DNA of 64,000 nucleotides from Noviherbaspirillum cavernae (GTDB lineage Bacteria > Pseudomonadota > Gammaproteobacteria > Burkholderiales > Burkholderiaceae_D): positions 3,100,001-3,164,000 of the forward strand of contig NZ_QYUN01000002.1 of NCBI RefSeq assembly GCF_003590875.1. The letters run 5' to 3'. Positions 1-64,000 of the stretch are shown in pieces; the stretch's first letter is position 1; every line of letters starts with the position of its first letter. The notes beneath the pieces were generated by a model that ran no database searches, was not told where the DNA came from, and saw only the letters and a list, made by a program, of their open reading frames with translations. A program made the position numbers and the translations under genes.

Positions 1-254
1 CGGACAATCCGGCGATCATGGACACACTTGGCTGGATGCTGGTCGAAAAAGGGGATGCGGCACGCGGTCTGCCGCTGTTGCAGAAAGCGGCGTCACTGGC
101 ACCGGAGGCACTGGAAATCCGTTATCACCTGGTACTCGCGCTGGTCAAATCCGGCGACAAGCCCAAGGCACGCACGGAGCTGGAGCAGTTGCTGGCAACC
201 GGAAAGAGTTTCTCCAAACTGGATGAAGCGAAGGCATTGATGAACCAGTTGTAA
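1..254 (+). CDS. prsT: PrsT-type TPR-repeat protein, C-terminal end (partial)
   Basis: Only the last 84 or so residues are present; the reading frame is open from base 3 and the start lies outside the window. The sequence shows two TPR-like helical hairpins (a segment beginning DTLGWMLVEKG, then ALEIRYHLVLALVKSGDKPKA), typical of the C-terminus of the long TPR lipoprotein PrsT of XrtA/PEP-CTERM loci. PrsT is thought to act at the envelope with the PrsK/PrsR system and polymer export. The assignment to PrsT rather than a generic TPR protein relies on the adjacent complete XrtA locus, because little sequence is visible. It converges on the minus-strand deacetylase gene that ends at 445. Confidence 0.65.
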   Translation, partial: DNPAIMDTLGWMLVEKGDAARGLPLLQKAASLAPEALEIRYHLVLALVKSGDKPKARTELEQLLATGKSFSKLDEAKALMNQL

Positions 255-281
255 GGAGTGGTCCGCGCGATTCGAATTCGG

Positions 282-351
282 GCCCGCGCTTGATTCCGGG
301 CAATCAGTCCAAAGTGCGATTGATTCGCGTCCGGATGAGAAAAGCGCGGGC
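282..351. repeat. 10-bp inverted repeat between convergent genes
   Basis: Arms GCCCGCGCTT (282-291) and AAGCGCGGGC (342-351) are perfectly complementary, separated by 50 bases, in the gap between the convergent PrsT-type and deacetylase genes. No T-run follows either arm, so an intrinsic terminator is not established. Otherwise the gap 255-444 shows nothing recognisable. Confidence 0.3.
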
Positions 352-444
352 AGTTCACTCGTCATTCACGCCAGAAACCGGACCGGATCGCGATTTCATC
401 TTCACGCGAGACACCCGGCGCGAATGACCGTGGCAAGCACCCGC

Positions 445-1491
445 TCAGGCCTTGCGCAATCGATTCTTCCGGCGTGAATCGCCAAGCGGACGCGTAAACA
501 GCCACGTCGCCAGCATGGCTGGCTGGACCCGGCCTGTCTGGTCGACGATAGCGCGCTCGGAAATGTGAATGCGGCCAAGCGGGCGGGCATGGTTGAATCG
601 CTTGTTGACGGCATTCAGGCAGGCATCGCTGCTGAACAGATATCGATAGCCCGCCGACAGGCATCCTGCGATCACGCTGTCGGAATAAGCGCCTTGCGGG
701 AAGGACATCGCCTCCGCAGGCCGGCCATCCAAATGGGCGGCGATCGCCTCCTGCGATTTTTCCAGCTCCTCTTCGAGGTTCGCGACCACGGTCAACGGCC
801 GATGCGTAAAACCGTGCCCGCCGATGCAATGCGACAAGGCGGCCAGGTGCGTCAATTTATCAGCGTCAAGCATCGCGGCAGGAATATCCTCCGCAAGTGC
901 CATCGCGCCGACGATCGCGGCGCGCACCGGCGGCTCCAACGTGCCGAGTTGCCTGATGATGCTTCTGATATGCAGTTCGTCCATCTCCTGCGAGGGCGGC
1001 GGAGCAAGCCGGATACCGTACGGTGCGAGTGCAGCTTCCACCACTGCACGGCCTTCCGGATGCGTGGCGAGGTAGCTGTACGCATGCGCCTCCCAGAACG
1101 GCAGTCTCATGTTGATTGCGCCGCCGGCGACAAACACCAATCCCGAAATGGAAAACTTCTCCATCAATGGCTGGGCGTACTCGGCCGTGTCCGCCCAGCC
1201 ATTGTCGAAGGTCACCAGCAAGCTGTGCCTGGGCAATGGAGCACCTTCCTTCAATGCGGAAAATACCTGCGCAGGCGAAACGATGCGGTAGTGTCTTCGA
1301 AAGAAGCTCAGGCAATGCGCGAACGAATCCGGTGTCATCGTCCGCTCCGGATCCGCTCCCTGGTAGCGCGGATCGGACGGCGGCAGCACGCGGTGAAACA
1401 TCGCGACCGTCAACTGATTCCGGTTGCGGAAACGATGATAGAGACTCAGCACGCCCAACCGATATGACAGCGCCCCCAGGAGGCGCTTCAT
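445..1491 (-). CDS. polysaccharide deacetylase (NodB/CE4-like) with altered metal motif
   Basis: A 348-residue protein beginning MKRLLGALSY; the ATG at 1491 overlaps the flippase stop by 4 nt (ATGA), which decides this start over a longer upstream frame. It resembles CE4 deacetylases: motif 1 is TFDNGW (residues 94-99) and motif 2 is GHGFTHRP with His226 and His230. Classical motif 1 is TFDDG, where the first Asp is the catalytic base and the second binds metal; here the second is Asn. Expected role: removal of N- or O-acetyl groups from the exopolysaccharide or its precursor. It is the last gene of the long XrtA operon. The Asn substitution leaves activity uncertain. Confidence 0.8.
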   Translation of the reverse strand: MKRLLGALSYRLGVLSLYHRFRNRNQLTVAMFHRVLPPSDPRYQGADPERTMTPDSFAHCLSFFRRHYRIVSPAQVFSALKEGAPLPRHSLLVTFDNGWADTAEYAQPLMEKFSISGLVFVAGGAINMRLPFWEAHAYSYLATHPEGRAVVEAALAPYGIRLAPPPSQEMDELHIRSIIRQLGTLEPPVRAAIVGAMALAEDIPAAMLDADKLTHLAALSHCIGGHGFTHRPLTVVANLEEELEKSQEAIAAHLDGRPAEAMSFPQGAYSDSVIAGCLSAGYRYLFSSDACLNAVNKRFNHARPLGRIHISERAIVDQTGRVQPAMLATWLFTRPLGDSRRKNRLRKA

Positions 1492-2984
1492 GTTTCGGTT
1501 CCACCGGCACTGCGCGAGCGCAATGGCCGAATCATCGCGATCAGATGCGCACCCAATGCGTGCCGTGTCAGCAACATGCCGACCAACCATCCCGATGCCG
1601 CGCCTGCAATCCCTATCGCCAGCGGCAGCCAATGACGCTGGTCCGCGCTGTCCCACATGAACCTGACAAGCAGCGGCACACAGGCACTGCACAAGGTGAC
1701 GAGCGCGCTCTTGCCGCATGCCCGCATCAAATCGGTAAAACGGACCGTGATCGTTTTATGCACGTACCACGAAACAACCGCCAGCGACAGGACTTCCGAC
1801 GCGATGAGAGCGACGGCAACGGCTTGCAAACCGTAGATGGAGGCCAGCAGCACGGCACCGACCCGAAAGGGCTGGACGATGAGCTGGGACACGGTCGCAA
1901 TGCGCACCTGGCCATTGGCCACCATGACCTGGCCGGCAAAGATCGATAGCGAAATGATTGCCCCTTCCGCGCACAGCAATTCAACGAGCGGCACCGAGGC
2001 ATCCCACTGCGATCCGTACAGCGTGCGCACGATCGGATAGGCAAGCAGCGCCATTACCGCGAAAAACGGCCATGCCAGTGCCGTCAGGTATTCGATCGCC
2101 GCAAGATAGGGCCCGGCCGGATTCTTTCCCTCGCGCCGTATCTGCGCGAAGTAGGGCAACACGAGCGGCAGTAATGCGCCCGTGATCAGTTTGCCGAACA
2201 ACTGGACGAGTCCATTCGCGCGGCTGAAATAACCGACCGCCGCCATGTCCATGACCTTGCCGATCACCAGATCCGGCATGTTGGTGCCCGCAATGTTAGC
2301 GGCGTTGCCGATGCTGGCGATGCCGCCGAATGACAGGATCGTCTTGATATTGCGGAACTGCGGACACCACGGAATGCCTGGGGGTCGCATGAGGTTGGCG
2401 GCAATGCCGAATGACAGAATGCCGGCAAAATTGGCCCATGCAAGGCTGACGGCGCCGAAGCCGCGCATGGCCAGCGCGATCGCCACTGCCACGTGGCACA
2501 GCGCACTAATGATCTTGATGTAGAAAAGCGTCTGCAGCCGCATCTCGCGGCGGAAAATGCCGACCAACAGCGAACCGAACGGTGAAATGGCGAAGCTCAC
2601 CGCCATGATCACGAGGATCTGCTCGATCGCGGGATTGCCGTAGAAATGCGCAACCATGCCGCTGCCTCCGTACAGGACGGCGGCGACCGCCAGTGCCAGC
2701 AGGATGGCGACGCCCATCGCGGACCGGATCTTGTCCGTCGTCAAGTCGCGCTCCTGGATGATGTACTGCACCACGCCGAAGTCCCGGAACACGTGCAGCA
2801 AGGCCATCAGAAACGCGGCAACCGAGTAGGTGCCGGTGTCTTCCGGCGACAGGATGCGCGCAAGCACCAGCACCGCCAGAAAATGGATCACCAGTTCCAG
2901 GTACTGGGTCGCGAACGAGATCCCGATGGATCTCTTCGTGCTTGCGTTGCTTGTGCCGCTTGCCGGGCCGGTCATGCTTGACAT
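1488..2984 (-). CDS. Wzx-like oligosaccharide flippase
   Basis: A 498-residue, strongly hydrophobic polytopic protein of the polysaccharide-export/MATE fold. The N-terminal helix region contains QYLELVIHFLAVLVLARILSPEDTG, where the LARxLSPxDxG pattern is typical of this family. About 12-14 membrane segments can be traced. It should flip lipid-linked repeat units across the inner membrane for polymerisation. The ATG at 2984 is preferred because an AGGAT-type ribosome-binding site lies just upstream and the previous gene stops 20 bases earlier. It overlaps the next gene by 4 nt. The most likely partners are the polymerase/ligase at 3984 and the chain-length protein at 20144. Confidence 0.88.
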   Translation of the reverse strand: MSSMTGPASGTSNASTKRSIGISFATQYLELVIHFLAVLVLARILSPEDTGTYSVAAFLMALLHVFRDFGVVQYIIQERDLTTDKIRSAMGVAILLALAVAAVLYGGSGMVAHFYGNPAIEQILVIMAVSFAISPFGSLLVGIFRREMRLQTLFYIKIISALCHVAVAIALAMRGFGAVSLAWANFAGILSFGIAANLMRPPGIPWCPQFRNIKTILSFGGIASIGNAANIAGTNMPDLVIGKVMDMAAVGYFSRANGLVQLFGKLITGALLPLVLPYFAQIRREGKNPAGPYLAAIEYLTALAWPFFAVMALLAYPIVRTLYGSQWDASVPLVELLCAEGAIISLSIFAGQVMVANGQVRIATVSQLIVQPFRVGAVLLASIYGLQAVAVALIASEVLSLAVVSWYVHKTITVRFTDLMRACGKSALVTLCSACVPLLVRFMWDSADQRHWLPLAIGIAGAASGWLVGMLLTRHALGAHLIAMIRPLRSRSAGGTET

Positions 2985-3003
2985 GGAATCATCCTGTTTC
3001 AGC

Positions 3004-3987
3004 TCAACGCGCCAGCCAGCGCAGCAGTCGCGCGCCGAACCGGAACGGCGTCGCGTCCCATGGCCTGCTGCGCGGTATCTGATAGCGGTCGTGCCCCTTC
3101 GTCGCCGCGCCGATGGCGGTGGTGAATGCCGCGTCGAAACCCGCTTCCCTTGCCATCGCAACGTGGCGCGTATCGAAGTCCATGCCGGCCTTGCCGTTCG
3201 GATAGGCGAACAGGCGCACCGGACGACCGGTGATCGCTTCGAGCTGCTCTTTGCCGGCCGCGATCTCCTCGCGCGCGGCCTCGTCTTCCAGACTGGTCAG
3301 GATGGGATGGGAAATGGTGTGCGCGCCGATTTCGATCCCTGCCTGCGCCAGCTTGCAGACCTTTTCGCGGGTCAGCATCAGGCCATCGGTGCGCACACCA
3401 CCCGCCATATCCTGCAGCCGCAGAGTCAAGTCATGCCTTGCCGCCGGCGGCAGGTATTTCGAATCTTCGGTCAGCCGCTGTATCGTTTGCTTGCGGTCGT
3501 CGATGGTCCGCAGCGAATATTCGGCCAATCCCGCCGCGCGCAGGTCGAGTCGTTCCCCGGGAAGGTGCCGCACGGCCTCGATGATCTTGTCGTTCCACAT
3601 GACTCCCTGATCCAGATAGCCGGTCGTGACAAACACCGTCGCAGGCAGCTTGAGTTCGCTGAGTATGGGCAGGGCAACATCGTGGGTCGATGCATAGCCA
3701 TCGTCGAAGGTGATGCACACCGCGCGCGGCGGCATTCTGTGCGCGACGAGCGACTGCACCGCCGCATGCAGCGGCAGCACGTTGAAGCACTCGGCGAGCA
3801 ATTCCATCTGCCAGCGGAAGGTATCGACGTCCGGCTCGGAGTCCAGCAAAGGATCGAAGGATTCCATCACGCGGTGATAGTTGACGATGCATAACCTGCC
3901 GCTGCCGATTCCGCGCGGCGCGATCGCATCGCCAAGCGCGCGGATCATGTGCGACCTCCATCGGCCGAGCCTGCGTCTGGTCGTCAT
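3004..3987 (-). CDS. polysaccharide deacetylase (NodB/CE4)
   Basis: A 327-residue CE4-type protein with intact motifs: TFDDGY at residues 93-98 and the His pair in HTISHP (His223, His227). No signal peptide is obvious, although the N-terminus is basic (MTTRRRLGRWRSH) and moderately hydrophobic, so location is uncertain. It probably deacetylates the exopolysaccharide or a lipid-linked intermediate. The start overlaps the upstream ligase stop by 4 nt, indicating translational coupling. It is one of three deacetylases in this operon, and unlike the one at 445 it keeps both motif-1 aspartates. Confidence 0.87.
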   Translation of the reverse strand: MTTRRRLGRWRSHMIRALGDAIAPRGIGSGRLCIVNYHRVMESFDPLLDSEPDVDTFRWQMELLAECFNVLPLHAAVQSLVAHRMPPRAVCITFDDGYASTHDVALPILSELKLPATVFVTTGYLDQGVMWNDKIIEAVRHLPGERLDLRAAGLAEYSLRTIDDRKQTIQRLTEDSKYLPPAARHDLTLRLQDMAGGVRTDGLMLTREKVCKLAQAGIEIGAHTISHPILTSLEDEAAREEIAAGKEQLEAITGRPVRLFAYPNGKAGMDFDTRHVAMAREAGFDAAFTTAIGAATKGHDRYQIPRSRPWDATPFRFGARLLRWLAR

Positions 3988-5291
3988 GGGCTCTTCCCTC
4001 CTTCACCCTGCGCCGGCGCAAGCATCATGGGCGAGGCGGCGATGCGACTTCTGGCGCTGTCCGGCTTGCGCATGATTACCTTTTCCAGCAACACCAGCAG
4101 CGCGATCAGTTCATAGTACAAATCGTAGTAGGCCAGTGAAAGGAATGCGCCGCCGACCGCGTAGCCGATGATACTGACCTGGCACATCGCGGCAAGATCG
4201 GAGGCCCACTTGAGGTCATCCCTGTTGCGGCAATACCTGACGATGCGCGTGCCGCTTCGCCATGCGCAGGCCATCAGCAGAAGAAACAGTGCGAGCCCGA
4301 TGTAGCCGTGCTCGCCGAGCACCTGGAAGTAGATGCTGTGCGCGGCATGATGGTCGAGCGGCACGGGCGCATAGATGAAGAACATCTTGTGCGTGAAGAC
4401 GTTGTATCCGCCGCCGAGGATATTGTCCTTGGCGACATTCGCCGCGAAATACCATGCATTGATGCGGCCCAGCGCGGACGCGTCTTCCGTGTAGTTGTCG
4501 ATGGTGCCCATGCGATCGAACCATTTGTCCGGCATGGCAGAAAAAATGAGCGGCACGAGCAGGATGAGGACGATGCCGACGCGCAGCTTGTGCCGGCTTT
4601 TCAGCCACAGGAAAGTCAGCATGGCGGCGCCGGCAAGCAGCGCGCCGCGGGAGTAGGAGCCGGCAGCCGCGACGATGGTCAGCACTGCCACCGTTCCCAA
4701 TCCGATGCGCAGCCATTTCCGGTGCGCGTGCAGCTGCAGAAACCAGATGATCGGCGCAGCGGTAATCAGCGCCAGGGCCAGCGCATTGTTGTCCGTGATG
4801 TAGCTTCCTTCCGGCCCCAGCACGTGGCTGCTGCCGCCGGAGCCGAGCGTGAAAGCGCCGCCCTTGAGACCGTAGAATCCCAGCGACAGGCCGGTCACCG
4901 CGGCGAAAATCTTGATGTCCTTTTCGGTATGGATCACCGCCATTGCCAGCAAGGCAATGAACAGGGTCTTCATCACGCGATCCCATTCCTTCCAGACCAG
5001 CTGCGGCTCAAGCGCGAAGAACGACGTGAAGGTCATCCATGCGATGAACGCCAGCAGCACGAGCGTCACCGGCGTCAACGGAAAGCGCTTGGGTTCCTTC
5101 GACAGCAGCACGCCGACCAGCGTGACGACCGCAATCAGCGCCGCAAACGGGAACTCGTAGGCCGCACCGTAGGTGAGCCGATGCGGATTCATCAGGCTGA
5201 TCCAGGTAAACGCGAAGATGCCGATGACCGGCCGCTTCAGCATGAACGGCAGCAGCCCGAACACGATGGCAAAAAGCAGGATGTCACGCAT
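3984..5291 (-). CDS. XrtA-associated O-antigen-ligase-like (Wzy/WaaL) membrane protein
   Basis: A 435-residue polytopic protein with about ten hydrophobic segments, starting MRDILLFAIVFG. It matches the character of the exosortase A-associated putative O-glycosylation ligase family: the WISLMNPHRLTYG region near residue 35, the GSYSRGALL segment, and the loop ending in HSIYFQVLGEHGYIGLALF, the His-containing end of the periplasmic loop in Wzy/WaaL enzymes. It should polymerise repeat units or transfer them to protein. The start at 5291 gives an 8-nt overlap with the upstream glycosyltransferase. The window contains a second, unrelated-looking ligase-like protein at 37174. Confidence 0.85.
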   Translation of the reverse strand: MRDILLFAIVFGLLPFMLKRPVIGIFAFTWISLMNPHRLTYGAAYEFPFAALIAVVTLVGVLLSKEPKRFPLTPVTLVLLAFIAWMTFTSFFALEPQLVWKEWDRVMKTLFIALLAMAVIHTEKDIKIFAAVTGLSLGFYGLKGGAFTLGSGGSSHVLGPEGSYITDNNALALALITAAPIIWFLQLHAHRKWLRIGLGTVAVLTIVAAAGSYSRGALLAGAAMLTFLWLKSRHKLRVGIVLILLVPLIFSAMPDKWFDRMGTIDNYTEDASALGRINAWYFAANVAKDNILGGGYNVFTHKMFFIYAPVPLDHHAAHSIYFQVLGEHGYIGLALFLLLMACAWRSGTRIVRYCRNRDDLKWASDLAAMCQVSIIGYAVGGAFLSLAYYDLYYELIALLVLLEKVIMRKPDSARSRIAASPMMLAPAQGEGGKSP

Positions 5292-6441
5292 GGCTGGACA
5301 TGCGCTTGAACAGGTTGACCGCACGCTCGGCATTCGCATGCCAGGTCAGGCGTCGCTCCGAAATGGTCTTGCGCGCATTCTCGCCGGTGCTGCGGCGCAA
5401 TTCGGCATCTGCGCAAAGCCGGCTGATGGCTCCGGGCAAGCCATCCTTGCATGCCGGATCGAACAGCACGGCATTGTGATCGCCGATCAGGATCTCCATG
5501 ATGTTGGGCTGTGCCGGTGCGACGATCGCCTTGCCGAGTGCGAGATACTCGAACAGCTTGAGCGGCGAGGCATAGGCAACGACGGCAGGCTGCAGCGCGA
5601 TGTCGAACGCGGCGACATGGTGCGCAACGTCGTCGCGTCCGACGATGCCGGTGACGGTGACGCGATGTCTGATGCCAAGTCTGTCCGCCTGCTGTTCGAG
5701 CGCGGCGCGGGCCGGGCCGTCGCCGACGATGAGCAGATGCCGCTCCGACTCCGGCACATCTTGCGCGATCATGTCGATCACCTTGTCCAGTCCATGCCAG
5801 TCGCGCACGAAGCCGGTGAAGCCGAGCACCAGCTTGCCGTGCAGGCCGAGCGCCGCCTTTGCCGCCTGCGGATCGGGCGAGCGGTCGAAACGGCCGGTGT
5901 TGATGCCGTTCGGAATCACGGCAATCCGGCTGCGCTCGACGCCGTACGATGCCACGATCTCGCCCAGCACCTGCGTCACGGGCAACACATGATCGGCGTG
6001 ACGCCACGCATATCCCTGCGCCCAGCGCGCGAGCCGCTTCAACGAAATGCCGTCGTAACGCGCGCGCTCCTCGAAAATCGGCGCATTGACTTCCAGCAGC
6101 ATCGGCAAGCGGTATTTGCGCTTGAGCCAGATGCCGGAAAGCAGGAACAGGTTATAGCGTTCATACAGGCAATCCGGCCGATGCAGCCGCACCGCCTGCG
6201 ACAGGCGACGGTAGGCGACCAGCGAATAGGCCAGTTCCATCAGCTCGTACACGAACTTCGGCAGATAACGTTTGAGCCACGCAACGAATCCCGCATCGGA
6301 ACCGAACGATTCCCTTTCCGCACTCGGCGGCGCAACGATCACGACCTCATGTCCCTGCGCGCGCAAGGCATCGATCATTTCCTCGATATGGACATACTGA
6401 CCATCCTTGGAGCGCGTGCGATGGTGGTAAAGAATCTTCAT
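5284..6441 (-). CDS. GT4 family glycosyltransferase, XrtA locus
   Basis: A 385-residue two-domain GT-B fold enzyme. The N-terminal half begins MKILYHHRTRSKDGQYVHIEEM; the C-terminal half holds the donor-binding region with NGINTGRF, GFTGFVRDWHG, LLIVGDGP and LFEYLALGKAIVAP. This is a retaining, nucleotide-sugar-dependent transferase that probably adds one sugar to the lipid-linked repeat unit at the inner face of the membrane. It overlaps the preceding glycosyltransferase gene by 4 nt. The sugar specificity cannot be read from the sequence. The opening segment resembles transferases found only in exosortase A loci. Confidence 0.85.
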   Translation of the reverse strand: MKILYHHRTRSKDGQYVHIEEMIDALRAQGHEVVIVAPPSAERESFGSDAGFVAWLKRYLPKFVYELMELAYSLVAYRRLSQAVRLHRPDCLYERYNLFLLSGIWLKRKYRLPMLLEVNAPIFEERARYDGISLKRLARWAQGYAWRHADHVLPVTQVLGEIVASYGVERSRIAVIPNGINTGRFDRSPDPQAAKAALGLHGKLVLGFTGFVRDWHGLDKVIDMIAQDVPESERHLLIVGDGPARAALEQQADRLGIRHRVTVTGIVGRDDVAHHVAAFDIALQPAVVAYASPLKLFEYLALGKAIVAPAQPNIMEILIGDHNAVLFDPACKDGLPGAISRLCADAELRRSTGENARKTISERRLTWHANAERAVNLFKRMSSHA

Positions 6442-7616
6442 CGGCTGCCCGCTCCCAGTATCTGCTCGAACATGTGAATCTGGCCTCTCGTCGTTTCATC
6501 CCAGCTGAATCCTTCCGCATAGCGTCGCGTGGCCGCATTCGCGGGATAGCGTGTACGCAGGGTCTGCACGGCGTCGGCAATACCTTGCGGCGAACGCTCG
6601 GACATCAGCACGCCGGCGTCGGGCGAACTTACCACTTCCGGCGTACCCCAGACATTGGAGGCGATCACCGGCGTGCCGCACGCCATCGACTCCAGCAGCA
6701 CGTTCGCCCAGCCTTCCCGGCTCGAGGCAAGCACCATCGCATCGGCAGCGCCGTAATACTGCCGCAGCTGCGCATGAGGAACCGCTCCCAGAAAGCTGAC
6801 GCGATCATGCACGCCAAGCCGTCGCGCCAGCATTTCCATGCCATCCCTGTCCGGCCCGGTGCCTGCGATCAGCAGCCGGCAATCGGGCAGCGACGGCAAG
6901 GCCTCGATGATCATGCCGTGTCCCTTGTGTTCCACCAGCTGTCCGACCGACAGCAGCGTGAACTGATTCAAGCCCAGCTCCGCGCGCCGTGCGCTGCGGT
7001 CGATCGGTTGAAACAGGTCGAGATCGACACCGTTGCGAAGCGGCACGATGCGATTGCCGTCCACCCCCAGTTCCAGCATGGCGTTCTTGAGCGCCTGGCA
7101 CACCGTGATCATGCCGGCTGCGCGGCTTGCGGCCCACTGGATCAATTTTCGCGGCGCGCTGAAATTCGGGATCACGCTGATGTCGGTGCCGCGCGCGGTC
7201 ACCACCACCGGCTTGTTGAAGTAACGTCCCAGCAGCACGGCAGCGATGCCGTCGGGATAAAAGTAGTGCGCGTCGATCAGGTCGAAATCGTATCCCTCGC
7301 GGATGATTTTCGTGACGACCGGGCGCATCGCCATGGCGAGAAGGAATGGCGCGAGCGTCATGCCGATTTTCGGCAATTGCGGAAAACGCGGGTGGAGCAC
7401 GTCGATGCCGTGCCGCACCTCCCTTGCGGGCACGCGGGCAAAGGTGGCGTAGCGGCCGAAACGCGCATTCTTGAGCGGAAACCATGGCACCGGCGCGACG
7501 ACGCGCGCCTCCACCTGACCGCTCGCCAGCAGATGACGCAGGCGATTCTCGACGAACACGCCGTGGTTCGGCTGCGCTGCGTTGGGAAACAATGTGGTGA
7601 AAGTCAGTATCTTCAT
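6438..7616 (-). CDS. GT4 family glycosyltransferase
   Basis: A 392-residue GT-B transferase beginning MKILTFTTLFPNAAQPNHGVF. Family 4 landmarks are present: the DAHYFYPDG acceptor-side segment, TARGTDI, LRNGVDLDLF, and the C-terminal SSREGWANVLLESMACGTPVIAS carrying the E-x7-E-type donor motif. The role is one glycosyl transfer in repeat-unit assembly. The ATG at 7616 is chosen because a GGCAGG sequence lies just upstream and it leaves a 10-nt gap after the amidotransferase gene; the longer frame adds 11 unlikely residues. It overlaps the next transferase by 4 nt. Confidence 0.86.
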   Translation of the reverse strand: MKILTFTTLFPNAAQPNHGVFVENRLRHLLASGQVEARVVAPVPWFPLKNARFGRYATFARVPAREVRHGIDVLHPRFPQLPKIGMTLAPFLLAMAMRPVVTKIIREGYDFDLIDAHYFYPDGIAAVLLGRYFNKPVVVTARGTDISVIPNFSAPRKLIQWAASRAAGMITVCQALKNAMLELGVDGNRIVPLRNGVDLDLFQPIDRSARRAELGLNQFTLLSVGQLVEHKGHGMIIEALPSLPDCRLLIAGTGPDRDGMEMLARRLGVHDRVSFLGAVPHAQLRQYYGAADAMVLASSREGWANVLLESMACGTPVIASNVWGTPEVVSSPDAGVLMSERSPQGIADAVQTLRTRYPANAATRRYAEGFSWDETTRGQIHMFEQILGAGSR

Positions 7617-7626
7617 CGCCTGCCGC

Positions 7627-9525
7627 TCAGTTTCCCGCACCATCGACACGCAGGAAGGATTCGAACATCAGCACCGACCACAAGGGCGTGCTGTAATCCT
7701 TCACGCCGGCTTCATGCTGGTCAAGCATGTGCCGCAGATACGTCTCGTTGAAAATGCCCGTGTCGAGCAGAACAGGATTCAGCACCGCCTTGCGCACCTT
7801 GTCGCGCAGCGGTCCGCGGAACCAGTCCGCGAGCGGCACCGAGAATCCCATTTTCGGCCGATACAGAATGTCGTCGGACAAATGCGGCTGCAACGATTTC
7901 TTGAAGATGTATTTTCCCTGGCCGCCATTGAGCTTGAGCGACGACGGCACACCGGATGCCCATTCGACAAACTTGTGGTCAAGCAGGGGCACGCGCACCT
8001 CCAGCGAATGCGCCATGCTGGCGCGATCCACCTTGGTGAGAATGTCGCCCGGCAGATAGGTCTTGAAATCGAGATACTGCACCATCGACAGCGGATCGTC
8101 CGTCGGCGATTGCGCGGCATGCGCGCGCATGACTTCGATGGCGCGATAGCCTTGCAGTTGCTGCCTGAAGCGGTCGCTGAAGAGTTGATCCCGCACCCGA
8201 TCCGGCATGATCGACACGCCGTGGAAATAGCCCTCCACCAGATCGCGCGCAAGCGCCTCGAATGTGGTCTTGGCACGGAACATGCGCGGCGCCCAGTCGG
8301 CCTTCGGATAGACCTTGCCAAGCGTACCGAACAGCGGCTTGCGAATTGCAAGCGGCATCATCGACCGCACGCGCTGCTCCGCCATCGCGTAACGATAGCG
8401 CCGGTAGCCGGCGAAGATCTCGTCGCCGCCATCGCCGGACAGCGCAACAGTGACGCGCTTCTTCGCCAGCTGGCAGACGCGGTAAGTGGGAATCGCGGAA
8501 CTGTCGGCATAGGGTTCGTCGTACAGGCCGGCCAGCTTGTCGATCAGGCTGACATCATCCGCATCCACGGTTTCGGTGTGATGGCGTGTTGCGTAGCGTT
8601 GCGCAACCTGTGCGGCGAAAACGGATTCGTCGTAGCCCGGATTGTTGAAGGCGATCGAACAGGTATTGATGCTGTCGTTCATCAGCCCCGCCATCGTCGC
8701 CACGACGCCGGCCGAATCGACGCCGCCGGAAAGGAATGCGCCCAGCGGCACTTCGGCGACCAGATGCGAGTTGACAGCGTCGCGCAACTGCTCGATCAGT
8801 TCCTCTTCGACACTCGCCTGCGCAGCCGTGGCCGCCACCTTGAACGCGAGGTCCCAATAGCGCTTCGGCGTGGCGCAGGCATCGCCCGCCTTCATGGTCA
8901 GCGTATGGCCGGGCGGCAGCTTGAAGGCATGCCTGTAGATCGTGCGCGGTTCGGGAACATAGCCGTAGGCGAAGTAATCCTCCACGGCACAAGGATCGAT
9001 CTCGCGCGGCAATTGCGGAAATGCCTTCAGCGATTTCAGTTCGGAGCCGAAGATGAATGTGCCGTCCGGCAGCAGTGCGTAGTACAGCGGCTTGATACCG
9101 AGGCGATCGCGTGCGAGAAAAAGCGTCTTCCGATTGCGGTCCCACAGCGCGAACGCAAACATGCCGCGAAAGCGTTGCACGCAGGTTTCGCCCCATTGCT
9201 CCCATGCATGGACGATCACCTCGGTGTCGGAACGGGTGCGGAAGACGTGGCCGAGCGCCAGCAGTTCGTCCATCAATTCATGGAAGTTGTAGATCTCGCC
9301 GTTGAACACGATGGCAACGCTGTTGTCCTCGTTGAACAGCGGTTGCTGACCGGTAGACACATCGATGATGGACAGTCTGCGGTGACCGAGGCCGACCCCT
9401 CGTTCCGTGTGCAGTCCGCCCTCATCCGGGCCGCGATGATGCTGCGTTTCGTTCATCCGCGACAGCAGCTGCCGGTCGATTTCCCGCTCGCCGCGCGTAT
9501 CGAAAATGCCGACTATTCCACACAT
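7627..9525 (-). CDS. XrtA-system asparagine synthase-like amidotransferase
   Basis: A 632-residue class II glutamine amidotransferase fused to an asparagine-synthetase domain. It starts MCGIVGIFDT, so Cys2 becomes the N-terminal nucleophile after Met removal; NGEIYN is near residue 76, and the ATP-pyrophosphatase loop SGGVDS is at 266-271. Family knowledge: a member of this type accompanies nearly every XrtA locus and is thought to amidate a sugar carboxylate or other polymer component rather than make free asparagine. The start overlaps the upstream glycosyltransferase by 13 nt. The position inside the polysaccharide operon supports a polymer-modifying role; the substrate is not known. Confidence 0.92.
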   Translation of the reverse strand: MCGIVGIFDTRGEREIDRQLLSRMNETQHHRGPDEGGLHTERGVGLGHRRLSIIDVSTGQQPLFNEDNSVAIVFNGEIYNFHELMDELLALGHVFRTRSDTEVIVHAWEQWGETCVQRFRGMFAFALWDRNRKTLFLARDRLGIKPLYYALLPDGTFIFGSELKSLKAFPQLPREIDPCAVEDYFAYGYVPEPRTIYRHAFKLPPGHTLTMKAGDACATPKRYWDLAFKVAATAAQASVEEELIEQLRDAVNSHLVAEVPLGAFLSGGVDSAGVVATMAGLMNDSINTCSIAFNNPGYDESVFAAQVAQRYATRHHTETVDADDVSLIDKLAGLYDEPYADSSAIPTYRVCQLAKKRVTVALSGDGGDEIFAGYRRYRYAMAEQRVRSMMPLAIRKPLFGTLGKVYPKADWAPRMFRAKTTFEALARDLVEGYFHGVSIMPDRVRDQLFSDRFRQQLQGYRAIEVMRAHAAQSPTDDPLSMVQYLDFKTYLPGDILTKVDRASMAHSLEVRVPLLDHKFVEWASGVPSSLKLNGGQGKYIFKKSLQPHLSDDILYRPKMGFSVPLADWFRGPLRDKVRKAVLNPVLLDTGIFNETYLRHMLDQHEAGVKDYSTPLWSVLMFESFLRVDGAGN

Positions 9526-10670
9526 GATTTGATGGGTTCCCTGAATTTCGTTTTGGTTGTGCGCAGCGCATCGTAGAGGCCGGCATAAGCCGACACCATG
9601 GCGTCAATGCTGTAATTGCGTTCCACTCTTTCCCGCCCCGCCACGCCATGACGTGCCGCAAGCGCCGGCTGCCGGCAGTAGGACGCCAATGCCTCCGCAA
9701 GCGCCTCGGCATCCGATGGCGGGACCAGTGTGCCGGTCTGGCCGTCGACGACAACTTCGGGAATGCCGCCGACACGTGTCGCGACGACCGGCAGGCCGGC
9801 GGACATGGCTTCCAGAATGGTCACCGGCGTGCCTTCGGCAATCGAGGGCAACGCGAATACGGAGAATGTCCGCATCAGTTCGGCAATGTCGCTGCGCGCG
9901 CCGGGTAACCACACCAGATCGGCAAGACCGGCCGCCGCGACTTTCTCCTTGAGGGCAGGAAGCAGCGGACCGTCGCCGACGATGACCAGGCGCGGTTGTG
10001 GCAGATTTTCCGGAATCCGATTTCGCAGCAGAATGAAGGCATCGACCAGCCCCAGATGGTTCTTCACATCCTGGATCCGGCCGACAGTACCGATCACACA
10101 TTGACTTGCAGCGACCGCCGCACCTTGAGAATCAGGCTGGAAGCGCGTGGTATCGACACCATTGTTGATCAGCATGTTCTTGCGGTCCGGCACGCCGACG
10201 GCATGCTTGAGCCATCGCTGCAGGTCTGCCGAAACGGGCACCCAACGGTCGACAATGGGAATGAGCAGGCGGCGCAGCAGATTGTGCTTGACGTTCTTTC
10301 CTTCCGGGTCGCGCGCATCGCGGCCATGCTCGGCGTGGATGCGAACCGGCACGCCGGCCAGCCATGCCGCCATCGCGTATTCGGCCGCCGCAAGGTTGTA
10401 GGTATGCAGCACAGCGGGCCGCAAGCGCCGCAACAGTTTCCAGACCTCGGCATGGATGCCCAGCCCGAGCCCGGGCGGCTTGTGCAAGGCGAATATCTCC
10501 ACGCCGGGGCGGGTGATTTTTTTGGAGAACTCGGTGTAGTCCGTCAGGCAGACAATCGCGTGACGATAGCGGTCGGCCGGCATGCGATTGATGCACTCGA
10601 CGAGCAGGGTCTCCAGCCCGCCGAAATCGAGGCGGTAGATCAGGTGAACGACGAGAGGCGTGTTGTTCAT
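9513..10670 (-). CDS. XrtA/PEP-CTERM glycosyltransferase, Stp2-like (TIGR03088 type)
   Basis: A 385-residue GT4-type transferase. It begins MNNTPLVVHLIYRLDFGGLE, the LxxGGLE pattern seen in the Stp2 family of PEP-CTERM loci, followed by HTYNLAAAEYAM, HAEHGRD, NGVDTTRF, GTVGRIQDVKNH and SIAEGTPVTILEAMSAGLPVVAT. It should add a sugar during repeat-unit synthesis. The ATG at 10670 lies one base after the exosortase stop (TGAGATG), so re-initiation is likely. An alternative frame extension upstream would run into the exosortase coding region and is not favoured. Confidence 0.9.
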   Translation of the reverse strand: MNNTPLVVHLIYRLDFGGLETLLVECINRMPADRYRHAIVCLTDYTEFSKKITRPGVEIFALHKPPGLGLGIHAEVWKLLRRLRPAVLHTYNLAAAEYAMAAWLAGVPVRIHAEHGRDARDPEGKNVKHNLLRRLLIPIVDRWVPVSADLQRWLKHAVGVPDRKNMLINNGVDTTRFQPDSQGAAVAASQCVIGTVGRIQDVKNHLGLVDAFILLRNRIPENLPQPRLVIVGDGPLLPALKEKVAAAGLADLVWLPGARSDIAELMRTFSVFALPSIAEGTPVTILEAMSAGLPVVATRVGGIPEVVVDGQTGTLVPPSDAEALAEALASYCRQPALAARHGVAGRERVERNYSIDAMVSAYAGLYDALRTTKTKFREPIKSCVE

Positions 10671-10671
10671 C

Positions 10672-12210
10672 TCAATGGTCGCCACGGTGATTCCTGTTGC
10701 CGGCAAGCGCAACCTCCAGCGCATTCAGGTTTGCGCCAAGGAAATCGCGCAGCGCGGCGCGCGCCTCGTCCGGATTGTCGGCATAAGGCGCGAATACCAT
10801 CATTGCCGCCCCATCGTCGCCGCGCATCAGGAACTTTTCCTTCGCCTGCAGCAGCTTGCCGAGATAGTCGTTGGTCGTGAACCTGCCGTCGATCCAGTAC
10901 CAGTACCAGACCAGCAATGGCCCCGACGGTCCCTGAATCCGCGCTTCGCGCAATGCCAGCATTTGCTGTGAAATGATTTCACTGCGCGCCGAAGTATTCA
11001 CCCTGCGCCAGTGCGGATCCTTGTCGGCCACCAACCTGTTGGTCGAACTGATCAAGCCCTCGCCACGCATCTGATTGCGGTAATACATGATGGACACGCC
11101 GACCTTCTGCGCGTCGCGTTCGAAGAACCGGTACAGCTCTGCCTTGGGAGGGAAGTAGCGCGGCTTCCAGTCAGTGAAGGCCACGGCCTCGCTCCACTGC
11201 GCCTTGAAATCGCCGAATTCGATCGGCGAAGGATTCGCGACTGCGCGTTCGATGTACAAGGCGTAGAGCGGCCATATCGCGACGCACACCACCACGCCAG
11301 TGGCGGCGGCAAGAATGCGCCTGCGTGACACGGAGACATCGCGCGCCTGCGGCCGGCCTTGCTCTGCGGCGCGCGGCTGTTCCTCCGCCTCGCGCCAGAA
11401 ACTGCCGATCCAGAACATCAGGAACATGACGAGTCCGAAGAACAGCCAGCCGTAAATCAGGTGATCCACGCCCACCGCCAACTGCATGCCGCTCACATGT
11501 CCGATCATCACGATCATGTAGGCGCGCAAGCCGTTGGCAATGATCGGCACGGCGATCGACACCAATATGAACATCGCGCGGCGAAGCGGCGAACGATAGC
11601 TCAGGTATGCGTAAATGCAGCCGAGCGTGAACGAGGAAATCAGGTAGCGCACGCCGCTGCACGCCTCCACAACGGACCAGCTGCCGCTCGGAATGGTGAA
11701 ATTGCTGCCTTCGCGCAGGACCGGGATGCCCGTCAGCTGAAGTGCCGCGACCGTGAAATCCGCAGTGAATGCAATCAGCGGCTCGATGAAGATTTCGCCG
11801 AAGGGCACCGCAAGCAAAAGGAACAACAGCGGGAATGCCATCGACCAGGCCATGCGCGGGCCGAGTATCGCCAGCGCCGCGATCGGCACCATCGCAACCA
11901 GTGCGTATTGCCGCACGACCTGTACATCGCCCAGCTCGGCCAGCAACCAGCCGAAGCCGCATGCAGCCAGCAGCAGAAAGGCGGGCCAGCATGGCGCCGG
12001 CTGCCGCGTCGACAGTTCGTCGCGCCGCTTCCATATCAACCACAGGCTGATCGGCAGAATGATGTAGCCGTGCGCAAAGGTTTCCGAACTGTTCCAGATG
12101 GAGACAATCGACCGTGCGGTATCGAAGTAAATGGCGAAGGGCGCGAACAGGGCCAGCGCAATTGCGAGGCCTGTAACCAGCGTCATCGGTTGAACCCGTG
12201 CCGAAATCAC
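10672..12210 (-). CDS. xrtA: exosortase A fused to EpsI domain
   Basis: A 512-residue inner-membrane protein. Residues 1-270 form the multi-helix exosortase core with the catalytic Cys184 in VEACSGVRY, Arg229 in NGLRAYM, and candidate His238 or His251. Residues 300-500 form a soluble EpsI-type domain (QWSEAVAFTDWKPRYFPPKAE... WYWIDGRFT). Exosortase A is proposed to cleave PEP-CTERM tails after Pro-Glu-Pro and pass the protein on to the cell surface, in concert with the polymer. The start is GTG at 12210, overlapping the previous stop as GTGA; an ATG eight codons downstream (12186) is the alternative. Its substrates in this window are at 30732 and 44106. Confidence 0.95.
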   Translation of the reverse strand: MISARVQPMTLVTGLAIALALFAPFAIYFDTARSIVSIWNSSETFAHGYIILPISLWLIWKRRDELSTRQPAPCWPAFLLLAACGFGWLLAELGDVQVVRQYALVAMVPIAALAILGPRMAWSMAFPLLFLLLAVPFGEIFIEPLIAFTADFTVAALQLTGIPVLREGSNFTIPSGSWSVVEACSGVRYLISSFTLGCIYAYLSYRSPLRRAMFILVSIAVPIIANGLRAYMIVMIGHVSGMQLAVGVDHLIYGWLFFGLVMFLMFWIGSFWREAEEQPRAAEQGRPQARDVSVSRRRILAAATGVVVCVAIWPLYALYIERAVANPSPIEFGDFKAQWSEAVAFTDWKPRYFPPKAELYRFFERDAQKVGVSIMYYRNQMRGEGLISSTNRLVADKDPHWRRVNTSARSEIISQQMLALREARIQGPSGPLLVWYWYWIDGRFTTNDYLGKLLQAKEKFLMRGDDGAAMMVFAPYADNPDEARAALRDFLGANLNALEVALAGNRNHRGDH

Positions 12211-13448
12211 AGACAGACTCCCTCTTCAAGCTGCGCCACCTCATCGGAACCGCGCGCGTCGGAATCGAGCAATGCATCCACCCGTGCGAGGCTGCTGCCC
12301 CAGGAGTATTCCGATTCGACCTTGTTGCGCGCCACGCCGCCCATGACGTTGTCCGGACGCGCCAGCGCCGCCGAAACGGCAGCAGCGAATTGCTGCGCAT
12401 TGTCCGCCTGCACAAGATCGCGCCCGGATTGCGCATCGATTCCCTCAAGCGCCTGGGGGGATACCACGACCTGCTTCGCCATCGCCATCGCTTCCAGCAC
12501 CTTGTTCTGGATGCCGCGCGCAATGCGCAGCGGCGCGACCGCGACACGCGCATGCGCCAGATAGGGCCGGACGTCCGGCACTGCCCCCGTTACGCGCACG
12601 CCAGGCAATGCGGCAAGCGCCCGCACCTGCGCCGAGGGCCGCGTTCCGACAATGTAAAAGACCGCCCTGCTGTCATTGGCCAGAATGGCGGGCATCGCTT
12701 CGCGCGCAAACCACTGCACCGCATCCACGTTGGGCCAGTAATCCATCGCGCCGGTGAATACGATGGCGGCTTCATCGGCCGCGTATGGGTTGGCGTAGGC
12801 ACGTTCCGGTGAAAAATATTCGGTATCCACGCCATTGTTGAAGAAGCCGGTCTTGCTCGCGCTTTCGGGTGCCAGCTTCCGGAACAATGCGGCTTCGGCC
12901 GGCGACACGAACAGGGAGGCATCAAACGCGCTCGCCACCTGCCGCTCGTAGCGCAGCAGCTGACGTCCTTCGCGCCGGTACAGCCAGCTCATGGGCCACA
13001 GTTTGCTGTCCGCGTATTGCCGCCATTTGTCCGAATCGATATCGACGAAATCGATGATGCGTCGCGCCTGCGGAAATTCCGTTGCGTACTGCGCCATGGC
13101 GGACGAGAACACCAGGATTTTCGCGACAGGCTCCTCCTTCATCAGCCGCCCCACCCAATCCCGCAAGCCTGCATCGCGGTAATAGTCGAGCGTCAACGGC
13201 CGGTTGGCCGCAAGCGCGCCGAGACTGCGCACACGCGCAATGCGCGGATTCAGCTCCGCGAAGTGCGTCTGGCCACAACATTGCCTGACCGTATCGATGT
13301 ATTGCCGGTCCGCCGGATCATCGATGAACGTCCCCAGGTGCACGCGGTAACGCTGCGCAAGATGCCTGAGCAAATGCCAGGAACGGATCTTGTCGCCTTT
13401 ATTGGGCGGATACGGGATGCGATGCACCAGGAAGAGCAAATGTTCCAC
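12207..13448 (-). CDS. XrtA/PEP-CTERM glycosyltransferase, Stp1-like (TIGR03087 type)
   Basis: A 413-residue GT-B transferase. It opens with EHLLFLVHRIPYPPNKGDK, where the HRxPxPPNKGDKIR pattern is diagnostic for the Stp1 family of exosortase loci. The C-terminal half has NGVDTEYF, VFTGAMDYWPN, FYIVGTRP and a donor-site region LRIARGIQNKVLEAMAM. It should transfer a sugar to the growing repeat unit. The start is GTG at 13448, preceded by GGGGTAAC as a ribosome-binding site and 4 nt after the FemAB-like stop; no ATG fits. It overlaps xrtA by 4 nt. Confidence 0.9.
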   Translation of the reverse strand: MEHLLFLVHRIPYPPNKGDKIRSWHLLRHLAQRYRVHLGTFIDDPADRQYIDTVRQCCGQTHFAELNPRIARVRSLGALAANRPLTLDYYRDAGLRDWVGRLMKEEPVAKILVFSSAMAQYATEFPQARRIIDFVDIDSDKWRQYADSKLWPMSWLYRREGRQLLRYERQVASAFDASLFVSPAEAALFRKLAPESASKTGFFNNGVDTEYFSPERAYANPYAADEAAIVFTGAMDYWPNVDAVQWFAREAMPAILANDSRAVFYIVGTRPSAQVRALAALPGVRVTGAVPDVRPYLAHARVAVAPLRIARGIQNKVLEAMAMAKQVVVSPQALEGIDAQSGRDLVQADNAQQFAAAVSAALARPDNVMGGVARNKVESEYSWGSSLARVDALLDSDARGSDEVAQLEEGVCL

Positions 13449-13452
13449 GCCG

Positions 13453-14544
13453 TTACCCCAGGTTCTTGACGATATGGGGACCAAGCGCATTCGCCACCGG
13501 CAGCGGCAGGCGCTGCCAGAGCTTGATGAACAGGCGATACTTGGGGTTCAGGGGATTGGTATCCGGCACGGCCTTCGACTGATGCAACTGGTATTCGTAG
13601 TGCAGCGGCTGCGGCGCGAAGCCCCAATTCTTCTTGAAATCGAAGGAGCCCGTGCCGCACTTGCTGCGGCCGAAATCGAACACCTTGCAGCCCTTTTCGC
13701 AGGCGCGCCGCATCAGCTCCCAATACATGAAATCGTTGCCGGCCACCTCGCGCGCCTCGCTGGTGCCGCCGCCGTAGTAAGGCAGCACTTCGTCGCGGAA
13801 GTAGAAACTCATCACACTGCTGACAACCCGTCCGTCGCGGGTGATCGACATGACCTCGCAATCGTCGGCGAAGGTTTCCTTGAGCAGGCGAAAAAATTTC
13901 CTCGAAAACACCGGCGTGCCGAGTCGATGCACGCTGGCGGAATACGCGGCGAAGAAGCGCTCGACATGGTCGTCGATCTCGCTGTGCAAGCCGGCCTTGA
14001 TGCCCTTGCGCACCATCGCGCGCTGCTTCTTCGGGATCGCGAGCATGTTCTCCTCCTCGCCCGGCAGGATCTCCTTGCGGAAGGTGACATACAGCGACTT
14101 GGTGTGCCAATCCGCATGCCGCGGCGTCATGTTGCGGTATTCCAGATGGCCGACCTGCAGTTCTGCTGCGAGCTTTTGCGCGGCAAGGTCCAATACCTCT
14201 GCCGCCGAATCCGACACCGCAGCCACGCCGCCATAGACGCAAAACGGCAGGGACGCGAGCGAATGCCCGAACAGCCGGCTCTTGATCTGCGCAAGCGGCA
14301 GCACGCCCTGAATCTCGCCATTGAGCTCGGCATAGTAGAACCAGGTCTTGCGCCCGAATGCACGCTCGATCACCGATTGCCAGCCGGCGCGATGAAAGAA
14401 GGTGGCTTGCGGACAGCGCGCGACGAACGCATCCCACCGGTCCGCATCCTCTGGCCGCATGAGATGAATGGTCGGAGCCGGAGCGGACGTCGCTTCGTTC
14501 TCCGCTGGCAACTGCGCCTGAAAATGATCGATCACCGCGCTCAT
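13453..14544 (-). CDS. FemAB-like XrtA/PEP-CTERM-associated acyltransferase (GNAT fold)
   Basis: A 363-residue protein with a C-terminal GNAT-type domain. FemAB/PEP-CTERM family landmarks are CPQATFFHRAGWQSVIE near residue 45, the basic LAIPKKQRAMVRKGIK segment, YYGGGTSEAREVAGNDFMYW and FDFGRSKCGTGSFDFKKNWGF near the C-terminus. FemAB enzymes transfer amino acids from aminoacyl-tRNA; the substrate of this subfamily is unknown, and aminoacylation of a polymer component is inferred. The ATG at 14544 overlaps the deacetylase stop by 4 nt, which decides the start. It lies among genes found in almost every XrtA locus. Confidence 0.88.
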   Translation of the reverse strand: MSAVIDHFQAQLPAENEATSAPAPTIHLMRPEDADRWDAFVARCPQATFFHRAGWQSVIERAFGRKTWFYYAELNGEIQGVLPLAQIKSRLFGHSLASLPFCVYGGVAAVSDSAAEVLDLAAQKLAAELQVGHLEYRNMTPRHADWHTKSLYVTFRKEILPGEEENMLAIPKKQRAMVRKGIKAGLHSEIDDHVERFFAAYSASVHRLGTPVFSRKFFRLLKETFADDCEVMSITRDGRVVSSVMSFYFRDEVLPYYGGGTSEAREVAGNDFMYWELMRRACEKGCKVFDFGRSKCGTGSFDFKKNWGFAPQPLHYEYQLHQSKAVPDTNPLNPKYRLFIKLWQRLPLPVANALGPHIVKNLG

Positions 14545-15416
14545 GCTTTTTCCAGAAAAATCCTGTCCATGCGATCCCATCGAAAATCGCGCGTCAATGC
14601 CTTGAGGCGTCCCTCCATCCGGTCCAGATTCACGTAATGGCGAAAACGCGTTTTCATGCCGATGTTCTTCTGGCGCGGCTGACCGGGATCCAGCTCCCAT
14701 GGATGGAAATAGAAAATGCCGGATTGCCTGTCGTGCCGATTCACGTGACGCAGGAACCAGCGCGACACCTGATACGGGAAGAAGCGGAAATATCCGCCCC
14801 CGCCGGCGGGCAGATTCCTTTGCATGACGCGCACGGTCGTGATCGGCAATTCAAGCAGTCCGTCTCGACCGTTCGGATAAAAGGCGAAGCGCGGTGCATC
14901 CGGCATGCCGTAATGATCGTGCCGCACCGGATATATGCTGGAGCTGTAGCGGTAACCGGCCTGCCGCAGAGCATCCAGCGCCCACAGGTTGCGGGTGCCG
15001 ATCGAGAAGCTCGGCGCGCGGTATCCCAGCACTTGCCGGCCGCCGATATCTTCCAGCAGCGCCTTGCTGCGGCCGATATCGTCCATGAATTCATCCTCAT
15101 TCTGGTCGGACGCCCTGCGATGGGCGTAGCCATGGCTCGCGAGCTCATGGTCGCTGTCAACGATGCGCCTGACCATCGCGGGATAACGCTCTGCGATCCA
15201 GCCCAGGGTGAAAAAGGTGGCCTTGATGCCGCCCTCGTCGAGCAGGGCAAGAATGCGGTCGATGTTTCGCTCCACGCGGCAGGGCTGCGATGGCCAGCTC
15301 TCCCGCGGAATATGCGAATCGAAAGCGGAAACCTGAAAGTAATCTTCCACGTCGATCGTCATCGCATTGCGTATCGGCGAAGTCTGCATGTCGTCGGTCC
15401 GGGTCATGGTATTCAT
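14541..15416 (-). CDS. XrtA-system polysaccharide deacetylase (TIGR03006 type)
   Basis: A 291-residue CE4-fold protein. Motif 1 appears as TIDVEDYF (residues 20-27), the form usual for this exosortase-linked family in place of TFDDG. The His motif is ASHGYAH (His95, His99). The middle has GYRAPSFSIG and the end GIFYFHPWELDP. It is expected to deacetylate the exopolysaccharide or precursor. It follows the UDP-GlcNAc 2-epimerase gene by 6 nt and overlaps the FemAB-like gene by 4 nt. Pairing with the epimerase suggests that an N-acetylated amino sugar such as ManNAc is in the repeat unit; this is inference. Confidence 0.9.
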   Translation of the reverse strand: MNTMTRTDDMQTSPIRNAMTIDVEDYFQVSAFDSHIPRESWPSQPCRVERNIDRILALLDEGGIKATFFTLGWIAERYPAMVRRIVDSDHELASHGYAHRRASDQNEDEFMDDIGRSKALLEDIGGRQVLGYRAPSFSIGTRNLWALDALRQAGYRYSSSIYPVRHDHYGMPDAPRFAFYPNGRDGLLELPITTVRVMQRNLPAGGGGYFRFFPYQVSRWFLRHVNRHDRQSGIFYFHPWELDPGQPRQKNIGMKTRFRHYVNLDRMEGRLKALTRDFRWDRMDRIFLEKA

Positions 15417-15422
15417 CGGTTG

Positions 15423-16583
15423 TCAGTGTCGAGGCGTTGCATCCAGCCATTCCTGAATGGCCAACGCAATGCGTTTTGCCGCATTGCCGTCCCACAGTTC
15501 GGGAATCCGCCCCCGTTTGCCGCCGGTGCGCATCACATCATCAAATGCCGCGAGAATCCGTTCCGGATCACGGCCGACAATCGTGTTGGTCCCCTCGGTC
15601 GCCGTGATGGGCCGTTCCGTATTCTCCCGAAGCGTCACGCAGGGAATGCCGAGTGCCGTGGTTTCTTCCTGCAATCCGCCGGAATCGGTCAGCACTATGC
15701 GCGCATCCTTCATCAGGCCCAGCATCTGCAGATAGCCCACGGGCGGCAACTGCAAAATGGTCGGCGCATCCAGTATCCGGGCGAGCCCGAACCTTTCCAC
15801 CATTTGGCGGGTACGCGGATGAACAGGAAAAATCACCGGCAGCCTGACGGACATTTCACGCACGCATTCGAGCAGCGTGCGCAGCGTCGCCGCATCGTCG
15901 ACGTTGGACGGTCGATGGAGGGTGAGGACCGCGTATCCGTCGCGGCCATCGAGGAATCGTGCGCGACCGGCATCCTCGAGAATCTGCGACACGGACGCGG
16001 CCTTTCCCACATTGTGTCGCAGGGTATCGATCATGACGTTGCCGACGAAGCGGATGCGGGACTCGTCGATCCCCTCACGCAGCAGATTGCCGCATCCCTC
16101 GCGCTCGGTGACAAACAGCAGATCGGAAATCTGGTCCGTCATCACCCGATTGATTTCCTCGGGCATGCTGCGGTCAAAGCTGCGCAGGCCGGCTTCCACA
16201 TGGATCACCGGAATGTTTTTTTTCGCCGCCACCAGGGCGCAGGCGAGCGTGGAATTCACGTCGCCGACGACAAGCACGGCCGACGGAGGCGACGCATCCA
16301 GCGTCGACTCGAACCGCAGCATCACGTTCGCGGTTTGCTCCGCATGGCTTCCCGATCGCACTTCCAGATTGATGTCGGGCTGCGGAATGCCGAGCGCATC
16401 GAAATACTGGCCGTTCATCGCCGCATCGTAGTGCTGACCGGTATGCACCAGTTGTGCATGCACATTCGGCGTCAGGTCCCGGAACGCGGCCATGATTGGC
16501 GCGATCTTCATGAAATTCGGGCGCGCGCCCACAATGCAGGTGATGCGGTGCGGTGATTCTGGTGATGAAAAGGATGCTGTCAT
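15423..16583 (-). CDS. wecB: UDP-N-acetylglucosamine 2-epimerase (non-hydrolysing)
   Basis: A 386-residue enzyme that interconverts UDP-GlcNAc and UDP-ManNAc in the cytoplasm. Visible landmarks are GARPNFMKIAPIM near the N-terminus, HTGQHYD, VVGDVNSTLA, the signature HVEAGLRSFDRSMPEEINR, FPVHPRTR and LTDSGGLQEE. Length is usual for the family. It is in the XrtA operon, 10 nt after the ATPase gene and 6 nt before the deacetylase gene, so it probably supplies UDP-ManNAc (or a derivative) for the exopolysaccharide. No UDP-ManNAc dehydrogenase was seen in this window, so a ManNAcA product would need an enzyme encoded elsewhere. Confidence 0.93.
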   Translation of the reverse strand: MTASFSSPESPHRITCIVGARPNFMKIAPIMAAFRDLTPNVHAQLVHTGQHYDAAMNGQYFDALGIPQPDINLEVRSGSHAEQTANVMLRFESTLDASPPSAVLVVGDVNSTLACALVAAKKNIPVIHVEAGLRSFDRSMPEEINRVMTDQISDLLFVTEREGCGNLLREGIDESRIRFVGNVMIDTLRHNVGKAASVSQILEDAGRARFLDGRDGYAVLTLHRPSNVDDAATLRTLLECVREMSVRLPVIFPVHPRTRQMVERFGLARILDAPTILQLPPVGYLQMLGLMKDARIVLTDSGGLQEETTALGIPCVTLRENTERPITATEGTNTIVGRDPERILAAFDDVMRTGGKRGRIPELWDGNAAKRIALAIQEWLDATPRH

Positions 16584-16593
16584 TGCATTGTTG

Positions 16594-17592
16594 TCATGAG
16601 CGATTTTTCGACGCCAGCGACGAGAGCAATCGTTCCACTGCGGTCAAGGCCATGGAAATGGAACGCTCCATCCCGGAAATACGATCATCCACGCTTTCCG
16701 TCTTGAGCATGGGCGGTTCCGCGGGCACGAGCGGCACCACATTGGATGCTCGCGGAATTTCCATGGGCGCCACAGGAAGCGAGAACTCCTGCTGGATATC
16801 GGCGATCACCTGCTTCACTTCCGAACTCGTGAATGCATGAATCTCCTCCAGATATCCCATCAGGAAAAGGCGGTCGCAGAGCGTGTTGATCTTGCGCGGA
16901 ATGCCTCCCGCGTAGGCATGGATGGCTGCGAAGGCGTCTTCGCCGAGCGACGGATCGCCGCGCCAGCCGACCTTGTGCAGCCGATGCTCGATATAGGACT
17001 GCGTCTCCGCCGCATCCATCGGCCCCAGATGATAGGTCGCAGTCACTCGCTGCAGCAGCTGCTGCATGTTGGGGCCGAGCAGGATTCTTCTGAATTCGGG
17101 CTGGCCGAGCAGGAAAGTCTGCAGCAACGGGCGGTCTGCAGTCTGGAAGTTGGACAGCATCCTCAGTTCCTCGACCGCGCGCGGCGTCAGGTTCTGCGCC
17201 TCGTCCACCACCAGCAATGCGCGCCTGCCCTGCTGGTCGCATTGGCGAAGGAAGTGTTCGAGCCGCGTCAGCAGAACGGCCTTGCCGACACCTTCGCAGG
17301 CCAGTCCGAACGCCGACGCAACGAGCCGCAATATATCGTCCGAATCGACATGCGTATTGACGATTTGCGCAGCGACGATCCGCTCCGACTCCACCTTCCG
17401 CAACAGATTGCGCATCAGCGTGGTCTTGCCCGCGCCGATTTCGCCGGTGATGACAATGAAGCCCTCGCCCTGCGACAAGCCGTAATCGAGGTAGGCCATG
17501 GCCCGTTTGTGCCCCTTGCTTCCGAAGAAGAAGTGCGGATCCGGTTTTAACTGGAATGGCTTGGCGCTGAAGCCGAAATATGATTCATACAT
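16594..17592 (-). CDS. XrtA/PEP-CTERM-associated AAA ATPase (TIGR03015 type)
   Basis: A 332-residue ExeA/GspA-like ATPase. It begins MYESYFGFSAKPFQLKPDPHF, the usual opening of the ExeA family. Walker A is GEIGAGKT (50-57) and Walker B is LLVVDEAQN with Asp130 and Glu131. Its C-terminal 70 residues lack the peptidoglycan-binding domain of GspA. It is presumed to be an inner-membrane-associated ATPase that helps assemble the export machinery; the exact role is unknown. Sixteen bases separate it from the outer-membrane protein gene, which it follows in nearly all XrtA loci. Confidence 0.9.
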   Translation of the reverse strand: MYESYFGFSAKPFQLKPDPHFFFGSKGHKRAMAYLDYGLSQGEGFIVITGEIGAGKTTLMRNLLRKVESERIVAAQIVNTHVDSDDILRLVASAFGLACEGVGKAVLLTRLEHFLRQCDQQGRRALLVVDEAQNLTPRAVEELRMLSNFQTADRPLLQTFLLGQPEFRRILLGPNMQQLLQRVTATYHLGPMDAAETQSYIEHRLHKVGWRGDPSLGEDAFAAIHAYAGGIPRKINTLCDRLFLMGYLEEIHAFTSSEVKQVIADIQQEFSLPVAPMEIPRASNVVPLVPAEPPMLKTESVDDRISGMERSISMALTAVERLLSSLASKNRS

Positions 17593-17608
17593 CGCTTGTG
17601 TGACTCCG

Positions 17609-19180
17609 TCAGAACCCCATCAAGAGGGAGGCCGTAATGGCGTTTTCCCGAAAATCCGAGTTGCTTTCGCTGGATGCGTGCCGCAGTCGCCGGTACTCGA
17701 TAACGCCTTTCAGGCGTGGCTGGAATTGCCGCACCAGCGCCAGCCGGAACGATTTGTCGTTGTCCCTTCGTCCCGTCGATATCGAATGTGCCCGGGTATA
17801 GCCGGCGCCGAAATTGAGGCTGGTGCGCGACGAGAGCCGCCAGTTCCAAACTGCGTTCGCGCCAAACTGCCGCGTGTTGTCTTCCAGCAGTGCATTCGCG
17901 GCACCGAGCAGGGCATTGTCAATCGCCTGCGTCGATTGGCCGTCGCGCCGCGTATTGAACAGACTGAGCACAAGGGTGTTTTTCGCGCTGTTCAAGGCGA
18001 CCGAGGCTTGTGCCGTTTTCTGGAGAAACACGCGATTGGTGAATGTATTCACGGCCTGCGCAAGCGAAGCGGGAAGCCCCGTGCTGCGGATGAAGGCGTC
18101 GACGACCTGGGCGCGTGTTTCGGAGTCCGGGATGCTGCTTTTCCAGAGCTGATTCAGGAAGCCGGCAGTGTCGATCGTCATGGGAACCGCGAACTGCGAC
18201 TGCGTGGTGGTGATGTCTTCGTGATAGCCCACGCTCCAGACCGTGTTGCGGGTACGGTGGCTTGCAGCGAGCGAATAGCTGGCGCCATAGAACCTTCTGC
18301 CGGCCGAGGCCGTGATGCTCGTCCTCTCCGACGGCGTCCAGACGAATCCCGCAGACCAGAAATAGCCGGATGGCTGCTCCCCGATCGAGAGATAGTTATT
18401 GTCTTCATGGCCCACCGACGTGGTCAGGCTGAATCGCGGCGAAATCAGATAGCGCAGGTTGAGCGCGATCTCTTCCATTTCAAGCGTCGCGGCATCGCTG
18501 TAGTGCGTTTTTTGATTGCTGTACTGAACACCCCAGCCAAGCGACTTGAATGCAGGACCGCTATTCAGATTGAACAGAACGCGATCCGATTCCGTGTCCA
18601 GCAGCGAACCGGTGCTCGTATCGACCGCATCACGCGTATAGCGCAACTGCGCCGTGGCGGTTTGGCCGAAACGATGCCGAAGATGAGGACTGACATTCCA
18701 TGTCCGCACGTCAGCGCGATTGTCGGTCAGATTCAGGTTGCTGTTCGTCTGCGGTCCGAATGGGGAAACGTTTTGCTGACTGATGGCCGCCTTGCCGTCC
18801 AAAAAAAAAAGTTCCTCGACCAGTTCCGCGTTGGCCCGCGCATTCAGCATGTGGTTCGTCGAGATTCCGCTGCGCTCACGCGCATAGGCGAGGTTCTGCA
18901 TCACGTAGTCGGCCTTCACATGCAGGCCGCGTCCTGTTCCGGCAATCGCGATTCCCGGCGAGATCTGGGTCACGAAATCGCTGGTTGCAGAACCCGACGG
19001 AGAAAGCCGCAGGTTGTCGGTATAAGTCTCGGCAATGTCCAGCGCAGGAGTGAACTTCCACTCCGCGGCCATCGTTGGCGGACAAAGCGCCAGCGCCACG
19101 ACAGCAGCGGTTCCGGCGAGCCGCCAGGAGTTTTTCTCCAACCGATTCCTTCCCGCGGTCTTAGTTGTAGTACGACCCAT
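17609..19180 (-). CDS. XrtA/PEP-CTERM-associated outer-membrane protein (TIGR03016 type)
   Basis: A 523-residue protein with a signal peptide (basic start MGRTTTKTAGRNRLEKNSWR, hydrophobic core, cleavage near TMAAEW) followed by many alternating-hydrophobicity strands of beta-barrel character and a C-terminal end in ITASLLMGF (terminal Phe). It is probably the outer-membrane barrel for polymer or protein export in this system. The start at 19180 overlaps the kinase stop by 20 nt; a longer frame would add 65 residues lacking signal-peptide features. A barrel assignment is inferred from pattern and from the conserved position between the kinase and ATPase genes. Confidence 0.85.
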   Translation of the reverse strand: MGRTTTKTAGRNRLEKNSWRLAGTAAVVALALCPPTMAAEWKFTPALDIAETYTDNLRLSPSGSATSDFVTQISPGIAIAGTGRGLHVKADYVMQNLAYARERSGISTNHMLNARANAELVEELFFLDGKAAISQQNVSPFGPQTNSNLNLTDNRADVRTWNVSPHLRHRFGQTATAQLRYTRDAVDTSTGSLLDTESDRVLFNLNSGPAFKSLGWGVQYSNQKTHYSDAATLEMEEIALNLRYLISPRFSLTTSVGHEDNNYLSIGEQPSGYFWSAGFVWTPSERTSITASAGRRFYGASYSLAASHRTRNTVWSVGYHEDITTTQSQFAVPMTIDTAGFLNQLWKSSIPDSETRAQVVDAFIRSTGLPASLAQAVNTFTNRVFLQKTAQASVALNSAKNTLVLSLFNTRRDGQSTQAIDNALLGAANALLEDNTRQFGANAVWNWRLSSRTSLNFGAGYTRAHSISTGRRDNDKSFRLALVRQFQPRLKGVIEYRRLRHASSESNSDFRENAITASLLMGF

Positions 19181-20039
19181 AGTAACTTCCACCGGGGAAT
19201 TTTTCCGCTTTGTTATAGACGAGATTGACGTTGGCCGACGATGGTCCGAGCTGACGGATGGCCTCCTTGACGGCATGCTGAGTGGTCGACTCGGCTTCCA
19301 CCACGAGCACGATCTGCCCCATCTGGCTGGCAAGGACACGCGCCTCGGTTGTCGGCAGCAATGGCGGCGAGTCAAATATGATGATGCGATCGGGGTAACG
19401 GCTGGCGATTTCTTCCAGCAAGTTGGTCATCGCCTGGCTTGCCAGCAGTTCAGTTGCATGTTTGTGACTTGTACCGGCCGGCAGGATGCGCAGACGATCG
19501 ATATTTGTCTTGAGCAGCACATCGCTCAACTGCAGGCTCCTGTCGAGCAGAATGTCCATCAAGCCAACTTCCGACTGGAACCCCAGCGCACGCGGCACCG
19601 AAGGCCGTGCGATGTCGGCATCGACCAGCAACACGGTGTGATCCTTTTCCATGGCAATGCTGAGTGCCAGATTGATCGCGCAAAAAGTCTTTCCCTCGCC
19701 CGGCAATGCACTGGTCACCATGATCAGATTGCCGCGCCTTGCACCCGACTTTTGATTGAACGCCTTGTCGATCAAGGGACGCTTGATCAGCCTGAATTCT
19801 TCCGCAATGGCGCTTCGCTCCCCATCCGGACTGACCATCCCCGTTCGCTGCAGTTGCGCGGGATTGATATCGACCTGCGTGAACAACTGCGTGTCGGGAT
19901 TGCCGGAACGCGGTGCTTTGGGGGCAGGCGTCGGCAAGGGCCGCTGCTCGAATGTCTCGTGAGTCATGGTCATCGGGGACGACGTGGCATCCCTCTTTTT
20001 CTGATCCAGTTTTCCCGCTGCTTTTTCAATGATGCTCAC
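19161..20039 (-). CDS. XrtA-associated tyrosine autokinase (CpsD/BY-kinase)
   Basis: A 292-residue bacterial tyrosine kinase. Walker A lies in VTSALPGEGKTFCAIN (about 108-123), Walker A' is LLVDADIARPS (137-147), and the C-terminus carries a short tyrosine cluster, SYYGSYYN, the autophosphorylation tail. The N-terminal 80 residues are a linker. It acts with the separate chain-length protein at 20144 to control polymer length, as CpsC/CpsD pairs do. The start is GTG at 20039 with GGGGAG a few bases upstream. A gap of 104 bases separates it from the chain-length gene. Confidence 0.92.
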   Translation of the reverse strand: MSIIEKAAGKLDQKKRDATSSPMTMTHETFEQRPLPTPAPKAPRSGNPDTQLFTQVDINPAQLQRTGMVSPDGERSAIAEEFRLIKRPLIDKAFNQKSGARRGNLIMVTSALPGEGKTFCAINLALSIAMEKDHTVLLVDADIARPSVPRALGFQSEVGLMDILLDRSLQLSDVLLKTNIDRLRILPAGTSHKHATELLASQAMTNLLEEIASRYPDRIIIFDSPPLLPTTEARVLASQMGQIVLVVEAESTTQHAVKEAIRQLGPSSANVNLVYNKAEKFPGGSYYGSYYN

Positions 20040-20143
20040 ACTGACTCCCCGATGTGTAACTGCCCGCTCTTGCGTTGTCGGTCAGACTGCATTGTCGTGA
20101 CGCTCACGCTTCGCATTTTTGCGCCCCGCTGGCTGGTATTCAT

Positions 20144-21676
20144 TCACGCCTTTATCACGGCACCCGCGATCACGCCGCCGTACGCAATCAGCAGACATGC
20201 TGCGGAAAATCCAAAGGCATAGAGACTTCTCGTACGTCGCGCTTTTTCGTGGTCAGTCCACTTCATCGATATCGAACCCAATATCGGCAAGTCCGTAACC
20301 TCTCGCAAGCTGCTCGCGCTCAGGAACGTCGGCCGGATCCTGCTCATCAGGAATGCGCAACCGATTCCAACGGCCAACGCCGCGAAAAACACCAGCGATA
20401 GCAATCGCAGGCGGTTAGGCCCGGTCGGAGTAAGCGGCAGCGTCGGCGGATCAATCACCCTGAAAGTCAGCATCTCCGTGGTCGCGCTCAGTTCGCCGGA
20501 CAGCTTTGCCGACTCCCGGCTGGCGACGAGCTTTTCGTAGTTTTCCTTGTTGATCAGGTAATCGCGATTGAGCTGCGCAAGCTGGCTTTCCACCTCCGGT
20601 GCCGCAATACTCATTTCCTTCAGGCGTGCAATCCGGCTCGAATATTCATCGACCCGGGCGCGCATGGAGGCGGCCCGCGCTTCCGCTGCAGACAAGGAAA
20701 CCTTGAGCTGTTGCAGCATGGGGCTGTAATTCGCACCCGGATCAATGCCGGGTTTCCTGTGTTTGGCTTCCTCGATCTTGCGCGCTTCGAGTTGTGCGAT
20801 CAGCCGCTTTGTCGAAACGATGTCAGGATGCTGCTCGGTGAACTGCAGGCGCAGGGTATCGAGATTCTTGTTCAGGGACTGGATGCGCTCATCGATTTCT
20901 GGATTGGGGAGGCTGGATTCGGCCTGGCGCCCTCCCTTGCCTGCCATCTCGTCGCCATAGATTTGCTTCCTGATCGCGTCACGCGCTTGCTCGGCTTCCC
21001 GCAGCTCAAGTCGCGCCTGGGTAAGGTCATCCGAAGTTTCAAACAGCTTGTTGCCGTAATCGCTGCCCTGACGCGGCAACAGGCCCATGTTTTTCAGCTT
21101 GAATTCCTTCAGCGCATTTTCCGCCGCCACCAGTTTTTCTTCGTAAGCCTTGATCTGATCATCGATGAACTGGATTGCCTTTGCCGAATCCTGTTTTTTG
21201 TTTCCGAAACTGCCTTCGACGAAGATCGTGAGCAGAGACTGGACGACATCCTTTGCAAGCTTGGGCTTGTCGCCCGTGTAGGTGATCGTGTAGATATCGT
21301 TTTGAGAAGTGCCCGCGATCTTGATCTGCGCCATCAGGCTGTCGACAAGACGCTCATGATCCTTGCCGGAATTTTCCTTGAGGTCCAGATCGACCATCCG
21401 GATGACTCGCTCGACATTCGGCCGACTGAGCAATGTCCGGCTCATGATGGAAACCTGCTGCTCGACGTTGGGAACAGAAGTCATTCCGGCCAGCAGCGGC
21501 TTGAGGATGCTTTGCGTATCGACGAACACTCGTGCAGACGACTGGTAGTTGTCCCGCAGACTGTATATCGCGATCCAGCCGACGATCGCAACAAGCCATG
21601 CGATCGCCACCGCGGGCCAGCGGTATTTCCAAATTCCTTTCAAAAAGGAAATGCACTGTGATACCAAATCCGCCAT
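20144..21676 (-). CDS. XrtA-system polysaccharide chain-length determinant (Wzz-like)
   Basis: A 510-residue inner-membrane co-polymerase. One transmembrane helix lies near residues 20-38 (AVAIAWLVAIVGWIAIYSL), followed by a periplasmic Wzz domain, a long coiled-coil stretch (about 150-370) and C-terminal helices near 420-445 and 485-505. It has no kinase domain; the kinase is the separate downstream gene. It sets polymer length with the Wzy-type polymerase. The ATG at 21676 is chosen because AGGAGAG lies at proper spacing upstream. It heads the long minus-strand operon and is divergent from the export lipoprotein gene. Confidence 0.93.
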   Translation of the reverse strand: MADLVSQCISFLKGIWKYRWPAVAIAWLVAIVGWIAIYSLRDNYQSSARVFVDTQSILKPLLAGMTSVPNVEQQVSIMSRTLLSRPNVERVIRMVDLDLKENSGKDHERLVDSLMAQIKIAGTSQNDIYTITYTGDKPKLAKDVVQSLLTIFVEGSFGNKKQDSAKAIQFIDDQIKAYEEKLVAAENALKEFKLKNMGLLPRQGSDYGNKLFETSDDLTQARLELREAEQARDAIRKQIYGDEMAGKGGRQAESSLPNPEIDERIQSLNKNLDTLRLQFTEQHPDIVSTKRLIAQLEARKIEEAKHRKPGIDPGANYSPMLQQLKVSLSAAEARAASMRARVDEYSSRIARLKEMSIAAPEVESQLAQLNRDYLINKENYEKLVASRESAKLSGELSATTEMLTFRVIDPPTLPLTPTGPNRLRLLSLVFFAALAVGIGCAFLMSRIRPTFLSASSLREVTDLPILGSISMKWTDHEKARRTRSLYAFGFSAACLLIAYGGVIAGAVIKA

Positions 21677-21855
21677 TTCGTCAACTCTCCTGGAGGATCG
21701 CAATCAGCACCTTGCACTGACTCCAACCCGGTATATGTCGGCGAGTAATCCGGACCAAACTCGCCACCGCTTGCTGTATTGCATTGAAGCGGCGCGCATC
21801 AGCCTTCGATGTCGCCATTAAAATATTGCTTATTTATCAATACCTTATAAGCGAT

Positions 21856-21885
21856 ATTATACATTGATCAATATCATTGTGTCTG
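21856..21885 (-). promoter_or_regulatory. candidate sigma-70 promoter for the long XrtA operon
   Basis: On the minus strand, CAGACA (21885-21880) and TATAAT (21861-21856) are separated by 18 bases. The -10 is perfect and the -35 matches four of six positions. It lies about 180 bases upstream of the chain-length gene, in a markedly AT-rich stretch of a 341-base intergenic region. The long leader is unusual, and nothing confirms this site. Confidence 0.4.
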
Positions 21886-21928
21886 CTAGGAATGACTTGA
21901 GCGCCCAGCTTCGAACATGGTATTGCAA

Positions 21929-21944
21929 TGGTGGTAACATTGCC
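21929..21944 (+). promoter_or_regulatory. candidate sigma-54 promoter upstream of the export lipoprotein
   Basis: TGGTGGTAACATTGCC has the obligatory GG (21930-21931) and GC (21942-21943) spaced by 10 bases, with TGG at -24 and TTGC at -12. The middle bases differ from the consensus TGGCAC. It would start transcription near 21955, about 60 bases before the GTG at 22018, which is the same leader length as for the two PEP-CTERM genes. The rest of 21677-22017 is AT-rich and holds no gene. Confidence 0.5.
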
Positions 21945-22017
21945 GCTTTCATATTATCAACTAATGCTTAGAAGATAGTTGCAGAATATTTCAAGCATTT
22001 TCAATAGGAAATCCAAC

Positions 22018-22653
22018 GTGGTCGCGCTATACCCCTCTCTTGCCAAATGGCTTGTTCGCCTCACTATTGCCTTGTCCGCCTGCATCATGATCGGATGCAC
22101 GACGACGGCCCCCATGCCTGTTGCGGCCGCCGAGCAACAATCGCCAGCACGTGATTATTTGATTGGCCCGGGCGACGTTCTGAATGTCATTGTCTGGCGC
22201 AATCCGGAAGTTTCGATGGCGGTGTCGGTACGTCCTGACGGCAAAATCACAACACCCTTGGTGGAAGACCTCGTTGCCAGTGGCAAGGCGCCGACGGATT
22301 TGGCACGCGACATTGAAAAAGCGTTATCCAAATATATTCAACAGCCTGTTGTGACGGTGATCGTGACATCGTTTGTCGGCCCGTACGGCGAGCAGATTCG
22401 CGTCATCGGCCAAGCTGCCAAGCCGCAGGCCCTGCCCTATCGCCAAGGCATGTCACTCATGGATGTATTGATCGCGGTGGGCGGCATCACGGAATTTGCA
22501 GCCGGAAACAAGGCGAACATCATTCGCAGCATGGACGGCAAGCAGCAGAAGCTGGCTGTCCGCCTGAACGATTTGATCAAGGACGGCGACATCTCGGCCA
22601 ACGTGCCAATGCGGCCGGGCGACGTTCTGGTCATACCGGAAAGCTTCTTTTAA
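22018..22653 (+). CDS. XrtA-system polysaccharide export lipoprotein (Wza-like)
   Basis: A 211-residue outer-membrane export protein. After a basic start and hydrophobic stretch (WLVRLTIALSACIMIGC) there is a lipobox, LSAC or MIGC, so the mature protein is probably a lipoprotein. The poly-export domain starts at YLIGPGDVLNVIVWRNPEVS and is followed by an SLBB-type domain (VRVIGQA-like region through VLVIPESFF). It forms the exit channel for the polymer. The start GTG at 22018 is preferred because TAGGAAA lies 7-8 bases upstream; an upstream TTG at 21979 would be an alternative with a poorer site. It is divergent from the chain-length gene. Confidence 0.9.
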   Translation: MVALYPSLAKWLVRLTIALSACIMIGCTTTAPMPVAAAEQQSPARDYLIGPGDVLNVIVWRNPEVSMAVSVRPDGKITTPLVEDLVASGKAPTDLARDIEKALSKYIQQPVVTVIVTSFVGPYGEQIRVIGQAAKPQALPYRQGMSLMDVLIAVGGITEFAAGNKANIIRSMDGKQQKLAVRLNDLIKDGDISANVPMRPGDVLVIPESFF

Positions 22654-22675
22654 GTTGACGAGCAAGCTTGCATTG

Positions 22676-22700
22676 GGTCGGCGCGTACGATGCGCCGACC
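22676..22700. terminator. hairpin between convergent genes, possible bidirectional terminator
   Basis: GGTCGGCGC (22676-22684) and GCGCCGACC (22692-22700) form a perfect 9-bp stem with a 7-base loop, between the convergent export and decarboxylase genes. No T-run follows on either strand, so it may act only as a transcript-end stabiliser or a weak terminator. Confidence 0.4.
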
Positions 22701-22711
22701 AGAGCTCCGCA

Positions 22712-23947
22712 TCACACCAGGACTTCGCCCGGGCGGGGATGACTCAGGAAGCCGGTCGGGCTGGCAGTCAAACCATAAGCGCCCGACTGGAACACCACGA
22801 TCAGATCACCAGGCTCGGCACGCGCCAATTCCATCTTGTCCGCAATGAGGTCGAGCGGCGTGCAGAGCGGCCCCGTGACCGTCACGACCTCGCGCTTCGT
22901 TTCCGCCATTTTGTTGCCTACGGCGACCGGATAGTTTTTCCGGATCACCTGACCAAGATTTCCTGACGCCGCCAGATGGTGATGCATACCGCCGTCGGTT
23001 ATGAGAAAAACCTGACCACGCGACTCCTTGCGCTCGATCACGCGCGTCACGTAAATCCCGGCTTCACCGACCAGGTAGCGCCCCAGTTCGATGATCACCC
23101 TGGCCTGTGGCAGGTCGGATTTCAGATGTGGCATCCAGTGCTCAAGATGAGCGCCTATCGGTCTCAAATCGAGCGGCCTCTCGCCGGGAAAGTACGGAAT
23201 GCCGAACCCGCCGCCGATGTTGAGCATGCGGATGTCTTGCGGCGCGAAGTCCGCAAGGCGCAGCGCCAGTTCGAAGGTGCGCGATTGCGCTTCCATGATC
23301 GCATCCGCGTTGAGGCATTGCGACCCGCTGAAAATGTGAAGCCCCCGGAAATCCATGCCCAGCCTGCCGATCGATTCAAGCAGAGCGGGTGCCCGTTCCA
23401 CATCGACGCCGAACTGCTTCGCGCCACCGCCCATTTTCATGCCGGATGATTTCAGCTCGAAATCTGGATTGATGCGCAACATGACCTTTGGCGTTATGCC
23501 CAGGGCCTCGCCAATGCGCGCCACGCATTCAAGTTGACGCTCTGATTCGAGACTGAGGACGATGCCGGCAGCCACGGCCTGCGAGAGTTCGGACTCGGTC
23601 TTTGCCGGGCCCGCGAAGCTGACGTGATCGGGATCGATGGGCGTGTCGAGGGCGATCTTGAGCTCGCCCGCCGAAGCCACATCCAGTCCGTCCACCATGC
23701 CGGCGAGATGCTGCACCACCGCCGGCATTGGATTTGCCTTGACCGAATAGTGCACATGAATTTCGTCTGGCACGCACGCACGCACGTGTTGCACACGCGC
23801 TGTGAGCAGGTCTCGGTCATATGCGTAAAAGGGCGTTTTGCCGACCCGCTGGGCGAGTCGATTCAGCGACATGCCTCCGATTTGCAGACAGTTGCCGGCT
23901 ACAGGAAATTGCTCCTGCGGAGCATGTCGGGCTTTTGCATCATTCAT
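22712..23947 (-). CDS. XrtA-associated PLP-dependent decarboxylase (TIGR03099 type)
   Basis: A 411-residue alanine-racemase-fold (group IV) decarboxylase related to diaminopimelate and ornithine decarboxylases. The PLP lysine is Lys70 in HYSVKANPMP; the glycine loop GGGFG binds the cofactor phosphate; the C-terminal CTPLD carries the catalytic Cys. Exosortase-linked members are believed to work with the adjacent AMP-forming ligase, an acyl carrier protein and two hydrolases in making a small acyl or amino-acid-derived decoration; the substrate is unknown. It overlaps the ligase by 8 nt. The acyl carrier protein and hydrolases are 18 kb away in this genome (41791-43735). Confidence 0.92.
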   Translation of the reverse strand: MNDAKARHAPQEQFPVAGNCLQIGGMSLNRLAQRVGKTPFYAYDRDLLTARVQHVRACVPDEIHVHYSVKANPMPAVVQHLAGMVDGLDVASAGELKIALDTPIDPDHVSFAGPAKTESELSQAVAAGIVLSLESERQLECVARIGEALGITPKVMLRINPDFELKSSGMKMGGGAKQFGVDVERAPALLESIGRLGMDFRGLHIFSGSQCLNADAIMEAQSRTFELALRLADFAPQDIRMLNIGGGFGIPYFPGERPLDLRPIGAHLEHWMPHLKSDLPQARVIIELGRYLVGEAGIYVTRVIERKESRGQVFLITDGGMHHHLAASGNLGQVIRKNYPVAVGNKMAETKREVVTVTGPLCTPLDLIADKMELARAEPGDLIVVFQSGAYGLTASPTGFLSHPRPGEVLV

Positions 23948-25529
23948 TGAGAAATTCCTGATCGACTGACACGGTCAGTTCCGCCCGCAATGCCTTGCGG
24001 TCTATTTTGCCGTTGGGATTGCGGGGCAAACTCTCACGTCGGACGTCCACGCGCACAGGAACCATGTAGCCCGGCAGCCGGTGCCGGCATGCCTTGATCA
24101 GCACATCCGGCGCGACGGCGGCATCGGAGCAGTGCACGACGGCGACGATGGCCTGCCCCAGAGTCGGATGCGGCACGCCGATGGCGGCGACCTCCTCGAC
24201 CGTTCCGGTTGCAAGAATGACGTCTTCGACCTCGGTCGGGCTGACACGGTATCCTGACACCTTGATCATGTCGTCGGCGCGGCCCATGAAATAGAGGAAG
24301 CCTTCCTCGTCCATGCTCACGGTATCGCCAGACCACACCGCGATCTCGGGAATTACAAGCCCATCAACAACCGATGGCACCGGCTTGAAGCGTTCGGCCG
24401 TTTTCTCCGGATCGTTCCAGTAACCAAGCGAGACCAATGCGCCGCGATGCACCAGCTCACCCGGTTCATTCGGGCCGCATGGCATGCCGTTGTCACGCAC
24501 CACCATCACTTCAGCATTGGGAATGGATCGCCCGATGGAGTCCGGTCGCCGGTCCAGTTCCGAAGGCGGCAGGAACGTGGAGCGAAATGCCTCGGTCAGC
24601 CCGTACATCAAGTACACCTTGGCCGTCGGAAGCGCGGCGCGCAGCGCATCCAGCGTGGTGCGCGGCATCGCCCCGCCGGAGTTTGTGATGTACCGCAACG
24701 AGGAGTTGTCAGGCCATGCCTGCCGGGCCAGTTGTATCCACAACGGAGGAACAGCGGCGAGGCCGGTGATGCGCTCATCCCTGACCGCAGCAACGACATC
24801 TCTGGGCAGCAGGTAATTCATCAAGACCGCTGTCGCACCGGAATAAAAAGCGGTCGTCAACTGGCTCAAGCCATAATCGAAACTCAAGGGCAGAACGGCG
24901 AGAATCCGGTCATCGCAGGTATTCTCCAGATAACCGGCTACGCTTTTCGCGCCCGCCACCAGGTTGCGGTGGGAAAGCACGACTCCCTTCGGCTTGCCGG
25001 TACTGCCAGAGGTGTACAGTATCGCAGCCATGTCGCGGTCAATAACGCGGTGCCGGCTGGCGCGACCCACAGCCGTCAGCGCATCCCACGTCACAACGTC
25101 CATCCCGGCAAATGATGGCGCTTCCTGGTGAATCGCCCCCGCAACAACAATGGTGCGCAGATCACGACATCCGGGCAGCACGTCTGCAAGACTGATGAGC
25201 CGCTCACTGGTTGTCACCAGAATCGATACATTGCAATCCTGGAGGATATAAGCGACCTGCTCCGGCTTGAGCAAGGGATTGATCGGCACAAAGACGCCGC
25301 CGGCAGCGGCCGTACCGAAGAGCGCAACGACCGCCTCCTCCCGCTTTTCCGCATATACGGCCACACGTTCGATGCGGCGCAAGCCCGATCCGGTCCATGC
25401 CGACGCAATCGATTCGATCTCGCGCGCAAGCGCTTCGTACGAGAGTTGTCGCCCCTGGTACGAAAGCGCCAGTGCATGCGGCGCTTGCATTGCTTGCTGA
25501 AGAATGAATTCGTGAATCAGGTCGCTCAT
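23940..25529 (-). CDS. XrtA-associated acyl-CoA ligase (AMP-forming, TIGR03098 type)
   Basis: A 529-residue member of the ANL adenylate-forming superfamily. The phosphate-binding loop is LYTSGSTGKPKGVV (171-184), the A5 motif lies in YLMYGLTEAFRS, the hinge is GRADDMIKVSGYRVSP, and the terminal catalytic Lys lies in NPNGKIDRKAL. It probably activates a carboxylic or amino acid and loads the small acyl carrier protein encoded at 43484. It follows prsR by 65 nt, and the decarboxylase start lies inside its 3' end. Length and motif order are normal. The acid it activates is not readable from the sequence. Confidence 0.92.
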   Translation of the reverse strand: MSDLIHEFILQQAMQAPHALALSYQGRQLSYEALAREIESIASAWTGSGLRRIERVAVYAEKREEAVVALFGTAAAGGVFVPINPLLKPEQVAYILQDCNVSILVTTSERLISLADVLPGCRDLRTIVVAGAIHQEAPSFAGMDVVTWDALTAVGRASRHRVIDRDMAAILYTSGSTGKPKGVVLSHRNLVAGAKSVAGYLENTCDDRILAVLPLSFDYGLSQLTTAFYSGATAVLMNYLLPRDVVAAVRDERITGLAAVPPLWIQLARQAWPDNSSLRYITNSGGAMPRTTLDALRAALPTAKVYLMYGLTEAFRSTFLPPSELDRRPDSIGRSIPNAEVMVVRDNGMPCGPNEPGELVHRGALVSLGYWNDPEKTAERFKPVPSVVDGLVIPEIAVWSGDTVSMDEEGFLYFMGRADDMIKVSGYRVSPTEVEDVILATGTVEEVAAIGVPHPTLGQAIVAVVHCSDAAVAPDVLIKACRHRLPGYMVPVRVDVRRESLPRNPNGKIDRKALRAELTVSVDQEFLNE

Positions 25530-25594
25530 TGAAAACGGCTTTGAATCGAGATGATCGAATGGTCAAGTGCATCGATTGACAGCGAACGGTTGCA

Positions 25595-26971
25595 TCAGTC
25601 GCCCGCCAATCCCTTAACCTCCTTGATTCCGTGCCGATTCATCAGATCGTACATCGTGGGTCGGCTGATGCCGAGCAGTTCCGCCGCCTTGGCGATATTG
25701 CCGTCCACCCTGGCAAGCGCCTTCACCATCGCCTTGTAACCGGCCTCGTCGCGCACCTGGCGCAGGTTGATGGGCTCTTCATTCGCAGGGCCGTCCGACA
25801 ACCCGAGGTCATCGGCACTGATCTGCGAACCGTCCGCCATGATCACGGCGCGCTTGATGCAGTTTTCCATTTCACGTACATTGCCGGGCCAGGAATGCCC
25901 TTCGATCATGGCCAACGCCTGCTGGTTGAAGTGCAGACCGGAACGTCCTTCCTTCGCACTGAACTTGTTCTTGAAGTGGTGCGCCAGCAGTGCGGCGTCG
26001 CCGACACGATCCGCCAACGGTGGAATCATGACGACAATTTCACTCAACCGGTAATACAAGTCCTCGCGGAAGCGCCCGGAAAGAGTCAGCTCCTTCAGAT
26101 TTTGATGCGTTGCGCAGACGATGCGAACATCTACCGGAATCTCCTTGTGCCCGCCAATTCTTTCGATGACCCGCTCCTGCAGGAAACGCAGCAGCTTTGC
26201 CTGCAACGGCATCGGCAAATCACCCACTTCATCCAGGAAGAACGTCCCTTCGTGAGCGAGTTCGATCTTGCCCATGGTTTGCTTGACGGCACCGGTGAAG
26301 GCGCCGCGCTCATACCCGAACAGCTCGCTTTCCAGCAGGTTTTCCGGGATCGCGGCGCAGTTGATCGCCATGAACCGCTTGCCCCGCCGTGGGCTCAAAT
26401 CATGCAGCGCTCTTGCCAGCAGCTCCTTGCCCGTTCCACTATCGCCAAGCAGCATCACCGTTGCCGATGATGGCGCGACCTTCTCCACGTTACGGCACAC
26501 CTTCAGCATGCCGGGATCGCGCGTAATGATTCCCGCCATCGGCGACGCAACCTGGCTTTGCATCAACCGGCGATTCTCTTGTTGCAATGCATGCAGATAA
26601 AACGCGCGCTCAATCACCAGCCGCAGCATCTCGAGATCAACCGGCTTCTGATGAAAGTCGTAGGCACCGCCGCCGATCGCCTTTACCGCATTGCTCTGAT
26701 CCTGATTCCCCGTGAGAACGATGACTTTCGTCTCCGGCGCCATCGCGAGAATCTGCTCCAGCGTTGCCAATCCCTCTGACGCACCGTCCGGATCCGGTGG
26801 CAGGCCAAGGTCCATGGTGACCACCGCCGGCTCATGCCGCCGAATCTGCGCAAGGGCGCTTTCGCGATCTCCCGCGATGACGACATCATAGGCATCCAGG
26901 CTCCAGCGCAACTGCTTTTGCAGGCCGGCGTCGTCCTCAATAATCAACAATTTCCTCTTGTCCTGAGTCAC
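25595..26971 (-). CDS. prsR: PrsR, sigma-54-dependent response regulator of PEP-CTERM genes
   Basis: A 458-residue NtrC-type regulator. Receiver domain: residues 1-120 with phospho-acceptor Asp54 (VTMDLG). AAA+ domain: Walker A GDSGTGKE (176-183), the sigma-54 contact loop GAFTGA (223-228), and LDEVGDLP. The Fis-type HTH is at the C-terminus (VDGNIAKAAELLGISRPTMYDLM). It activates sigma-54 RNA polymerase after phosphorylation by PrsK. The start is GTG at 26971 with AGGGAG upstream, 17 nt after prsK. Good sigma-54 promoters precede both PEP-CTERM genes in this window (31336, 44018), fitting its known role. Confidence 0.96.
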   Translation of the reverse strand: MTQDKRKLLIIEDDAGLQKQLRWSLDAYDVVIAGDRESALAQIRRHEPAVVTMDLGLPPDPDGASEGLATLEQILAMAPETKVIVLTGNQDQSNAVKAIGGGAYDFHQKPVDLEMLRLVIERAFYLHALQQENRRLMQSQVASPMAGIITRDPGMLKVCRNVEKVAPSSATVMLLGDSGTGKELLARALHDLSPRRGKRFMAINCAAIPENLLESELFGYERGAFTGAVKQTMGKIELAHEGTFFLDEVGDLPMPLQAKLLRFLQERVIERIGGHKEIPVDVRIVCATHQNLKELTLSGRFREDLYYRLSEIVVMIPPLADRVGDAALLAHHFKNKFSAKEGRSGLHFNQQALAMIEGHSWPGNVREMENCIKRAVIMADGSQISADDLGLSDGPANEEPINLRQVRDEAGYKAMVKALARVDGNIAKAAELLGISRPTMYDLMNRHGIKEVKGLAGD

Positions 26972-26988
26972 GAAAACTCCCTTTACTG

Positions 26989-29070
26989 TTACGCCGCATT
27001 CAATATCGTTTGCGCACCATCCTGATGGAGAGGCAACAGCATGCGGAATGTTGTACCGATTGACGGACGACTCATCACCTCGAGCTTGCCGCCGATTTCA
27101 CTCATGTATTCGCGGGTTTCAAACACCCCGATCCCCATGCCCGCCGATTTGGTGGATTCAAACGGCTTGAACAGCCTGTCGCGGATGAACGCCTCACTCA
27201 TGCCTGGCCCATTGTCCGCCACCTCAATGACGGCCTGGTCTTCCTGCACGCGAAGGCGAACCGTCACACTGCCGTTCCTGGGAGCAGCCTCGATCGCATT
27301 CTGTATCAAGTGTCCGATCACGCGCTCAAGCCGTGCATCGTTGGCAAACACGACCGCGTCATCGTGCGGCAGTTCGAGCGCCGGCTTCGGTTCAAATGCG
27401 GATTTCGCGCCGACCGCCAGCCGAAGCAAGCTGCCGACTGAAATGGGGCTTGGCGTTTCCAGGCTGGTGCTGCGACTCAGTTTATGCAGAAGCATCTTCA
27501 TCTTTTGAATCGAATGTTCCACCGTGCCGAGCATGTCTTCCTGAAATTCCGGCTTGTCCTTGTGCTTCTCTGCATTGGCAAGCATGAGCGACAACTGCGA
27601 CACCAGATTTTTCAGATCGTGAACCATGAAGGTCGACATGCGATTGAACGACTCAAACTGCCGCGCGACCACCAATGCATTCGCGGCCTCGTGTTGAGCC
27701 AGATAACTGGCCGCCTGGCTGCCTGCGATCTTCAGCAGGTCAAGCACTTCCCAGTTCAGGTTGATACTGCTCCGGGATTGCAGGAGAACGACAAAACCGA
27801 ACAGCTTGCCATGCAATATCAGCGGAACCAACAACCATGTCCGTGGCGAAGTCCGTACCCATTCGGGCATGACAAGCCCTTCGTACCTTCCCGGACTCTG
27901 GTCGTGCTCATGCATGTCGACGACCCATTGCGTGCGCTCCAAAAATCGGCAGAGAACCTCATTGTCGGCGTCCGATCCGCAATTCAAAGTCAGATTCCAA
28001 CCGGCAATCGCCTCGCAATTGCCGGATCCTCGATGGACAAATAGCGCGCCTCCCGGGCTCTCCACCAATTCCGCAATTGACTTGATGGCGCGCTCGCCCA
28101 CACCCGGACCGCTCTCCGACAAGGTGCGGGTAAAGCGAATCCACTCTTCCCGGTAATCGTAGTTGTAGTGATAAAAATGCTTGCTGATGAACACCTTGAG
28201 CCGCGAGCGAAAGGCGCCTGAAAACAACGTTGCAATCAACAGGATCACCGCACCGAACAGGAACCCGAGTTGCACCACAGCCCCCCAGTCGCCACCAGCG
28301 TAACGCAGGTAATAACCGGCGGCGGCCATCGTCAGCAAGTAAATGGCGGAGCCGAACAATGCCACGGAATGGAACAACGCCCGTCGGGATACCGCAATTC
28401 CGAAAGACCAGCGGGGATCGCGTGCAGTCGAGATCAGCAGTAGCGGCACCGTCAGCGCATTCGCCACACCTCGCGCACTCCAAATCTCCGCATTCACGCG
28501 TCGAAACAGCATGGCATCGCTATACAGATAGAAGTCATAGGCGAACAAGCCGCCGATGCCGAGGCAAGCGAACTTGATGGCCCACCGCTCGTCCGGCGGG
28601 GTGCGTCTGAACAGCTGCTCCACCAGTAGCATGCCCACAACCGCCAGCAACACGCGACCGGCCGCACCGCTTATCAATGCCATCAACCCGATCGCAAAAT
28701 CCATTTGCAGATAGGCACAAATGGTGGCAATGAAAAGCACGACAAAAAGCATGGTAATTGCCTGCGCAGCAGGCTTCGATCCGAGAAAGTCACCGATGCT
28801 TGCCGGCTTGGCCGGACTCATGAGCAGGAGCAGCAAAATGAACCAGCCCGCATTCCGCACAATCTCCAGCAACTGCGTGACAAGCGTCAGCGGCTTGCCG
28901 GACGCGACTTCTGCGGCTGTTGCGGCGGCCCAAAGGGCCGTGGCAAGACAAGTGACTGCAAGCGCCTTTCCATGAATTCGACCACGCCAGACCGTCAGCA
29001 GCAGCATGGCCAGAAAGAAGAATGCTGCTGCTGCGATGCCGTAACTGAATGTCGCGACGTTGATCACCAT
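26989..29070 (-). CDS. prsK: PrsK, XrtA/PEP-CTERM sensor histidine kinase
   Basis: A 693-residue membrane kinase. The N-terminal 285 residues hold about eight transmembrane segments, followed by a GAF-like region (about 310-460). The dimerisation/phospho-acceptor helix carries His484 in FMVHDLKN, and the ATPase domain has NAIEAAPRNG (N box), VADNGPGMSE (G1) and GMGIGVFETREY. It senses an unknown envelope signal and phosphorylates PrsR, encoded 17 nt downstream. It starts 19 nt after the sugar-transferase stop, so all are likely co-transcribed. Confidence 0.95.
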   Translation of the reverse strand: MVINVATFSYGIAAAAFFFLAMLLLTVWRGRIHGKALAVTCLATALWAAATAAEVASGKPLTLVTQLLEIVRNAGWFILLLLLMSPAKPASIGDFLGSKPAAQAITMLFVVLFIATICAYLQMDFAIGLMALISGAAGRVLLAVVGMLLVEQLFRRTPPDERWAIKFACLGIGGLFAYDFYLYSDAMLFRRVNAEIWSARGVANALTVPLLLISTARDPRWSFGIAVSRRALFHSVALFGSAIYLLTMAAAGYYLRYAGGDWGAVVQLGFLFGAVILLIATLFSGAFRSRLKVFISKHFYHYNYDYREEWIRFTRTLSESGPGVGERAIKSIAELVESPGGALFVHRGSGNCEAIAGWNLTLNCGSDADNEVLCRFLERTQWVVDMHEHDQSPGRYEGLVMPEWVRTSPRTWLLVPLILHGKLFGFVVLLQSRSSINLNWEVLDLLKIAGSQAASYLAQHEAANALVVARQFESFNRMSTFMVHDLKNLVSQLSLMLANAEKHKDKPEFQEDMLGTVEHSIQKMKMLLHKLSRSTSLETPSPISVGSLLRLAVGAKSAFEPKPALELPHDDAVVFANDARLERVIGHLIQNAIEAAPRNGSVTVRLRVQEDQAVIEVADNGPGMSEAFIRDRLFKPFESTKSAGMGIGVFETREYMSEIGGKLEVMSRPSIGTTFRMLLPLHQDGAQTILNAA

Positions 29071-29089
29071 CTCTCGCCACTTCCAAATC

Positions 29090-30490
29090 TCATCGCGCGC
29101 CCTTACCCAGCAGCACCACCTGAAGCGTATCGATCAAGATGAGTATGTCCAGGAACAGACTGTTGTTCTTCACGTAATACAAATCATATTGGAGCTTTTG
29201 CACAGCATCCTCGACCGAGGCACCGTACTGGTAACGCACTTGCGCCATGCCGGTAATTCCCGGTTTGATGCTGTGCCGCATGTTGTAAAAGGGAATTTCC
29301 TTGCAGAGTTGCTGCACAAAGAAAGGTCTTTCCGGACGAGGTCCGACGAAGCTCATTTCACCTTTGAGCACGTTCAGAATTTGTGGAAGCTCGTCGATTC
29401 GCGCCATGCGAATGAAACTTCCCACCTTCGTGGTACGCGGATCGTTCGTCTTTGCCCATTGGGGCTTTCCGCCGCTCTCCGCATCATTTCGCATGCTGCG
29501 AAATTTCATGACCATATACGTATGTCCATCCTTGCCTACCCTCTCCTGCCGATAGAAAATCGGCCCGCGATCCTCAAGGAAAATGAACAGCCCGGTGATG
29601 AGCATGACGGGCAGCGCTACGATGAAAAGAAGCATGCTTACCAGCAAATCGAAACTGCGCTTGCCGAACGCGCGCAAGAAACTTTGATCGAATCCGCTAC
29701 CGAATATCAACCAGCTTGGCTGCAGAAAATCCACCCTGATTTGGCATGCTTCGCGCTCGAAAAATGCCGGGGCATCAGTGACCTTTATGCCATTCAACTT
29801 GCATTCCAACAAGTCATCAATCGGAAAGCTTCCACCGCGGCGATCACGAACAGATACAACGACTTCACTCGCGTTATGCCTATTCGCGATTGACAGCAAG
29901 GATTCGTCGGCTGACAGGATTGCCCACGCCGGGACTTGGCATTCCTCGTTTGGAGTCGGGACAAAACCAACGATGTCGTACTTATGATAAGCAATATTGT
30001 TGATTGCCAAATCGTGGCATTCCTTGGCCAAGGGACCGCTGCCGAGGAAAAGGATTCTCGAAACCAGGAGACCTGACTCAGAAGATTTGAAAACAAGCAC
30101 CCGTGCAATCAATATCCCAAATGCCGAGATCACAATGACGAGCCCTAAAAGGCCTCGCCCAAAATAAAGCTCCGGAATGAGGTAAAAAATCAGGGTGATG
30201 AGGCCAATACCCAGTGCAAACGATGGCATCAGACGCAAGAGCGTATTGCGGAGCCCTTCCCTGAAATTCGCCTGGTACATGCCGAGCGCACTCATGCTGA
30301 ATACGATGACCATGGCAAATGCACAGGCGGAAAGGAAAAAGGAATTGGATTGCGTCCCTATATAACGCATTGTCGCGCCATGGAAACGAATACCGGCTCC
30401 CAGATAGACAGAAGCAATCAGGATTGCCACCTCAACAAGCAACAGGACGGATATTATTTTGGAAACGTGATGGTTAGATATCCGCAACAC
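29090..30490 (-). CDS. XrtA-system initiating sugar transferase (TIGR03013 type, PNPT)
   Basis: A 466-residue polyprenyl-phosphate sugar-phosphotransferase. N-terminal transmembrane segments (about four) are followed by a CoA-binding-like domain ([12 protein letters not shown]) and the catalytic C-terminal domain with [49 protein letters not shown] and [10 protein letters not shown]. It should start repeat-unit synthesis on undecaprenyl phosphate. The GTG at 30490, giving [11 protein letters not shown], is chosen because GGAG lies 6 bases upstream and relatives begin with a similar R-x-x-NHY/H pattern; a GTG at 30508 is the longer option. First gene of the operon with prsK, prsR, ligase and decarboxylase. 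Confidence 0.92.
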
Positions 30491-30685
30491 TTTATTCTCC
30501 GGACACACAAAAAGTTGGCTAATTTACAGGTTGCCAGATTACTACATTACGACAATATTTCCCATGCCACAGATGATTGGCAAAACGACTGAAGGTATTT
30601 ATTACATATCATCAACAAAACAGGCTTCGAAATAGTCCGTTTGTTCCCCGCATTTCTTCAAGGCAATAACACGTATTTACTCCCA

Positions 30686-30712
30686 ATAAAAAACCCCGCC
30701 GAAGCGGGGTTC
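30686..30712 (-). terminator. intrinsic terminator of the FxDxF PEP-CTERM gene
   Basis: On the minus strand the stem AACCCCGC / GCGGGGTT with a 4-base loop (30712-30693) is followed by a run of T (30692-30688 and beyond). It lies 20 bases past the stop at 30732. The remaining gap 30491-30731 is AT-rich; no clear promoter for the sugar-transferase operon was recognised in it. Confidence 0.85.
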
Positions 30713-30731
30713 AAATTCGAGCAATTTTTCC

Positions 30732-31259
30732 TTATTGCTTGCGGCGACGGGTTGCTGCAAAACCAAGCAGACCCAATCCCAGCAATGCGAGTGATGCAGG
30801 CTCAGGAACCTTTTGTGCATTCTGAATATTGATGGTTCCGCTATAGCTGGCGGCAAGTGAAGTACCCACCGGCAAGTCCGGGCCGGCGATGCCGTGGACA
30901 ACCAGTTCAATCGGGGCAGTAAGGTTCAAAGGAATCGTAAATGCCGTTTCCATGATGCCGTTCGGGCTCAAGGTAAACGGATTTCCATTGATAAACGCCG
31001 AAACAAAATTGATGTTTGAACTTGGAGAGTGGCTGATGGTAAAGATACCTGAATCCACAAGGCCGCTAAGCAAGGGAACAAAAATAAACGTATCGGTGAA
31101 GCTGCCGGCAAACTGATGCGTTGCTCCGAATTCAGCAGTGTAGGATCCGGGAACGGCGACGTTTGGCGTCAATGTCACAACCGTGTTGATTGGTTCAGCA
31201 AAGCTGCTGGCTACAGATAATGCCAGTCCCAAGGCAAGGATGAAATTCTTGATTGTCAT
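30732..31259 (-). CDS. FxDxF-family PEP-CTERM surface protein
   Basis: A 175-residue secreted protein. Signal peptide: residues 1-21 with cleavage near SSFA-EP. The FTDTF segment at 54-58 matches the FxDxF family of small PEP-CTERM proteins. The sorting tail starts at VPEPASLALLGLGLLGF (151-167) and ends RRRKQ: the PEP motif, a hydrophobic helix and a basic end, the substrate of exosortase A. No enzymatic motif is seen; it is probably an extracellular matrix component. It is monocistronic, with its own sigma-54 promoter upstream and an intrinsic terminator downstream. The AT-rich surroundings contrast with the flanking GC-rich genes. Confidence 0.93.
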   Translation of the reverse strand: MTIKNFILALGLALSVASSFAEPINTVVTLTPNVAVPGSYTAEFGATHQFAGSFTDTFIFVPLLSGLVDSGIFTISHSPSSNINFVSAFINGNPFTLSPNGIMETAFTIPLNLTAPIELVVHGIAGPDLPVGTSLAASYSGTINIQNAQKVPEPASLALLGLGLLGFAATRRRKQ

Positions 31260-31335
31260 TTAAGTCTTTCTTGAAAGCAATTTAAGCTAAGGAACAGTTT
31301 GAAATATTGAGTGAATCTCAACAACAACCCTTATA

Positions 31336-31354
31336 AAGCAATGCTTGTGCCAGA
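31336..31354 (-). promoter_or_regulatory. sigma-54 (-24/-12) promoter of the FxDxF PEP-CTERM gene
   Basis: On the minus strand, CTGGCACAAGCATTGCTTT has TGGCAC at -24 (GG at 31351-31350) and TTGCT at -12 (GC at 31339-31338) with 10 bases between GG and GC, a full match to the consensus. Transcription would begin near 31325, about 65 bases before the ATG at 31259. PrsR is the obvious activator. Beyond the promoter, 31260-31540 holds no gene that could be supported. Confidence 0.85.
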
Positions 31355-31540
31355 ATAAAATTTCCTTTTATTTCAATAACTTATGCTTAAAAATTGCGTT
31401 TTATCCAATCATTCGTAAAAAAACCCGACATCTACTTGGATTACACGGAAAGATGCCAGCATTGCAATCCATGATCAAACTTGCATACAGGAACATTGCC
31501 GCATGAGAATCGCACGGCAAGTCTTGGCTAAAAAACCTCG

Positions 31541-32617
31541 TCACGCCAAATCCGGCGAGATGAATGCTTTGTGAAACAGATGACGCGCAAGGAGCAAGGG
31601 CGGCATGCGAAGCCAATTAGCGCGCAGATACAGCATCCTTCGCGACATACCAGCCAGCCGGTCCCTGCAACTCGGGTGATTCGGCAGGAACGCACGTGTA
31701 TAGAGCTGATCCATGAGCGCAAGAATCTGGCGATGGGGGCGGCCGCTGCCGGCGGCTTCCATCGCGTCCGGCGGAATTGCTGCGTGCAGCATTCGCTCTG
31801 TATAACGCAGCGCATAAAAGAGCGGGCGCGTCAGTTCCAGTTCCTTGGCGCGCCGGACAAGGTCGGGCCAGAACGACGGCAGGCCGCCGAAATGTGCAAG
31901 CAGGCAGTGAATATCCACCAGATCGCGCAGACCGTTGTCCAGTTCGCCTTCATGGAACAAATGCGCGGCGCTGTGCAGGACCATGTCGATCGGCGCCAGA
32001 ACCTTCACGTCGGCATGCGATGCAAGCGATTGAGCGGCCGTGCGAAGTTTTTCGGGATCCGGACGCAAGGCTGCTGTTTCCGGAAGAATCGCGTGATGCA
32101 CGTCGATCACGGTCATTCGTTTGACATGCTGCATGGGCGGCAGCTCATGCATCCAGGTCCGGTAATAGCGCTGGTCATATTCATCGTGGTGGGTAGTCGC
32201 CCAGCCATGCAGCGTCAATGCGGCTTCCACGACATCAAGGCTGCCCTTGGGAACCAGGATGTCGACATCGGAGAAGAGACGGCCTCGCGCGGGCGGCAGC
32301 CTGGCCGCCACGTAGGCCGCCCCCTTCAAAAGGATGAGCGGCACGTTTGCCTTCGCCAAGGCTTTCCTTATCTGCGCGATTTCCCAATCAACTGCCTGGG
32401 CATGCCGTTCGGCGATGGCGTGCGCCCACCCCAGGTGTTCTCGCGGCCGGGACGGAACTTGCTCGATATGTCCACGCTCTTCGAGCAAAGCGTGAAGCGT
32501 CGCCAGCAGATTGGCGCGCCGCGCCTGGCGCAACAGCAGATCCCAGTCTGCAAGGTCTAGCGATTTCGACGTTTCCGGCCGCCGAAGTATCTGCAATAAC
32601 AAGGGAGCGGCAGTCAC
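31541..32617 (-). CDS. nucleotidyltransferase family protein (NTP_transf_5-like)
   Basis: A 358-residue protein. The nucleotidyltransferase core is ILLKGAAYVAARLPPARGR followed by FSDVDILVP; Ser-Asp-x-Asp (116-119) supplies the two metal-binding aspartates of the pol-beta fold. Downstream is a helical region including HLFHEGELDNGLRDLVDIHCLL. Proteins of this type are found next to HprK-related kinases and PqqD-like proteins in exosortase-bearing bacteria; their substrate is unknown. The start is GTG at 32617, overlapping the kinase stop as GTGA, so translation is coupled. Last gene of the four-gene cassette. Confidence 0.82.
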   Translation of the reverse strand: MTAAPLLLQILRRPETSKSLDLADWDLLLRQARRANLLATLHALLEERGHIEQVPSRPREHLGWAHAIAERHAQAVDWEIAQIRKALAKANVPLILLKGAAYVAARLPPARGRLFSDVDILVPKGSLDVVEAALTLHGWATTHHDEYDQRYYRTWMHELPPMQHVKRMTVIDVHHAILPETAALRPDPEKLRTAAQSLASHADVKVLAPIDMVLHSAAHLFHEGELDNGLRDLVDIHCLLAHFGGLPSFWPDLVRRAKELELTRPLFYALRYTERMLHAAIPPDAMEAAGSGRPHRQILALMDQLYTRAFLPNHPSCRDRLAGMSRRMLYLRANWLRMPPLLLARHLFHKAFISPDLA

Positions 32618-33534
32618 GTCAGGACCGTCGCTGGTTTCAGTGCAGCGAATGCCGAGACGGCTTCGTCCAGTTGGCTGTAGCTGAAATCATGACACTGTGC
32701 GTTTTCGAGCAATCCTGCCAACGCTTCAAACCCATCAGCGCCAAGCGTGCTGTAGTTGAATGCGTTGTCGGCGACACGCATGAGAGCGCGGGACTGGGGC
32801 AGCATATCGAGTCGCGTCGCCGCGCCGTTCTGGTATTTCGGGAAAATGACCCATGCAAGCGGCACAGCTTCCATAGCGCGCGCAACGCTGTCGGCAGGAG
32901 GCTTCATGTGCGCGACCGTTCCCTTCATGGTATCGGCAACCTCGCGGCTGAGAATTGCGCGCGGCTCGTAACGCTTGAGAAGGTCGATGGACGCATTTTT
33001 CAGGCTGATCGGTCGCGGCAGCGGCATGATTTTCCGGTCCCTCAAACGCACCAACGCCAGTTCGTCCGACAGCAGGCGCCAGCCGCGATTGACCAATGCC
33101 GCGCACAAGGTGCTTTTGCCCGATCCCGGCGGCGCCGGCAGCATCGCGGCAAAGCCGTCTTTCTCAATCACCGCCGCATGGATCATCAGATAGGAGTGGG
33201 CATGACTGGATACGCACCAGTTGAGGCCCCATTCGAGCATGGGAAATGCCTGATCGAGCGGCAAGGGCTTGAATGTGGAATCGCCATCGAACAGAAACAA
33301 TACCTGTGGCTTGAACCACCTTCTGAAGTTCCTCGGGCGCGCAAGGCGGACGTGAAAATCCGCGAAGCCGCCTTGCTCAATCAGAGGAAAGTCCGCGTAA
33401 AGCAGATGGATACCTTCCGCCACGCGCGGAATCGCGGTTTGCAGATGCGTGACGAATGCCCCGGTTCGAATGGCGATACCATGCTGCGCGAGCCGCCGCT
33501 TGAGATCCGGCTCGGTGAGTGAAGAGACGTTCAA
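32614..33534 (-). CDS. HprK-related kinase A
   Basis: A 306-residue P-loop protein resembling the C-terminal domain of HPr kinase/phosphorylase. The P-loop APPGSGKST is at 134-142, with a conserved HAAVIEKDG strand before it and RGWRLLSDELALVR after it (the Asp-Glu pair where HprK has its catalytic Asp). It lacks the HprK N-terminal regulatory domain. Family knowledge: such proteins are encoded with a PqqD-like protein and a nucleotidyltransferase; the phosphorylated target is not known. The start is TTG at 33534 within a TTGA overlap with the PqqD-like stop; no closer ATG or GTG was found. Confidence 0.85.
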   Translation of the reverse strand: MNVSSLTEPDLKRRLAQHGIAIRTGAFVTHLQTAIPRVAEGIHLLYADFPLIEQGGFADFHVRLARPRNFRRWFKPQVLFLFDGDSTFKPLPLDQAFPMLEWGLNWCVSSHAHSYLMIHAAVIEKDGFAAMLPAPPGSGKSTLCAALVNRGWRLLSDELALVRLRDRKIMPLPRPISLKNASIDLLKRYEPRAILSREVADTMKGTVAHMKPPADSVARAMEAVPLAWVIFPKYQNGAATRLDMLPQSRALMRVADNAFNYSTLGADGFEALAGLLENAQCHDFSYSQLDEAVSAFAALKPATVLT

Positions 33535-33806
33535 GATGGCACGCGCTCTATCAATGCCAGCGATTCGAGGTCGGCCAGAATGCCTTCCGTCTCGAGTGCC
33601 AGTTCATGATGCAGTTCGGTCTGCCACAGCGAGGCAAGCCGCTCGGCCAATGCCGCTGTATCGGATGGCGATTGTTGCAACGCGACGAGAATATGCCCGG
33701 CGGCGGCACCGAGTAAATGCGTATCGCCAGACAGGGGGTGGTAGGCAACGAACTCGTCGCCCAACACGCGCAGACTGAATGGCTGACCTGGAGCTACTTG
33801 CCACAT
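33531..33806 (-). CDS. HPr-rel-A system PqqD-like peptide chaperone
   Basis: A 91-residue protein, MWQVAPGQPFSLRVLGDEFVAYHP at the start, then LLGAAAGHILVALQQ and helical repeats to the end. It has the length and pattern of PqqD/RRE-fold proteins, which in RiPP pathways hold a precursor peptide for a modifying enzyme. It is translationally coupled to the HprK-related kinase (4-nt overlap) and 40 nt downstream of the Tat-exported protein gene. The natural inference is that it presents a protein or peptide to the kinase or nucleotidyltransferase; this has not been shown. Confidence 0.82.
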   Translation of the reverse strand: MWQVAPGQPFSLRVLGDEFVAYHPLSGDTHLLGAAAGHILVALQQSPSDTAALAERLASLWQTELHHELALETEGILADLESLALIERVPS

Positions 33807-33846
33807 GATTGGAACAGGGAAGCGACGGGAAAACGCGAAAACCGGC

Positions 33847-34425
33847 TTATGACTGCGTCGCTTGCAGGTAATTGACGATTTCCGATGCATTCCAATCCAC
33901 GGTAGCGATCGGCGAAAAAGCGCCACGGGACTGCCATTCCGTGAACATGTCCTTGATCCTGTCCTCCCTCAGGAAGGGCGTCCAGCCTTTTCGCGCATTG
34001 AGAAATGCGGCGACAAGGTGCATGCCGAGGTTGTGCTTGTCGTCCTTCTTGTGCGACAGCAGTTCCAGCAAGGTGTATTTGCCATAGACGGAAGTGGGGC
34101 TGCAGCCGAAGACATGGTTGAATTGGGTATCGGTCGATACGGGCCAGCTGCCCAGGTGGTTCTTCCAGTAGCCTGGCGAGCGGCCCTGGCTGGCGACAGG
34201 TTGGCCGTGCGAGCTTTGATTGCCGGACAAAAAGCCGGACGGGGATTTGCTGACGGCGGCGCCGATTACAGGACGGCTGGCCAGCGTGATCAGGACGCCG
34301 GATGCTGCCAGGCCGGCCTTGGCGAAATGTCGGCGGGACGCATTGAGGGACGGCGTGTGGGTGGCACCCGCTTGTGTCGGGTCGTCTTTCTCGCTCTCGC
34401 TGTGCTGATGATCCTTGGTAGTCAT
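33847..34425 (-). CDS. Tat-exported protein with PGYWKNH motif, unknown function
   Basis: A 192-residue protein with a textbook twin-arginine signal: SRRHFAKAG (30-38) followed by a hydrophobic stretch to about residue 56. The mature part carries GRSPGYWKNHLGSWP (81-95), a motif recurring in secreted proteins of several phyla, then a mostly helical region, ending in YLQATQS with Ser at the C-terminus. Tat export suggests folding or cofactor binding in the cytoplasm first. GGGGAG precedes the ATG. It is the first gene of the cassette with the PqqD-like protein, kinase and nucleotidyltransferase, so it is a good candidate for what they modify; that link is inference. Confidence 0.8.
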   Translation of the reverse strand: MTTKDHQHSESEKDDPTQAGATHTPSLNASRRHFAKAGLAASGVLITLASRPVIGAAVSKSPSGFLSGNQSSHGQPVASQGRSPGYWKNHLGSWPVSTDTQFNHVFGCSPTSVYGKYTLLELLSHKKDDKHNLGMHLVAAFLNARKGWTPFLREDRIKDMFTEWQSRGAFSPIATVDWNASEIVNYLQATQS

Positions 34426-34485
34426 GCCAGGCTCCCCTTTTTGATGGCTCGATAGACGTTCCCAATCCGGCAGGCGGGCCTGTCG

Positions 34486-34504
34486 GCGCAGAAATCATTC
34501 CAAA
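34486..34504 (-). promoter_or_regulatory. weak candidate sigma-54 promoter before the Tat-protein cassette
   Basis: On the minus strand, TTTGGAATGATTTCTGCGC has GG (34501-34500) and GC (34489-34488) spaced by 10 bases, but the inner bases match TGGCAC/TTGC poorly. Transcription would begin about 50 bases before the ATG at 34425. It is included because the spacing resembles the two strong sites in the window. Confidence 0.3.
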
Positions 34505-34666
34505 TAGCAAGAGGCGATTATATCCTGGCGGTCCAGCCTAGTTATTCAAATGTCAAAACCTCATCGTTGTTATTGCGCCTCATTTGCGCGAGCGATGATC
34601 AGACGCGACCGTCGCGCTTGCGAGCCGGCCCCCGCATCGGATGGCGGAGACCGCTCACACGATGCC

Positions 34667-36901
34667 CTATCGGGGCACGATCGCGAATTGCGGGCCGCTG
34701 TAATAGTTCGGCTTCACCGAGCGCCCCATGAACACGGTCCATGCCTTGGCCGCATCGGCGATGCCCGAATCAGCACTGTAGGCCAGCGCCGGCTGCATAT
34801 TGGATGGAAAGCCGGCATTGTCCGACGAATATCCCACCATTTCGCCGAGCTTCAAGCCGAGATTGGCGGCCATTTCGGCACTCGCGCATGAAAGGGCTGT
34901 CAGCGCCGGCGGATTACTCGCCTGGTACGCCTGACCGATGCTCGTGTATATCGGTCCGCTTGTCGTGTCCCGGACATGCAGGCTGTAGATGGAGCCAAGG
35001 ATCCAGCAGAAGCCGGGGCCAACCATCCTGCTTACGGGGAATTTCGCTTTCCACGCAAGCAAGGTCTGCGCTTTTTCAAAGCCGAGCTCCGCCGCATGAC
35101 CGGCTGCGGCGGTGAAGAAATCGTCCTGCCATGGCGCAATGCCACGCCCGCCGTCGTAGACTATGGCATTGGCATCGATAATCGCGCCGAGGCTGTTGTC
35201 CGGATTCGGATTGCTGGCATAGGTGGTGTTGTACCAGTCGAGGTTATCGGACAGGAACTTCGCGAACTGCGCTTTGAAGCGGTCGCTGTCCGGCATGATG
35301 TAGGCGGCCTCGGCCAAGGTGCGCAAGATCCACGCCTGGCCCCGCACCTGGGTCGCGTGAAACAGACCTTTCACATTGCCACGGTATCCCGGATTGCTCT
35401 GAAACAGATTCCACATGGCCCAGAATTGCAATTCCTCGAGATAGTAATGTTCTCCCGTCACCACATACGGCAGGTAGGCGAATCCCGGCTGATGCGAGGC
35501 ATCGGCGTTGTGCGGATTGGTGCATACCCCGCCGCATGCAGGAAACGCTTCGTACTTTTTCGTTGCAGGATTGAAAGTATCGGTGGAACGTCCGAGTATG
35601 GTCATGTACGGATAATCGACCAGACTGACGGGGCGGTCGGTGTTCTTGTCGCGGTAGTGCGTGGACCAGCTCCCCGCCAAATCAGCCGTTCCCAGCGTGG
35701 CGATCTTGGCATCCCTGTCCATGCTCAACAAATAAGTTGCGGCCCACCCTGGAAGCAGGCCGATGTCAGGCCTGCCGCCGGTCTGCGGCATGTATTGCAC
35801 GGCCAGTCCGTTGCGCATCGGCTCGGTCACCGCACCGCTGAATTTCGTCCGAATCGATGTCAGCGCCACCGGCGAAATCGAGAACGTCCGGTCGTAATTC
35901 GGCACCGCCTTCGTGGCGATCAGGTAAGCCGTGTGATGCCTGACATGGACTTGCGGTGCGGTTCCCCACCAGAACGTCTTGCGCCAGCGCGCGTGGTGGT
36001 AGTGCGTCAGCGCAGCTTTCGTGTAAGCGGTCTGACCGCCGACGTTGACCTGCACGTCGTAGGTGAAGTTCTGCGGGGCGGCAACATAGGCCCAATTGTT
36101 TTCGATGATGACATCGACCTTGGCCTTGTTGAGTCCGGCATACGAACGAATCGCAAAACGCGCCGCCAGGTGGGGATGTTCGATGCCATCGGCAGTCATC
36201 AAGGGGGCCGACACAATCCATTCGTTCGCGACGGGTCCGGAGATCCACGATGTGTACTTGCCTGCAGCCAACAACGCGGCGGCGGATGCGCCATAGGTCT
36301 GGCCCGCGAGATTGATGCTGACATCCGCCGCAAAGCCCGCGTTGAGCAATTCGGCGGGAGCCGATGCCGGCGCGGCAGTTTTGTCGGTCTTGACGAGGGT
36401 GATTTTTTGAGTCTGCCCCGCGAGCAGCTGCGGCATGATCGCCGAAAAAATACCGTGACGCATCGAGCCGTCCGGATGGGTGGCCTTGACATCGACTTGC
36501 AGCGGAATCATCGTGCCGTCGGCCAGCTTGCCTGTGAGCGAGTTCGCTTGCGGCACATCCCCTTGAGCGAAGACCTGGCCGAACGTGACCGGCACGCTGG
36601 TTTGCGCGCCGGAAGCGGTGCTGTCGATATTGACGAAGGTCACCTCGGAACTGGAGCGCGGGGGTATCGGCGTGGGAGTGAACGTCGAAGAGGAAGCGCT
36701 ACTGATCCCCCCTGAGCTGCCCGCAACGACGCGACCCGCACTTTTTTCGACGGCGGTTACGGATGAGGCCGCCTGAAATTCCGACGCAAATTGTCCGCCG
36801 GATGACACCGCTGCCGATTGGCCGCCGCATGCACAAAGGCCGCCGCCAATCAGCAAAAAAACAGCAACGCGCAATTCTTGAGACAACGACGGCAGTTTCA
36901 T
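34667..36901 (-). CDS. RIFT-barrel lipoprotein, possible polysaccharide lyase
   Basis: A 744-residue protein with a lipoprotein signal (LIGGGLCACGG, Cys near residue 25), a Ser/Thr-rich linker (about 27-90), then a segment resembling the N-terminal RIFT barrel of rhamnogalacturonan-lyase-like proteins (VPVTFGQVFAQGDVPQ, DGTMIPLQVDVKATHPDGSMRHG). The C-terminal half (about 440-740) is rich in aromatics and helices, with WNLFQSNPGYRG and WILRTLAEAAYIMPDSDRF, suggesting an alpha-barrel sugar-acting domain. It is probably an envelope-anchored enzyme acting on a polysaccharide, perhaps the polymer made here; catalytic residues could not be assigned. Transcribed alone, 240 nt upstream of the Tat-protein gene. 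Confidence 0.65.
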   Translation of the reverse strand: MKLPSLSQELRVAVFLLIGGGLCACGGQSAAVSSGGQFASEFQAASSVTAVEKSAGRVVAGSSGGISSASSSTFTPTPIPPRSSSEVTFVNIDSTASGAQTSVPVTFGQVFAQGDVPQANSLTGKLADGTMIPLQVDVKATHPDGSMRHGIFSAIMPQLLAGQTQKITLVKTDKTAAPASAPAELLNAGFAADVSINLAGQTYGASAAALLAAGKYTSWISGPVANEWIVSAPLMTADGIEHPHLAARFAIRSYAGLNKAKVDVIIENNWAYVAAPQNFTYDVQVNVGGQTAYTKAALTHYHHARWRKTFWWGTAPQVHVRHHTAYLIATKAVPNYDRTFSISPVALTSIRTKFSGAVTEPMRNGLAVQYMPQTGGRPDIGLLPGWAATYLLSMDRDAKIATLGTADLAGSWSTHYRDKNTDRPVSLVDYPYMTILGRSTDTFNPATKKYEAFPACGGVCTNPHNADASHQPGFAYLPYVVTGEHYYLEELQFWAMWNLFQSNPGYRGNVKGLFHATQVRGQAWILRTLAEAAYIMPDSDRFKAQFAKFLSDNLDWYNTTYASNPNPDNSLGAIIDANAIVYDGGRGIAPWQDDFFTAAAGHAAELGFEKAQTLLAWKAKFPVSRMVGPGFCWILGSIYSLHVRDTTSGPIYTSIGQAYQASNPPALTALSCASAEMAANLGLKLGEMVGYSSDNAGFPSNMQPALAYSADSGIADAAKAWTVFMGRSVKPNYYSGPQFAIVPR

Positions 36902-37173
36902 CTTGACTCCTCCAATACGTTAATCGGGGTTTCCGCGAGATGTGCCTGTACTGCTGTCCGGATGGATGTAGTTATAGTCGAAATATTTCTTCAAAGCAAT
37001 TTTTAATATCGATCGCCACATTGTCAAAGATGTCTTTTCCTCCTTCCGCTTGTTCAAGCTTGCATGGCAAAGCTCAGGAAGAATGACCGGCCCTGATGCA
37101 ATTTGCTTTGCTCCAGCGCAACCAATACACTCCTTTCCGCGCAGAATGCATGTTCGACAACAAAGAGAAATCC

Positions 37174-40100
37174 ATGACACGAGCGGGAAACACGCTTCAA
37201 CGAATCGGCCTTTATGCGGGCCTGGCGTATCTGGCATTCGTGATTTACGGCAGTCTTGTACCGCTCGGATTCACTTACCTCGATCCATCCGAGGCATGGC
37301 AGGCATTTGGCCGGATTCCCTACCTGGCGCTCGGCATCGGCTCGCGCGCCGACTGGATCGCCAACATCCTGCTCTACATCCCGCTCACGTTCATCTGGTC
37401 CGGCGTTGTCAGCCAGGCCGCCCGCGCTTCCGCGCGCATCGCCGGCTCGCTTGCCGTTCTGGCGGCAGCAATCGCCTTGTGCGTCGGCATCGAGTTCGCG
37501 CAACTCTACTTCCCGCCCCGTACCGTTTCGCTCAATGACATACTGGCCGAAGTGATCGGCAGCGTCGCCGGCATCGTCCTGTGGCACGCGCTCGGCGCGC
37601 GGATGATACCCTGGCTCGCCGCATTACGCGCCGGCGGCAATGCGGGGCGGCTTGCCGCACTGTCGACTGCGCTGGCGATATACGTGCCGGCCTATCTTGC
37701 ATTGAGCCTGTTTCCCTTTGATGTTGTCGTGTCGTCGGCAGAACTCGCGGCGCGTCTGGGCAACGGGCGCGACAATCTGTGGCTGTCGCTCGACGCCTAC
37801 CGCAGCCCGGCACGTTGCGCGGTTCAGCTGACACTCGAAGTGCTGCTTGCGCTTCCGTTGGGAATCATGGCTGTGCGCTTCACGCCCGCTTTCTCGCGTA
37901 CACCCGACCGTTCGAGCGTGCGCATCGCCCTGCTGGCGGGGGCCGTCCTGGGCCTCACGATCGAGGGTGCGCAGCTCCTCCTGAATTCGGGCGTTTCACA
38001 AGGGATGTCAGTATTGACGCGCGCGGCGGGCGCGGGCCTGGGCGCGCTGGCCTGCAAGCATTTGCCGGCGGAACGCGCCGCCCGCGCATTCATCCTGCTG
38101 CGCAAGGCACGCTGGCTGGCATTGCCGCTCGTGCCGCTCTACGTCGCAGGACTGGCGCTCCTGCAGGGATGGAAAATGCATGAGTGGCTGGACTGGGACA
38201 GCGCTTTGCAAAGGCTTCCGGACGTGCATTTTCTGCCGTTCTACTACCACTACTTCACGACCGAAACCGCCGCGCTCGTCAGCTTCTGGTTTACCTCCCT
38301 TGCCTACGCGCCGCCTGGCGTGCTGCTGTTCTGGATGACGGACACCGCGCGGCGGCGCGGCATGCTTGCGTCAGCCATCCTTGGCGCGCTGCTTGCGTCG
38401 GTGTTCGAATTCGCGAAACTCTTCCAGCGTCATTTGCATCCGGATCCGACCAATGTACTGATCGGCGCGGCCGCTGCCGCCGCAGCCTGCTGGCTGATGC
38501 ACTGGTTGAACGCGATGCTGACGCCGGCTGTCGCCGCACACTCGCACACACACCCTGCAACTGCGACCGCAACGCCGCTGCCTGCGCAGCAGGCGGACAC
38601 GAGCGCTCATGGCGGATTCAAAGTGCCGGCCCTGGTGTGTGCCAGCCTGCTGGCGTGGGCCATCGCAGACTATCCGCTCGGCATGCATTGGCTTGCCGCG
38701 GGTCTCGCAACCTATCTCGTCATCCTGTACCGCTGGCAGCATGCATGGCTCGTTCTGGTGCCCGCCGCACTGCCGGTGCTGGACCTTGCGCCGTTGAGCG
38801 GACGCTTCTTTGCCGATGAATTCGACTACCTGCTGCTGGCGACGATTGCGCTCGCCTACTGGCGCTGGCCACCGGGAAAATCCGCGCATCGCCTTGCGCC
38901 GGCGGCATTATGCGTGTTCGCCTTGTTTCTGCTGTCTGCCGTGTCGGCAGTGCTGATCGGCGCATCGCCCTTTCCCTCGCTCGACATCAACGCGTTCAGC
39001 AGCTATTACAGCCCGTATAACGCGCTGCGCATGGGGAAAGGTCTGATGTGGGCAATGCTTCTGCTGCCGTTGCTGAAACATGAACTGGATCGGGACGCCG
39101 CCACCGCGCATCGCCGCTTCGCGTTCGGCATGACACTGGGTGTGTGCGCGGCGGGAGCATCCGTGCTGTGGGAGCGCATCGCCTTTCCAGGCTTGTTCAA
39201 TTTCAGCAGCGGTTACCGCGTGGTCGGCATGTTCTCGGGCATGCATGTCGGCGGGGCCGCGATCGAGGCGTACCTGGTGCTGGCAATGCCGTTCGTCGCG
39301 TGGTGGTCGCTCACCGTGCGGCACCCGCTTGCACGCCTGTTCGGCGCGAGCGTGTTCGCGCTCGGCGTCTACGCGATGGTGGTGACCTATGCGCGCGGCG
39401 GCTACATTGCGCTGGCGCTGGGCATGGTCGTTCTTGCGGTAGCCGCCCTGTTGCGCACGCCGGCCTCGTCCGGACCTTTGCGGGCTGCGGCCGGCGCGGC
39501 CGTGCTGCTGGCGGGAGCCGCCGCCGCATGGCTCGTCGTGCACGGCACACACCTGAATGACCGGTTCTCGACCAGCGGCAGCGACTTGCATGCGCGCGCG
39601 GCGCATTGGGAAGACGCCCTGCAGATGATGGATGACGACGTCGCCACCACGCTGTTCGGCATGGGTACGGGCCGCTATCCCGGGCTCTACCTCTGGCGCA
39701 GCGGTGAGGGCGTCAAGCCTGCAACATACGGCTTCAGGAACGAAACGGGCAACACCTGGCTCGCGCTGGGCGGCGGCTCGCCCCTGTATGTCGAACAGAT
39801 CGTCAACGTGCAAGGCAACCGCCGCTATCGCCTGAGCTTTTCGGCACGCAGCAGCGCCGGCACCGGTGAGCTGCGCCTGCCGCTGTGCGAGAAGTGGATG
39901 CTGTATTCGGCCAACTGCATCGCGCAATCGGTCAGGCTCGGCGAGACAAACGGGCAGTGGAAGCGCTTTAGCGTCGAGTTCGATACGACCAGGCTGCCGT
40001 CGCGCGAATGGTATGCGCAGCGTCTGCTCAAGCTTTCCATCCATAATCCGCACGCCGCCTCGGTCGCCGACATCGACGATGTCTCGCTGATGTCCGACGA

Positions 40101-40539
40101 CGGCAGAGAGCTGCTGCGCAACGGCAGCTTCACGCAAGGGATGGATCACTGGTTTTTCGCCACCGACAATCATCTGCCGTGGCACATCGAGAACCTGTGG
40201 CTGCAGCTCTACTTCGAGCAGGGTGCGGTGGGACTGCTGCTGTTTGCGCTGCTGGCAGTGCAGTCCGGCGTGGCGCTGCGGCGGCGCCATCGGGACAAGG
40301 GCTTGCCCGTGCCGGCGCTGGCCGCTGCGCTGATCGGCTTTCTCGCGCTGGGCGCGCTCAACAGCCTGTTCGATTTTCCGCGCCTGAGCCTGCTGTTCTA
40401 TCTGCTTGCGTCATCAGCCATGCTGCAGGTGACGCCGCGATCACGCGCTGCGTCGGACGATGACGAGCATGCACTGGCACCGGCGCATCGTGATGTCCGG
40501 CGCGAGCGCGCATACATTGCGGCGCACGCGACGATGTAA
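37174..40539 (+). CDS. VanZ-like / O-antigen-ligase fusion with inserted beta-sandwich-like module
   Basis: A 1121-residue inner-membrane protein. The N-terminal 440 residues look like repeated VanZ-type units: DWIANILLYIPLTF with FPPRTVSLNDILAEVIG; then CAVQLTLEVLLALPLGI with IEGAQLLL; then EFAKLFQRHLHPDPTNVLIG. From about 490 it resembles Wzy/WaaL enzymes, with TYARGGYIAL in the membrane and the loop end HIENLWLQLYFEQGAVGLLLF. Between GMGTGRYPGLYLW and that loop end, residues 850-1000 form a soluble segment (YVEQIVNVQGNRRYRLSF... SVADIDDVSL... GMDHWFF) of carbohydrate-binding-module character. It should polymerise or transfer glycans. The ATG at 37174 follows AAGAGAAA; an ATG at 37150 is possible. 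The gap 36902-37173 shows nothing else recognisable. Confidence 0.82.
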   Translation: MTRAGNTLQRIGLYAGLAYLAFVIYGSLVPLGFTYLDPSEAWQAFGRIPYLALGIGSRADWIANILLYIPLTFIWSGVVSQAARASARIAGSLAVLAAAIALCVGIEFAQLYFPPRTVSLNDILAEVIGSVAGIVLWHALGARMIPWLAALRAGGNAGRLAALSTALAIYVPAYLALSLFPFDVVVSSAELAARLGNGRDNLWLSLDAYRSPARCAVQLTLEVLLALPLGIMAVRFTPAFSRTPDRSSVRIALLAGAVLGLTIEGAQLLLNSGVSQGMSVLTRAAGAGLGALACKHLPAERAARAFILLRKARWLALPLVPLYVAGLALLQGWKMHEWLDWDSALQRLPDVHFLPFYYHYFTTETAALVSFWFTSLAYAPPGVLLFWMTDTARRRGMLASAILGALLASVFEFAKLFQRHLHPDPTNVLIGAAAAAAACWLMHWLNAMLTPAVAAHSHTHPATATATPLPAQQADTSAHGGFKVPALVCASLLAWAIADYPLGMHWLAAGLATYLVILYRWQHAWLVLVPAALPVLDLAPLSGRFFADEFDYLLLATIALAYWRWPPGKSAHRLAPAALCVFALFLLSAVSAVLIGASPFPSLDINAFSSYYSPYNALRMGKGLMWAMLLLPLLKHELDRDAATAHRRFAFGMTLGVCAAGASVLWERIAFPGLFNFSSGYRVVGMFSGMHVGGAAIEAYLVLAMPFVAWWSLTVRHPLARLFGASVFALGVYAMVVTYARGGYIALALGMVVLAVAALLRTPASSGPLRAAAGAAVLLAGAAAAWLVVHGTHLNDRFSTSGSDLHARAAHWEDALQMMDDDVATTLFGMGTGRYPGLYLWRSGEGVKPATYGFRNETGNTWLALGGGSPLYVEQIVNVQGNRRYRLSFSARSSAGTGELRLPLCEKWMLYSANCIAQSVRLGETNGQWKRFSVEFDTTRLPSREWYAQRLLKLSIHNPHAASVADIDDVSLMSDDGRELLRNGSFTQGMDHWFFATDNHLPWHIENLWLQLYFEQGAVGLLLFALLAVQSGVALRRRHRDKGLPVPALAAALIGFLALGALNSLFDFPRLSLLFYLLASSAMLQVTPRSRAASDDDEHALAPAHRDVRRERAYIAAHATM

Positions 40540-40546
40540 TGCTCAA

Positions 40547-41797
40547 TCAGCTTGCGCCGGCAACCTGATCGAGCAGATTCGCCAGTTCCTGCGTTCTGGC
40601 TTTTCTCGAATTGGCCAGCACCTTGTCCATCGCTGCCATCGGCGCTGCACCCTGGCGCGCCATGTCGATGAATCGCCGCAGCGCCGCCATGATGCAGTCT
40701 CTCGAATCCAGCCGCGCAATGGTATCGATGCCGGCATTGCGCAGCGTCGCCGCGGTATCGCCCGCCGGATCGGTCAACGCGAGGATCGGGCGCTGCGCCC
40801 GCAGGTATTCGTACAGCTTGGCGGGAATCTGGCCGTTGCAGCTGGCCGCCTGCAGGATCAGCAGCCCGTCCGCCGCGAGCATTTCCGACAGCGCCTCCCG
40901 GTAGGGGATGGGCGGGAGCAGCGTCACGATATCCGCGATCCCGTGCTGATGCGCCAGTTGCCGCAGAAGCTCCTCGTGATGCGCGGCGCGCAGGACGAGC
41001 CTGAAATCGCGCGAAGACACGTCCCCCTGCGCGACAAGCGCGGCCACCGCCTCGAACAAGGGACGCGGGTCGCGCTCGGACGGATAGATGATCCCGCTGT
41101 GCAGCAGCACGAACGGTTTTTCCCCTTGCGGCGCATTGGCCGGCAACGCTGCCGCGCCACTGAAATTCTCTTCGTCATAGCCGTTCTCGATCACGCGAAA
41201 ACGGGATGCCGGCAGATGGGGAAAGCGGGCGCGATAGATGTTCGCCGCACCCGGCGTGGTGAAGACGGCGTGCGAACAGTTGAGAATCGTCCTTCGCTCG
41301 ACCCATCGGTATGCACCGCGCACGACTGCATCGGCCGGATAGCCCTCATCCGTCATCGGATCCCTGAAATCGGCAACCCACGGGATGCCGCTCAGGCGAT
41401 GCAGGGCGTGTCCGATCAGATGCGCGGTCGCGATCGGATAGGTGGACCAGATCACATCGGGCCGATGCTCGCGAATCAGACGCAAGCCGGACGGCACCGC
41501 CCCCAGCCACCAGGAACTCCAGCGGTCCGGCAGCGCCATCGCGCGCAGATATCGACCGCGAATCGACAGATGTCTGGACGCATCGAGAGCGAATGCCCGA
41601 TGCACGTGCACGCTGGAAGGAATCTCGACCAGCTGATCGTTGCTCACGCTCGGATACGCAGCCGGCCGCGCGCTCAGAACGACAGGATCCCAGCCGAACT
41701 CCGGCAGATAGCGCGAAAACTTCAATGTCCGCTGAATGCCGCTGCTGCCATGCTGAGGCGGATAATGATACGCAATCATGAGAACGCGCTTCACCAT
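40547..41797 (-). CDS. GT4-like family glycosyltransferase
   Basis: A 416-residue GT-B transferase, beginning MVKRVLMIAYHYPPQHGSSGIQR, a start common in transferases of exopolysaccharide loci. Other landmarks are WVADFRDPM, NGYDEENF, LLHSGIIYPSERDP and LPAKLYEYLRAQRPILAL (as GQIPAKLYEYLRAQRP) in the donor site. It should add a sugar to the polymer or to a second glycan made with the fusion protein at 37174, whose gene converges on it with only 7 bases between the stops. The ATG at 41797 overlaps the hydrolase stop by 7 nt. Sugar specificity unknown. Confidence 0.86.
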   Translation of the reverse strand: MVKRVLMIAYHYPPQHGSSGIQRTLKFSRYLPEFGWDPVVLSARPAAYPSVSNDQLVEIPSSVHVHRAFALDASRHLSIRGRYLRAMALPDRWSSWWLGAVPSGLRLIREHRPDVIWSTYPIATAHLIGHALHRLSGIPWVADFRDPMTDEGYPADAVVRGAYRWVERRTILNCSHAVFTTPGAANIYRARFPHLPASRFRVIENGYDEENFSGAAALPANAPQGEKPFVLLHSGIIYPSERDPRPLFEAVAALVAQGDVSSRDFRLVLRAAHHEELLRQLAHQHGIADIVTLLPPIPYREALSEMLAADGLLILQAASCNGQIPAKLYEYLRAQRPILALTDPAGDTAATLRNAGIDTIARLDSRDCIMAALRRFIDMARQGAAPMAAMDKVLANSRKARTQELANLLDQVAGAS

Positions 41798-42639
41798 GTT
41801 TTCATCCAATCGTGTGTCCATGCCGCAACCTGATCCCGCCACTCGCGCCGCGCGAATGTATGGTTCGCAAGCGGCAAGTCATGGCGTTGCACGCGCCGCG
41901 ACTTCAGCAATCCTTGCCAGTCACGCGAGCCGTCGGCCAGTTCGAGGAACTCCTTGGCAGTCAGATCGTTGCCGCTCAGGATCAGCAGCACCCGTCCATC
42001 GAAACGACGGAACCCATCGAGCATGCGCTGCGGCAGCGGAGCATCGCAGGCCGCGCCCATGGTCCCGCGCTGCCGGCCGAACCCTTCACGGACCAGTGCC
42101 GAAAACGAGCGCGCCGCTGCAAGCCAGTCGAATCGCCCGCGCAGCACCTTGTCCCACAATGCGCGCTCGAAAAAGCGGCTGCGGTAGTAATGTTTCAGAT
42201 ACGTCTTGGCGATTCCCTGCTCGGTCCTGACCCAGGGATTGAGCAGCACGAGTCCCGTGACGCGGCGATCCTGATGCGCGTAAAACAGCGCAGCCGAGGC
42301 CGCATCGCACAGGCCCCAGATCACCACTTCGGCAAGGCCCGGCATCGTTTCGGAAAATTTGTCGATTGCGGTGCGCAAATCATCGCCCACATCCTCGAAG
42401 CTGCGCGCATCGCCGCCGCTGTCGCCCATGCCGCGATAATCGAACCGGAAAACCGGAATCCCGCGCGCCGCCAGAAAGCGCGCAAGCAGCGTGAACTGGC
42501 GATGGCTTCCCGCCCGGTACTGGGGCCCGCCGACCACGATCAGCACGCCGCGCGACACCGGCTGCCGCGGAAGGCTCAGGATTCCGCAAAGCTGCGCGTC
42601 ATGGCACGCGAAGCCGACGGCGCTTTCCGCGCAACTCAT
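41791..42639 (-). CDS. exosortase A-associated hydrolase 1 (alpha/beta fold, TIGR03100 type)
   Basis: A 282-residue alpha/beta-hydrolase-fold protein with GGPQYRAGSHRQF near the N-terminus, FDYRGMGDSGG (66-76) and a nucleophile elbow written GLCDAAS, so Cys111 stands where Ser is usual. The C-terminal NHTFARREWRDQV supplies the likely catalytic His. It is thought to act on the acyl carrier protein-linked intermediate of the XrtA decarboxylase/ligase pathway; the reaction is unknown. The ATG at 42639 overlaps hydrolase 2 by 4 nt, which settles the start against a longer frame from 42690. Confidence 0.9.
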   Translation of the reverse strand: MSCAESAVGFACHDAQLCGILSLPRQPVSRGVLIVVGGPQYRAGSHRQFTLLARFLAARGIPVFRFDYRGMGDSGGDARSFEDVGDDLRTAIDKFSETMPGLAEVVIWGLCDAASAALFYAHQDRRVTGLVLLNPWVRTEQGIAKTYLKHYYRSRFFERALWDKVLRGRFDWLAAARSFSALVREGFGRQRGTMGAACDAPLPQRMLDGFRRFDGRVLLILSGNDLTAKEFLELADGSRDWQGLLKSRRVQRHDLPLANHTFARREWRDQVAAWTHDWMKTW

Positions 42640-43487
42640 GCATGCACCGGATGGAAGATTGCCGCCGTGGCGGACAACAGCTCGGGGCACTCGGCAATTT
42701 CCGGCGCGGACCAGAACGGCGCGCCCTGCACTGGATGCAGCCGGACGTCAGCGCCTTCGTCGCGCCATGCCGCGATCAACTGCGCACTCGCGTGCGGCAG
42801 CGGACGGTTCGCATCGGCCGAAATCTCGAACCAGTGAATCGCACTGCCAATCCCGCTCCATGCCGCGGCATCGAGCGTGTCAATCTCCGCCGCCAGCGCC
42901 GGCGCGATGTCATACCCCGCGATTTCCAGCGCCTCGCCGCGCGCCAATGCATCGCGCAGCGCGCGCGTTCCGCCATTCTGTTCCGCACGCCCCGCCAGCA
43001 TGTCGTCCGCCAGCCGCAAGCGCAAAAACTGCGTCATGAACGACTCGCCGCGCATCACGGGCTGCCACAGCACGATCGAGTCGATCGCATCCCCCCTCGA
43101 CCGCGCGAAATCCAGCGCCAGCAGCGCGCCCAGACGAAGTCCCCATAAATGGACGGGAGCCGCCACGCGTTCGACCAGCCATTGTCTGGCGGCAGCCAGA
43201 TCCTCTTTCCATATCTCCCATCGCGCATTGCCGAATTCACCGGCGCTGTCGCCACAACCGAACAGGTCGATCTGCAGCACTGCAAAACCGGTCGCGGCAA
43301 AGGCGCGCGCCTGCAGCGCCGCCATTCGCCTGGATTTGTTCATTTCCTCGGCAAAGGGATGGATATAAAGGAATGCACCGCGGCACTCGGTTCCTGTGGG
43401 CGGCGCGTGATAGAGGCAAAAACGCGTTCCCCGCACGGTGTCGAGGAAAAACGGTTGCATCGCAGGCAGGCCAGGGCGCTCGCTCAT
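42636..43487 (-). CDS. exosortase A-associated hydrolase 2 (alpha/beta fold, TIGR03101 type)
   Basis: A 283-residue alpha/beta-hydrolase-fold protein. It has YIHPFAEEMNKSRR (41-54) and DLFGCGDSAGEF (74-85), but the nucleophile elbow reads WGLRLGALLA, with Arg118 in place of the nucleophilic Ser. No canonical Ser/Cys nucleophile is visible at that point, so it may not hydrolyse at all, or may use another residue. It pairs with hydrolase 1 and the acyl carrier protein in most XrtA genomes. Both junctions are 4-nt overlaps, so the three proteins are probably made in similar amounts. Confidence 0.9.
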   Translation of the reverse strand: MSERPGLPAMQPFFLDTVRGTRFCLYHAPPTGTECRGAFLYIHPFAEEMNKSRRMAALQARAFAATGFAVLQIDLFGCGDSAGEFGNARWEIWKEDLAAARQWLVERVAAPVHLWGLRLGALLALDFARSRGDAIDSIVLWQPVMRGESFMTQFLRLRLADDMLAGRAEQNGGTRALRDALARGEALEIAGYDIAPALAAEIDTLDAAAWSGIGSAIHWFEISADANRPLPHASAQLIAAWRDEGADVRLHPVQGAPFWSAPEIAECPELLSATAAIFHPVHA

Positions 43488-43735
43488 GCGGCGAGCTTGG
43501 CATCGACGAAGGCCGCGAGGCTGGCGAGCGTTTCGAAATGCTCGGCACTGATTTCATCGTCATGCACGACGAAGCCGAAATACTCCTCCAGCGCCGTAAT
43601 CAGATGAATGACCGCCATGGAATCCAGTTCCGGCAGGCTTCCCAGCAGGGCCGAATCCGGGCCGAGGCGGCTGCCGCGATCGCCGAGATTCAAGGTATCG
43701 GCGACGATGTTCTTCACTTGTTCGATGGCTGGCAT
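43484..43735 (-). CDS. acyl carrier protein, XrtA-associated
   Basis: An 83-residue acidic helical protein. The phosphopantetheine site is Ser39 in ELDSMAVIHL, followed by the usual helix III region EEYFGFVVHDDEIS. It should carry the product of the AMP-forming ligase encoded at 23940 on a phosphopantetheine arm. The ATG at 43735 gives the standard ACP length; a longer frame upstream lacks ACP features. First gene of the operon with both hydrolases and a glycosyltransferase. Confidence 0.92.
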   Translation of the reverse strand: MPAIEQVKNIVADTLNLGDRGSRLGPDSALLGSLPELDSMAVIHLITALEEYFGFVVHDDEISAEHFETLASLAAFVDAKLAA

Positions 43736-44105
43736 ATGTGATACGGGCTGGATTCCGGCCGCTCTCGGGCGGCTGCCCCGCGTTCGGGAATTGGAAAAGC
43801 GGTGTGACGGAAATATTGACACAAGGCTAACATGATACTGCATCTTCGTTGCAGCCCGGAACCAGCGGTCGGAATACCTTGAAGCAAGGTACACCTGTAC
43901 TACGACGGAGTAACCGGAAAATGCCAACGACCGCCCCCCTTTGTCAAGATTCCTTACAAAGACAAAGGCACTTCCCGAATCCCGCCGCCAAGTTGTTGAT
44001 TTTCAAACATTATTAATTTGGCATTGTTTTTGCTAATCCAGCGCCCGAGCTTGCGAAAGCAGCTTTCCAACGATGGCTAATACAACACTCTTAAGGGATC
44101 AATCA
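43736..44105. other. 370-base intergenic region between divergent genes
   Basis: It separates the acyl carrier protein gene (minus) from the second PEP-CTERM gene (plus). It contains the strong sigma-54 promoter at 44018-44035 for the plus-strand gene. On the minus side no convincing promoter was recognised. The final 130 bases are AT-rich compared with both neighbours. Confidence 0.6.
44018..44035 (+). promoter_or_regulatory. sigma-54 (-24/-12) promoter of the choice-of-anchor PEP-CTERM gene
   Basis: TTGGCATTGTTTTTGCTA matches the -24/-12 consensus: TTGGCA with GG at 44020-44021, and TTGCT with GC at 44032-44033, 10 bases apart. The start of transcription would be near 44045, about 60 bases before the ATG at 44106. 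Its geometry is like the site before the other PEP-CTERM gene, pointing to PrsR. Confidence 0.88.
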
Positions 44106-44885
44106 ATGAAAATTACTTCACTCGTCATGGCATCGATACTTGCCCTGACAACGGCCTCGGCCAGCGCCATGGTCGTGACATCGTCAACCGATGCGACCGC
44201 CCTGGCAACCGCGCTTGGCGGCTCTGGCGTCACCATCAGCAATGCGACTTTTTCCTCGCTTGCCAGTTCCACGGCGGCAGGCACATTTACCGGTGCCGCA
44301 GATGCCATCGGTTTTGACAAGGGCGTGCTGCTGACCACCGGCACCGTCAATTGCGCACCCGGCCCGAACTCGCAATCCGGCTGCGGAATCGCCGGCGGCG
44401 ACACCACCTCTCTGAAATTCAAGTTCACCAGCTCGACCGGCAACCTGTTTTTCAAGTACGTTTTCGCGTCCGAAGAATATAACGAGTATGTCAACCAGTT
44501 CAACGACATGTTCGAGCTGCGGCTCAACGGGGTGAATATCGCAAAACTGCCGGGTAGCGGCGATGACGTGTCGATCAACAACGTCAACCTGAACAAGAAC
44601 AGCGCCTATTTCCGCAACAATGCCACAGGCGCATCCATCCCCTCCCTGCATCTGGATACGCAATACGACGGCCTCACAACTGTCTTGACCGCTTTTGCTA
44701 CCGGACTCAGCGGCACCAATGAGTTCGAGTTCCTGATCAAGGATCAAGGCGATTCGGAATGGGATTCCGGCGTATTCATCCAGGCCGGCACGTTCGCAAG
44801 CACCGATGTGCCAGAACCGGGCAGCCTCGCCTTGCTGGGCCTCGGCCTGGCCGGCCTCGTGGCTCGCAGGCGCAAGAAGGCATGA
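44106..44885 (+). CDS. choice-of-anchor L domain PEP-CTERM protein
   Basis: A 259-residue secreted protein. Signal peptide: about residues 1-21 (ASASA-M). The body resembles choice-of-anchor L domains: GFDKGVLLTTGTV near residue 70, LFFKYVFASEEYNEYVNQFND (about 114-134) and FEFLIKDQGDSEWDSGVFI near 207-225. The tail VPEPGSLALLGLGLAGLVARRRKKA includes the PEP motif at 236-238, a hydrophobic helix and a basic end, so it is an exosortase A substrate. The domain otherwise appears on surface proteins with various anchors. The ATG at 44106 has AAGGG upstream; a longer start at 44073 is less likely. It is monocistronic with its own promoter and terminator. Confidence 0.93.
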   Translation: MKITSLVMASILALTTASASAMVVTSSTDATALATALGGSGVTISNATFSSLASSTAAGTFTGAADAIGFDKGVLLTTGTVNCAPGPNSQSGCGIAGGDTTSLKFKFTSSTGNLFFKYVFASEEYNEYVNQFNDMFELRLNGVNIAKLPGSGDDVSINNVNLNKNSAYFRNNATGASIPSLHLDTQYDGLTTVLTAFATGLSGTNEFEFLIKDQGDSEWDSGVFIQAGTFASTDVPEPGSLALLGLGLAGLVARRRKKA

Positions 44886-44920
44886 CAGGCATGACGCGCG
44901 TGCAAAATTGAACCATTCGA

Positions 44921-44947
44921 TGGCGACCTGCGGGTCGCCATTTTTTT
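44921..44947 (+). terminator. intrinsic terminator of the choice-of-anchor PEP-CTERM gene
   Basis: TGGCGACC (44921-44928) and GGTCGCCA (44933-44940) form a perfect 8-bp stem with a 4-base loop, followed by seven T residues (44941-44947). It lies 36 bases past the stop codon. Confidence 0.92.
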
Positions 44948-45110
44948 ATGCGTCAAATACGGTGCCGGATGAAAGGTGACGGGAATACTGCAACAAATGC
45001 CGGTATTTAAAAATTTGCTGAATATCAAGAGCCTGCCTGCAACCTTTGCAAGAATTTGCCCTCCAACGCATTGGAAAACAATCCGTGACCGGCAGGGAGG
45101 GGACGACACA

Positions 45111-45446
45111 ATGACTGCAAGAAATCATTTACGCCGCAATGGCGTGCGCGAACCGGGGAAACATGCGCTTGCCTGCCCTTCCGGCAGCCTGCCATTCGGA
45201 CTTGGGCGGCACGCCCGGCAGCAACTGATTGCGGGCCGCACCGGCACGATTGCCGCCGTACTGGCATTCATTGCCTGTTATGCCTACGGCATTGCCACCC
45301 ATGGCGTCGTGCTTACCGTTGCGTTCGGCTGGCTGCCTGCCGCAATGGCGGCGTGGGCAACTGCCGTCGCGCTCGCTGGCGCCACGGCGGCTGTTTTGCG
45401 GTTCGCCACGCACGCATCCAGCCGCATGGCAACTCACCACTCCTGA
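45111..45446 (+). CDS. small putative membrane protein, function unknown
   Basis: A possible 111-residue protein. The ATG at 45111 has GAGGGG about 9 bases upstream. The N-terminal 50 residues are basic and Gly/Pro-rich; two hydrophobic stretches follow (TIAAVLAFIACYAYGIA and an Ala-rich helix around VLTVAFGWLPAAMAAWATAVAL). No family is recognised. It lies alone between the PEP-CTERM terminator and the housekeeping cluster. The frame is open further upstream, so the start may differ, and it could be a chance frame in GC-rich DNA. Confidence 0.45.
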   Translation: MTARNHLRRNGVREPGKHALACPSGSLPFGLGRHARQQLIAGRTGTIAAVLAFIACYAYGIATHGVVLTVAFGWLPAAMAAWATAVALAGATAAVLRFATHASSRMATHHS

Positions 45447-45503
45447 TGCCCCTCGGCGGACCGTCCGGCTCGCGCCGCCAAATGGCGGCACCGCTCTCGA
45501 TGA

Positions 45504-45509
45504 TATAAT
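45504..45509 (+). promoter_or_regulatory. possible -10 element upstream of the miaB cluster
   Basis: A TATAAT hexamer stands in the GC-rich gap 45447-45683, about 175 bases before the small periplasmic protein gene that precedes miaB. No good -35 box was found at the proper distance. The rest of the gap shows nothing else. Confidence 0.3.
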
Positions 45510-45683
45510 CGCCCCCATTTCCCCGCCTCCCGAGAACTGCCGCCGATTCAGCGGCAAGCCGTGGCGCAAGGCGTGAAAAGACAGCTTGAACCGGCCCGGC
45601 GGCTCCGCATTCCGCCTTCTCCCCTCCCCCGCGTGGATGCGCGATGGTCCCGATGATCGATTTACGACGAAACGAGGTTTGAT

Positions 45684-46022
45684 ATGTGGAGTCGACGTTT
45701 CCTGATTCTTCTCTTGTCGGCTGCCGTGACGCTTCCGGCATGGGCTTTCGAGCGCCCGTTTCCGCAGAACGCGCGACGCGGCACGATGACGCCCGCGCCG
45801 TATCCGGCAATCGTGCTCGACGGCGCAAAGCGTATCCTTTCACCGGGCGCACGCATCTGGAATCAGGAGAACCTGACCGAAACCCCGGCCTCGCTGCGCG
45901 GCAGCGATATGGCCGTGAATTACACCGAGAACGCGCAGGGCGAGATCGACCGCGTCTGGATACTGACGCAGGAAGAAGCGAGCCGTCCGCCCGCCAAATC
46001 GAAAGACAATTTGCAGCAATAG
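45684..46022 (+). CDS. small exported protein upstream of miaB, function unknown
   Basis: A 112-residue protein. It has a clear signal peptide ([22 protein letters not shown], cleavage near residue 21) and a mature part with [33 protein letters not shown] and [14 protein letters not shown], consistent with a small periplasmic beta-rich protein. The family is not recognised by name, although such a gene often precedes miaB in Burkholderiales. It ends 4 bases before the miaB start, so the two are probably co-transcribed. No cysteines or catalytic motif are seen. Confidence 0.8.
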
Positions 46023-46026
46023 CTCC

Positions 46027-47388
46027 ATGAGTTCCATGTCCAGGAAAGTATTTATCAAGACCTTCGGCTGCCAGATGAACGAGTACGACTCGGACAAGAT
46101 GGCGGATGTGCTCAACGCTTCCGAGGGTCTGGTCAAGGCCGAGACGCCTGAAGAAGCCGATGTCATTTTGCTCAACACCTGTTCCGTGCGCGAGAAGGCG
46201 CAGGAAAAGGTGTTCTCCGACCTCGGGCGCCTGCGCGAACTGAAGCAGAAGAATCCCGACCTGGTGATCGGCGTCGGCGGCTGCGTTGCCTCGCAGGAAG
46301 GCGAAGCGATCGTCAAGCGCGCGCCCTACGTCGATGTGGTGTTCGGCCCGCAGACCCTGCACCGCCTGCCGGAACTGATCCGGCAGCGCCGCACGACCGG
46401 ACGGCCGCAAGTCGACATCAGCTTCCCGGAAATCGAGAAATTCGACCACCTGCCGCCGGCCAGGGTCGAGGGCGCATCCGCGTTCGTATCGATCATGGAG
46501 GGCTGCAGCAAATATTGCAGCTACTGCGTCGTGCCCTACACACGCGGCGAGGAAGTGTCGCGCCGCTTCGATGACGTGCTGGAGGAAGTGGCGGGTCTGG
46601 CGGCGCAAGGCGTGAAGGAAATCACGCTGCTGGGCCAGAACGTCAACGCGTATCGCGGCAAGATGAGCAGTGATTCGGCTGATGGCGAGATTGCCGATTT
46701 CGCGCTGCTGATCGAATACGTCGCCGAAGTCCCCGGCATCGAACGCATCCGCTTCGTCACCAGCCACCCGAAGGAATTCACGCAGCGCCTGATCGATACC
46801 TATGCCAAGGTGCCGAAGCTGGTCGATCATCTCTACCTGCCCGCGCAACACGGCTCGGACCGCATCCTGATGGCGATGAAACGCGGCTACACAGTGCTGG
46901 AGTACAAGTCGGTCATCCGCCGCCTGCGCGAGGTGCGTCCGAACATTGCGGTGTCCAGCGATTTCATCGTCGGCTTCCCCGGCGAAACGGAAGCGGACTT
47001 CGATGCCTTGATGAAGCTGATCAACGACATCGGCTACGACACCAGCTTCAGTTTCGTCTTCAGCCCGCGCCCCGGCACGCCGGCCGCCAATCTGGCCGAC
47101 GACACGCCGTATGAAGTGAAACTGAAGCGTCTGCAGCACCTGCAAGCCACCATCGAAGCGAATGCGCGCAAGATCAGCCAGAGCATGGTCGGCACGGTGC
47201 AGCGCATCCTGGTGGAAGGCCCCGCGAAGAAAGGCGACGGCGACTTGCAGGGCCGCACCGAAAACAACCGCGTCGTCAATTTCGCCGGCGGCCCGAATGC
47301 GGCACGGCTGATCGGTCAATTGATCGATGTCAGCATCACGCAGGCCTTCCCCTACTCCTTGCGTGGCGAACCCGTCATCAAACAGTGA
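46027..47388 (+). CDS. miaB: MiaB, tRNA-2-methylthio-N6-isopentenyladenosine synthase
   Basis: A 453-residue radical-SAM methylthiotransferase that modifies A37 of tRNAs reading UNN codons. The N-terminal UPF0004 domain has the three cluster cysteines Cys15 (GCQMNEYDS), Cys52 ([11 protein letters not shown]) and Cys86 (GGCVASQEG). The radical-SAM motif is GCSKYCSYC with Cys160, Cys164 and Cys167, and a TRAM domain closes the protein. Length is usual. It precedes the phoH-ybeY-corC-lnt cluster, an arrangement common in proteobacteria. An alternative ATG at codon 4 is possible. Confidence 0.97.
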
Positions 47389-47419
47389 GTCTCATACAGC
47401 GATACCGCGCATACACGTC

Positions 47420-48436
47420 TTGAACACCAAAACGCCCATTCACCCTCAGCAGTTCATCCCTCAACCGCTCGACAACAAGCGGCTCGCGCACCTGTGCGGG
47501 CCGATGGATGAAAACCTCCGCCAGATCTCCGCCGCACTGGACGTCACGATCTTTCGCCGTGGCGAGAAATTCGTCGTATCCGGCAACAACGCGGCGCAGG
47601 CCATCGAACTGCTCGAACGGTTTTATGAAGTCGCCGACCGCAACATTGCCGTTGAAGATATCCAGCTGGCTCTGGTCGAACAGCGCGCCGGTGCGCACAA
47701 AGACGTCAAGGCGAAGAAGAACGCCGACGAGGAATTCACCGAAGCACCCGTGCTGAAAACGCGCCGCAGCGACCTGCGCGGACGCACGCCGCATCAGAAC
47801 AAGTACATCAAGTCGATCCTCGAACACGACGTCACGTTCGGCATCGGCCCTGCCGGCACGGGGAAAACCTATCTGGCAGTCGCCTGCGCGGTCGATGCGC
47901 TGGAGCGCGATACAATCAAGCGCATCGTGCTGACCCGCCCGGCGGTCGAGGCAGGCGAACGGCTCGGCTTCCTGCCCGGCGATCTAGCGCAGAAGGTCGA
48001 CCCCTATCTGCGTCCGCTGTATGACGCCTTGTACGACCTGCTCGGCTTCGACCGCACGCAGAAGATGTTCGAGAAACAGGCGATTGAAATCGCGCCGCTG
48101 GCCTACATGCGCGGCCGCACCCTCAATCACGCGTTCATCATTCTCGACGAAGCGCAAAACACCACGCCGGAACAGATGAAAATGTTTCTGACACGCATCG
48201 GTTTCGGCAGCAAGGCCGTCGTCACCGGGGATGTCACGCAAATCGATTTGCAGCGCACGCAGAGAAGCGGCCTGATCGATGCCGCAAAAATTCTTCACGA
48301 TGTGCGCGGCATCGCCTTCACGCATTTCACCAGTGCCGACGTGGTGCGGCATCCGCTGGTAGCGCGGATCGTCGATGCCTATGAAGCAGTCACGCCAACG
48401 ACCAGCGCAACGCTCAGAAATGCCGCCAAAAAATAA
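47420..48436 (+). CDS. ybeZ: PhoH-like ATPase (YbeZ)
   Basis: A 338-residue PhoH-family NTPase. The P-loop GPAGTGKT is at 143-150, with [22 protein letters not shown] after it, and the Walker B region [21 protein letters not shown]. The family is linked with YbeY in ribosome and RNA metabolism; its gene overlaps ybeY by 17 nt. The start is set at TTG 47420 because the sequence from there ([18 protein letters not shown]) resembles the usual N-terminus and is too far from any ATG; the first ATG in frame, at 47504, would truncate the conserved N-terminal region. No clear ribosome-binding site is visible. Confidence 0.92.
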
Positions 48437-48878
48437 GCTCGCTCTTTCCGTCCAGTATCCCGACCCCCGCCTGAAGGAACTGATCCCGCGCACGCAGTTG
48501 CGCCGCTGGATACAGGCGGCCCTGTTCGCGCCGGCAGAGTTGACCATTCGCTTCGTCGATGCGGAAGAAGGCCGCACCTTGAACCGCGACTACCGTGAAA
48601 AGGATTACGCGACCAACGTGCTGACCTTTGCCTATACGGAAGACGAGGATGCCGAGGTGACGCAGGCAGACATCATCTTGTGTACCGACGTGCTGCAACG
48701 CGAAGCTGCCGAACAGAAAAAATCCGTTGATGTCCATGTGGCGCATCTGCTTGTCCATGGCGTGCTGCATGCCCAGGGCTATGACCACGAGGCCGATGAC
48801 GAAGCCGCAGAAATGGAAGCGCTGGAGATCGAGATCCTTGCGACCCTGGGTTTTGCCAACCCTTACGCGAATGCCTGA
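48420..48878 (+). CDS. ybeY: YbeY endoribonuclease / rRNA maturation factor
   Basis: A 152-residue zinc-dependent RNase acting in 16S rRNA 3'-end maturation and ribosome quality control. The zinc-binding motif is [11 protein letters not shown] with His113, His117 and His123. The TNVLTFAY segment is typical of the family. The ATG at 48420 lies inside the end of ybeZ, with a 17-nt overlap; a longer start would carry residues with no family resemblance. It belongs to the conserved ybeZ-ybeY-corC-lnt cluster. Confidence 0.95.
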
Positions 48879-48988
48879 CCGCATCCTGGATATTTGGCAA
48901 ACCGTCTTGACAACTTTTGTGGTCCGCCGCTCATTTGTTGTATCCTGTCTTTCGTTAAAACCACTTCCCCACAACGGCTGTACGCCAT

Positions 48989-49873
48989 ATGCAAGATCAC
49001 CCTAGTGGTGCCAAACTCCTTGACACCAAACCGCAGCGGTCACTGTTCGAACGCCTGACCGCACTCATTTCCCCTGAACCAGAAGATCGCGCCGAGCTGC
49101 TTCACATCCTGCACGACGCGCATGAACGCCATCTGATCGATGCCGATGCGCTGTCGATGATCGAGGGCGTGTTCCAGGTTTCCGACCTGTCCGCCAGCGA
49201 CATCATGGTGCCGCGCCCGCAGATGGATGTCATCGACGTCACCCAACCGATCGAGGAGTGGCTGCCGCTCGTCCTGAAGACATCGCACTCCCGCTTCCCT
49301 GCAGTGGAAGGCGAACGCGACAAGGTGATCGGCATTCTGCTGGCGAAGGATCTGCTGCGCTACTACGCCGACGAATCCTTCGACGTGCGCGGCATGCTGC
49401 GCCCCGCCGTCTTCATTCCAGAATCGAAGCGACTCAACGTCTTGCTGCGCGACTTCCGCGCGACCCGCAACCACATGGCGATCGTGGTCGATGAATACGG
49501 CGGCGTGGCCGGACTGCTGACGATCGAAGACGTGCTCGAGCAGATCGTCGGTGACATCGAAGACGAGTACGATTTCGACGATGATGCCGACAACATTCTG
49601 CCGATCCGGGACGGCGCGCGCGGTGCACGCTGGCGCGTCAATGCCTTGACCGAGATCGAACAGTTCAACGAAATATTCGGCACGGCATTCTCCGACAAGG
49701 ACGTCGATACCATCGGCGGATTGATCGCAGATCATCTCGGCCGTGTGCCCGGCAAGGGCGATGTCGTCGAGGTCGACGACCTGCGATTCGAAGTATTGCG
49801 CGCCGACGCCCGCCAGGTGCATGTGCTGCTGGTGGAAAAGCTGATCGAAGCGGCCGCTGCGCGCGCGTCCTGA
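48989..49873 (+). CDS. corC: CorC/HlyC-type CBS-domain protein
   Basis: A 294-residue protein with a CBS pair (about 70-195) introduced by SDIMVPRPQMDVIDV, the ADVERGGVAG-like signature written as VVDEYGGVAGLLTIEDVLEQIVGDIEDEYD, and a C-terminal CorC domain (about 210-290: WRVNALTEIEQFNEIFG... DTIGGLI). There is no membrane domain, so it is the soluble CorC type linked with magnesium or cobalt efflux. It lies between ybeY and lnt, as in many proteobacteria. Its role as transport partner or regulator is taken from the family. Confidence 0.94.
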   Translation: MQDHPSGAKLLDTKPQRSLFERLTALISPEPEDRAELLHILHDAHERHLIDADALSMIEGVFQVSDLSASDIMVPRPQMDVIDVTQPIEEWLPLVLKTSHSRFPAVEGERDKVIGILLAKDLLRYYADESFDVRGMLRPAVFIPESKRLNVLLRDFRATRNHMAIVVDEYGGVAGLLTIEDVLEQIVGDIEDEYDFDDDADNILPIRDGARGARWRVNALTEIEQFNEIFGTAFSDKDVDTIGGLIADHLGRVPGKGDVVEVDDLRFEVLRADARQVHVLLVEKLIEAAAARAS

Positions 49874-49969
49874 GCACGCGCCGAGCCGGCACCGTGAATG
49901 AACAGGCAGCCGGCTGACTGCCTGTCGTGTACGATGTGGCGCACATCCCCACAACAACAAACAAGACGC

Positions 49970-51523
49970 GTGGATATCCGCTCACTTCCTGCATCTCGAT
50001 TCGCTCCGCTGCTCGTCCTGCTCCTTGGCGCAGTCAACGTCTTTGCGTTCGCGCCCTTCGGCGTCTGGCCGCTGCAGATCGCCACGCTGGCGCTGGTATT
50101 CGGCTTCGTGCTGCGTGCGCCTTCCATCAGGCGCGGCGCGCTGCTCGGATGGGCATACGGTACCGGCTGGTTGATCGCCGGCACCTGGTGGCTGTACATC
50201 AGCATGCACCAGTACGGCGGCATGCCCTCGCTGCTGGCGGCGCTTGCGGTCGCCTTGCTGGGTGCCAGTTTGAGCCTGCTCGCCGGGCTTGCAACGGGCA
50301 TCGGCACATGGCTGCGGCAGCGCTGGCAATTGTCGGATGCCGCATCGCTGCTGCTGGTGCTTCCTGCCTTGTGGGCGCTCGCCGAATGGTCGCGCGGCTG
50401 GGTGTTCACCGGCTTTCCGTGGGTGAGCGGCGGTTATGCGCACACCGGCGGGCCGCTCGCGGGCTTTGCTCCGCTGGTGGGCGTGTATGGATTGGCCCTG
50501 ATCGCCGCATGGATCGCGGGCTGTCTGGCATTGGCGGCGCAAAGGAAATCAGCGATCGCCCTCGCAGTCGTGGCCCTCGCCGCCGGCTATGGACTGAAGA
50601 CCATCGGCTGGACCGAGATGCATGGCAAGCCGATGTCCGTTCGCCTCCTGCAGGGCAACGTGCCGCAGGAAATGAAGTTCGCGCCCGAACAGATCGAAAC
50701 CACGCTCGCGCTGTATCACGACATGATCAGCGCCGCACCCGCAGACCTGATCGCCACACCGGAAACCGCGATTCCGCTTTTGTCACGTCAGTTACCGCCG
50801 GATTACATCGGACGTTTGGCGAATTTTGTGCAGCAAACGAACAGCCATCTGCTGCTCGGCATTCCGGTCAGCGACGGGCCGACGCGATATGCGAACAGCG
50901 TGGTCGGCCTTGCCCCCTCGTCCGCTGCGACGTTTTATCGCTACGACAAGCATCATCTGGTTCCGTTCGGCGAATTCATTCCACCCGGCTTTCGCTGGTT
51001 CGTGAATCTGATGAACATCCCGCTCGGCGACTTCACGCGCGGCAAGCTGTTGCAGGTGCCGTTCGCGGTGAACGATCAGCGGGTGCTGCCGAATATTTGC
51101 TACGAGGATTTGTTCGGCGAGGAAATCGCGGCACAGTTGGCGGCCAGCCGGCATGCGGACATGCCGGAAGCCACGGTACTGCTGAACATGTCCAATATCG
51201 CGTGGTTCGGCGACTCGATCGCCCTGCCGCAGCACTTGCAGATTTCGCAAATGCGCTCGCTGGAAACCGGTCGCCCGATGCTGCGCGCGACCAATACCGG
51301 CGCAACCGCCGTCATCAACGCGAGGGGTGAGGTGGTCGCGCAACTGCCCCCCTTCCAACGCAGCACGCTGGCCGCAACCGTGCAAGGCTACAAGGGCCTG
51401 ACACCCTATGTCAGACTTGGCAACAAGCCGGTGATTGCACTCGCGTTGCTCATGCTGGGCGCAGCCTGGTTGGCACGCCGCAAGAGCGGCGGTAAATCGC
51501 AAAAGCCCCCCAAAAACCGCTAG
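49970..51523 (+). CDS. lnt: apolipoprotein N-acyltransferase
   Basis: A 517-residue inner-membrane enzyme that adds the third acyl chain to lipoproteins. About six N-terminal transmembrane segments precede a C-terminal nitrilase domain with the triad Glu265 (ATPETAIP), Lys327 (YDKHHLVPFGEF) and Cys377 (NICYEDLF). The spacing agrees with E. coli Lnt (Glu267, Lys335, Cys387). The start is uncertain: GTG at 49970 gives a family-like N-terminus (DIRSLPASRFAPLL), while an ATG at 49934 is the longer option; neither has a clear ribosome-binding site. Needed for the lipoproteins encoded here, including the polysaccharide export protein. Confidence 0.93.
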   Translation: MDIRSLPASRFAPLLVLLLGAVNVFAFAPFGVWPLQIATLALVFGFVLRAPSIRRGALLGWAYGTGWLIAGTWWLYISMHQYGGMPSLLAALAVALLGASLSLLAGLATGIGTWLRQRWQLSDAASLLLVLPALWALAEWSRGWVFTGFPWVSGGYAHTGGPLAGFAPLVGVYGLALIAAWIAGCLALAAQRKSAIALAVVALAAGYGLKTIGWTEMHGKPMSVRLLQGNVPQEMKFAPEQIETTLALYHDMISAAPADLIATPETAIPLLSRQLPPDYIGRLANFVQQTNSHLLLGIPVSDGPTRYANSVVGLAPSSAATFYRYDKHHLVPFGEFIPPGFRWFVNLMNIPLGDFTRGKLLQVPFAVNDQRVLPNICYEDLFGEEIAAQLAASRHADMPEATVLLNMSNIAWFGDSIALPQHLQISQMRSLETGRPMLRATNTGATAVINARGEVVAQLPPFQRSTLAATVQGYKGLTPYVRLGNKPVIALALLMLGAAWLARRKSGGKSQKPPKNR

Positions 51524-51595
51524 AATCTACTGTTTCAGCGGATTCCCCCACATCAAGGCTCAACCCGGCAATCGCGCCGGGTCGGGAACAAGAAC

Positions 51596-52507
51596 ATGCT
51601 TACATTTCAACAAGTCATTCTCAAGCTGCAAGAGTATTGGGATGCGCAAGGTTGCGCTCTGCTCCAACCCTATGACATGGAAGTCGGCGCGGGCACCTCG
51701 CATACGGCGACCTTTCTGCGCGCAATCGGTCCGGAACCCTGGCGCGCCGCTTACGTGCAGCCATCGCGCCGGCCGAAGGATGGCCGCTACGGCGAGAATC
51801 CGAATCGCATGCAGCATTACTACCAGTACCAGGTAGTGCTGAAACCGGCGCCCGAAAACATTCTCGACCTCTATCTCGGCTCGCTCGAAGCGCTCGGACT
51901 GAATCTCAAGCAGAACGACGTGCGTTTCGTCGAGGACGACTGGGAAAATCCGACGCTGGGCGCGTGGGGTCTCGGCTGGGAAGTGTGGCTGAACGGCATG
52001 GAAGTGACGCAATTCACCTACTTCCAGCAAGTCGGCGGACTCGATTGCAAACCGGTGCTGGGTGAAATCACGTACGGCATCGAGCGGCTCGCGATGTACC
52101 TGCAAGGCGTCGAGAACGTGTACGACCTGGTGTGGACCGAATGGCAGGAAAACGGCATCACGAAACGCCTGACCTACGGCGACGTGTTCCATCAGAATGA
52201 AGTCGAGCAATCGACCTTCAACTTCGAGCACTCCAACACGGAATTCCTGTTCTCGCTGTTCGGCAACTACGAATCCGAAGCAAAGCGCCTGCTGGAAGTG
52301 CCGCTGGCGCTGCCCGCCTACGAAATGATTCTGAAGGCTGCACATACCTTCAACCTGCTGGATGCGCGCGGCGCGATCTCCGTCACCGAGCGCGCGGCGT
52401 ATATCGGCCGCATCCGCAATCTGTCGCGTGCGGTGGCGCAGGCGTATCACGAATCGCGCGAGAAGCTCGGCTTCCCGATGCTCGGAGATGCGCGCCAGGC
52501 GGCATGA
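51596..52507 (+). CDS. glyQ: glycyl-tRNA synthetase alpha subunit
   Basis: A 303-residue subunit of the bacterial alpha2beta2 glycyl-tRNA synthetase; it holds the class II catalytic site that activates glycine. Landmarks are [18 protein letters not shown] at the start, [33 protein letters not shown] (motif 2-like) and [19 protein letters not shown] motif 3 (as [17 protein letters not shown]). Length is usual. The beta subunit follows after 77 bases containing two hairpins. The short leader 51524-51595 also holds a CCCGGC/GCCGGG hairpin just upstream of the start. Confidence 0.98.
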
Positions 52508-52508
52508 A

Positions 52509-52570
52509 GATGCCGAAGTTCGGCATCGTCGATATCCATCAAGACACTCGATTCCGGCTTTCTCCGGAAT
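52509..52570. repeat. two hairpins in the glyQ-glyS spacer
   Basis: GATGCCGAA/TTCGGCATC (52509-52527, one-base loop) and ATTCCGG/CCGGAAT (52551-52570, six-base loop) are both perfect. The second resembles dispersed palindromic repeats common in proteobacteria. There is no T-run, so they may stabilise mRNA ends or tune the subunit ratio rather than terminate. Confidence 0.5.
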
Positions 52571-52584
52571 GACGATAAAAAGAC

Positions 52585-54681
52585 ATGAACCACACACTGC
52601 TAGTCGAACTGCTCACCGAAGAACTCCCGCCCAAGGCGCTCGCAAAACTGGGGGATGCCTTTGCCGCCGGCATTCTCAACGGATTGAAATCGCGCGACTT
52701 CCTCGAAGCCGATTCGGTTGTGACCTCGTTCGCAACGCCGCGCCGACTCGCGGTCTCCATCAGCAAGGTGCGCGCCACGTCGCCCGACAAGTCGATTCGC
52801 GAAAAGGTGCTGCCGGTATCGGTTGCACTGGATGCCGAAGGCCGCGCGACCGCGCCGCTGACGAAGAAGCTTGCCGCACTGGCGCAAGCCATCAAGATCG
52901 ATGAGATCAAGGTGAGCGAACTGGAACGCGCATCCGACGGCAAGGCGGAGAGCCTCTTTTACACCTACACCGCGCCGGGCACGGCCCTGCATGCCGGCTT
53001 GCAGGCCGCGCTGGAAGACACCGCGGGCAAGCTGCCGATTCCCAAGGTAATGAGCTATCAGCGTCCCGACGGGTCGACCGTGCAGTTCGTGCGTCCGGCG
53101 CACAAGCTGATCGCGCTGCACGGCAAGGACATCGTGCCGGTCGCCTTGCTCGGTTTGACGGCAGGCCGCACCACGCTCGGCCACCGCTTCCTGTCGCAAG
53201 GTGAACTGACTATCGCCGCCGCCGACGACTATGCCGCCGCCCTGGAAGCGCAAGGCAAGGTGATTCCGAGCGTCGCCACGCGCAAGGAAACGATACGCGC
53301 CGCGCTGCTGGCCAAGGCGAACGGCGACACGGTGCTGATGCCGGAAGCGCTGCTGGATGAAGTGTCCGCACTGGTCGAGTGGCCCGTCGTGTACGAATGC
53401 AAGTTCGAGGATGCCTTCCTGTCCGTGCCGCAGGAATGCCTGATCCTGACCATGCAGACCAACCAGAAATATTTCGCGCTGACCGATGCGCACAGCCGTC
53501 TGCGTTCGCGCTTCCTGATCGTGTCGAACCTGGAAACCCCCGATCCGCAACACATCATCGGCGGCAACGAGCGCGTCGTCCGGCCGCGCCTGTCGGACGC
53601 CAAGTTCTTTTTCGAACAGGACAAGAAAAAGAAACTCGCGGACCGCCTGCCGGGCCTCGCCAACGTCGTGTACCACAACAAGCTCGGTACCCAGGCGCAG
53701 CGCACCGAGCGCGTCAAGACACTGGCCGGCAAGATCGCCAAGGCATTGAACAGCGATGTGGCGCTGGCCGAACGCGGCGCACTGCTGGCCAAGACGGACT
53801 TGCTGACCGACATGGTGGGCGAATTTCCCGAGTTGCAAGGCATCATGGGCACGTACTACGCGCGCCATGACGGCGAGCATGAGGAAGTGGCGCTCACCGC
53901 CTCCGAACATTACCAGCCGCGCTTTGCCGGCGACGCCTTGCCTTCGACGCAAACCGGCACGGCAGTGGCGCTGGCCGACAAGCTCGAAACGCTGATCGGC
54001 ATCTGGGGCATCGGCTTGCAGCCGACCGGCGACAGGGATCCTTTCGCATTGCGCCGTCATGCGCTGGGTGTGCTGCGCATGCTGCTCGAAAAGCGCCTGC
54101 CCTTGTCGATCAACACTTTGTTGCAGGACACCGTGCTGCTTTTCGCCGGCAACGCCAATTTCAAGGACCCTGCTGCGGAAGTCGCGGTCTTCATGCTTGA
54201 TCGCTTGCGCGGCCTGCTGCGCGAACGCGGCTATACCCAGAATGAAGTCGAAGCGGTGGTCGCGCAGAACCCGGACCGTCTCGACAACATCATCGAACGC
54301 CTGAACGCGGTTCAGGCATTCGCGGCACTGCCGGAAGCGGAATCGCTTGCCGCCGCCAACAAGCGCATCACCAACATTCTGAAGAAGACAGACGGCACCA
54401 CCGTCGAAGTCAGCAAGAGCCTGCTGAAGGAAGCGGCCGAGGAAGGCCTGTATGCCGCCATCGTGCAGTTGCGTCCGCAGGTCGATGCCGCATTCGCGAA
54501 AGGCGACTTCACCAGCACGCTGAAAACACTCGCGCACCTGCGCAACGATGTCGACGCCTTCTTCGACGGCGTGATGGTGATGGCCGACGACGAGCAATTG
54601 CGCAACAACCGCATCGCCCTGTTGTCGAGTCTGCACGGGATGATGAATCAGGTGGCGGACATCTCCAAGCTTGCGGCCTGA
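52585..54681 (+). CDS. glyS: glycyl-tRNA synthetase beta subunit
   Basis: A 698-residue subunit that recognises tRNA-Gly. The N-terminus [15 protein letters not shown] is the family signature; [49 protein letters not shown] and [16 protein letters not shown] follow in the usual order, with the HD-like and C-terminal anticodon-binding (DALR-type) regions at the end. Length is normal. The gmhB start lies 13 bases downstream, so co-transcription is likely. Confidence 0.98.
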
Positions 54682-54694
54682 ACTGCGATTGACG

Positions 54695-55255
54695 ATGAAA
54701 CTGATCATCCTGGACCGCGACGGCGTCATCAACCACGACTCCGATGAATTCATCAAGTCGCCGGCCGAATGGATTCCCATTCCCGGTTCGCTGGAAGCCA
54801 TCGCCCGCCTCAACCAGGCCGGCTATCGCGTGGTGGTCGCGACCAACCAGTCCGGCATTGCACGCGGATTGTTCGACATGATCACGCTCAACGCGATTCA
54901 TCAGAAGATGCACGCGGCCGCGCAACTCGTCGGCGCCGACATCGACGCGATCTTCTTCTGCCCGCATTCAGCTGACGACAATTGCGACTGCCGCAAGCCG
55001 AAGCCCGGCATGCTGCAGGAAATCTCCAGACGCTTTGAGGTGAACCTGAAAGGCGTGCCGAATGTCGGCGACTCGCTACGCGATTTGCAGGCCGGTTATG
55101 CTACCGGCAGCACGCCCTATCTGGTATTGACCGGCAAGGGCGAGAGGACGCGCGCCAAGGGCGGCTTGCCTCCCGGCACGACGATCCATGCCAATCTTGC
55201 CGCCGTCGTCGACCATTTGTTGAAGACCCCGACCAAACCATCCATTGCCGTCTGA
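54695..55255 (+). CDS. gmhB: D-glycero-beta-D-manno-heptose 1,7-bisphosphate 7-phosphatase
   Basis: A 186-residue HAD-superfamily phosphatase for ADP-heptose synthesis, which supplies the LPS inner core. HAD motif I is LDRDGVIN, motif II lies in VATNQSGIARG, and the zinc cysteines are in FCPHSADDNCDCRKPKPGM. The ATG at 54695 is chosen over a frame reaching back into glyS because the conserved N-terminus starts there. It is followed by plsC, the usual order in Burkholderiales. Confidence 0.96.
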   Translation: MKLIILDRDGVINHDSDEFIKSPAEWIPIPGSLEAIARLNQAGYRVVVATNQSGIARGLFDMITLNAIHQKMHAAAQLVGADIDAIFFCPHSADDNCDCRKPKPGMLQEISRRFEVNLKGVPNVGDSLRDLQAGYATGSTPYLVLTGKGERTRAKGGLPPGTTIHANLAAVVDHLLKTPTKPSIAV

Positions 55256-55300
55256 ACCGCTGCGGTTCACCGACGTTCGCGACATGATACTGGAGACCCG

Positions 55301-56086
55301 ATGTCAAGCTTCATGCTGTTCCTGCGTTCATTGCTGTTCATGCTGTTGATGACGCTCGCGACCGTGGTTTGGGCACCGCTGTGCTTCCTGTTTGCCCCTC
55401 TCTCATACAACCGTCGCTACTACATGACCACGCGCTGGAACGTGTTCGTGATCTGGGCGGCACGGGTCGTGTGTGGCATACGCCATCAAGTCAAAGGATA
55501 CGAAAATCTGCCCGATGCGCCGGTGATTCTTCTGTCCAAGCATCAGTCTGCATGGGAAACGATTTTCTATTGCTTCACCATGCCGCGCCCGCCCGTGTTC
55601 GTATTCAAGAAGGAGCTGACCTATATCCCCTTCTTCGGCTGGGGCATTGCGCTGTTGCGCATGATCCCGATCGACCGCAGCAAGACCCGGGATGCCTTTG
55701 CACAAGTGGTCGAGCAGGGAAGAAAGCGCCTGGCCGATGGTCAATGGATCATCATGTTCCCCGAGGGCACGCGCATCCCGGTGGGAAAGAAAGGCAAGTA
55801 CAAGGGCGGCGGCGCGCGCCTCGCGGTCGAGACCAACACGATCGTGGTGCCGATCGCGATGAATGCGGGCGAATGCTGGCCGCGCAATTCCTTCATCAAG
55901 AAGCCCGGTCTGATTACGGTCTCGATCGGCAAGCCGATCTCGCCGGAAGGGCTCACGACAGCAGAGTTGATGCAGCAAGTCGAAAATTGGATAGAATCCG
56001 AGATGCGCGTGATTTCATCACCCGGCATTTACACCAACGACAAGCTCCCCACGACCCTTGAAGCTGCTTCGCCAGACTCCGCCTGA
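55301..56086 (+). CDS. plsC: 1-acyl-sn-glycerol-3-phosphate acyltransferase
   Basis: A 261-residue inner-membrane enzyme making phosphatidic acid. One N-terminal transmembrane stretch (LFMLLMTLATVVWAPLCFLFAP) precedes the acyltransferase domain: block I is SKHQSAWET, in which Glu stands where many relatives have Asp, and block III is MFPEGTRIPVGKKGKYKGGG. Block IV follows at PIAMNAGE. This His-x4-Glu form also appears in other Betaproteobacteria. Its last 29 bases overlap the start of the metalloprotease gene. Confidence 0.95.
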   Translation: MSSFMLFLRSLLFMLLMTLATVVWAPLCFLFAPLSYNRRYYMTTRWNVFVIWAARVVCGIRHQVKGYENLPDAPVILLSKHQSAWETIFYCFTMPRPPVFVFKKELTYIPFFGWGIALLRMIPIDRSKTRDAFAQVVEQGRKRLADGQWIIMFPEGTRIPVGKKGKYKGGGARLAVETNTIVVPIAMNAGECWPRNSFIKKPGLITVSIGKPISPEGLTTAELMQQVENWIESEMRVISSPGIYTNDKLPTTLEAASPDSA

Positions 56087-56981
56087 CCCGCAACAGCTCG
56101 CGCTGCAGCTGGATTTCTTCTCTTCCGGATATTCATCGCAACCCGCGGTCGATCAACCGGCACCCAAGCATGTGCCGGGATCGGCGGCGCAAGCGCCGCG
56201 CGAACCGCTGGAGCTGTTTCCGTCACCGACACCTTCCGCGAATCCGGCTGCGCCCGGCACCCGGCGGCGCGTGCAGCTGCACGAGCACATGCTCGAATAC
56301 CGCCTGCTGCGCTCGAAGCGCCGCACCATCGGTTTCCTGATCGATGATGGCGGCTTGCGCATCACTGCGCCGAAATGGGTGACAGTGGTGGAAATCGAGA
56401 ATGCAATCCGCGAAAAGCAGCGCTGGATCTTCGCCAAGCTCGTCGAACGCCGCGAGCGATCGGCGCGGCGCTTGCAGCCGCAGATGCAGTGGCGCGACGG
56501 TGCGACGCTTCCCTATCTCGGCGTCGATGTCACGCTGCGCATCATGACGGCGCAAGCCACAGGGATTGCCCATGACAAGCAGGCACGCGAACTGACAGTG
56601 TGCCTGCCGCCGGACGCCGGCGAACAACAATTGAAAGACCGTGTGCAGGGATGGCTGCAGCTGGAAGCCAGGCGCGTGTTTGCCGAACGCCTGCCGGTCT
56701 ATGCGGAAAAACTTGGCGTCAGCTATCGCCAGTTCGCACTGTCCTCGGCGACAACGCAATGGGGTTCATGCACGGCCGACGGAAAGATTCGCCTGAACTG
56801 GCGACTGATTCATTTCGCATTGCCGCTGATCGACTATGTCATCGCGCATGAACTGGCGCATCTGCGCGAAATGAATCACAGCCCGCGCTTCTGGGCCACG
56901 GTGCAATCGGTGTTCCCGGAATTCGTTGCGGCGAAAAAGGCACTGCGCGACCATGCGCCGGAAACCTTGCCGGCATTCTAG
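56058..56981 (+). CDS. SprT/YgjP-like zinc metalloprotease
   Basis: A 307-residue protein. The N-terminal 70 residues are Pro-rich and probably disordered. The C-terminal domain has GSCTADGKIRLNWRLIHFALP and the zinc site HELAH (His264, Glu265, His268) followed by REMNHSPRFW, typical of the YgjP/DUF45 family. Function in bacteria is unclear. The start is TTG at 56058 inside the end of plsC; no ATG fits the family N-terminus. The stop codon TAG is formed by the TA of the IS630 target site plus the first G of the insertion element; before the insertion the stop was also TAG. Confidence 0.9.
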   Translation: MKLLRQTPPDPQQLALQLDFFSSGYSSQPAVDQPAPKHVPGSAAQAPREPLELFPSPTPSANPAAPGTRRRVQLHEHMLEYRLLRSKRRTIGFLIDDGGLRITAPKWVTVVEIENAIREKQRWIFAKLVERRERSARRLQPQMQWRDGATLPYLGVDVTLRIMTAQATGIAHDKQARELTVCLPPDAGEQQLKDRVQGWLQLEARRVFAERLPVYAEKLGVSYRQFALSSATTQWGSCTADGKIRLNWRLIHFALPLIDYVIAHELAHLREMNHSPRFWATVQSVFPEFVAAKKALRDHAPETLPAF

Positions 56982-58031
56982 AGCGAATTTCATAACGGCA
57001 AAAGGAACGTAAAAACAGAATGCGGGTCCCATGGGCATATATGCAATGCCGAAGGTGCAATCATGGCGGCTCCCTATTCTGAGGATTTACGGCGGAAAAT
57101 CGTGCAGGCGTGCGAACGAGGAACACAATCGCAACGCGAAGTGGCCGGGTTTTTCAATGTCAGCCTGTCCTTTGTCGAAGCGCTGTTGAGCCACTATCGC
57201 CGCAGTGGCGGCGAGCTGGTTCGACAGCGGCATAAATCCGGACGACGCGTACTGCTTGATGAGGCTTGCCGAGAGCAATTGCGGCAGTGGCTGCTGGAAC
57301 AGTCCGATCTGACTTTGAAAGAGTTGATCGGACGATTGCAGGCCGGTACCGGCATTGCCGTCAGTGAACCCACCATGTGCCGGGTTCTGCATCGGATGGG
57401 CCTGCGCCGAAAAAAAGACCGTACATGCCACAGAACGGGACACGGCGCGCGTACGTCTGGCACGTCGTCGCTACCGCAAGCAGATCGCATCCTGTCCTGT
57501 CAAAAGGCTGAAATTCATCGACGAGTCCGGCCTGAACATTGCCATGACGCGTCGTTATGGACGGGCGATGCACGGCCAGCGGGTGCATGACGCGGTACCG
57601 GGAAACTTCGGGCGCAATGTCAGCATTCCCGGTTCGCTTTCCTGCCATGGCATGGAGGCCGTCATGACGGTCGAAGGCGCGGTCGATGCGGCGGTATTCC
57701 GGGCTTGTGTTGCCCATGCTCTGGTGCCGACGCTGCGCTCAGGTGACGTGGTGGTGATGGATAACCTGAGCGTCCACAAGGTCCGGGACATTGAAGCCAT
57801 GATTGCTGGCGCCGGCGCGCAACTGATTTACCTGCCGCCGTACTCTCCCGACTGGTCACCGATCGAGCCTTGCTGGTCCAAAATCAAAACCCGCTTGCGC
57901 GGCATGAAGGCCCGGACACGTGAGGCGCTTGATCAGGCGCTCACCAAAGTGATCGGCAGAATCAGCAACAGCGATGCCAGCGGCTGGTTCGCCCACTGCG
58001 GTTATTCCATTCATTGATTTGAAAATCGCTC
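56981..58031 (+). mobile_element. IS630-family insertion sequence, 1051 bp
   Basis: The ends are terminal inverted repeats: GAGCGAATTTCA at the left (56981-56992) and GAGCGATTTTCA read inward from the right (58031-58020), matching in 11 of 12 positions, with a TA duplication outside. Inside is one transposase gene in two overlapping frames. The intact ends and short divergence between repeats suggest a fairly recent insertion. It lies immediately at the end of the metalloprotease gene and upstream of the gloA 3' end, so no host gene is broken. Confidence 0.95.
57063..58017 (+). pseudogene. IS630 transposase in two frames (frameshifted or slippage-expressed)
   Basis: The first frame (57063-about 57416) encodes the HTH part, with SEDLRRKIVQACERG and a second HTH near SLSFVEALLSHYRR, up to MGLRRKK. 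The second frame (from about 57415 to 58017) continues with TVHATERDTARVRLARRRYRKQ and the DDE catalytic region: FIDESGLN, VVMDNLSVHK and SPDWSPIEPCWSKIK. The two join at a run of seven A (57410-57416). One A fewer would restore a single frame. Either slippage at the run or +1 frameshifting yields full transposase, or the gene is inactivated. Recorded as pseudogene because one continuous frame is lacking, not because loss of function is shown. Confidence 0.85.
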
Positions 58032-58076
58032 TAGGGTCTTGGCAATGGAATTCCGGAGTGTTACGCCTGCAGGATA

Positions 58077-58095
58077 CGCCGGCCGCATGCCGGCG
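58077..58095. repeat. hairpin between IS element and gloA
   Basis: CGCCGGC (58077-58083) and GCCGGCG (58089-58095) pair perfectly around a 5-base loop in the gap 58034-58138. There is no T-run. It may be a transcript-end structure for gloA or for the metalloprotease gene. Confidence 0.35.
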
Positions 58096-58138
58096 CTGTG
58101 TCAAGGACGGACAGCCTCTACGACAACACCGCCTGAAA

Positions 58139-58525
58139 CTACATCATCCGCTCGATGAATTCGATCTTGTAACCATCGGGATCCGTGACGAAGGCGATGA
58201 CTGTCGCGCCGCCCTTCACGGGACCGGCTTCACGCGTGACATTGCCGCCTGCGGCCTTGACCGCCTCGCACGCCTTGTGGGCATCATCCACCGCAATCGC
58301 GATGTGGCCGTAGGCGGTCCCCATGTCGTATTTGTCGACGCCGTAGTTGTAGGTCAACTCCAGTTCCGCATGGTCAGGATTGCTGCCGTAGCCAACGAAT
58401 GCCAGCGTGTATTTGTATTCGGGATTTTCGGTGGTGCGCAACAGTTTCATGCCGAGCACGCGCGTATAAAAATCAATCGAACGTTGCAGATCACCGACTC
58501 GTAGCATGGTGTGCAGAATGCGCAT
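58139..58525 (-). CDS. gloA: lactoylglutathione lyase (glyoxalase I)
   Basis: A 128-residue metalloenzyme that converts the glutathione hemithioacetal of methylglyoxal to lactoylglutathione. It starts [21 protein letters not shown], with metal ligand His5; ELELTYNYG holds the first Glu, [13 protein letters not shown] the second His, and [12 protein letters not shown] the second Glu. The length and the gap between motifs fit the nickel-type bacterial enzymes. The ATG at 58525 follows AAAGG. It is the last minus-strand gene of the lptD-surA-pdxA-rsmA block. Confidence 0.96.
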
Positions 58526-58606
58526 GGGGATACCTTTGCAAGAAATGTGGAAAGCCCTCATTTTATGCCTGCCGCGCAGTGCTTGCTGCGACGGCGAAGA
58601 AATGCG

Positions 58607-59383
58607 CTAACGCGTGCTCAGTCGATTGGCGAGTGCGACGAACTGCTCCACCGGCACGGTTTCCGGACGGCTCTGTGGATCGACACCTGCATCGATCAAA
58701 TCATTCTCGCTGAACATGCCGGCCACGCAGTTGCGCAACACCTTGCGCCGCTGCGAAAAGGCTTTCGTCACCACTTGCGCCAGCGTTGCCGCGTCGCACG
58801 CCAGCGGTTGCGCAAGCGGAATCATGCGCACGATGGCGGAATCGACTTGCGGCGGCGGATCGAATGCGGCGGGCGGCACAACGAACAGCAGCTCCATGTG
58901 ATAGCGCCATTGCAGCATCACCGACAGGCGGCCATAGGTCTTGCTGCCGGGTTCGGCGACCATGCGCTCGACCACTTCCTTTTGCAGCATGAAATGCTGA
59001 TCCTGCACTCGCGTCGCCATCTCTGCCAGGTGGAACAGCAAGGGACTGGAAATGTTGTACGGCAAATTGCCGACCACGCGCAATTTCGCATCCGATGTAA
59101 CGGGAATCGATGCGAAATCGAACTGCAAGGCATCGCCCGCGTGAATGATCAGCTTGTGCGGATCGAAGTTCTTTTGCAGGCGCAGCACCAGATCGCGATC
59201 GAGTTCGACCACGTGCAATTGCTTGAGCGACTCCAGCAGCAGCCGCGTCATCGCAGCCAGTCCGGGACCGATTTCGACCATGGTGTCGTCGGGTTGCGGA
59301 TCGATCGCGCGGATGATGTCGAACAGGACGCCTTGATCGGTCAGAAAATTCTGACCGAAGCGTTTGCGGGGAATGTGTTTCAT
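58607..59383 (-). CDS. rsmA: 16S rRNA (adenine-1518/1519-N6)-dimethyltransferase
   Basis: A 258-residue KsgA-type methyltransferase that dimethylates A1518 and A1519. The N-terminus [15 protein letters not shown] is the family signature; motif I is [11 protein letters not shown] and the catalytic motif IV is GNLPYNIS, followed by the C-terminal helical domain ([12 protein letters not shown]). The ATG at 59383 fits the signature position. It follows pdxA by 23 nt, the usual lptD-surA-pdxA-rsmA order. Confidence 0.97.
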
Positions 59384-59406
59384 GCGGTTTGCAATATACC
59401 CTTGCG

Positions 59407-60432
59407 TCAGGGCGTGCGGGAGGAAGTGGCGGCCATTTGCGCCGCGACGTTGATCGCCTCGATCATGCTGCCGTGATCGGCGCGCCCCAGACCGGCCGCG
59501 GCCAGATCCAGTGCCGTGCCGTGATCGACCGAGGTGCGGATGATCGGCAGGCCGAGCGTGATGTTGACGCCGTGTCCGAAACTCGCGTACTTCAACACCG
59601 GCAAGCCCTGATCGTGATACATCGCGAGTACGCAATCGGCGCGTTCAAGGTATTTGGGCTGGAACAGCGTATCGGCCGGATAGGGGCCGGCAACATCGAT
59701 GCCCTTCGCCTGTGCGGCCTGCAGGACAGGCGTGATGACGTCGATTTCCTCGCGGCCGAGATAACCGCCTTCGCCTGCATGCGGATTCAGGCCGGTGACC
59801 AGAATGCGCGGATTCGGCAATCCGAACTTGCGCCGCAAATCCGTGTGCACGATGTCGATCGTGCGCGACAGGCTGTCGAATGTGATCGCTGCCGGCACAT
59901 CCTTCAGTGCCAGATGCGTGGTCGCCAATGCGACGCGCAACAGCGGCGTCCCACCCGCCAGCATCATCACCACCTGCGGCGTGCCGGTCTTTTCGGCAAG
60001 GTACTCGGTGTGCCCGGTGAACGGCACACCGGCATCGTTGATGGTACTTTTTTGCAGCGGCGCGGTGACGATGGCATCGAACCACCCTGCCAATGCGCCC
60101 TCGATTGCAAGGTCAAGCGTCTGCAGGACCGCACGACCATTGCGCGCATCGAGCCTGCCCGGCGCGACCGGCGCGGCCAGCGGCACATCGATCACGGCAA
60201 TCTGTTCCACCGAGAGATGCGGCAATCCGCTGTTGCGCACGGCCTGCGGCGACAACGCCACCAGGCGGATGGCAGGATCGATGTCGCCCGCCGTCATCGA
60301 CAGGAAGGCGGAGTCACCGATCAGTACGCTGCGCGTCTTTGCACGCAGTTCCCACGCGGCACGCAGCGCGATCTCGGGACCGATTCCCGCGGGTTCGCCG
60401 CAGGTGATCGCGATGGTCGGGCGCACATTCAT
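59407..60432 (-). CDS. pdxA: 4-hydroxythreonine-4-phosphate dehydrogenase
   Basis: A 341-residue NAD-dependent, metal-binding enzyme of pyridoxal phosphate synthesis. Landmarks are [17 protein letters not shown] near the N-terminus, [12 protein letters not shown] with the first metal-binding His, [16 protein letters not shown] and [16 protein letters not shown] with the others. Length is usual. It ends 23 nt before rsmA and starts 18 nt after surA. Confidence 0.97.
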
Positions 60433-60450
60433 GACAAGTCCGGCAATCGC

Positions 60451-61866
60451 TTATCGGGCATCGGCAACATCAAAACGGTACTCGACATAGGCGCGGTCGC
60501 GCACCTGGCGCAACCAGTCCTGCGTCGCCTCATCCAGCTTGCGTTCGCGAATCGCCTGACGCGCCACCAGCCGCTGACGCTCCTTCGATACGTCATCGGT
60601 CTTGCGTTCCACAACCTGAATCAGGTGGAAACCGAAAGGCGATTCGATCGGTTCGCTGACCTGCCCCGGTTGCAGCGCATTCATTGCGCGCTCGAATTCG
60701 GGCACGGTATCTCCTGGGTAAACCCAGCCCAGGTCGCCGCCCTTGGATGCGGAAAAATCGTTGGAAAACAGCTTGGCCAGGTCTTCGAATTTGGCCGCAT
60801 TGTTGTCAAGGCGCTGCTTCAACTCGGTCAGCTTGCGACGCGCATCGGCTTCGGTGACGATCTGGTTGACCTTGATCAGGATATGACGTGCGCGCGTCTG
60901 CTGCACCGACGGCGTCGCACCCGCCTTCGCTGCACTGGCGCTGCGTTGTCCGGCCAGCTTCAGGATGTGGAAGCCGTTCGGGCTTTGCACGATGGCCGAA
61001 ACCTGGCCCGGCTTCAGGTTCGCGACGGCGTTCATGAACAGTTGCGGCAACCGGTCCAGGTTGCGCCAGCCGAGATCGCCGCCGCTCAATGCGTCGCTGG
61101 CATCGGAATAGGTTGCGGCGATTTTTGCGAAATCGCCGCCGGACCGCAATTGCTGCAACACTTCCTCGGCACGCTGACGCCGTGCGGCGATCTGTTCCGC
61201 CGAGGCATTCTCCGGCGTGCGCACCAGGATTTGCGCGAGATTGTATTCCTGCTGCACTTGCGCCGAACCATGTTCGGCGGCGAGGTAATTATCCACCTCG
61301 GATTCGGCAATCTGGATCTTGTTGTCGACTTCGCGTTCGCGCAGACGCTGCATCGCGATCTCGTCGCGGATTTCCTCGCGGAAGCGCGCGAACGGCGTGC
61401 CTTCGCGTTCCAGCTGATTGCGGAAATCCTGCATTGACATCTTGTTCTGCTCCGCGATGCGCGATACGGCGCGATCGAGCATGCCGTCATCGACGCGGAT
61501 GCCGTATTCCTTCGCCAACTGCAATTGCGCGCGGTCAACGATCATGCGTTCGAGCAATTGTCGCTGGAACTCGGCCGGCGGCGGCAGCGCCACGCCCTGG
61601 TTTTTCATTCTGAGTTCGACCATGCGCGCCCGTTGCGTCAACTCCTGGCGCGTGATGACTTCGTTGTTCACGACCGCAATGATGGCGTCGGCAAGCTGGA
61701 TGCGTGGCGCGGCAGCAGCCGGTGCATTTTGCAATGCGGCTTGCGCGGACTGCGCCCGGGCTCCCGGCAACGCACCGAGTGTCGCGCACAGAAGAATTGC
61801 CGCAAGCGTGGTGCGTCGCATCGGAGTGCCGGCATTGCGCATGGTGTGGGGTGTAGTCATGGTCAT
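60451..61866 (-). CDS. surA: periplasmic chaperone and peptidyl-prolyl isomerase SurA
   Basis: A 471-residue chaperone for outer-membrane proteins, including LptD. A signal peptide (about residues 17-38, TTLAAILLCATLGALPGARA) is followed by the SurA N-terminal domain (IIAVVNNEVITRQEL...), two parvulin PpiC domains (starting near QEYNLAQILVRTPE and RARHILIKVNQIV, both with GGDLGW) and a C-terminal helix. It lies 9 nt after lptD, and both are probably made from the same transcript. Several start codons are possible at the N-terminus. Confidence 0.96.
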   Translation of the reverse strand: MTMTTPHTMRNAGTPMRRTTLAAILLCATLGALPGARAQSAQAALQNAPAAAAPRIQLADAIIAVVNNEVITRQELTQRARMVELRMKNQGVALPPPAEFQRQLLERMIVDRAQLQLAKEYGIRVDDGMLDRAVSRIAEQNKMSMQDFRNQLEREGTPFARFREEIRDEIAMQRLREREVDNKIQIAESEVDNYLAAEHGSAQVQQEYNLAQILVRTPENASAEQIAARRQRAEEVLQQLRSGGDFAKIAATYSDASDALSGGDLGWRNLDRLPQLFMNAVANLKPGQVSAIVQSPNGFHILKLAGQRSASAAKAGATPSVQQTRARHILIKVNQIVTEADARRKLTELKQRLDNNAAKFEDLAKLFSNDFSASKGGDLGWVYPGDTVPEFERAMNALQPGQVSEPIESPFGFHLIQVVERKTDDVSKERQRLVARQAIRERKLDEATQDWLRQVRDRAYVEYRFDVADAR

Positions 61867-61875
61867 GTTGCCTCA

Positions 61876-64000
61876 TCAAGGATTACTGGGCGTCGTCACC
61901 AATTGGTAACCGGGAATGCTTTGTTGCATTGCATCCAGCGGATTGGAACCCAGACGCGCGAGCCCGGTGAGTTCAAGCTGGAAAAAGAGCGATGTGGTTG
62001 CCTGTCCCGTCGAAGTCGGGATTCTCTGACCGACCACGCGGAAGACCCAGCAGTCGGCCTTGTATTCAAGACCGAGCAAGCCTTCCGCGACTCTCCGGTC
62101 CAGGAGCGAGTAGTTTACACGTGCTGCGCCGTACCAGCGCCTTGCGATCGGCCATTGGCCGGAGACGTCCACCTGCTCAAGCTGCGGGTTCTGGGTCCGA
62201 TCAAGACGATATGCAACATTCAACACTTTTTTGGGTGCCGGCTGCCAGCGCACGCCATAGTTGGCGCGGTTCATGATGTTCTGGGTCTGGCTGTATTGAA
62301 GATTGCCATCCACGCTGACGGCTTGCGAAATCCGGCCGGTGGCGGACACCAGCATGTCCGAACGGCTGTCGTTGGTCGCGGCGCCGAGCGTCACGCTTTG
62401 CGGTTCAAAATAAAAGCGCTGGCCCACGGCAACGCGCATGCGCTCAACGCCGCTCGGTTCGATGTAGCGCGAGACCACAGCACCGGTCAGCTGGTTTGCA
62501 TCGCTGATGCGGTCATTGCCGACAAAGCGGTTTTCACTGAACAGTTGCGCAAAACTCAGGTCCGCAATCCCGCTGTCAAATATGGGGAAATCGTTCTGGT
62601 TGCGGTAAGGCGTGTACACATAGAACAGCCGCGGCTCCAGCGTCTGCGTCATCGACTGGCCGAAAAACCTGGCATCGCGTTCAAAGACCAGGCCGCTGTC
62701 AATAGAGAATGTCGGCAACACGCGCGACAGGTTCGTCGGCTGGCCGGGCACCTGGTTTTGCAGATGGTACTGACTCGCATGCAATGCCAGTTTCGGCGTC
62801 AGGAACCCGCCTGGATGTATTAGTGGATAAGAGATTTTCGGATTGACGTAAAGGCGATCGCCTCGCACCAGATTCGGATGCCACCACCGTGTGACGTCCG
62901 ATTCCACGGACCAGTCGAAGCCGCCGACATCGAGGCGGCTGGCGGTAAGCATCAATTGCGGCAGGCGATCATATGGACGTCCAATCGGCGCCAGCGGATC
63001 CTGCAGCACCTGGTAATTGGATGCGCGCGCCAATGCGCTCCAGTAAGTGCTGCCGTAGGTCAGCGTCATGTCCCGCAGCAGCAGCCGCTGCGTCACCCCC
63101 GTGATGCTGCGCGCAAAATCGCTCGGATAATCGTCATCCGATGCGGCGTTGATGTTCCAGTTATATGTCCACCCCGGCGCAAACGCATGCGTGTGGATCG
63201 ATGACACGGCCCAGCGGTCGGTCTTGGTGACCTGATCGTTCAGCATCCCTTCGACGGTTGTCTGCCCGGAAAACGTCGGCTCGAGATAGCGGCCTTCGGC
63301 ACCCATGTGCAGGCCGCGCCGCGACATGTATCGCGGGTACAAGGTCAGATCGCGATTGGGTGCGATATTGAAATAGTACGGCGTCGTGACTTCAAAACCG
63401 CCCCGGTTGGTAGAGCCGATGGTCGGCGGCAAAAAGCCCGACTTGCGCTCGCCCGACAGCGGAAACGACATGGCAGGCGTTGCGAGGATCGGCACGCCCT
63501 TGAAGTAGAGCAGGCTTTTATAGGCAACGCCGAGGTCGAGGCCCGAATCGAGCTTCAGCGTGTCGGCCTTGAGATACCAGTCGGGATCGGGGCTTTCGCA
63601 GGTGCTGTAGGTACCCTCGCTGACGAGAGCGCGATCTTCCGCTTCAAAATCGACGCGTTCCGCTTGTCCCTGTCCGTTGTTGGCACCGAGCCGATAGGTA
63701 GGGTTGAGCGCATAGCCTTCGCCCGAATCCATCTTGTACCTGAATTCGTCGGCGGTGTAGGTATCGCCGAAGCGTCGCATGCGCACGTTGCCGACCGCTT
63801 CGACCTCGTCTTCAACGATGCGATAGGTTGCCTTGTCGGAAGTGACAGTCGTCTGTCCCTTGTTGATTTCGACATCCCTTTCCATGAAGACTTCACGGTC
63901 CGGCCGACCGGTCATCTGTTCTGCATTGATGATCGACGGTGCGTTTTTGTCATCTTCCTTGCTGGCACGCGCGCCTGCAGTCTGCGCCGACACCAATGCC
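61876..64000 (-). CDS. lptD: LptD, LPS-assembly outer-membrane protein (N-terminus outside window)
   Basis: About 708 residues are visible; the frame stays open through the window edge, so the start and signal peptide lie outside. The visible N-terminus belongs to the region just after the signal peptide. The OstA/LptA-like beta-jellyroll has INAEQMTGRPDREVFMERDVEINKG, DKATYRIVEDEVEAVGN and the YTADEFRY region; the rest is a long C-terminal barrel domain starting near GAEGRYLEPT. It inserts LPS at the outer membrane with LptE, and SurA (next gene) helps it fold. Confidence 0.96.
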   Translation of the reverse strand, partial: ALVSAQTAGARASKEDDKNAPSIINAEQMTGRPDREVFMERDVEINKGQTTVTSDKATYRIVEDEVEAVGNVRMRRFGDTYTADEFRYKMDSGEGYALNPTYRLGANNGQGQAERVDFEAEDRALVSEGTYSTCESPDPDWYLKADTLKLDSGLDLGVAYKSLLYFKGVPILATPAMSFPLSGERKSGFLPPTIGSTNRGGFEVTTPYYFNIAPNRDLTLYPRYMSRRGLHMGAEGRYLEPTFSGQTTVEGMLNDQVTKTDRWAVSSIHTHAFAPGWTYNWNINAASDDDYPSDFARSITGVTQRLLLRDMTLTYGSTYWSALARASNYQVLQDPLAPIGRPYDRLPQLMLTASRLDVGGFDWSVESDVTRWWHPNLVRGDRLYVNPKISYPLIHPGGFLTPKLALHASQYHLQNQVPGQPTNLSRVLPTFSIDSGLVFERDARFFGQSMTQTLEPRLFYVYTPYRNQNDFPIFDSGIADLSFAQLFSENRFVGNDRISDANQLTGAVVSRYIEPSGVERMRVAVGQRFYFEPQSVTLGAATNDSRSDMLVSATGRISQAVSVDGNLQYSQTQNIMNRANYGVRWQPAPKKVLNVAYRLDRTQNPQLEQVDVSGQWPIARRWYGAARVNYSLLDRRVAEGLLGLEYKADCWVFRVVGQRIPTSTGQATTSLFFQLELTGLARLGSNPLDAMQQSIPGYQLVTTPSNP

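Follow-up and report, generated by a model that had tools for sequence, protein, structure and literature searches.

Gene content of the locus

The window, as we call the whole stretch of 64,000 nucleotides analysed here, carries on its minus strand a cassette of four genes (31541–34425), the last three of which overlap by 4 nt each, at TTGA (33531–33534) and GTGA (32614–32617). This layout, proposed in the initial annotation, agrees with the ORF coordinates, and the translations contain every motif listed there (a P-loop, Ser-Asp-x-Asp, PGYWKNH and a C-terminal YLQATQS). The cassette is the NCBIfam "HPr-rel-A" pair (TIGR04353, TIGR04352) together with PF14907; because the kinase, PqqD_rel_X and PF14907 scores exceed their cut-offs (Table 1), the grouping is more than a chance one. 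The PqqD-like ORF runs from 33531 to 33926, and since TIGR04353 covers residues 55–127 of it, the inner ATG at 33806 is the likelier start. Polysaccharide and PEP-CTERM genes surround the cassette, and a family-model scan of the window finds exosortase-A-system genes on either side, so its earlier placement between exosortase genes was right in substance.

Table 1. Features of the cassette and of its surroundings in the window
Feature	Coordinates	Strand	Basis
Tat-signal protein, likely substrate	33847..34425	-	192 aa; without Pfam/NCBIfam match
Ser63/Ser67 motif codons, predicted target, residues 63-69 (S-G-F-L-S-G-N)	34219..34239	-	counted from the 34425 start; conservation
PqqD-like protein (TIGR04353), predicted RRE, 91 aa from inner ATG	33531..33806	-	58.2 bits, cut-off 35
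HprK-related kinase A (TIGR04352), 306 aa, TTG start	32614..33534	-	398.8 bits, cut-off 200
NTP_transf_5 nucleotidyltransferase (PF14907), 358 aa, GTG start	31541..32617	-	200.9 bits, cut-off 31.2
FxDxF-family PEP-CTERM protein, neighbour, context only	30732..31259	-	91.1 bits, cut-off 50
Exosortase A (XrtA), context only	10672..12210	-	TIGR03109, 355 bits, cut-off 208

The three partner proteins

The kinase contains the P-loop GSGKST at residues 137–142, and its catalytic-type residues His119, Lys140, Asp157 and Glu158 are kept in 43 of 43 sequences, in line with the HprK-type assignment made initially. Such a P-loop and His, along with a weak sequence likeness to HPr kinases of known structure (E 0.14), could suggest that this is the HPr kinase/phosphorylase of the genome, regulating carbohydrate uptake. 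That identification can practically be dismissed: the protein scores 16.9 bits with the HPr kinase/phosphorylase model TIGR00679, whose cut-off is 240, and a separate HPr kinase elsewhere in the genome reaches 338.4 bits with the same model. In the nucleotidyltransferase the expected Ser-Asp-x-Asp motif reads SDVD (Asp117 and Asp119), and Lys98-Gly99, Arg113, Asp117, Asp119 and Asp172 are kept in 42/42.

For the PqqD-like protein the predicted fold is that of a winged-helix RiPP recognition element (RRE). Its structure model has a pLDDT of 95.7, and when it was compared with the PDB by Foldseek the first 12 matches were all RiPP-pathway proteins (E 2e-4 to 0.055, TMq 0.77 to 0.56; just two reach E 0.001), with TbiB1 (together with its leader) at the top and lasso B1 and PqqD proteins among the others. 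The PqqD/RRE fold recognized from the letters thus has the support of the predicted model.

The Tat-signal protein

The first gene product, annotated as "hypothetical protein" in two public records, consists of an N-region, a Tat signal with Arg31-Arg32 and the hydrophobic stretch that should follow, a flexible Ser63-x3-Ser67 motif (SPSGFLSGNQS) and a folded PGYWKNH domain (residues ~80–190). Arg32 is kept in 33/33 aligned Tat proteins and in 50/50 from loci of named organisms, Arg31 in at least 90% of the former and in 48/50 of the latter. In the AlphaFold2 model residues 61–70, between the signal and the folded domain, are disordered (pLDDT <50), which fits a kinase target. Up to an E value of 1 the protein has no match to any Pfam or NCBIfam model, PEP-CTERM models included, which makes it an improbable exosortase substrate.

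Association of the Tat-signal protein with the kinase and of the cassette with exosortase

Among 100 related genomes the kinase is above cut-off in 17, and a profile of the Tat protein has matches in the same 17/17 and in 0/83 of the others (Fisher 1.5e-19), with at most 32 candidates scored per genome and with 14 of the 17 matching relatives having contributed rows to the profile; the three outside its rows (G073, G087 and G064) match via its signal region. When the 38 kinase-free relatives with more than 32 candidates were searched again and every candidate was scored, the Tat protein was found in 0/38. A sample of the class gave a profile match in 25/27 kinase genomes versus 6/247 others, from searches that scored 8 to 11 candidates per genome and may have missed some.

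The neighbourhood of the kinase tells the same story. A Tat-signal protein or a homologue lies near it at 42/43 loci of a first set and at 76/80 loci from named organisms (best 80 of 125), totals which were summed by hand with some loci judged by eye, and which come from sets that share taxa and are not independent samples. A regular expression for a Tat signal 100–1300 bp upstream is matched at 59/73 kinase loci versus 7.2% (559/7772) of random anchors. At two loci from named organisms (L200 and L225) the kinase, RRE and NTP proteins had matches and no Tat protein was found. Kinase matches below the cut-off, inspected in 20 loci, are excluded from all counts. Co-occurrence had been set beforehand as a test that might refute the initial grouping; the pairing of Tat protein and kinase held. 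Judged by this conserved co-occurrence, the Tat protein belongs to the kinase/RRE/nucleotidyltransferase system. Many proteobacteria have the four genes side by side, and Pseudomonadota account for nearly all loci listed.

Exosortase is present in 17/17 kinase-bearing relatives versus 24/83 others of the same 100 genomes. Among the relatives of the window the cassette thus goes with exosortase in nearly all carriers checked, as its position inside an XrtA locus had led one to expect.

A candidate target serine and two classes of precursor

The alignment of 33 Tat proteins has a mean column identity of 20%, and only Met1, Arg32 and Ser67 are invariant in it. Ser67 is internal and follows the Tat signal; conservation makes it the most likely phosphorylated serine of the window protein. 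Ser-x3-Ser occurs after the signal in 81/82 precursors of the first class versus 34.5 in shuffles (maximum 48), the single miss being L079, where the signal end was mis-set and the alignment shows the motif (S-A-W-M-S). In a fixed-length alignment of 50 loci from named organisms Ser67 is present in 42 and Ser63 in 45, some of the losses being misalignments.

A second class of precursors has a conserved Ser near the C-terminus in the motif [CA]xxS[LFIVM], found in 29/29 of them versus 2.9 in shuffles and in 1/82 of the first class; as class labels were assigned by eye and partly from motifs, the 29/29 is partly so by construction. Mapped on the kinase tree, these same labels need 2 changes of class versus 25.8 in shuffles, and 0/500 shuffles were as low. 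For the tree 11/123 rows were dropped, where there was no precursor, the contig end cut it or its class was unclear (L084, L099, L172, L186, L195, L180, L196, L200, L211, L213 and L225). The motif count also drops L152, whose signal is outside the ORF, leaving 82 + 29 from 112; for L229, where the frame was a mechanical one of 580 aa, it uses just the C-terminal 150 residues. Precursors are 74 to about 300 aa long.

The initial annotation had pointed to the C-terminal Ser of the window protein, and lasso kinases indeed act on a C-terminal Ser. It is very improbable that this residue is the target here. A check of the C-termini, as the annotation had proposed, finds a terminal Ser in just 10/82 relatives of the same class, against an invariant and internal Ser67, and lasso B2 (PF13471), with matches in 4/43 genomes, has none on the contig of the kinase, some of these contigs being short.

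Proposed modification pathway

The reading we favour, and hold to be fairly probable, is that the cassette is a RiPP-like operon for protein modification, probably acting on the product of its own first gene. The Tat-signal precursor would be held by the PqqD-like RRE. The HprK-like kinase would place a phosphate on the conserved Ser of Ser-x3-Ser, for which Ser67 is the best candidate in the window, after which a hexose or a nucleotide would be added onto that phosphate by the PF14907 enzyme, and the finished, folded protein would leave through Tat. Since the Tat-signal region is the sole part noticed as common to both precursor classes, we infer that it is what the RRE reads. That the kinase would precede the nucleotidyltransferase is suggested by pseudomycoidin. 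The Tat pathway carries folded proteins; the Tat protein is predicted to fold, and export of the folded product by this route is proposed because ATP and nucleotide-sugars are found in the cytoplasm, which is where modification and folding would take place. The prediction is a sharp one: one operon, one serine, +80 Da plus a further group.

Given the polysaccharide and PEP-CTERM genes around the cassette, the three partners might instead have another target, such as a PEP-CTERM protein or the precursor of a polysaccharide, the Tat protein being an unmodified exported partner or sensor. We regard this as rather unlikely, since the known role of the predicted RRE fold is to bind peptides, the kinase is nearly always accompanied by the Tat protein, a kinase substrate would be expected to have an invariant Ser within a disordered stretch, and the class of the Ser motif tracks the kinase tree. 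Conservation and co-occurrence thus point to the Tat protein as the probable substrate.

Within the favoured pathway, the nucleotidyltransferase step is the weak one, because the study of the linear polyphosphorylated peptides (LPP) saw no activity of LppN, its counterpart there (PMC13381572). PF14907 may be a true nucleotidyltransferase, so that the exported protein would bear a nucleotide, not a sugar, on its phospho-Ser. The invariance of Lys98-Gly99 and of the three Asp residues named above speaks for this variant, and a review leaves the same possibility for PsmN, a nucleotidyltransferase homologue; however, the psm cluster gave PsmN-dependent hexosylated lasso peptides, and we consider the nucleotide a tentative option.

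If a sugar is added, the sugar-phosphate-serine (phosphoglycosyl) handle on a folded cytoplasmic protein could, after Tat export, be joined to the polysaccharide of the exosortase locus. The outcome would be a proteophosphoglycan of bacterial origin, built by RiPP enzymes for which the Tat signal serves as the leader. We offer this as a speculative and improbable extension. The favoured pathway would also point to a modified protein worth seeking among those secreted by exosortase bacteria, in whose polysaccharide loci there are genes of no known function.

Relation to known systems

The HPr-rel-A enzyme set has its name from curators, and the open-licence PMC literature gave us no paper on it. 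Window proteins match its models TIGR04352 (HprK-related kinase A) and TIGR04353 (PqqD family peptide chaperone), and also PF14907, whereas the Tat protein has no NCBIfam match; what is new beyond the set is the likely substrate, the target serine, the division of the precursors into two classes and the link to exosortase, and our proposal would supply its missing substrate and serine. Lack of a PEP-CTERM match likewise sets the Tat protein apart from the PEP-CTERM/exosortase A system in whose locus the cassette lies.

The LPPs of Bacillota, described in 2026, are made by a discrete RRE, an HprK-like kinase and an NTP transferase, all of which have counterparts in the cassette (PMC13381572). 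LppK polyphosphorylates Ser3 of the core, soon after the leader, and the predicted Ser of our first-class precursors also follows the Tat signal; like the cassette, LPP clusters have no macrolactam cyclase, and they are often in capsular polysaccharide loci (PMC13381572). They are described as Bacillota-restricted and have their own SpI-type peptidase, an MsbA-like exporter and a [Y/W]xxP leader motif (PMC13381572). In contrast, this known RRE-binding motif is found within the 30 aa before RR in 1/82 and 0/29 of our precursors (0.5 and 0.3 in shuffles), and a scan of 13 flanking window genes (20147 to 43927), two of which matched no family, found neither such a peptidase nor such a transporter. 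The Tat signal would replace both, and the predicted product is a folded protein, from loci nearly all in Pseudomonadota. The cassette would thus carry the kinase-plus-nucleotidyltransferase chemistry of RiPPs from Bacillota peptides to folded proteins that Pseudomonadota export through Tat, the Tat signal acting as the leader.

Published reactions of related enzymes are the phosphorylation of LPPs (PMC13381572) and, on lasso peptides, both phosphorylation and hexosylation. PadeK (paeninodin) and PsmK (pseudomycoidin) phosphorylate Ser on lasso peptides, and PsmN is required for the hexose on the phospho-Ser. The cassette shares with these systems an HprK-like kinase and a nucleotidyltransferase homologue, and its RRE model is nearest to a lasso B1 protein, TbiB1. 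Unlike phosphorylated lasso peptides, its precursors have no conserved C-terminal Ser and, at their length, are no threaded peptides. We also noticed that Deinococcus proteins named lasso B2 hold a stretch similar to the window nucleotidyltransferase.

Cassette genes

The four genes are arranged as the initial annotation had them, all on the minus strand with the last three joined by 4-nt overlaps, while 40 bp separate the first two. The families it had named for the kinase, the PqqD-like protein and the nucleotidyltransferase all score above NCBIfam or Pfam cut-offs. The start of the PqqD-like gene was set at an inner ATG (33806), because the family match then fits better than with the first start of the ORF.

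Cassette genes and neighbouring features in the window
Feature	Position	Strand	Family match
Tat protein	33847-34425	minus	none in NCBIfam or Pfam
PqqD-like protein	33531-33806	minus	NCBIfam 'HPr-rel-A system PqqD family peptide chaperone', 58.2 bits (cut-off 35)
Kinase	32614-33534	minus	NCBIfam HprK-related kinase A, 398.8 bits (cut-off 200)
Nucleotidyltransferase	31541-32617	minus	Pfam NTP_transf_5, 200.9 bits (cut-off 31.2)
Exosortase A (XrtA)	10672-12210		
Neighbour, 744 aa	34667-36901		N-terminal domain PcRGLX-like
Neighbour, 1147 aa	37096-40539		VanZ; O-antigen ligase below cut-off

The Tat protein accompanies the kinase

Each of the 43 kinases that passed the cut-off was taken with up to 20 kb of surrounding sequence (for the window's kinase, the window). 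These come from 17 of 100 relatives and 27 of 274 class genomes, with the window's own counted in both. Close to the kinase, 42 of the 43 loci encode a protein with a Tat signal; at the lone miss, locus L099, just 265 bp of contig precede the RRE (PqqD-like) gene on its upstream side. The initial annotation had named co-occurrence of the Tat protein with the other three genes as its test, and this association is borne out: a profile of 33 Tat proteins matches exactly the 17 kinase-bearing relatives, 14 of which gave rows to it. The three that gave none (G073, G087 and G064) match by their signal regions, at E 2e-6 to 1.4e-5. The first search of the relatives scored at most 32 candidates per genome; repeated with all candidates scored in the 38 kinase-free relatives that have more than 32, it gave no match (0/38).

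With at most 11 candidates scored per genome, the class sample yields 31 matches among 274 genomes, namely 25 of the 27 kinase genomes and six others. The kinase genomes left unmatched are G358 (contig end) and G190. Four of the six others (G179, G183, G198 and G314) match by the PGYWKNH domain alone, and in the remaining two (G200 and G283) tiny Tat peptides adjoin weaker kinases. The match in G114 is likewise the domain alone, in a different protein; the Tat protein of the G114 cassette belongs to the second class described below.

Among named loci, which share taxa with the unnamed ones, 76 of the best 80 of at least 125 have a Tat protein or homologue within 2.5 kb; four of the 76 were found by eye, and the RR is hidden by a contig end or ORF start at L152, L195 and L196. 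L180 and L211, both at contig ends, are misses, as are L200 and L225. With a plain Tat expression, an ORF upstream is picked up at 59 of the 73 loci that offer sufficient sequence, versus 7.2% of random anchors; a few of the 59 (e.g. L182) may be chance matches. Two plasmid records, of Vibrio alfacsensis and Sphingomonas parapaucimobilis label the protein adjoining the HprK-related kinase A gene 'hypothetical protein', and a Tat-type signal is present in both.

The PGYWKNH domain also occurs alone in frames of 302-1352 aa with no cassette nearby (G179:C1:389949-390278, G183:C6:171849-172229, G348:C1:3747088-3747351 and G114:C37:129742-130065), and is therefore more widespread than the cassette. 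By regular expression and eye, 6 of 20 loci with an HprK-like kinase below the TIGR04352 cut-off have a Tat-signal peptide of 57-149 aa near the kinase (L134:7512-7784, L135:2850-3065, L139:4576-4749, L140:4946-5209, L144:1964-2236 and L145:3241-3690), the L140 peptide containing SNLSGN. Tat-peptide/kinase systems may form a broader set.

Probable target serine and two classes of putative precursor

The C-terminal Ser, proposed initially as the modified residue, is a very unlikely target: when C-termini were compared, the final Ser of the window protein was found in only 10 of 82 relatives of its class. Across 33 aligned Tat proteins (mean column identity 20%), Met1, Arg32 and Ser67 alone are kept without exception, and Arg31, Cys59, Ser63, Cys79, Gly81, Trp87, Trp94, Phe106, Ala139, Leu142 and Asn143 are near-invariant (window numbering). 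Fifty further named proteins keep Ser63 in 45 and Ser67 in 42 cases, by a fixed-length alignment in which some gaps are misplaced. Ser-x3-Ser directly follows the signal in 81 of 82 proteins (shuffles 34.5, maximum 48), and the stricter S[GASEV]xxS[GASNDCP] in 68 of 82 (shuffles 9.6, maximum 19). The AlphaFold2 model of the window protein is disordered at 61-70 and has a folded domain at about 80-190 (pLDDT about 96), which places Ser67 in a flexible linker that joins the signal to the domain, some 12 residues past the likely V-x-G cleavage site as read from the sequence. The Cys residues flanking the motif are kept in 44 and 38 of the 50 named proteins; the window protein has Ser at both 59 and 79, as if a disulfide had gone as a pair.

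Eight loci have a Tat protein without a phmmer match to that of the window. Together with 21 named ones they form a second class, in which [CA]xxS[LFIVM], its Ser followed by 2 to 13 residues, is found in 29/29 (shuffles 2.9), a count not independent of the class labels, which were assigned by visual inspection and in part from the motif itself. Each motif is no commoner in the other class than in shuffles (1/29 and 1/82). A kinase tree built with precursors left out needs 2 label changes versus 25.8 for shuffled labels (0/500 as low), although its bootstrap had yet to converge fully and near-identical sequences favour the clustering of any label. The L094 precursor, at just 74 aa, consists of a Tat signal and roughly a dozen further residues, which suggests that the signal region itself acts as the leader. 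At the C-terminal-Ser loci L094, L096, L101 and L103 the nucleotidyltransferase is encoded upstream of the Tat gene, on the opposite strand.

Partner proteins and proposed pathway

The PqqD/RRE fold assigned initially holds for the predicted model (pLDDT 95.7), whose first 12 structure matches (E 2e-4 to 0.055) include TbiB1 with leader, lasso B1, PqqD, ThcOx, McbBCD and a sactipeptide enzyme. Kinase residues His119, Lys140, Asp157 and Glu158, kept in 43/43, line up with HprK His, Lys, Asp and Asp, the match being weak (E 0.14); a His-Lys-Asp-Asp set is described for lasso kinases (PMC9266682). Another HPr kinase encoded elsewhere in the genome (338.4 bits) leaves the cassette kinase available for a different role. 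In the nucleotidyltransferase, Lys98-Gly99, Arg113, Asp117, Asp119 and Asp172 are conserved in 42/42. A stretch resembling the window's enzyme (32% identity, E 4e-8) occurs in a plasmid-encoded Deinococcus protein annotated as lasso peptide biosynthesis B2 (L233:3773-5113), possibly a B2/nucleotidyltransferase fusion.

The enzyme families are already known. The lasso-peptide kinases PadeK and PsmK phosphorylate Ser, and PsmN is required for hexoses on phospho-Ser, by direct glycosyl transfer or via a nucleotide (review PMC9266682). Bacillota clusters for linear polyphosphorylated peptides (LPP), frequently in capsule loci, contain an RRE, an HprK-like kinase and an NTP transferase; LppK acts on core Ser3, and the NTP transferase showed no effect there (PMC13381572). 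As whole words, twin-arginine, Tat, proteobacteria, Pseudomonadota and exosortase are all absent from the main text of that paper. By analogy with both systems, the RRE would capture the Tat-signal precursor, the kinase would phosphorylate Ser67, a hexose or nucleotide would be added, and export by Tat and signal cleavage would likely follow in that order. Unlike LPP clusters, the cassette lacks the [YW]xxP leader motif in its precursors and any SpI peptidase or exporter among the window flanking genes scanned, and we rejected it as an LPP cluster; a lasso cluster was likewise rejected, no lasso B2 domain being found on the kinase's contig in 43 genomes. What is new is a likely substrate unnamed in annotation, a testable site and the exosortase setting. 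The cassette's association with polysaccharide loci suggests that the product may act in the extracellular matrix.

Genomic setting

The cassette sits inside an exosortase A locus and, as originally described, has exosortase-A-system genes on either side. One flank carries XrtA, a chain-length determinant, a decarboxylase, an acyl-CoA ligase and PrsR-type and PrsK regulators, the opposite one exosortase A system hydrolases 1 and 2; an XrtA-system glycosyltransferase and an FxDxF PEP-CTERM protein adjoin the cassette. All 17 kinase-bearing relatives have exosortase (TIGR02602, E up to 0.001) versus 24/83 others (Fisher 2.3e-8), and in the class sample 25/27 kinase genomes have it versus 60/247 others (2.5e-12), kinship being ignored in both tests. 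In 9 of the 17 relatives exosortase and kinase are no more than 25 kb apart; in the other 8, exosortase is on a different contig or far off. The kinase genomes of the class sample without a match are G151 and G156; the G151 cassette nonetheless adjoins an exosortase-A-associated decarboxylase and ligase. In the two Sphingomonas/Sphingobium loci whose flanks were scanned, phosphate transporter genes are the neighbours instead. Such pst genes beside Sphingomonas/Sphingobium cassettes are at L217:1823-5377, L224:3945-6609 and L232:1-743, and the Vibrio plasmid cassette (L231) adjoins 2-aminoethylphosphonate transport genes.
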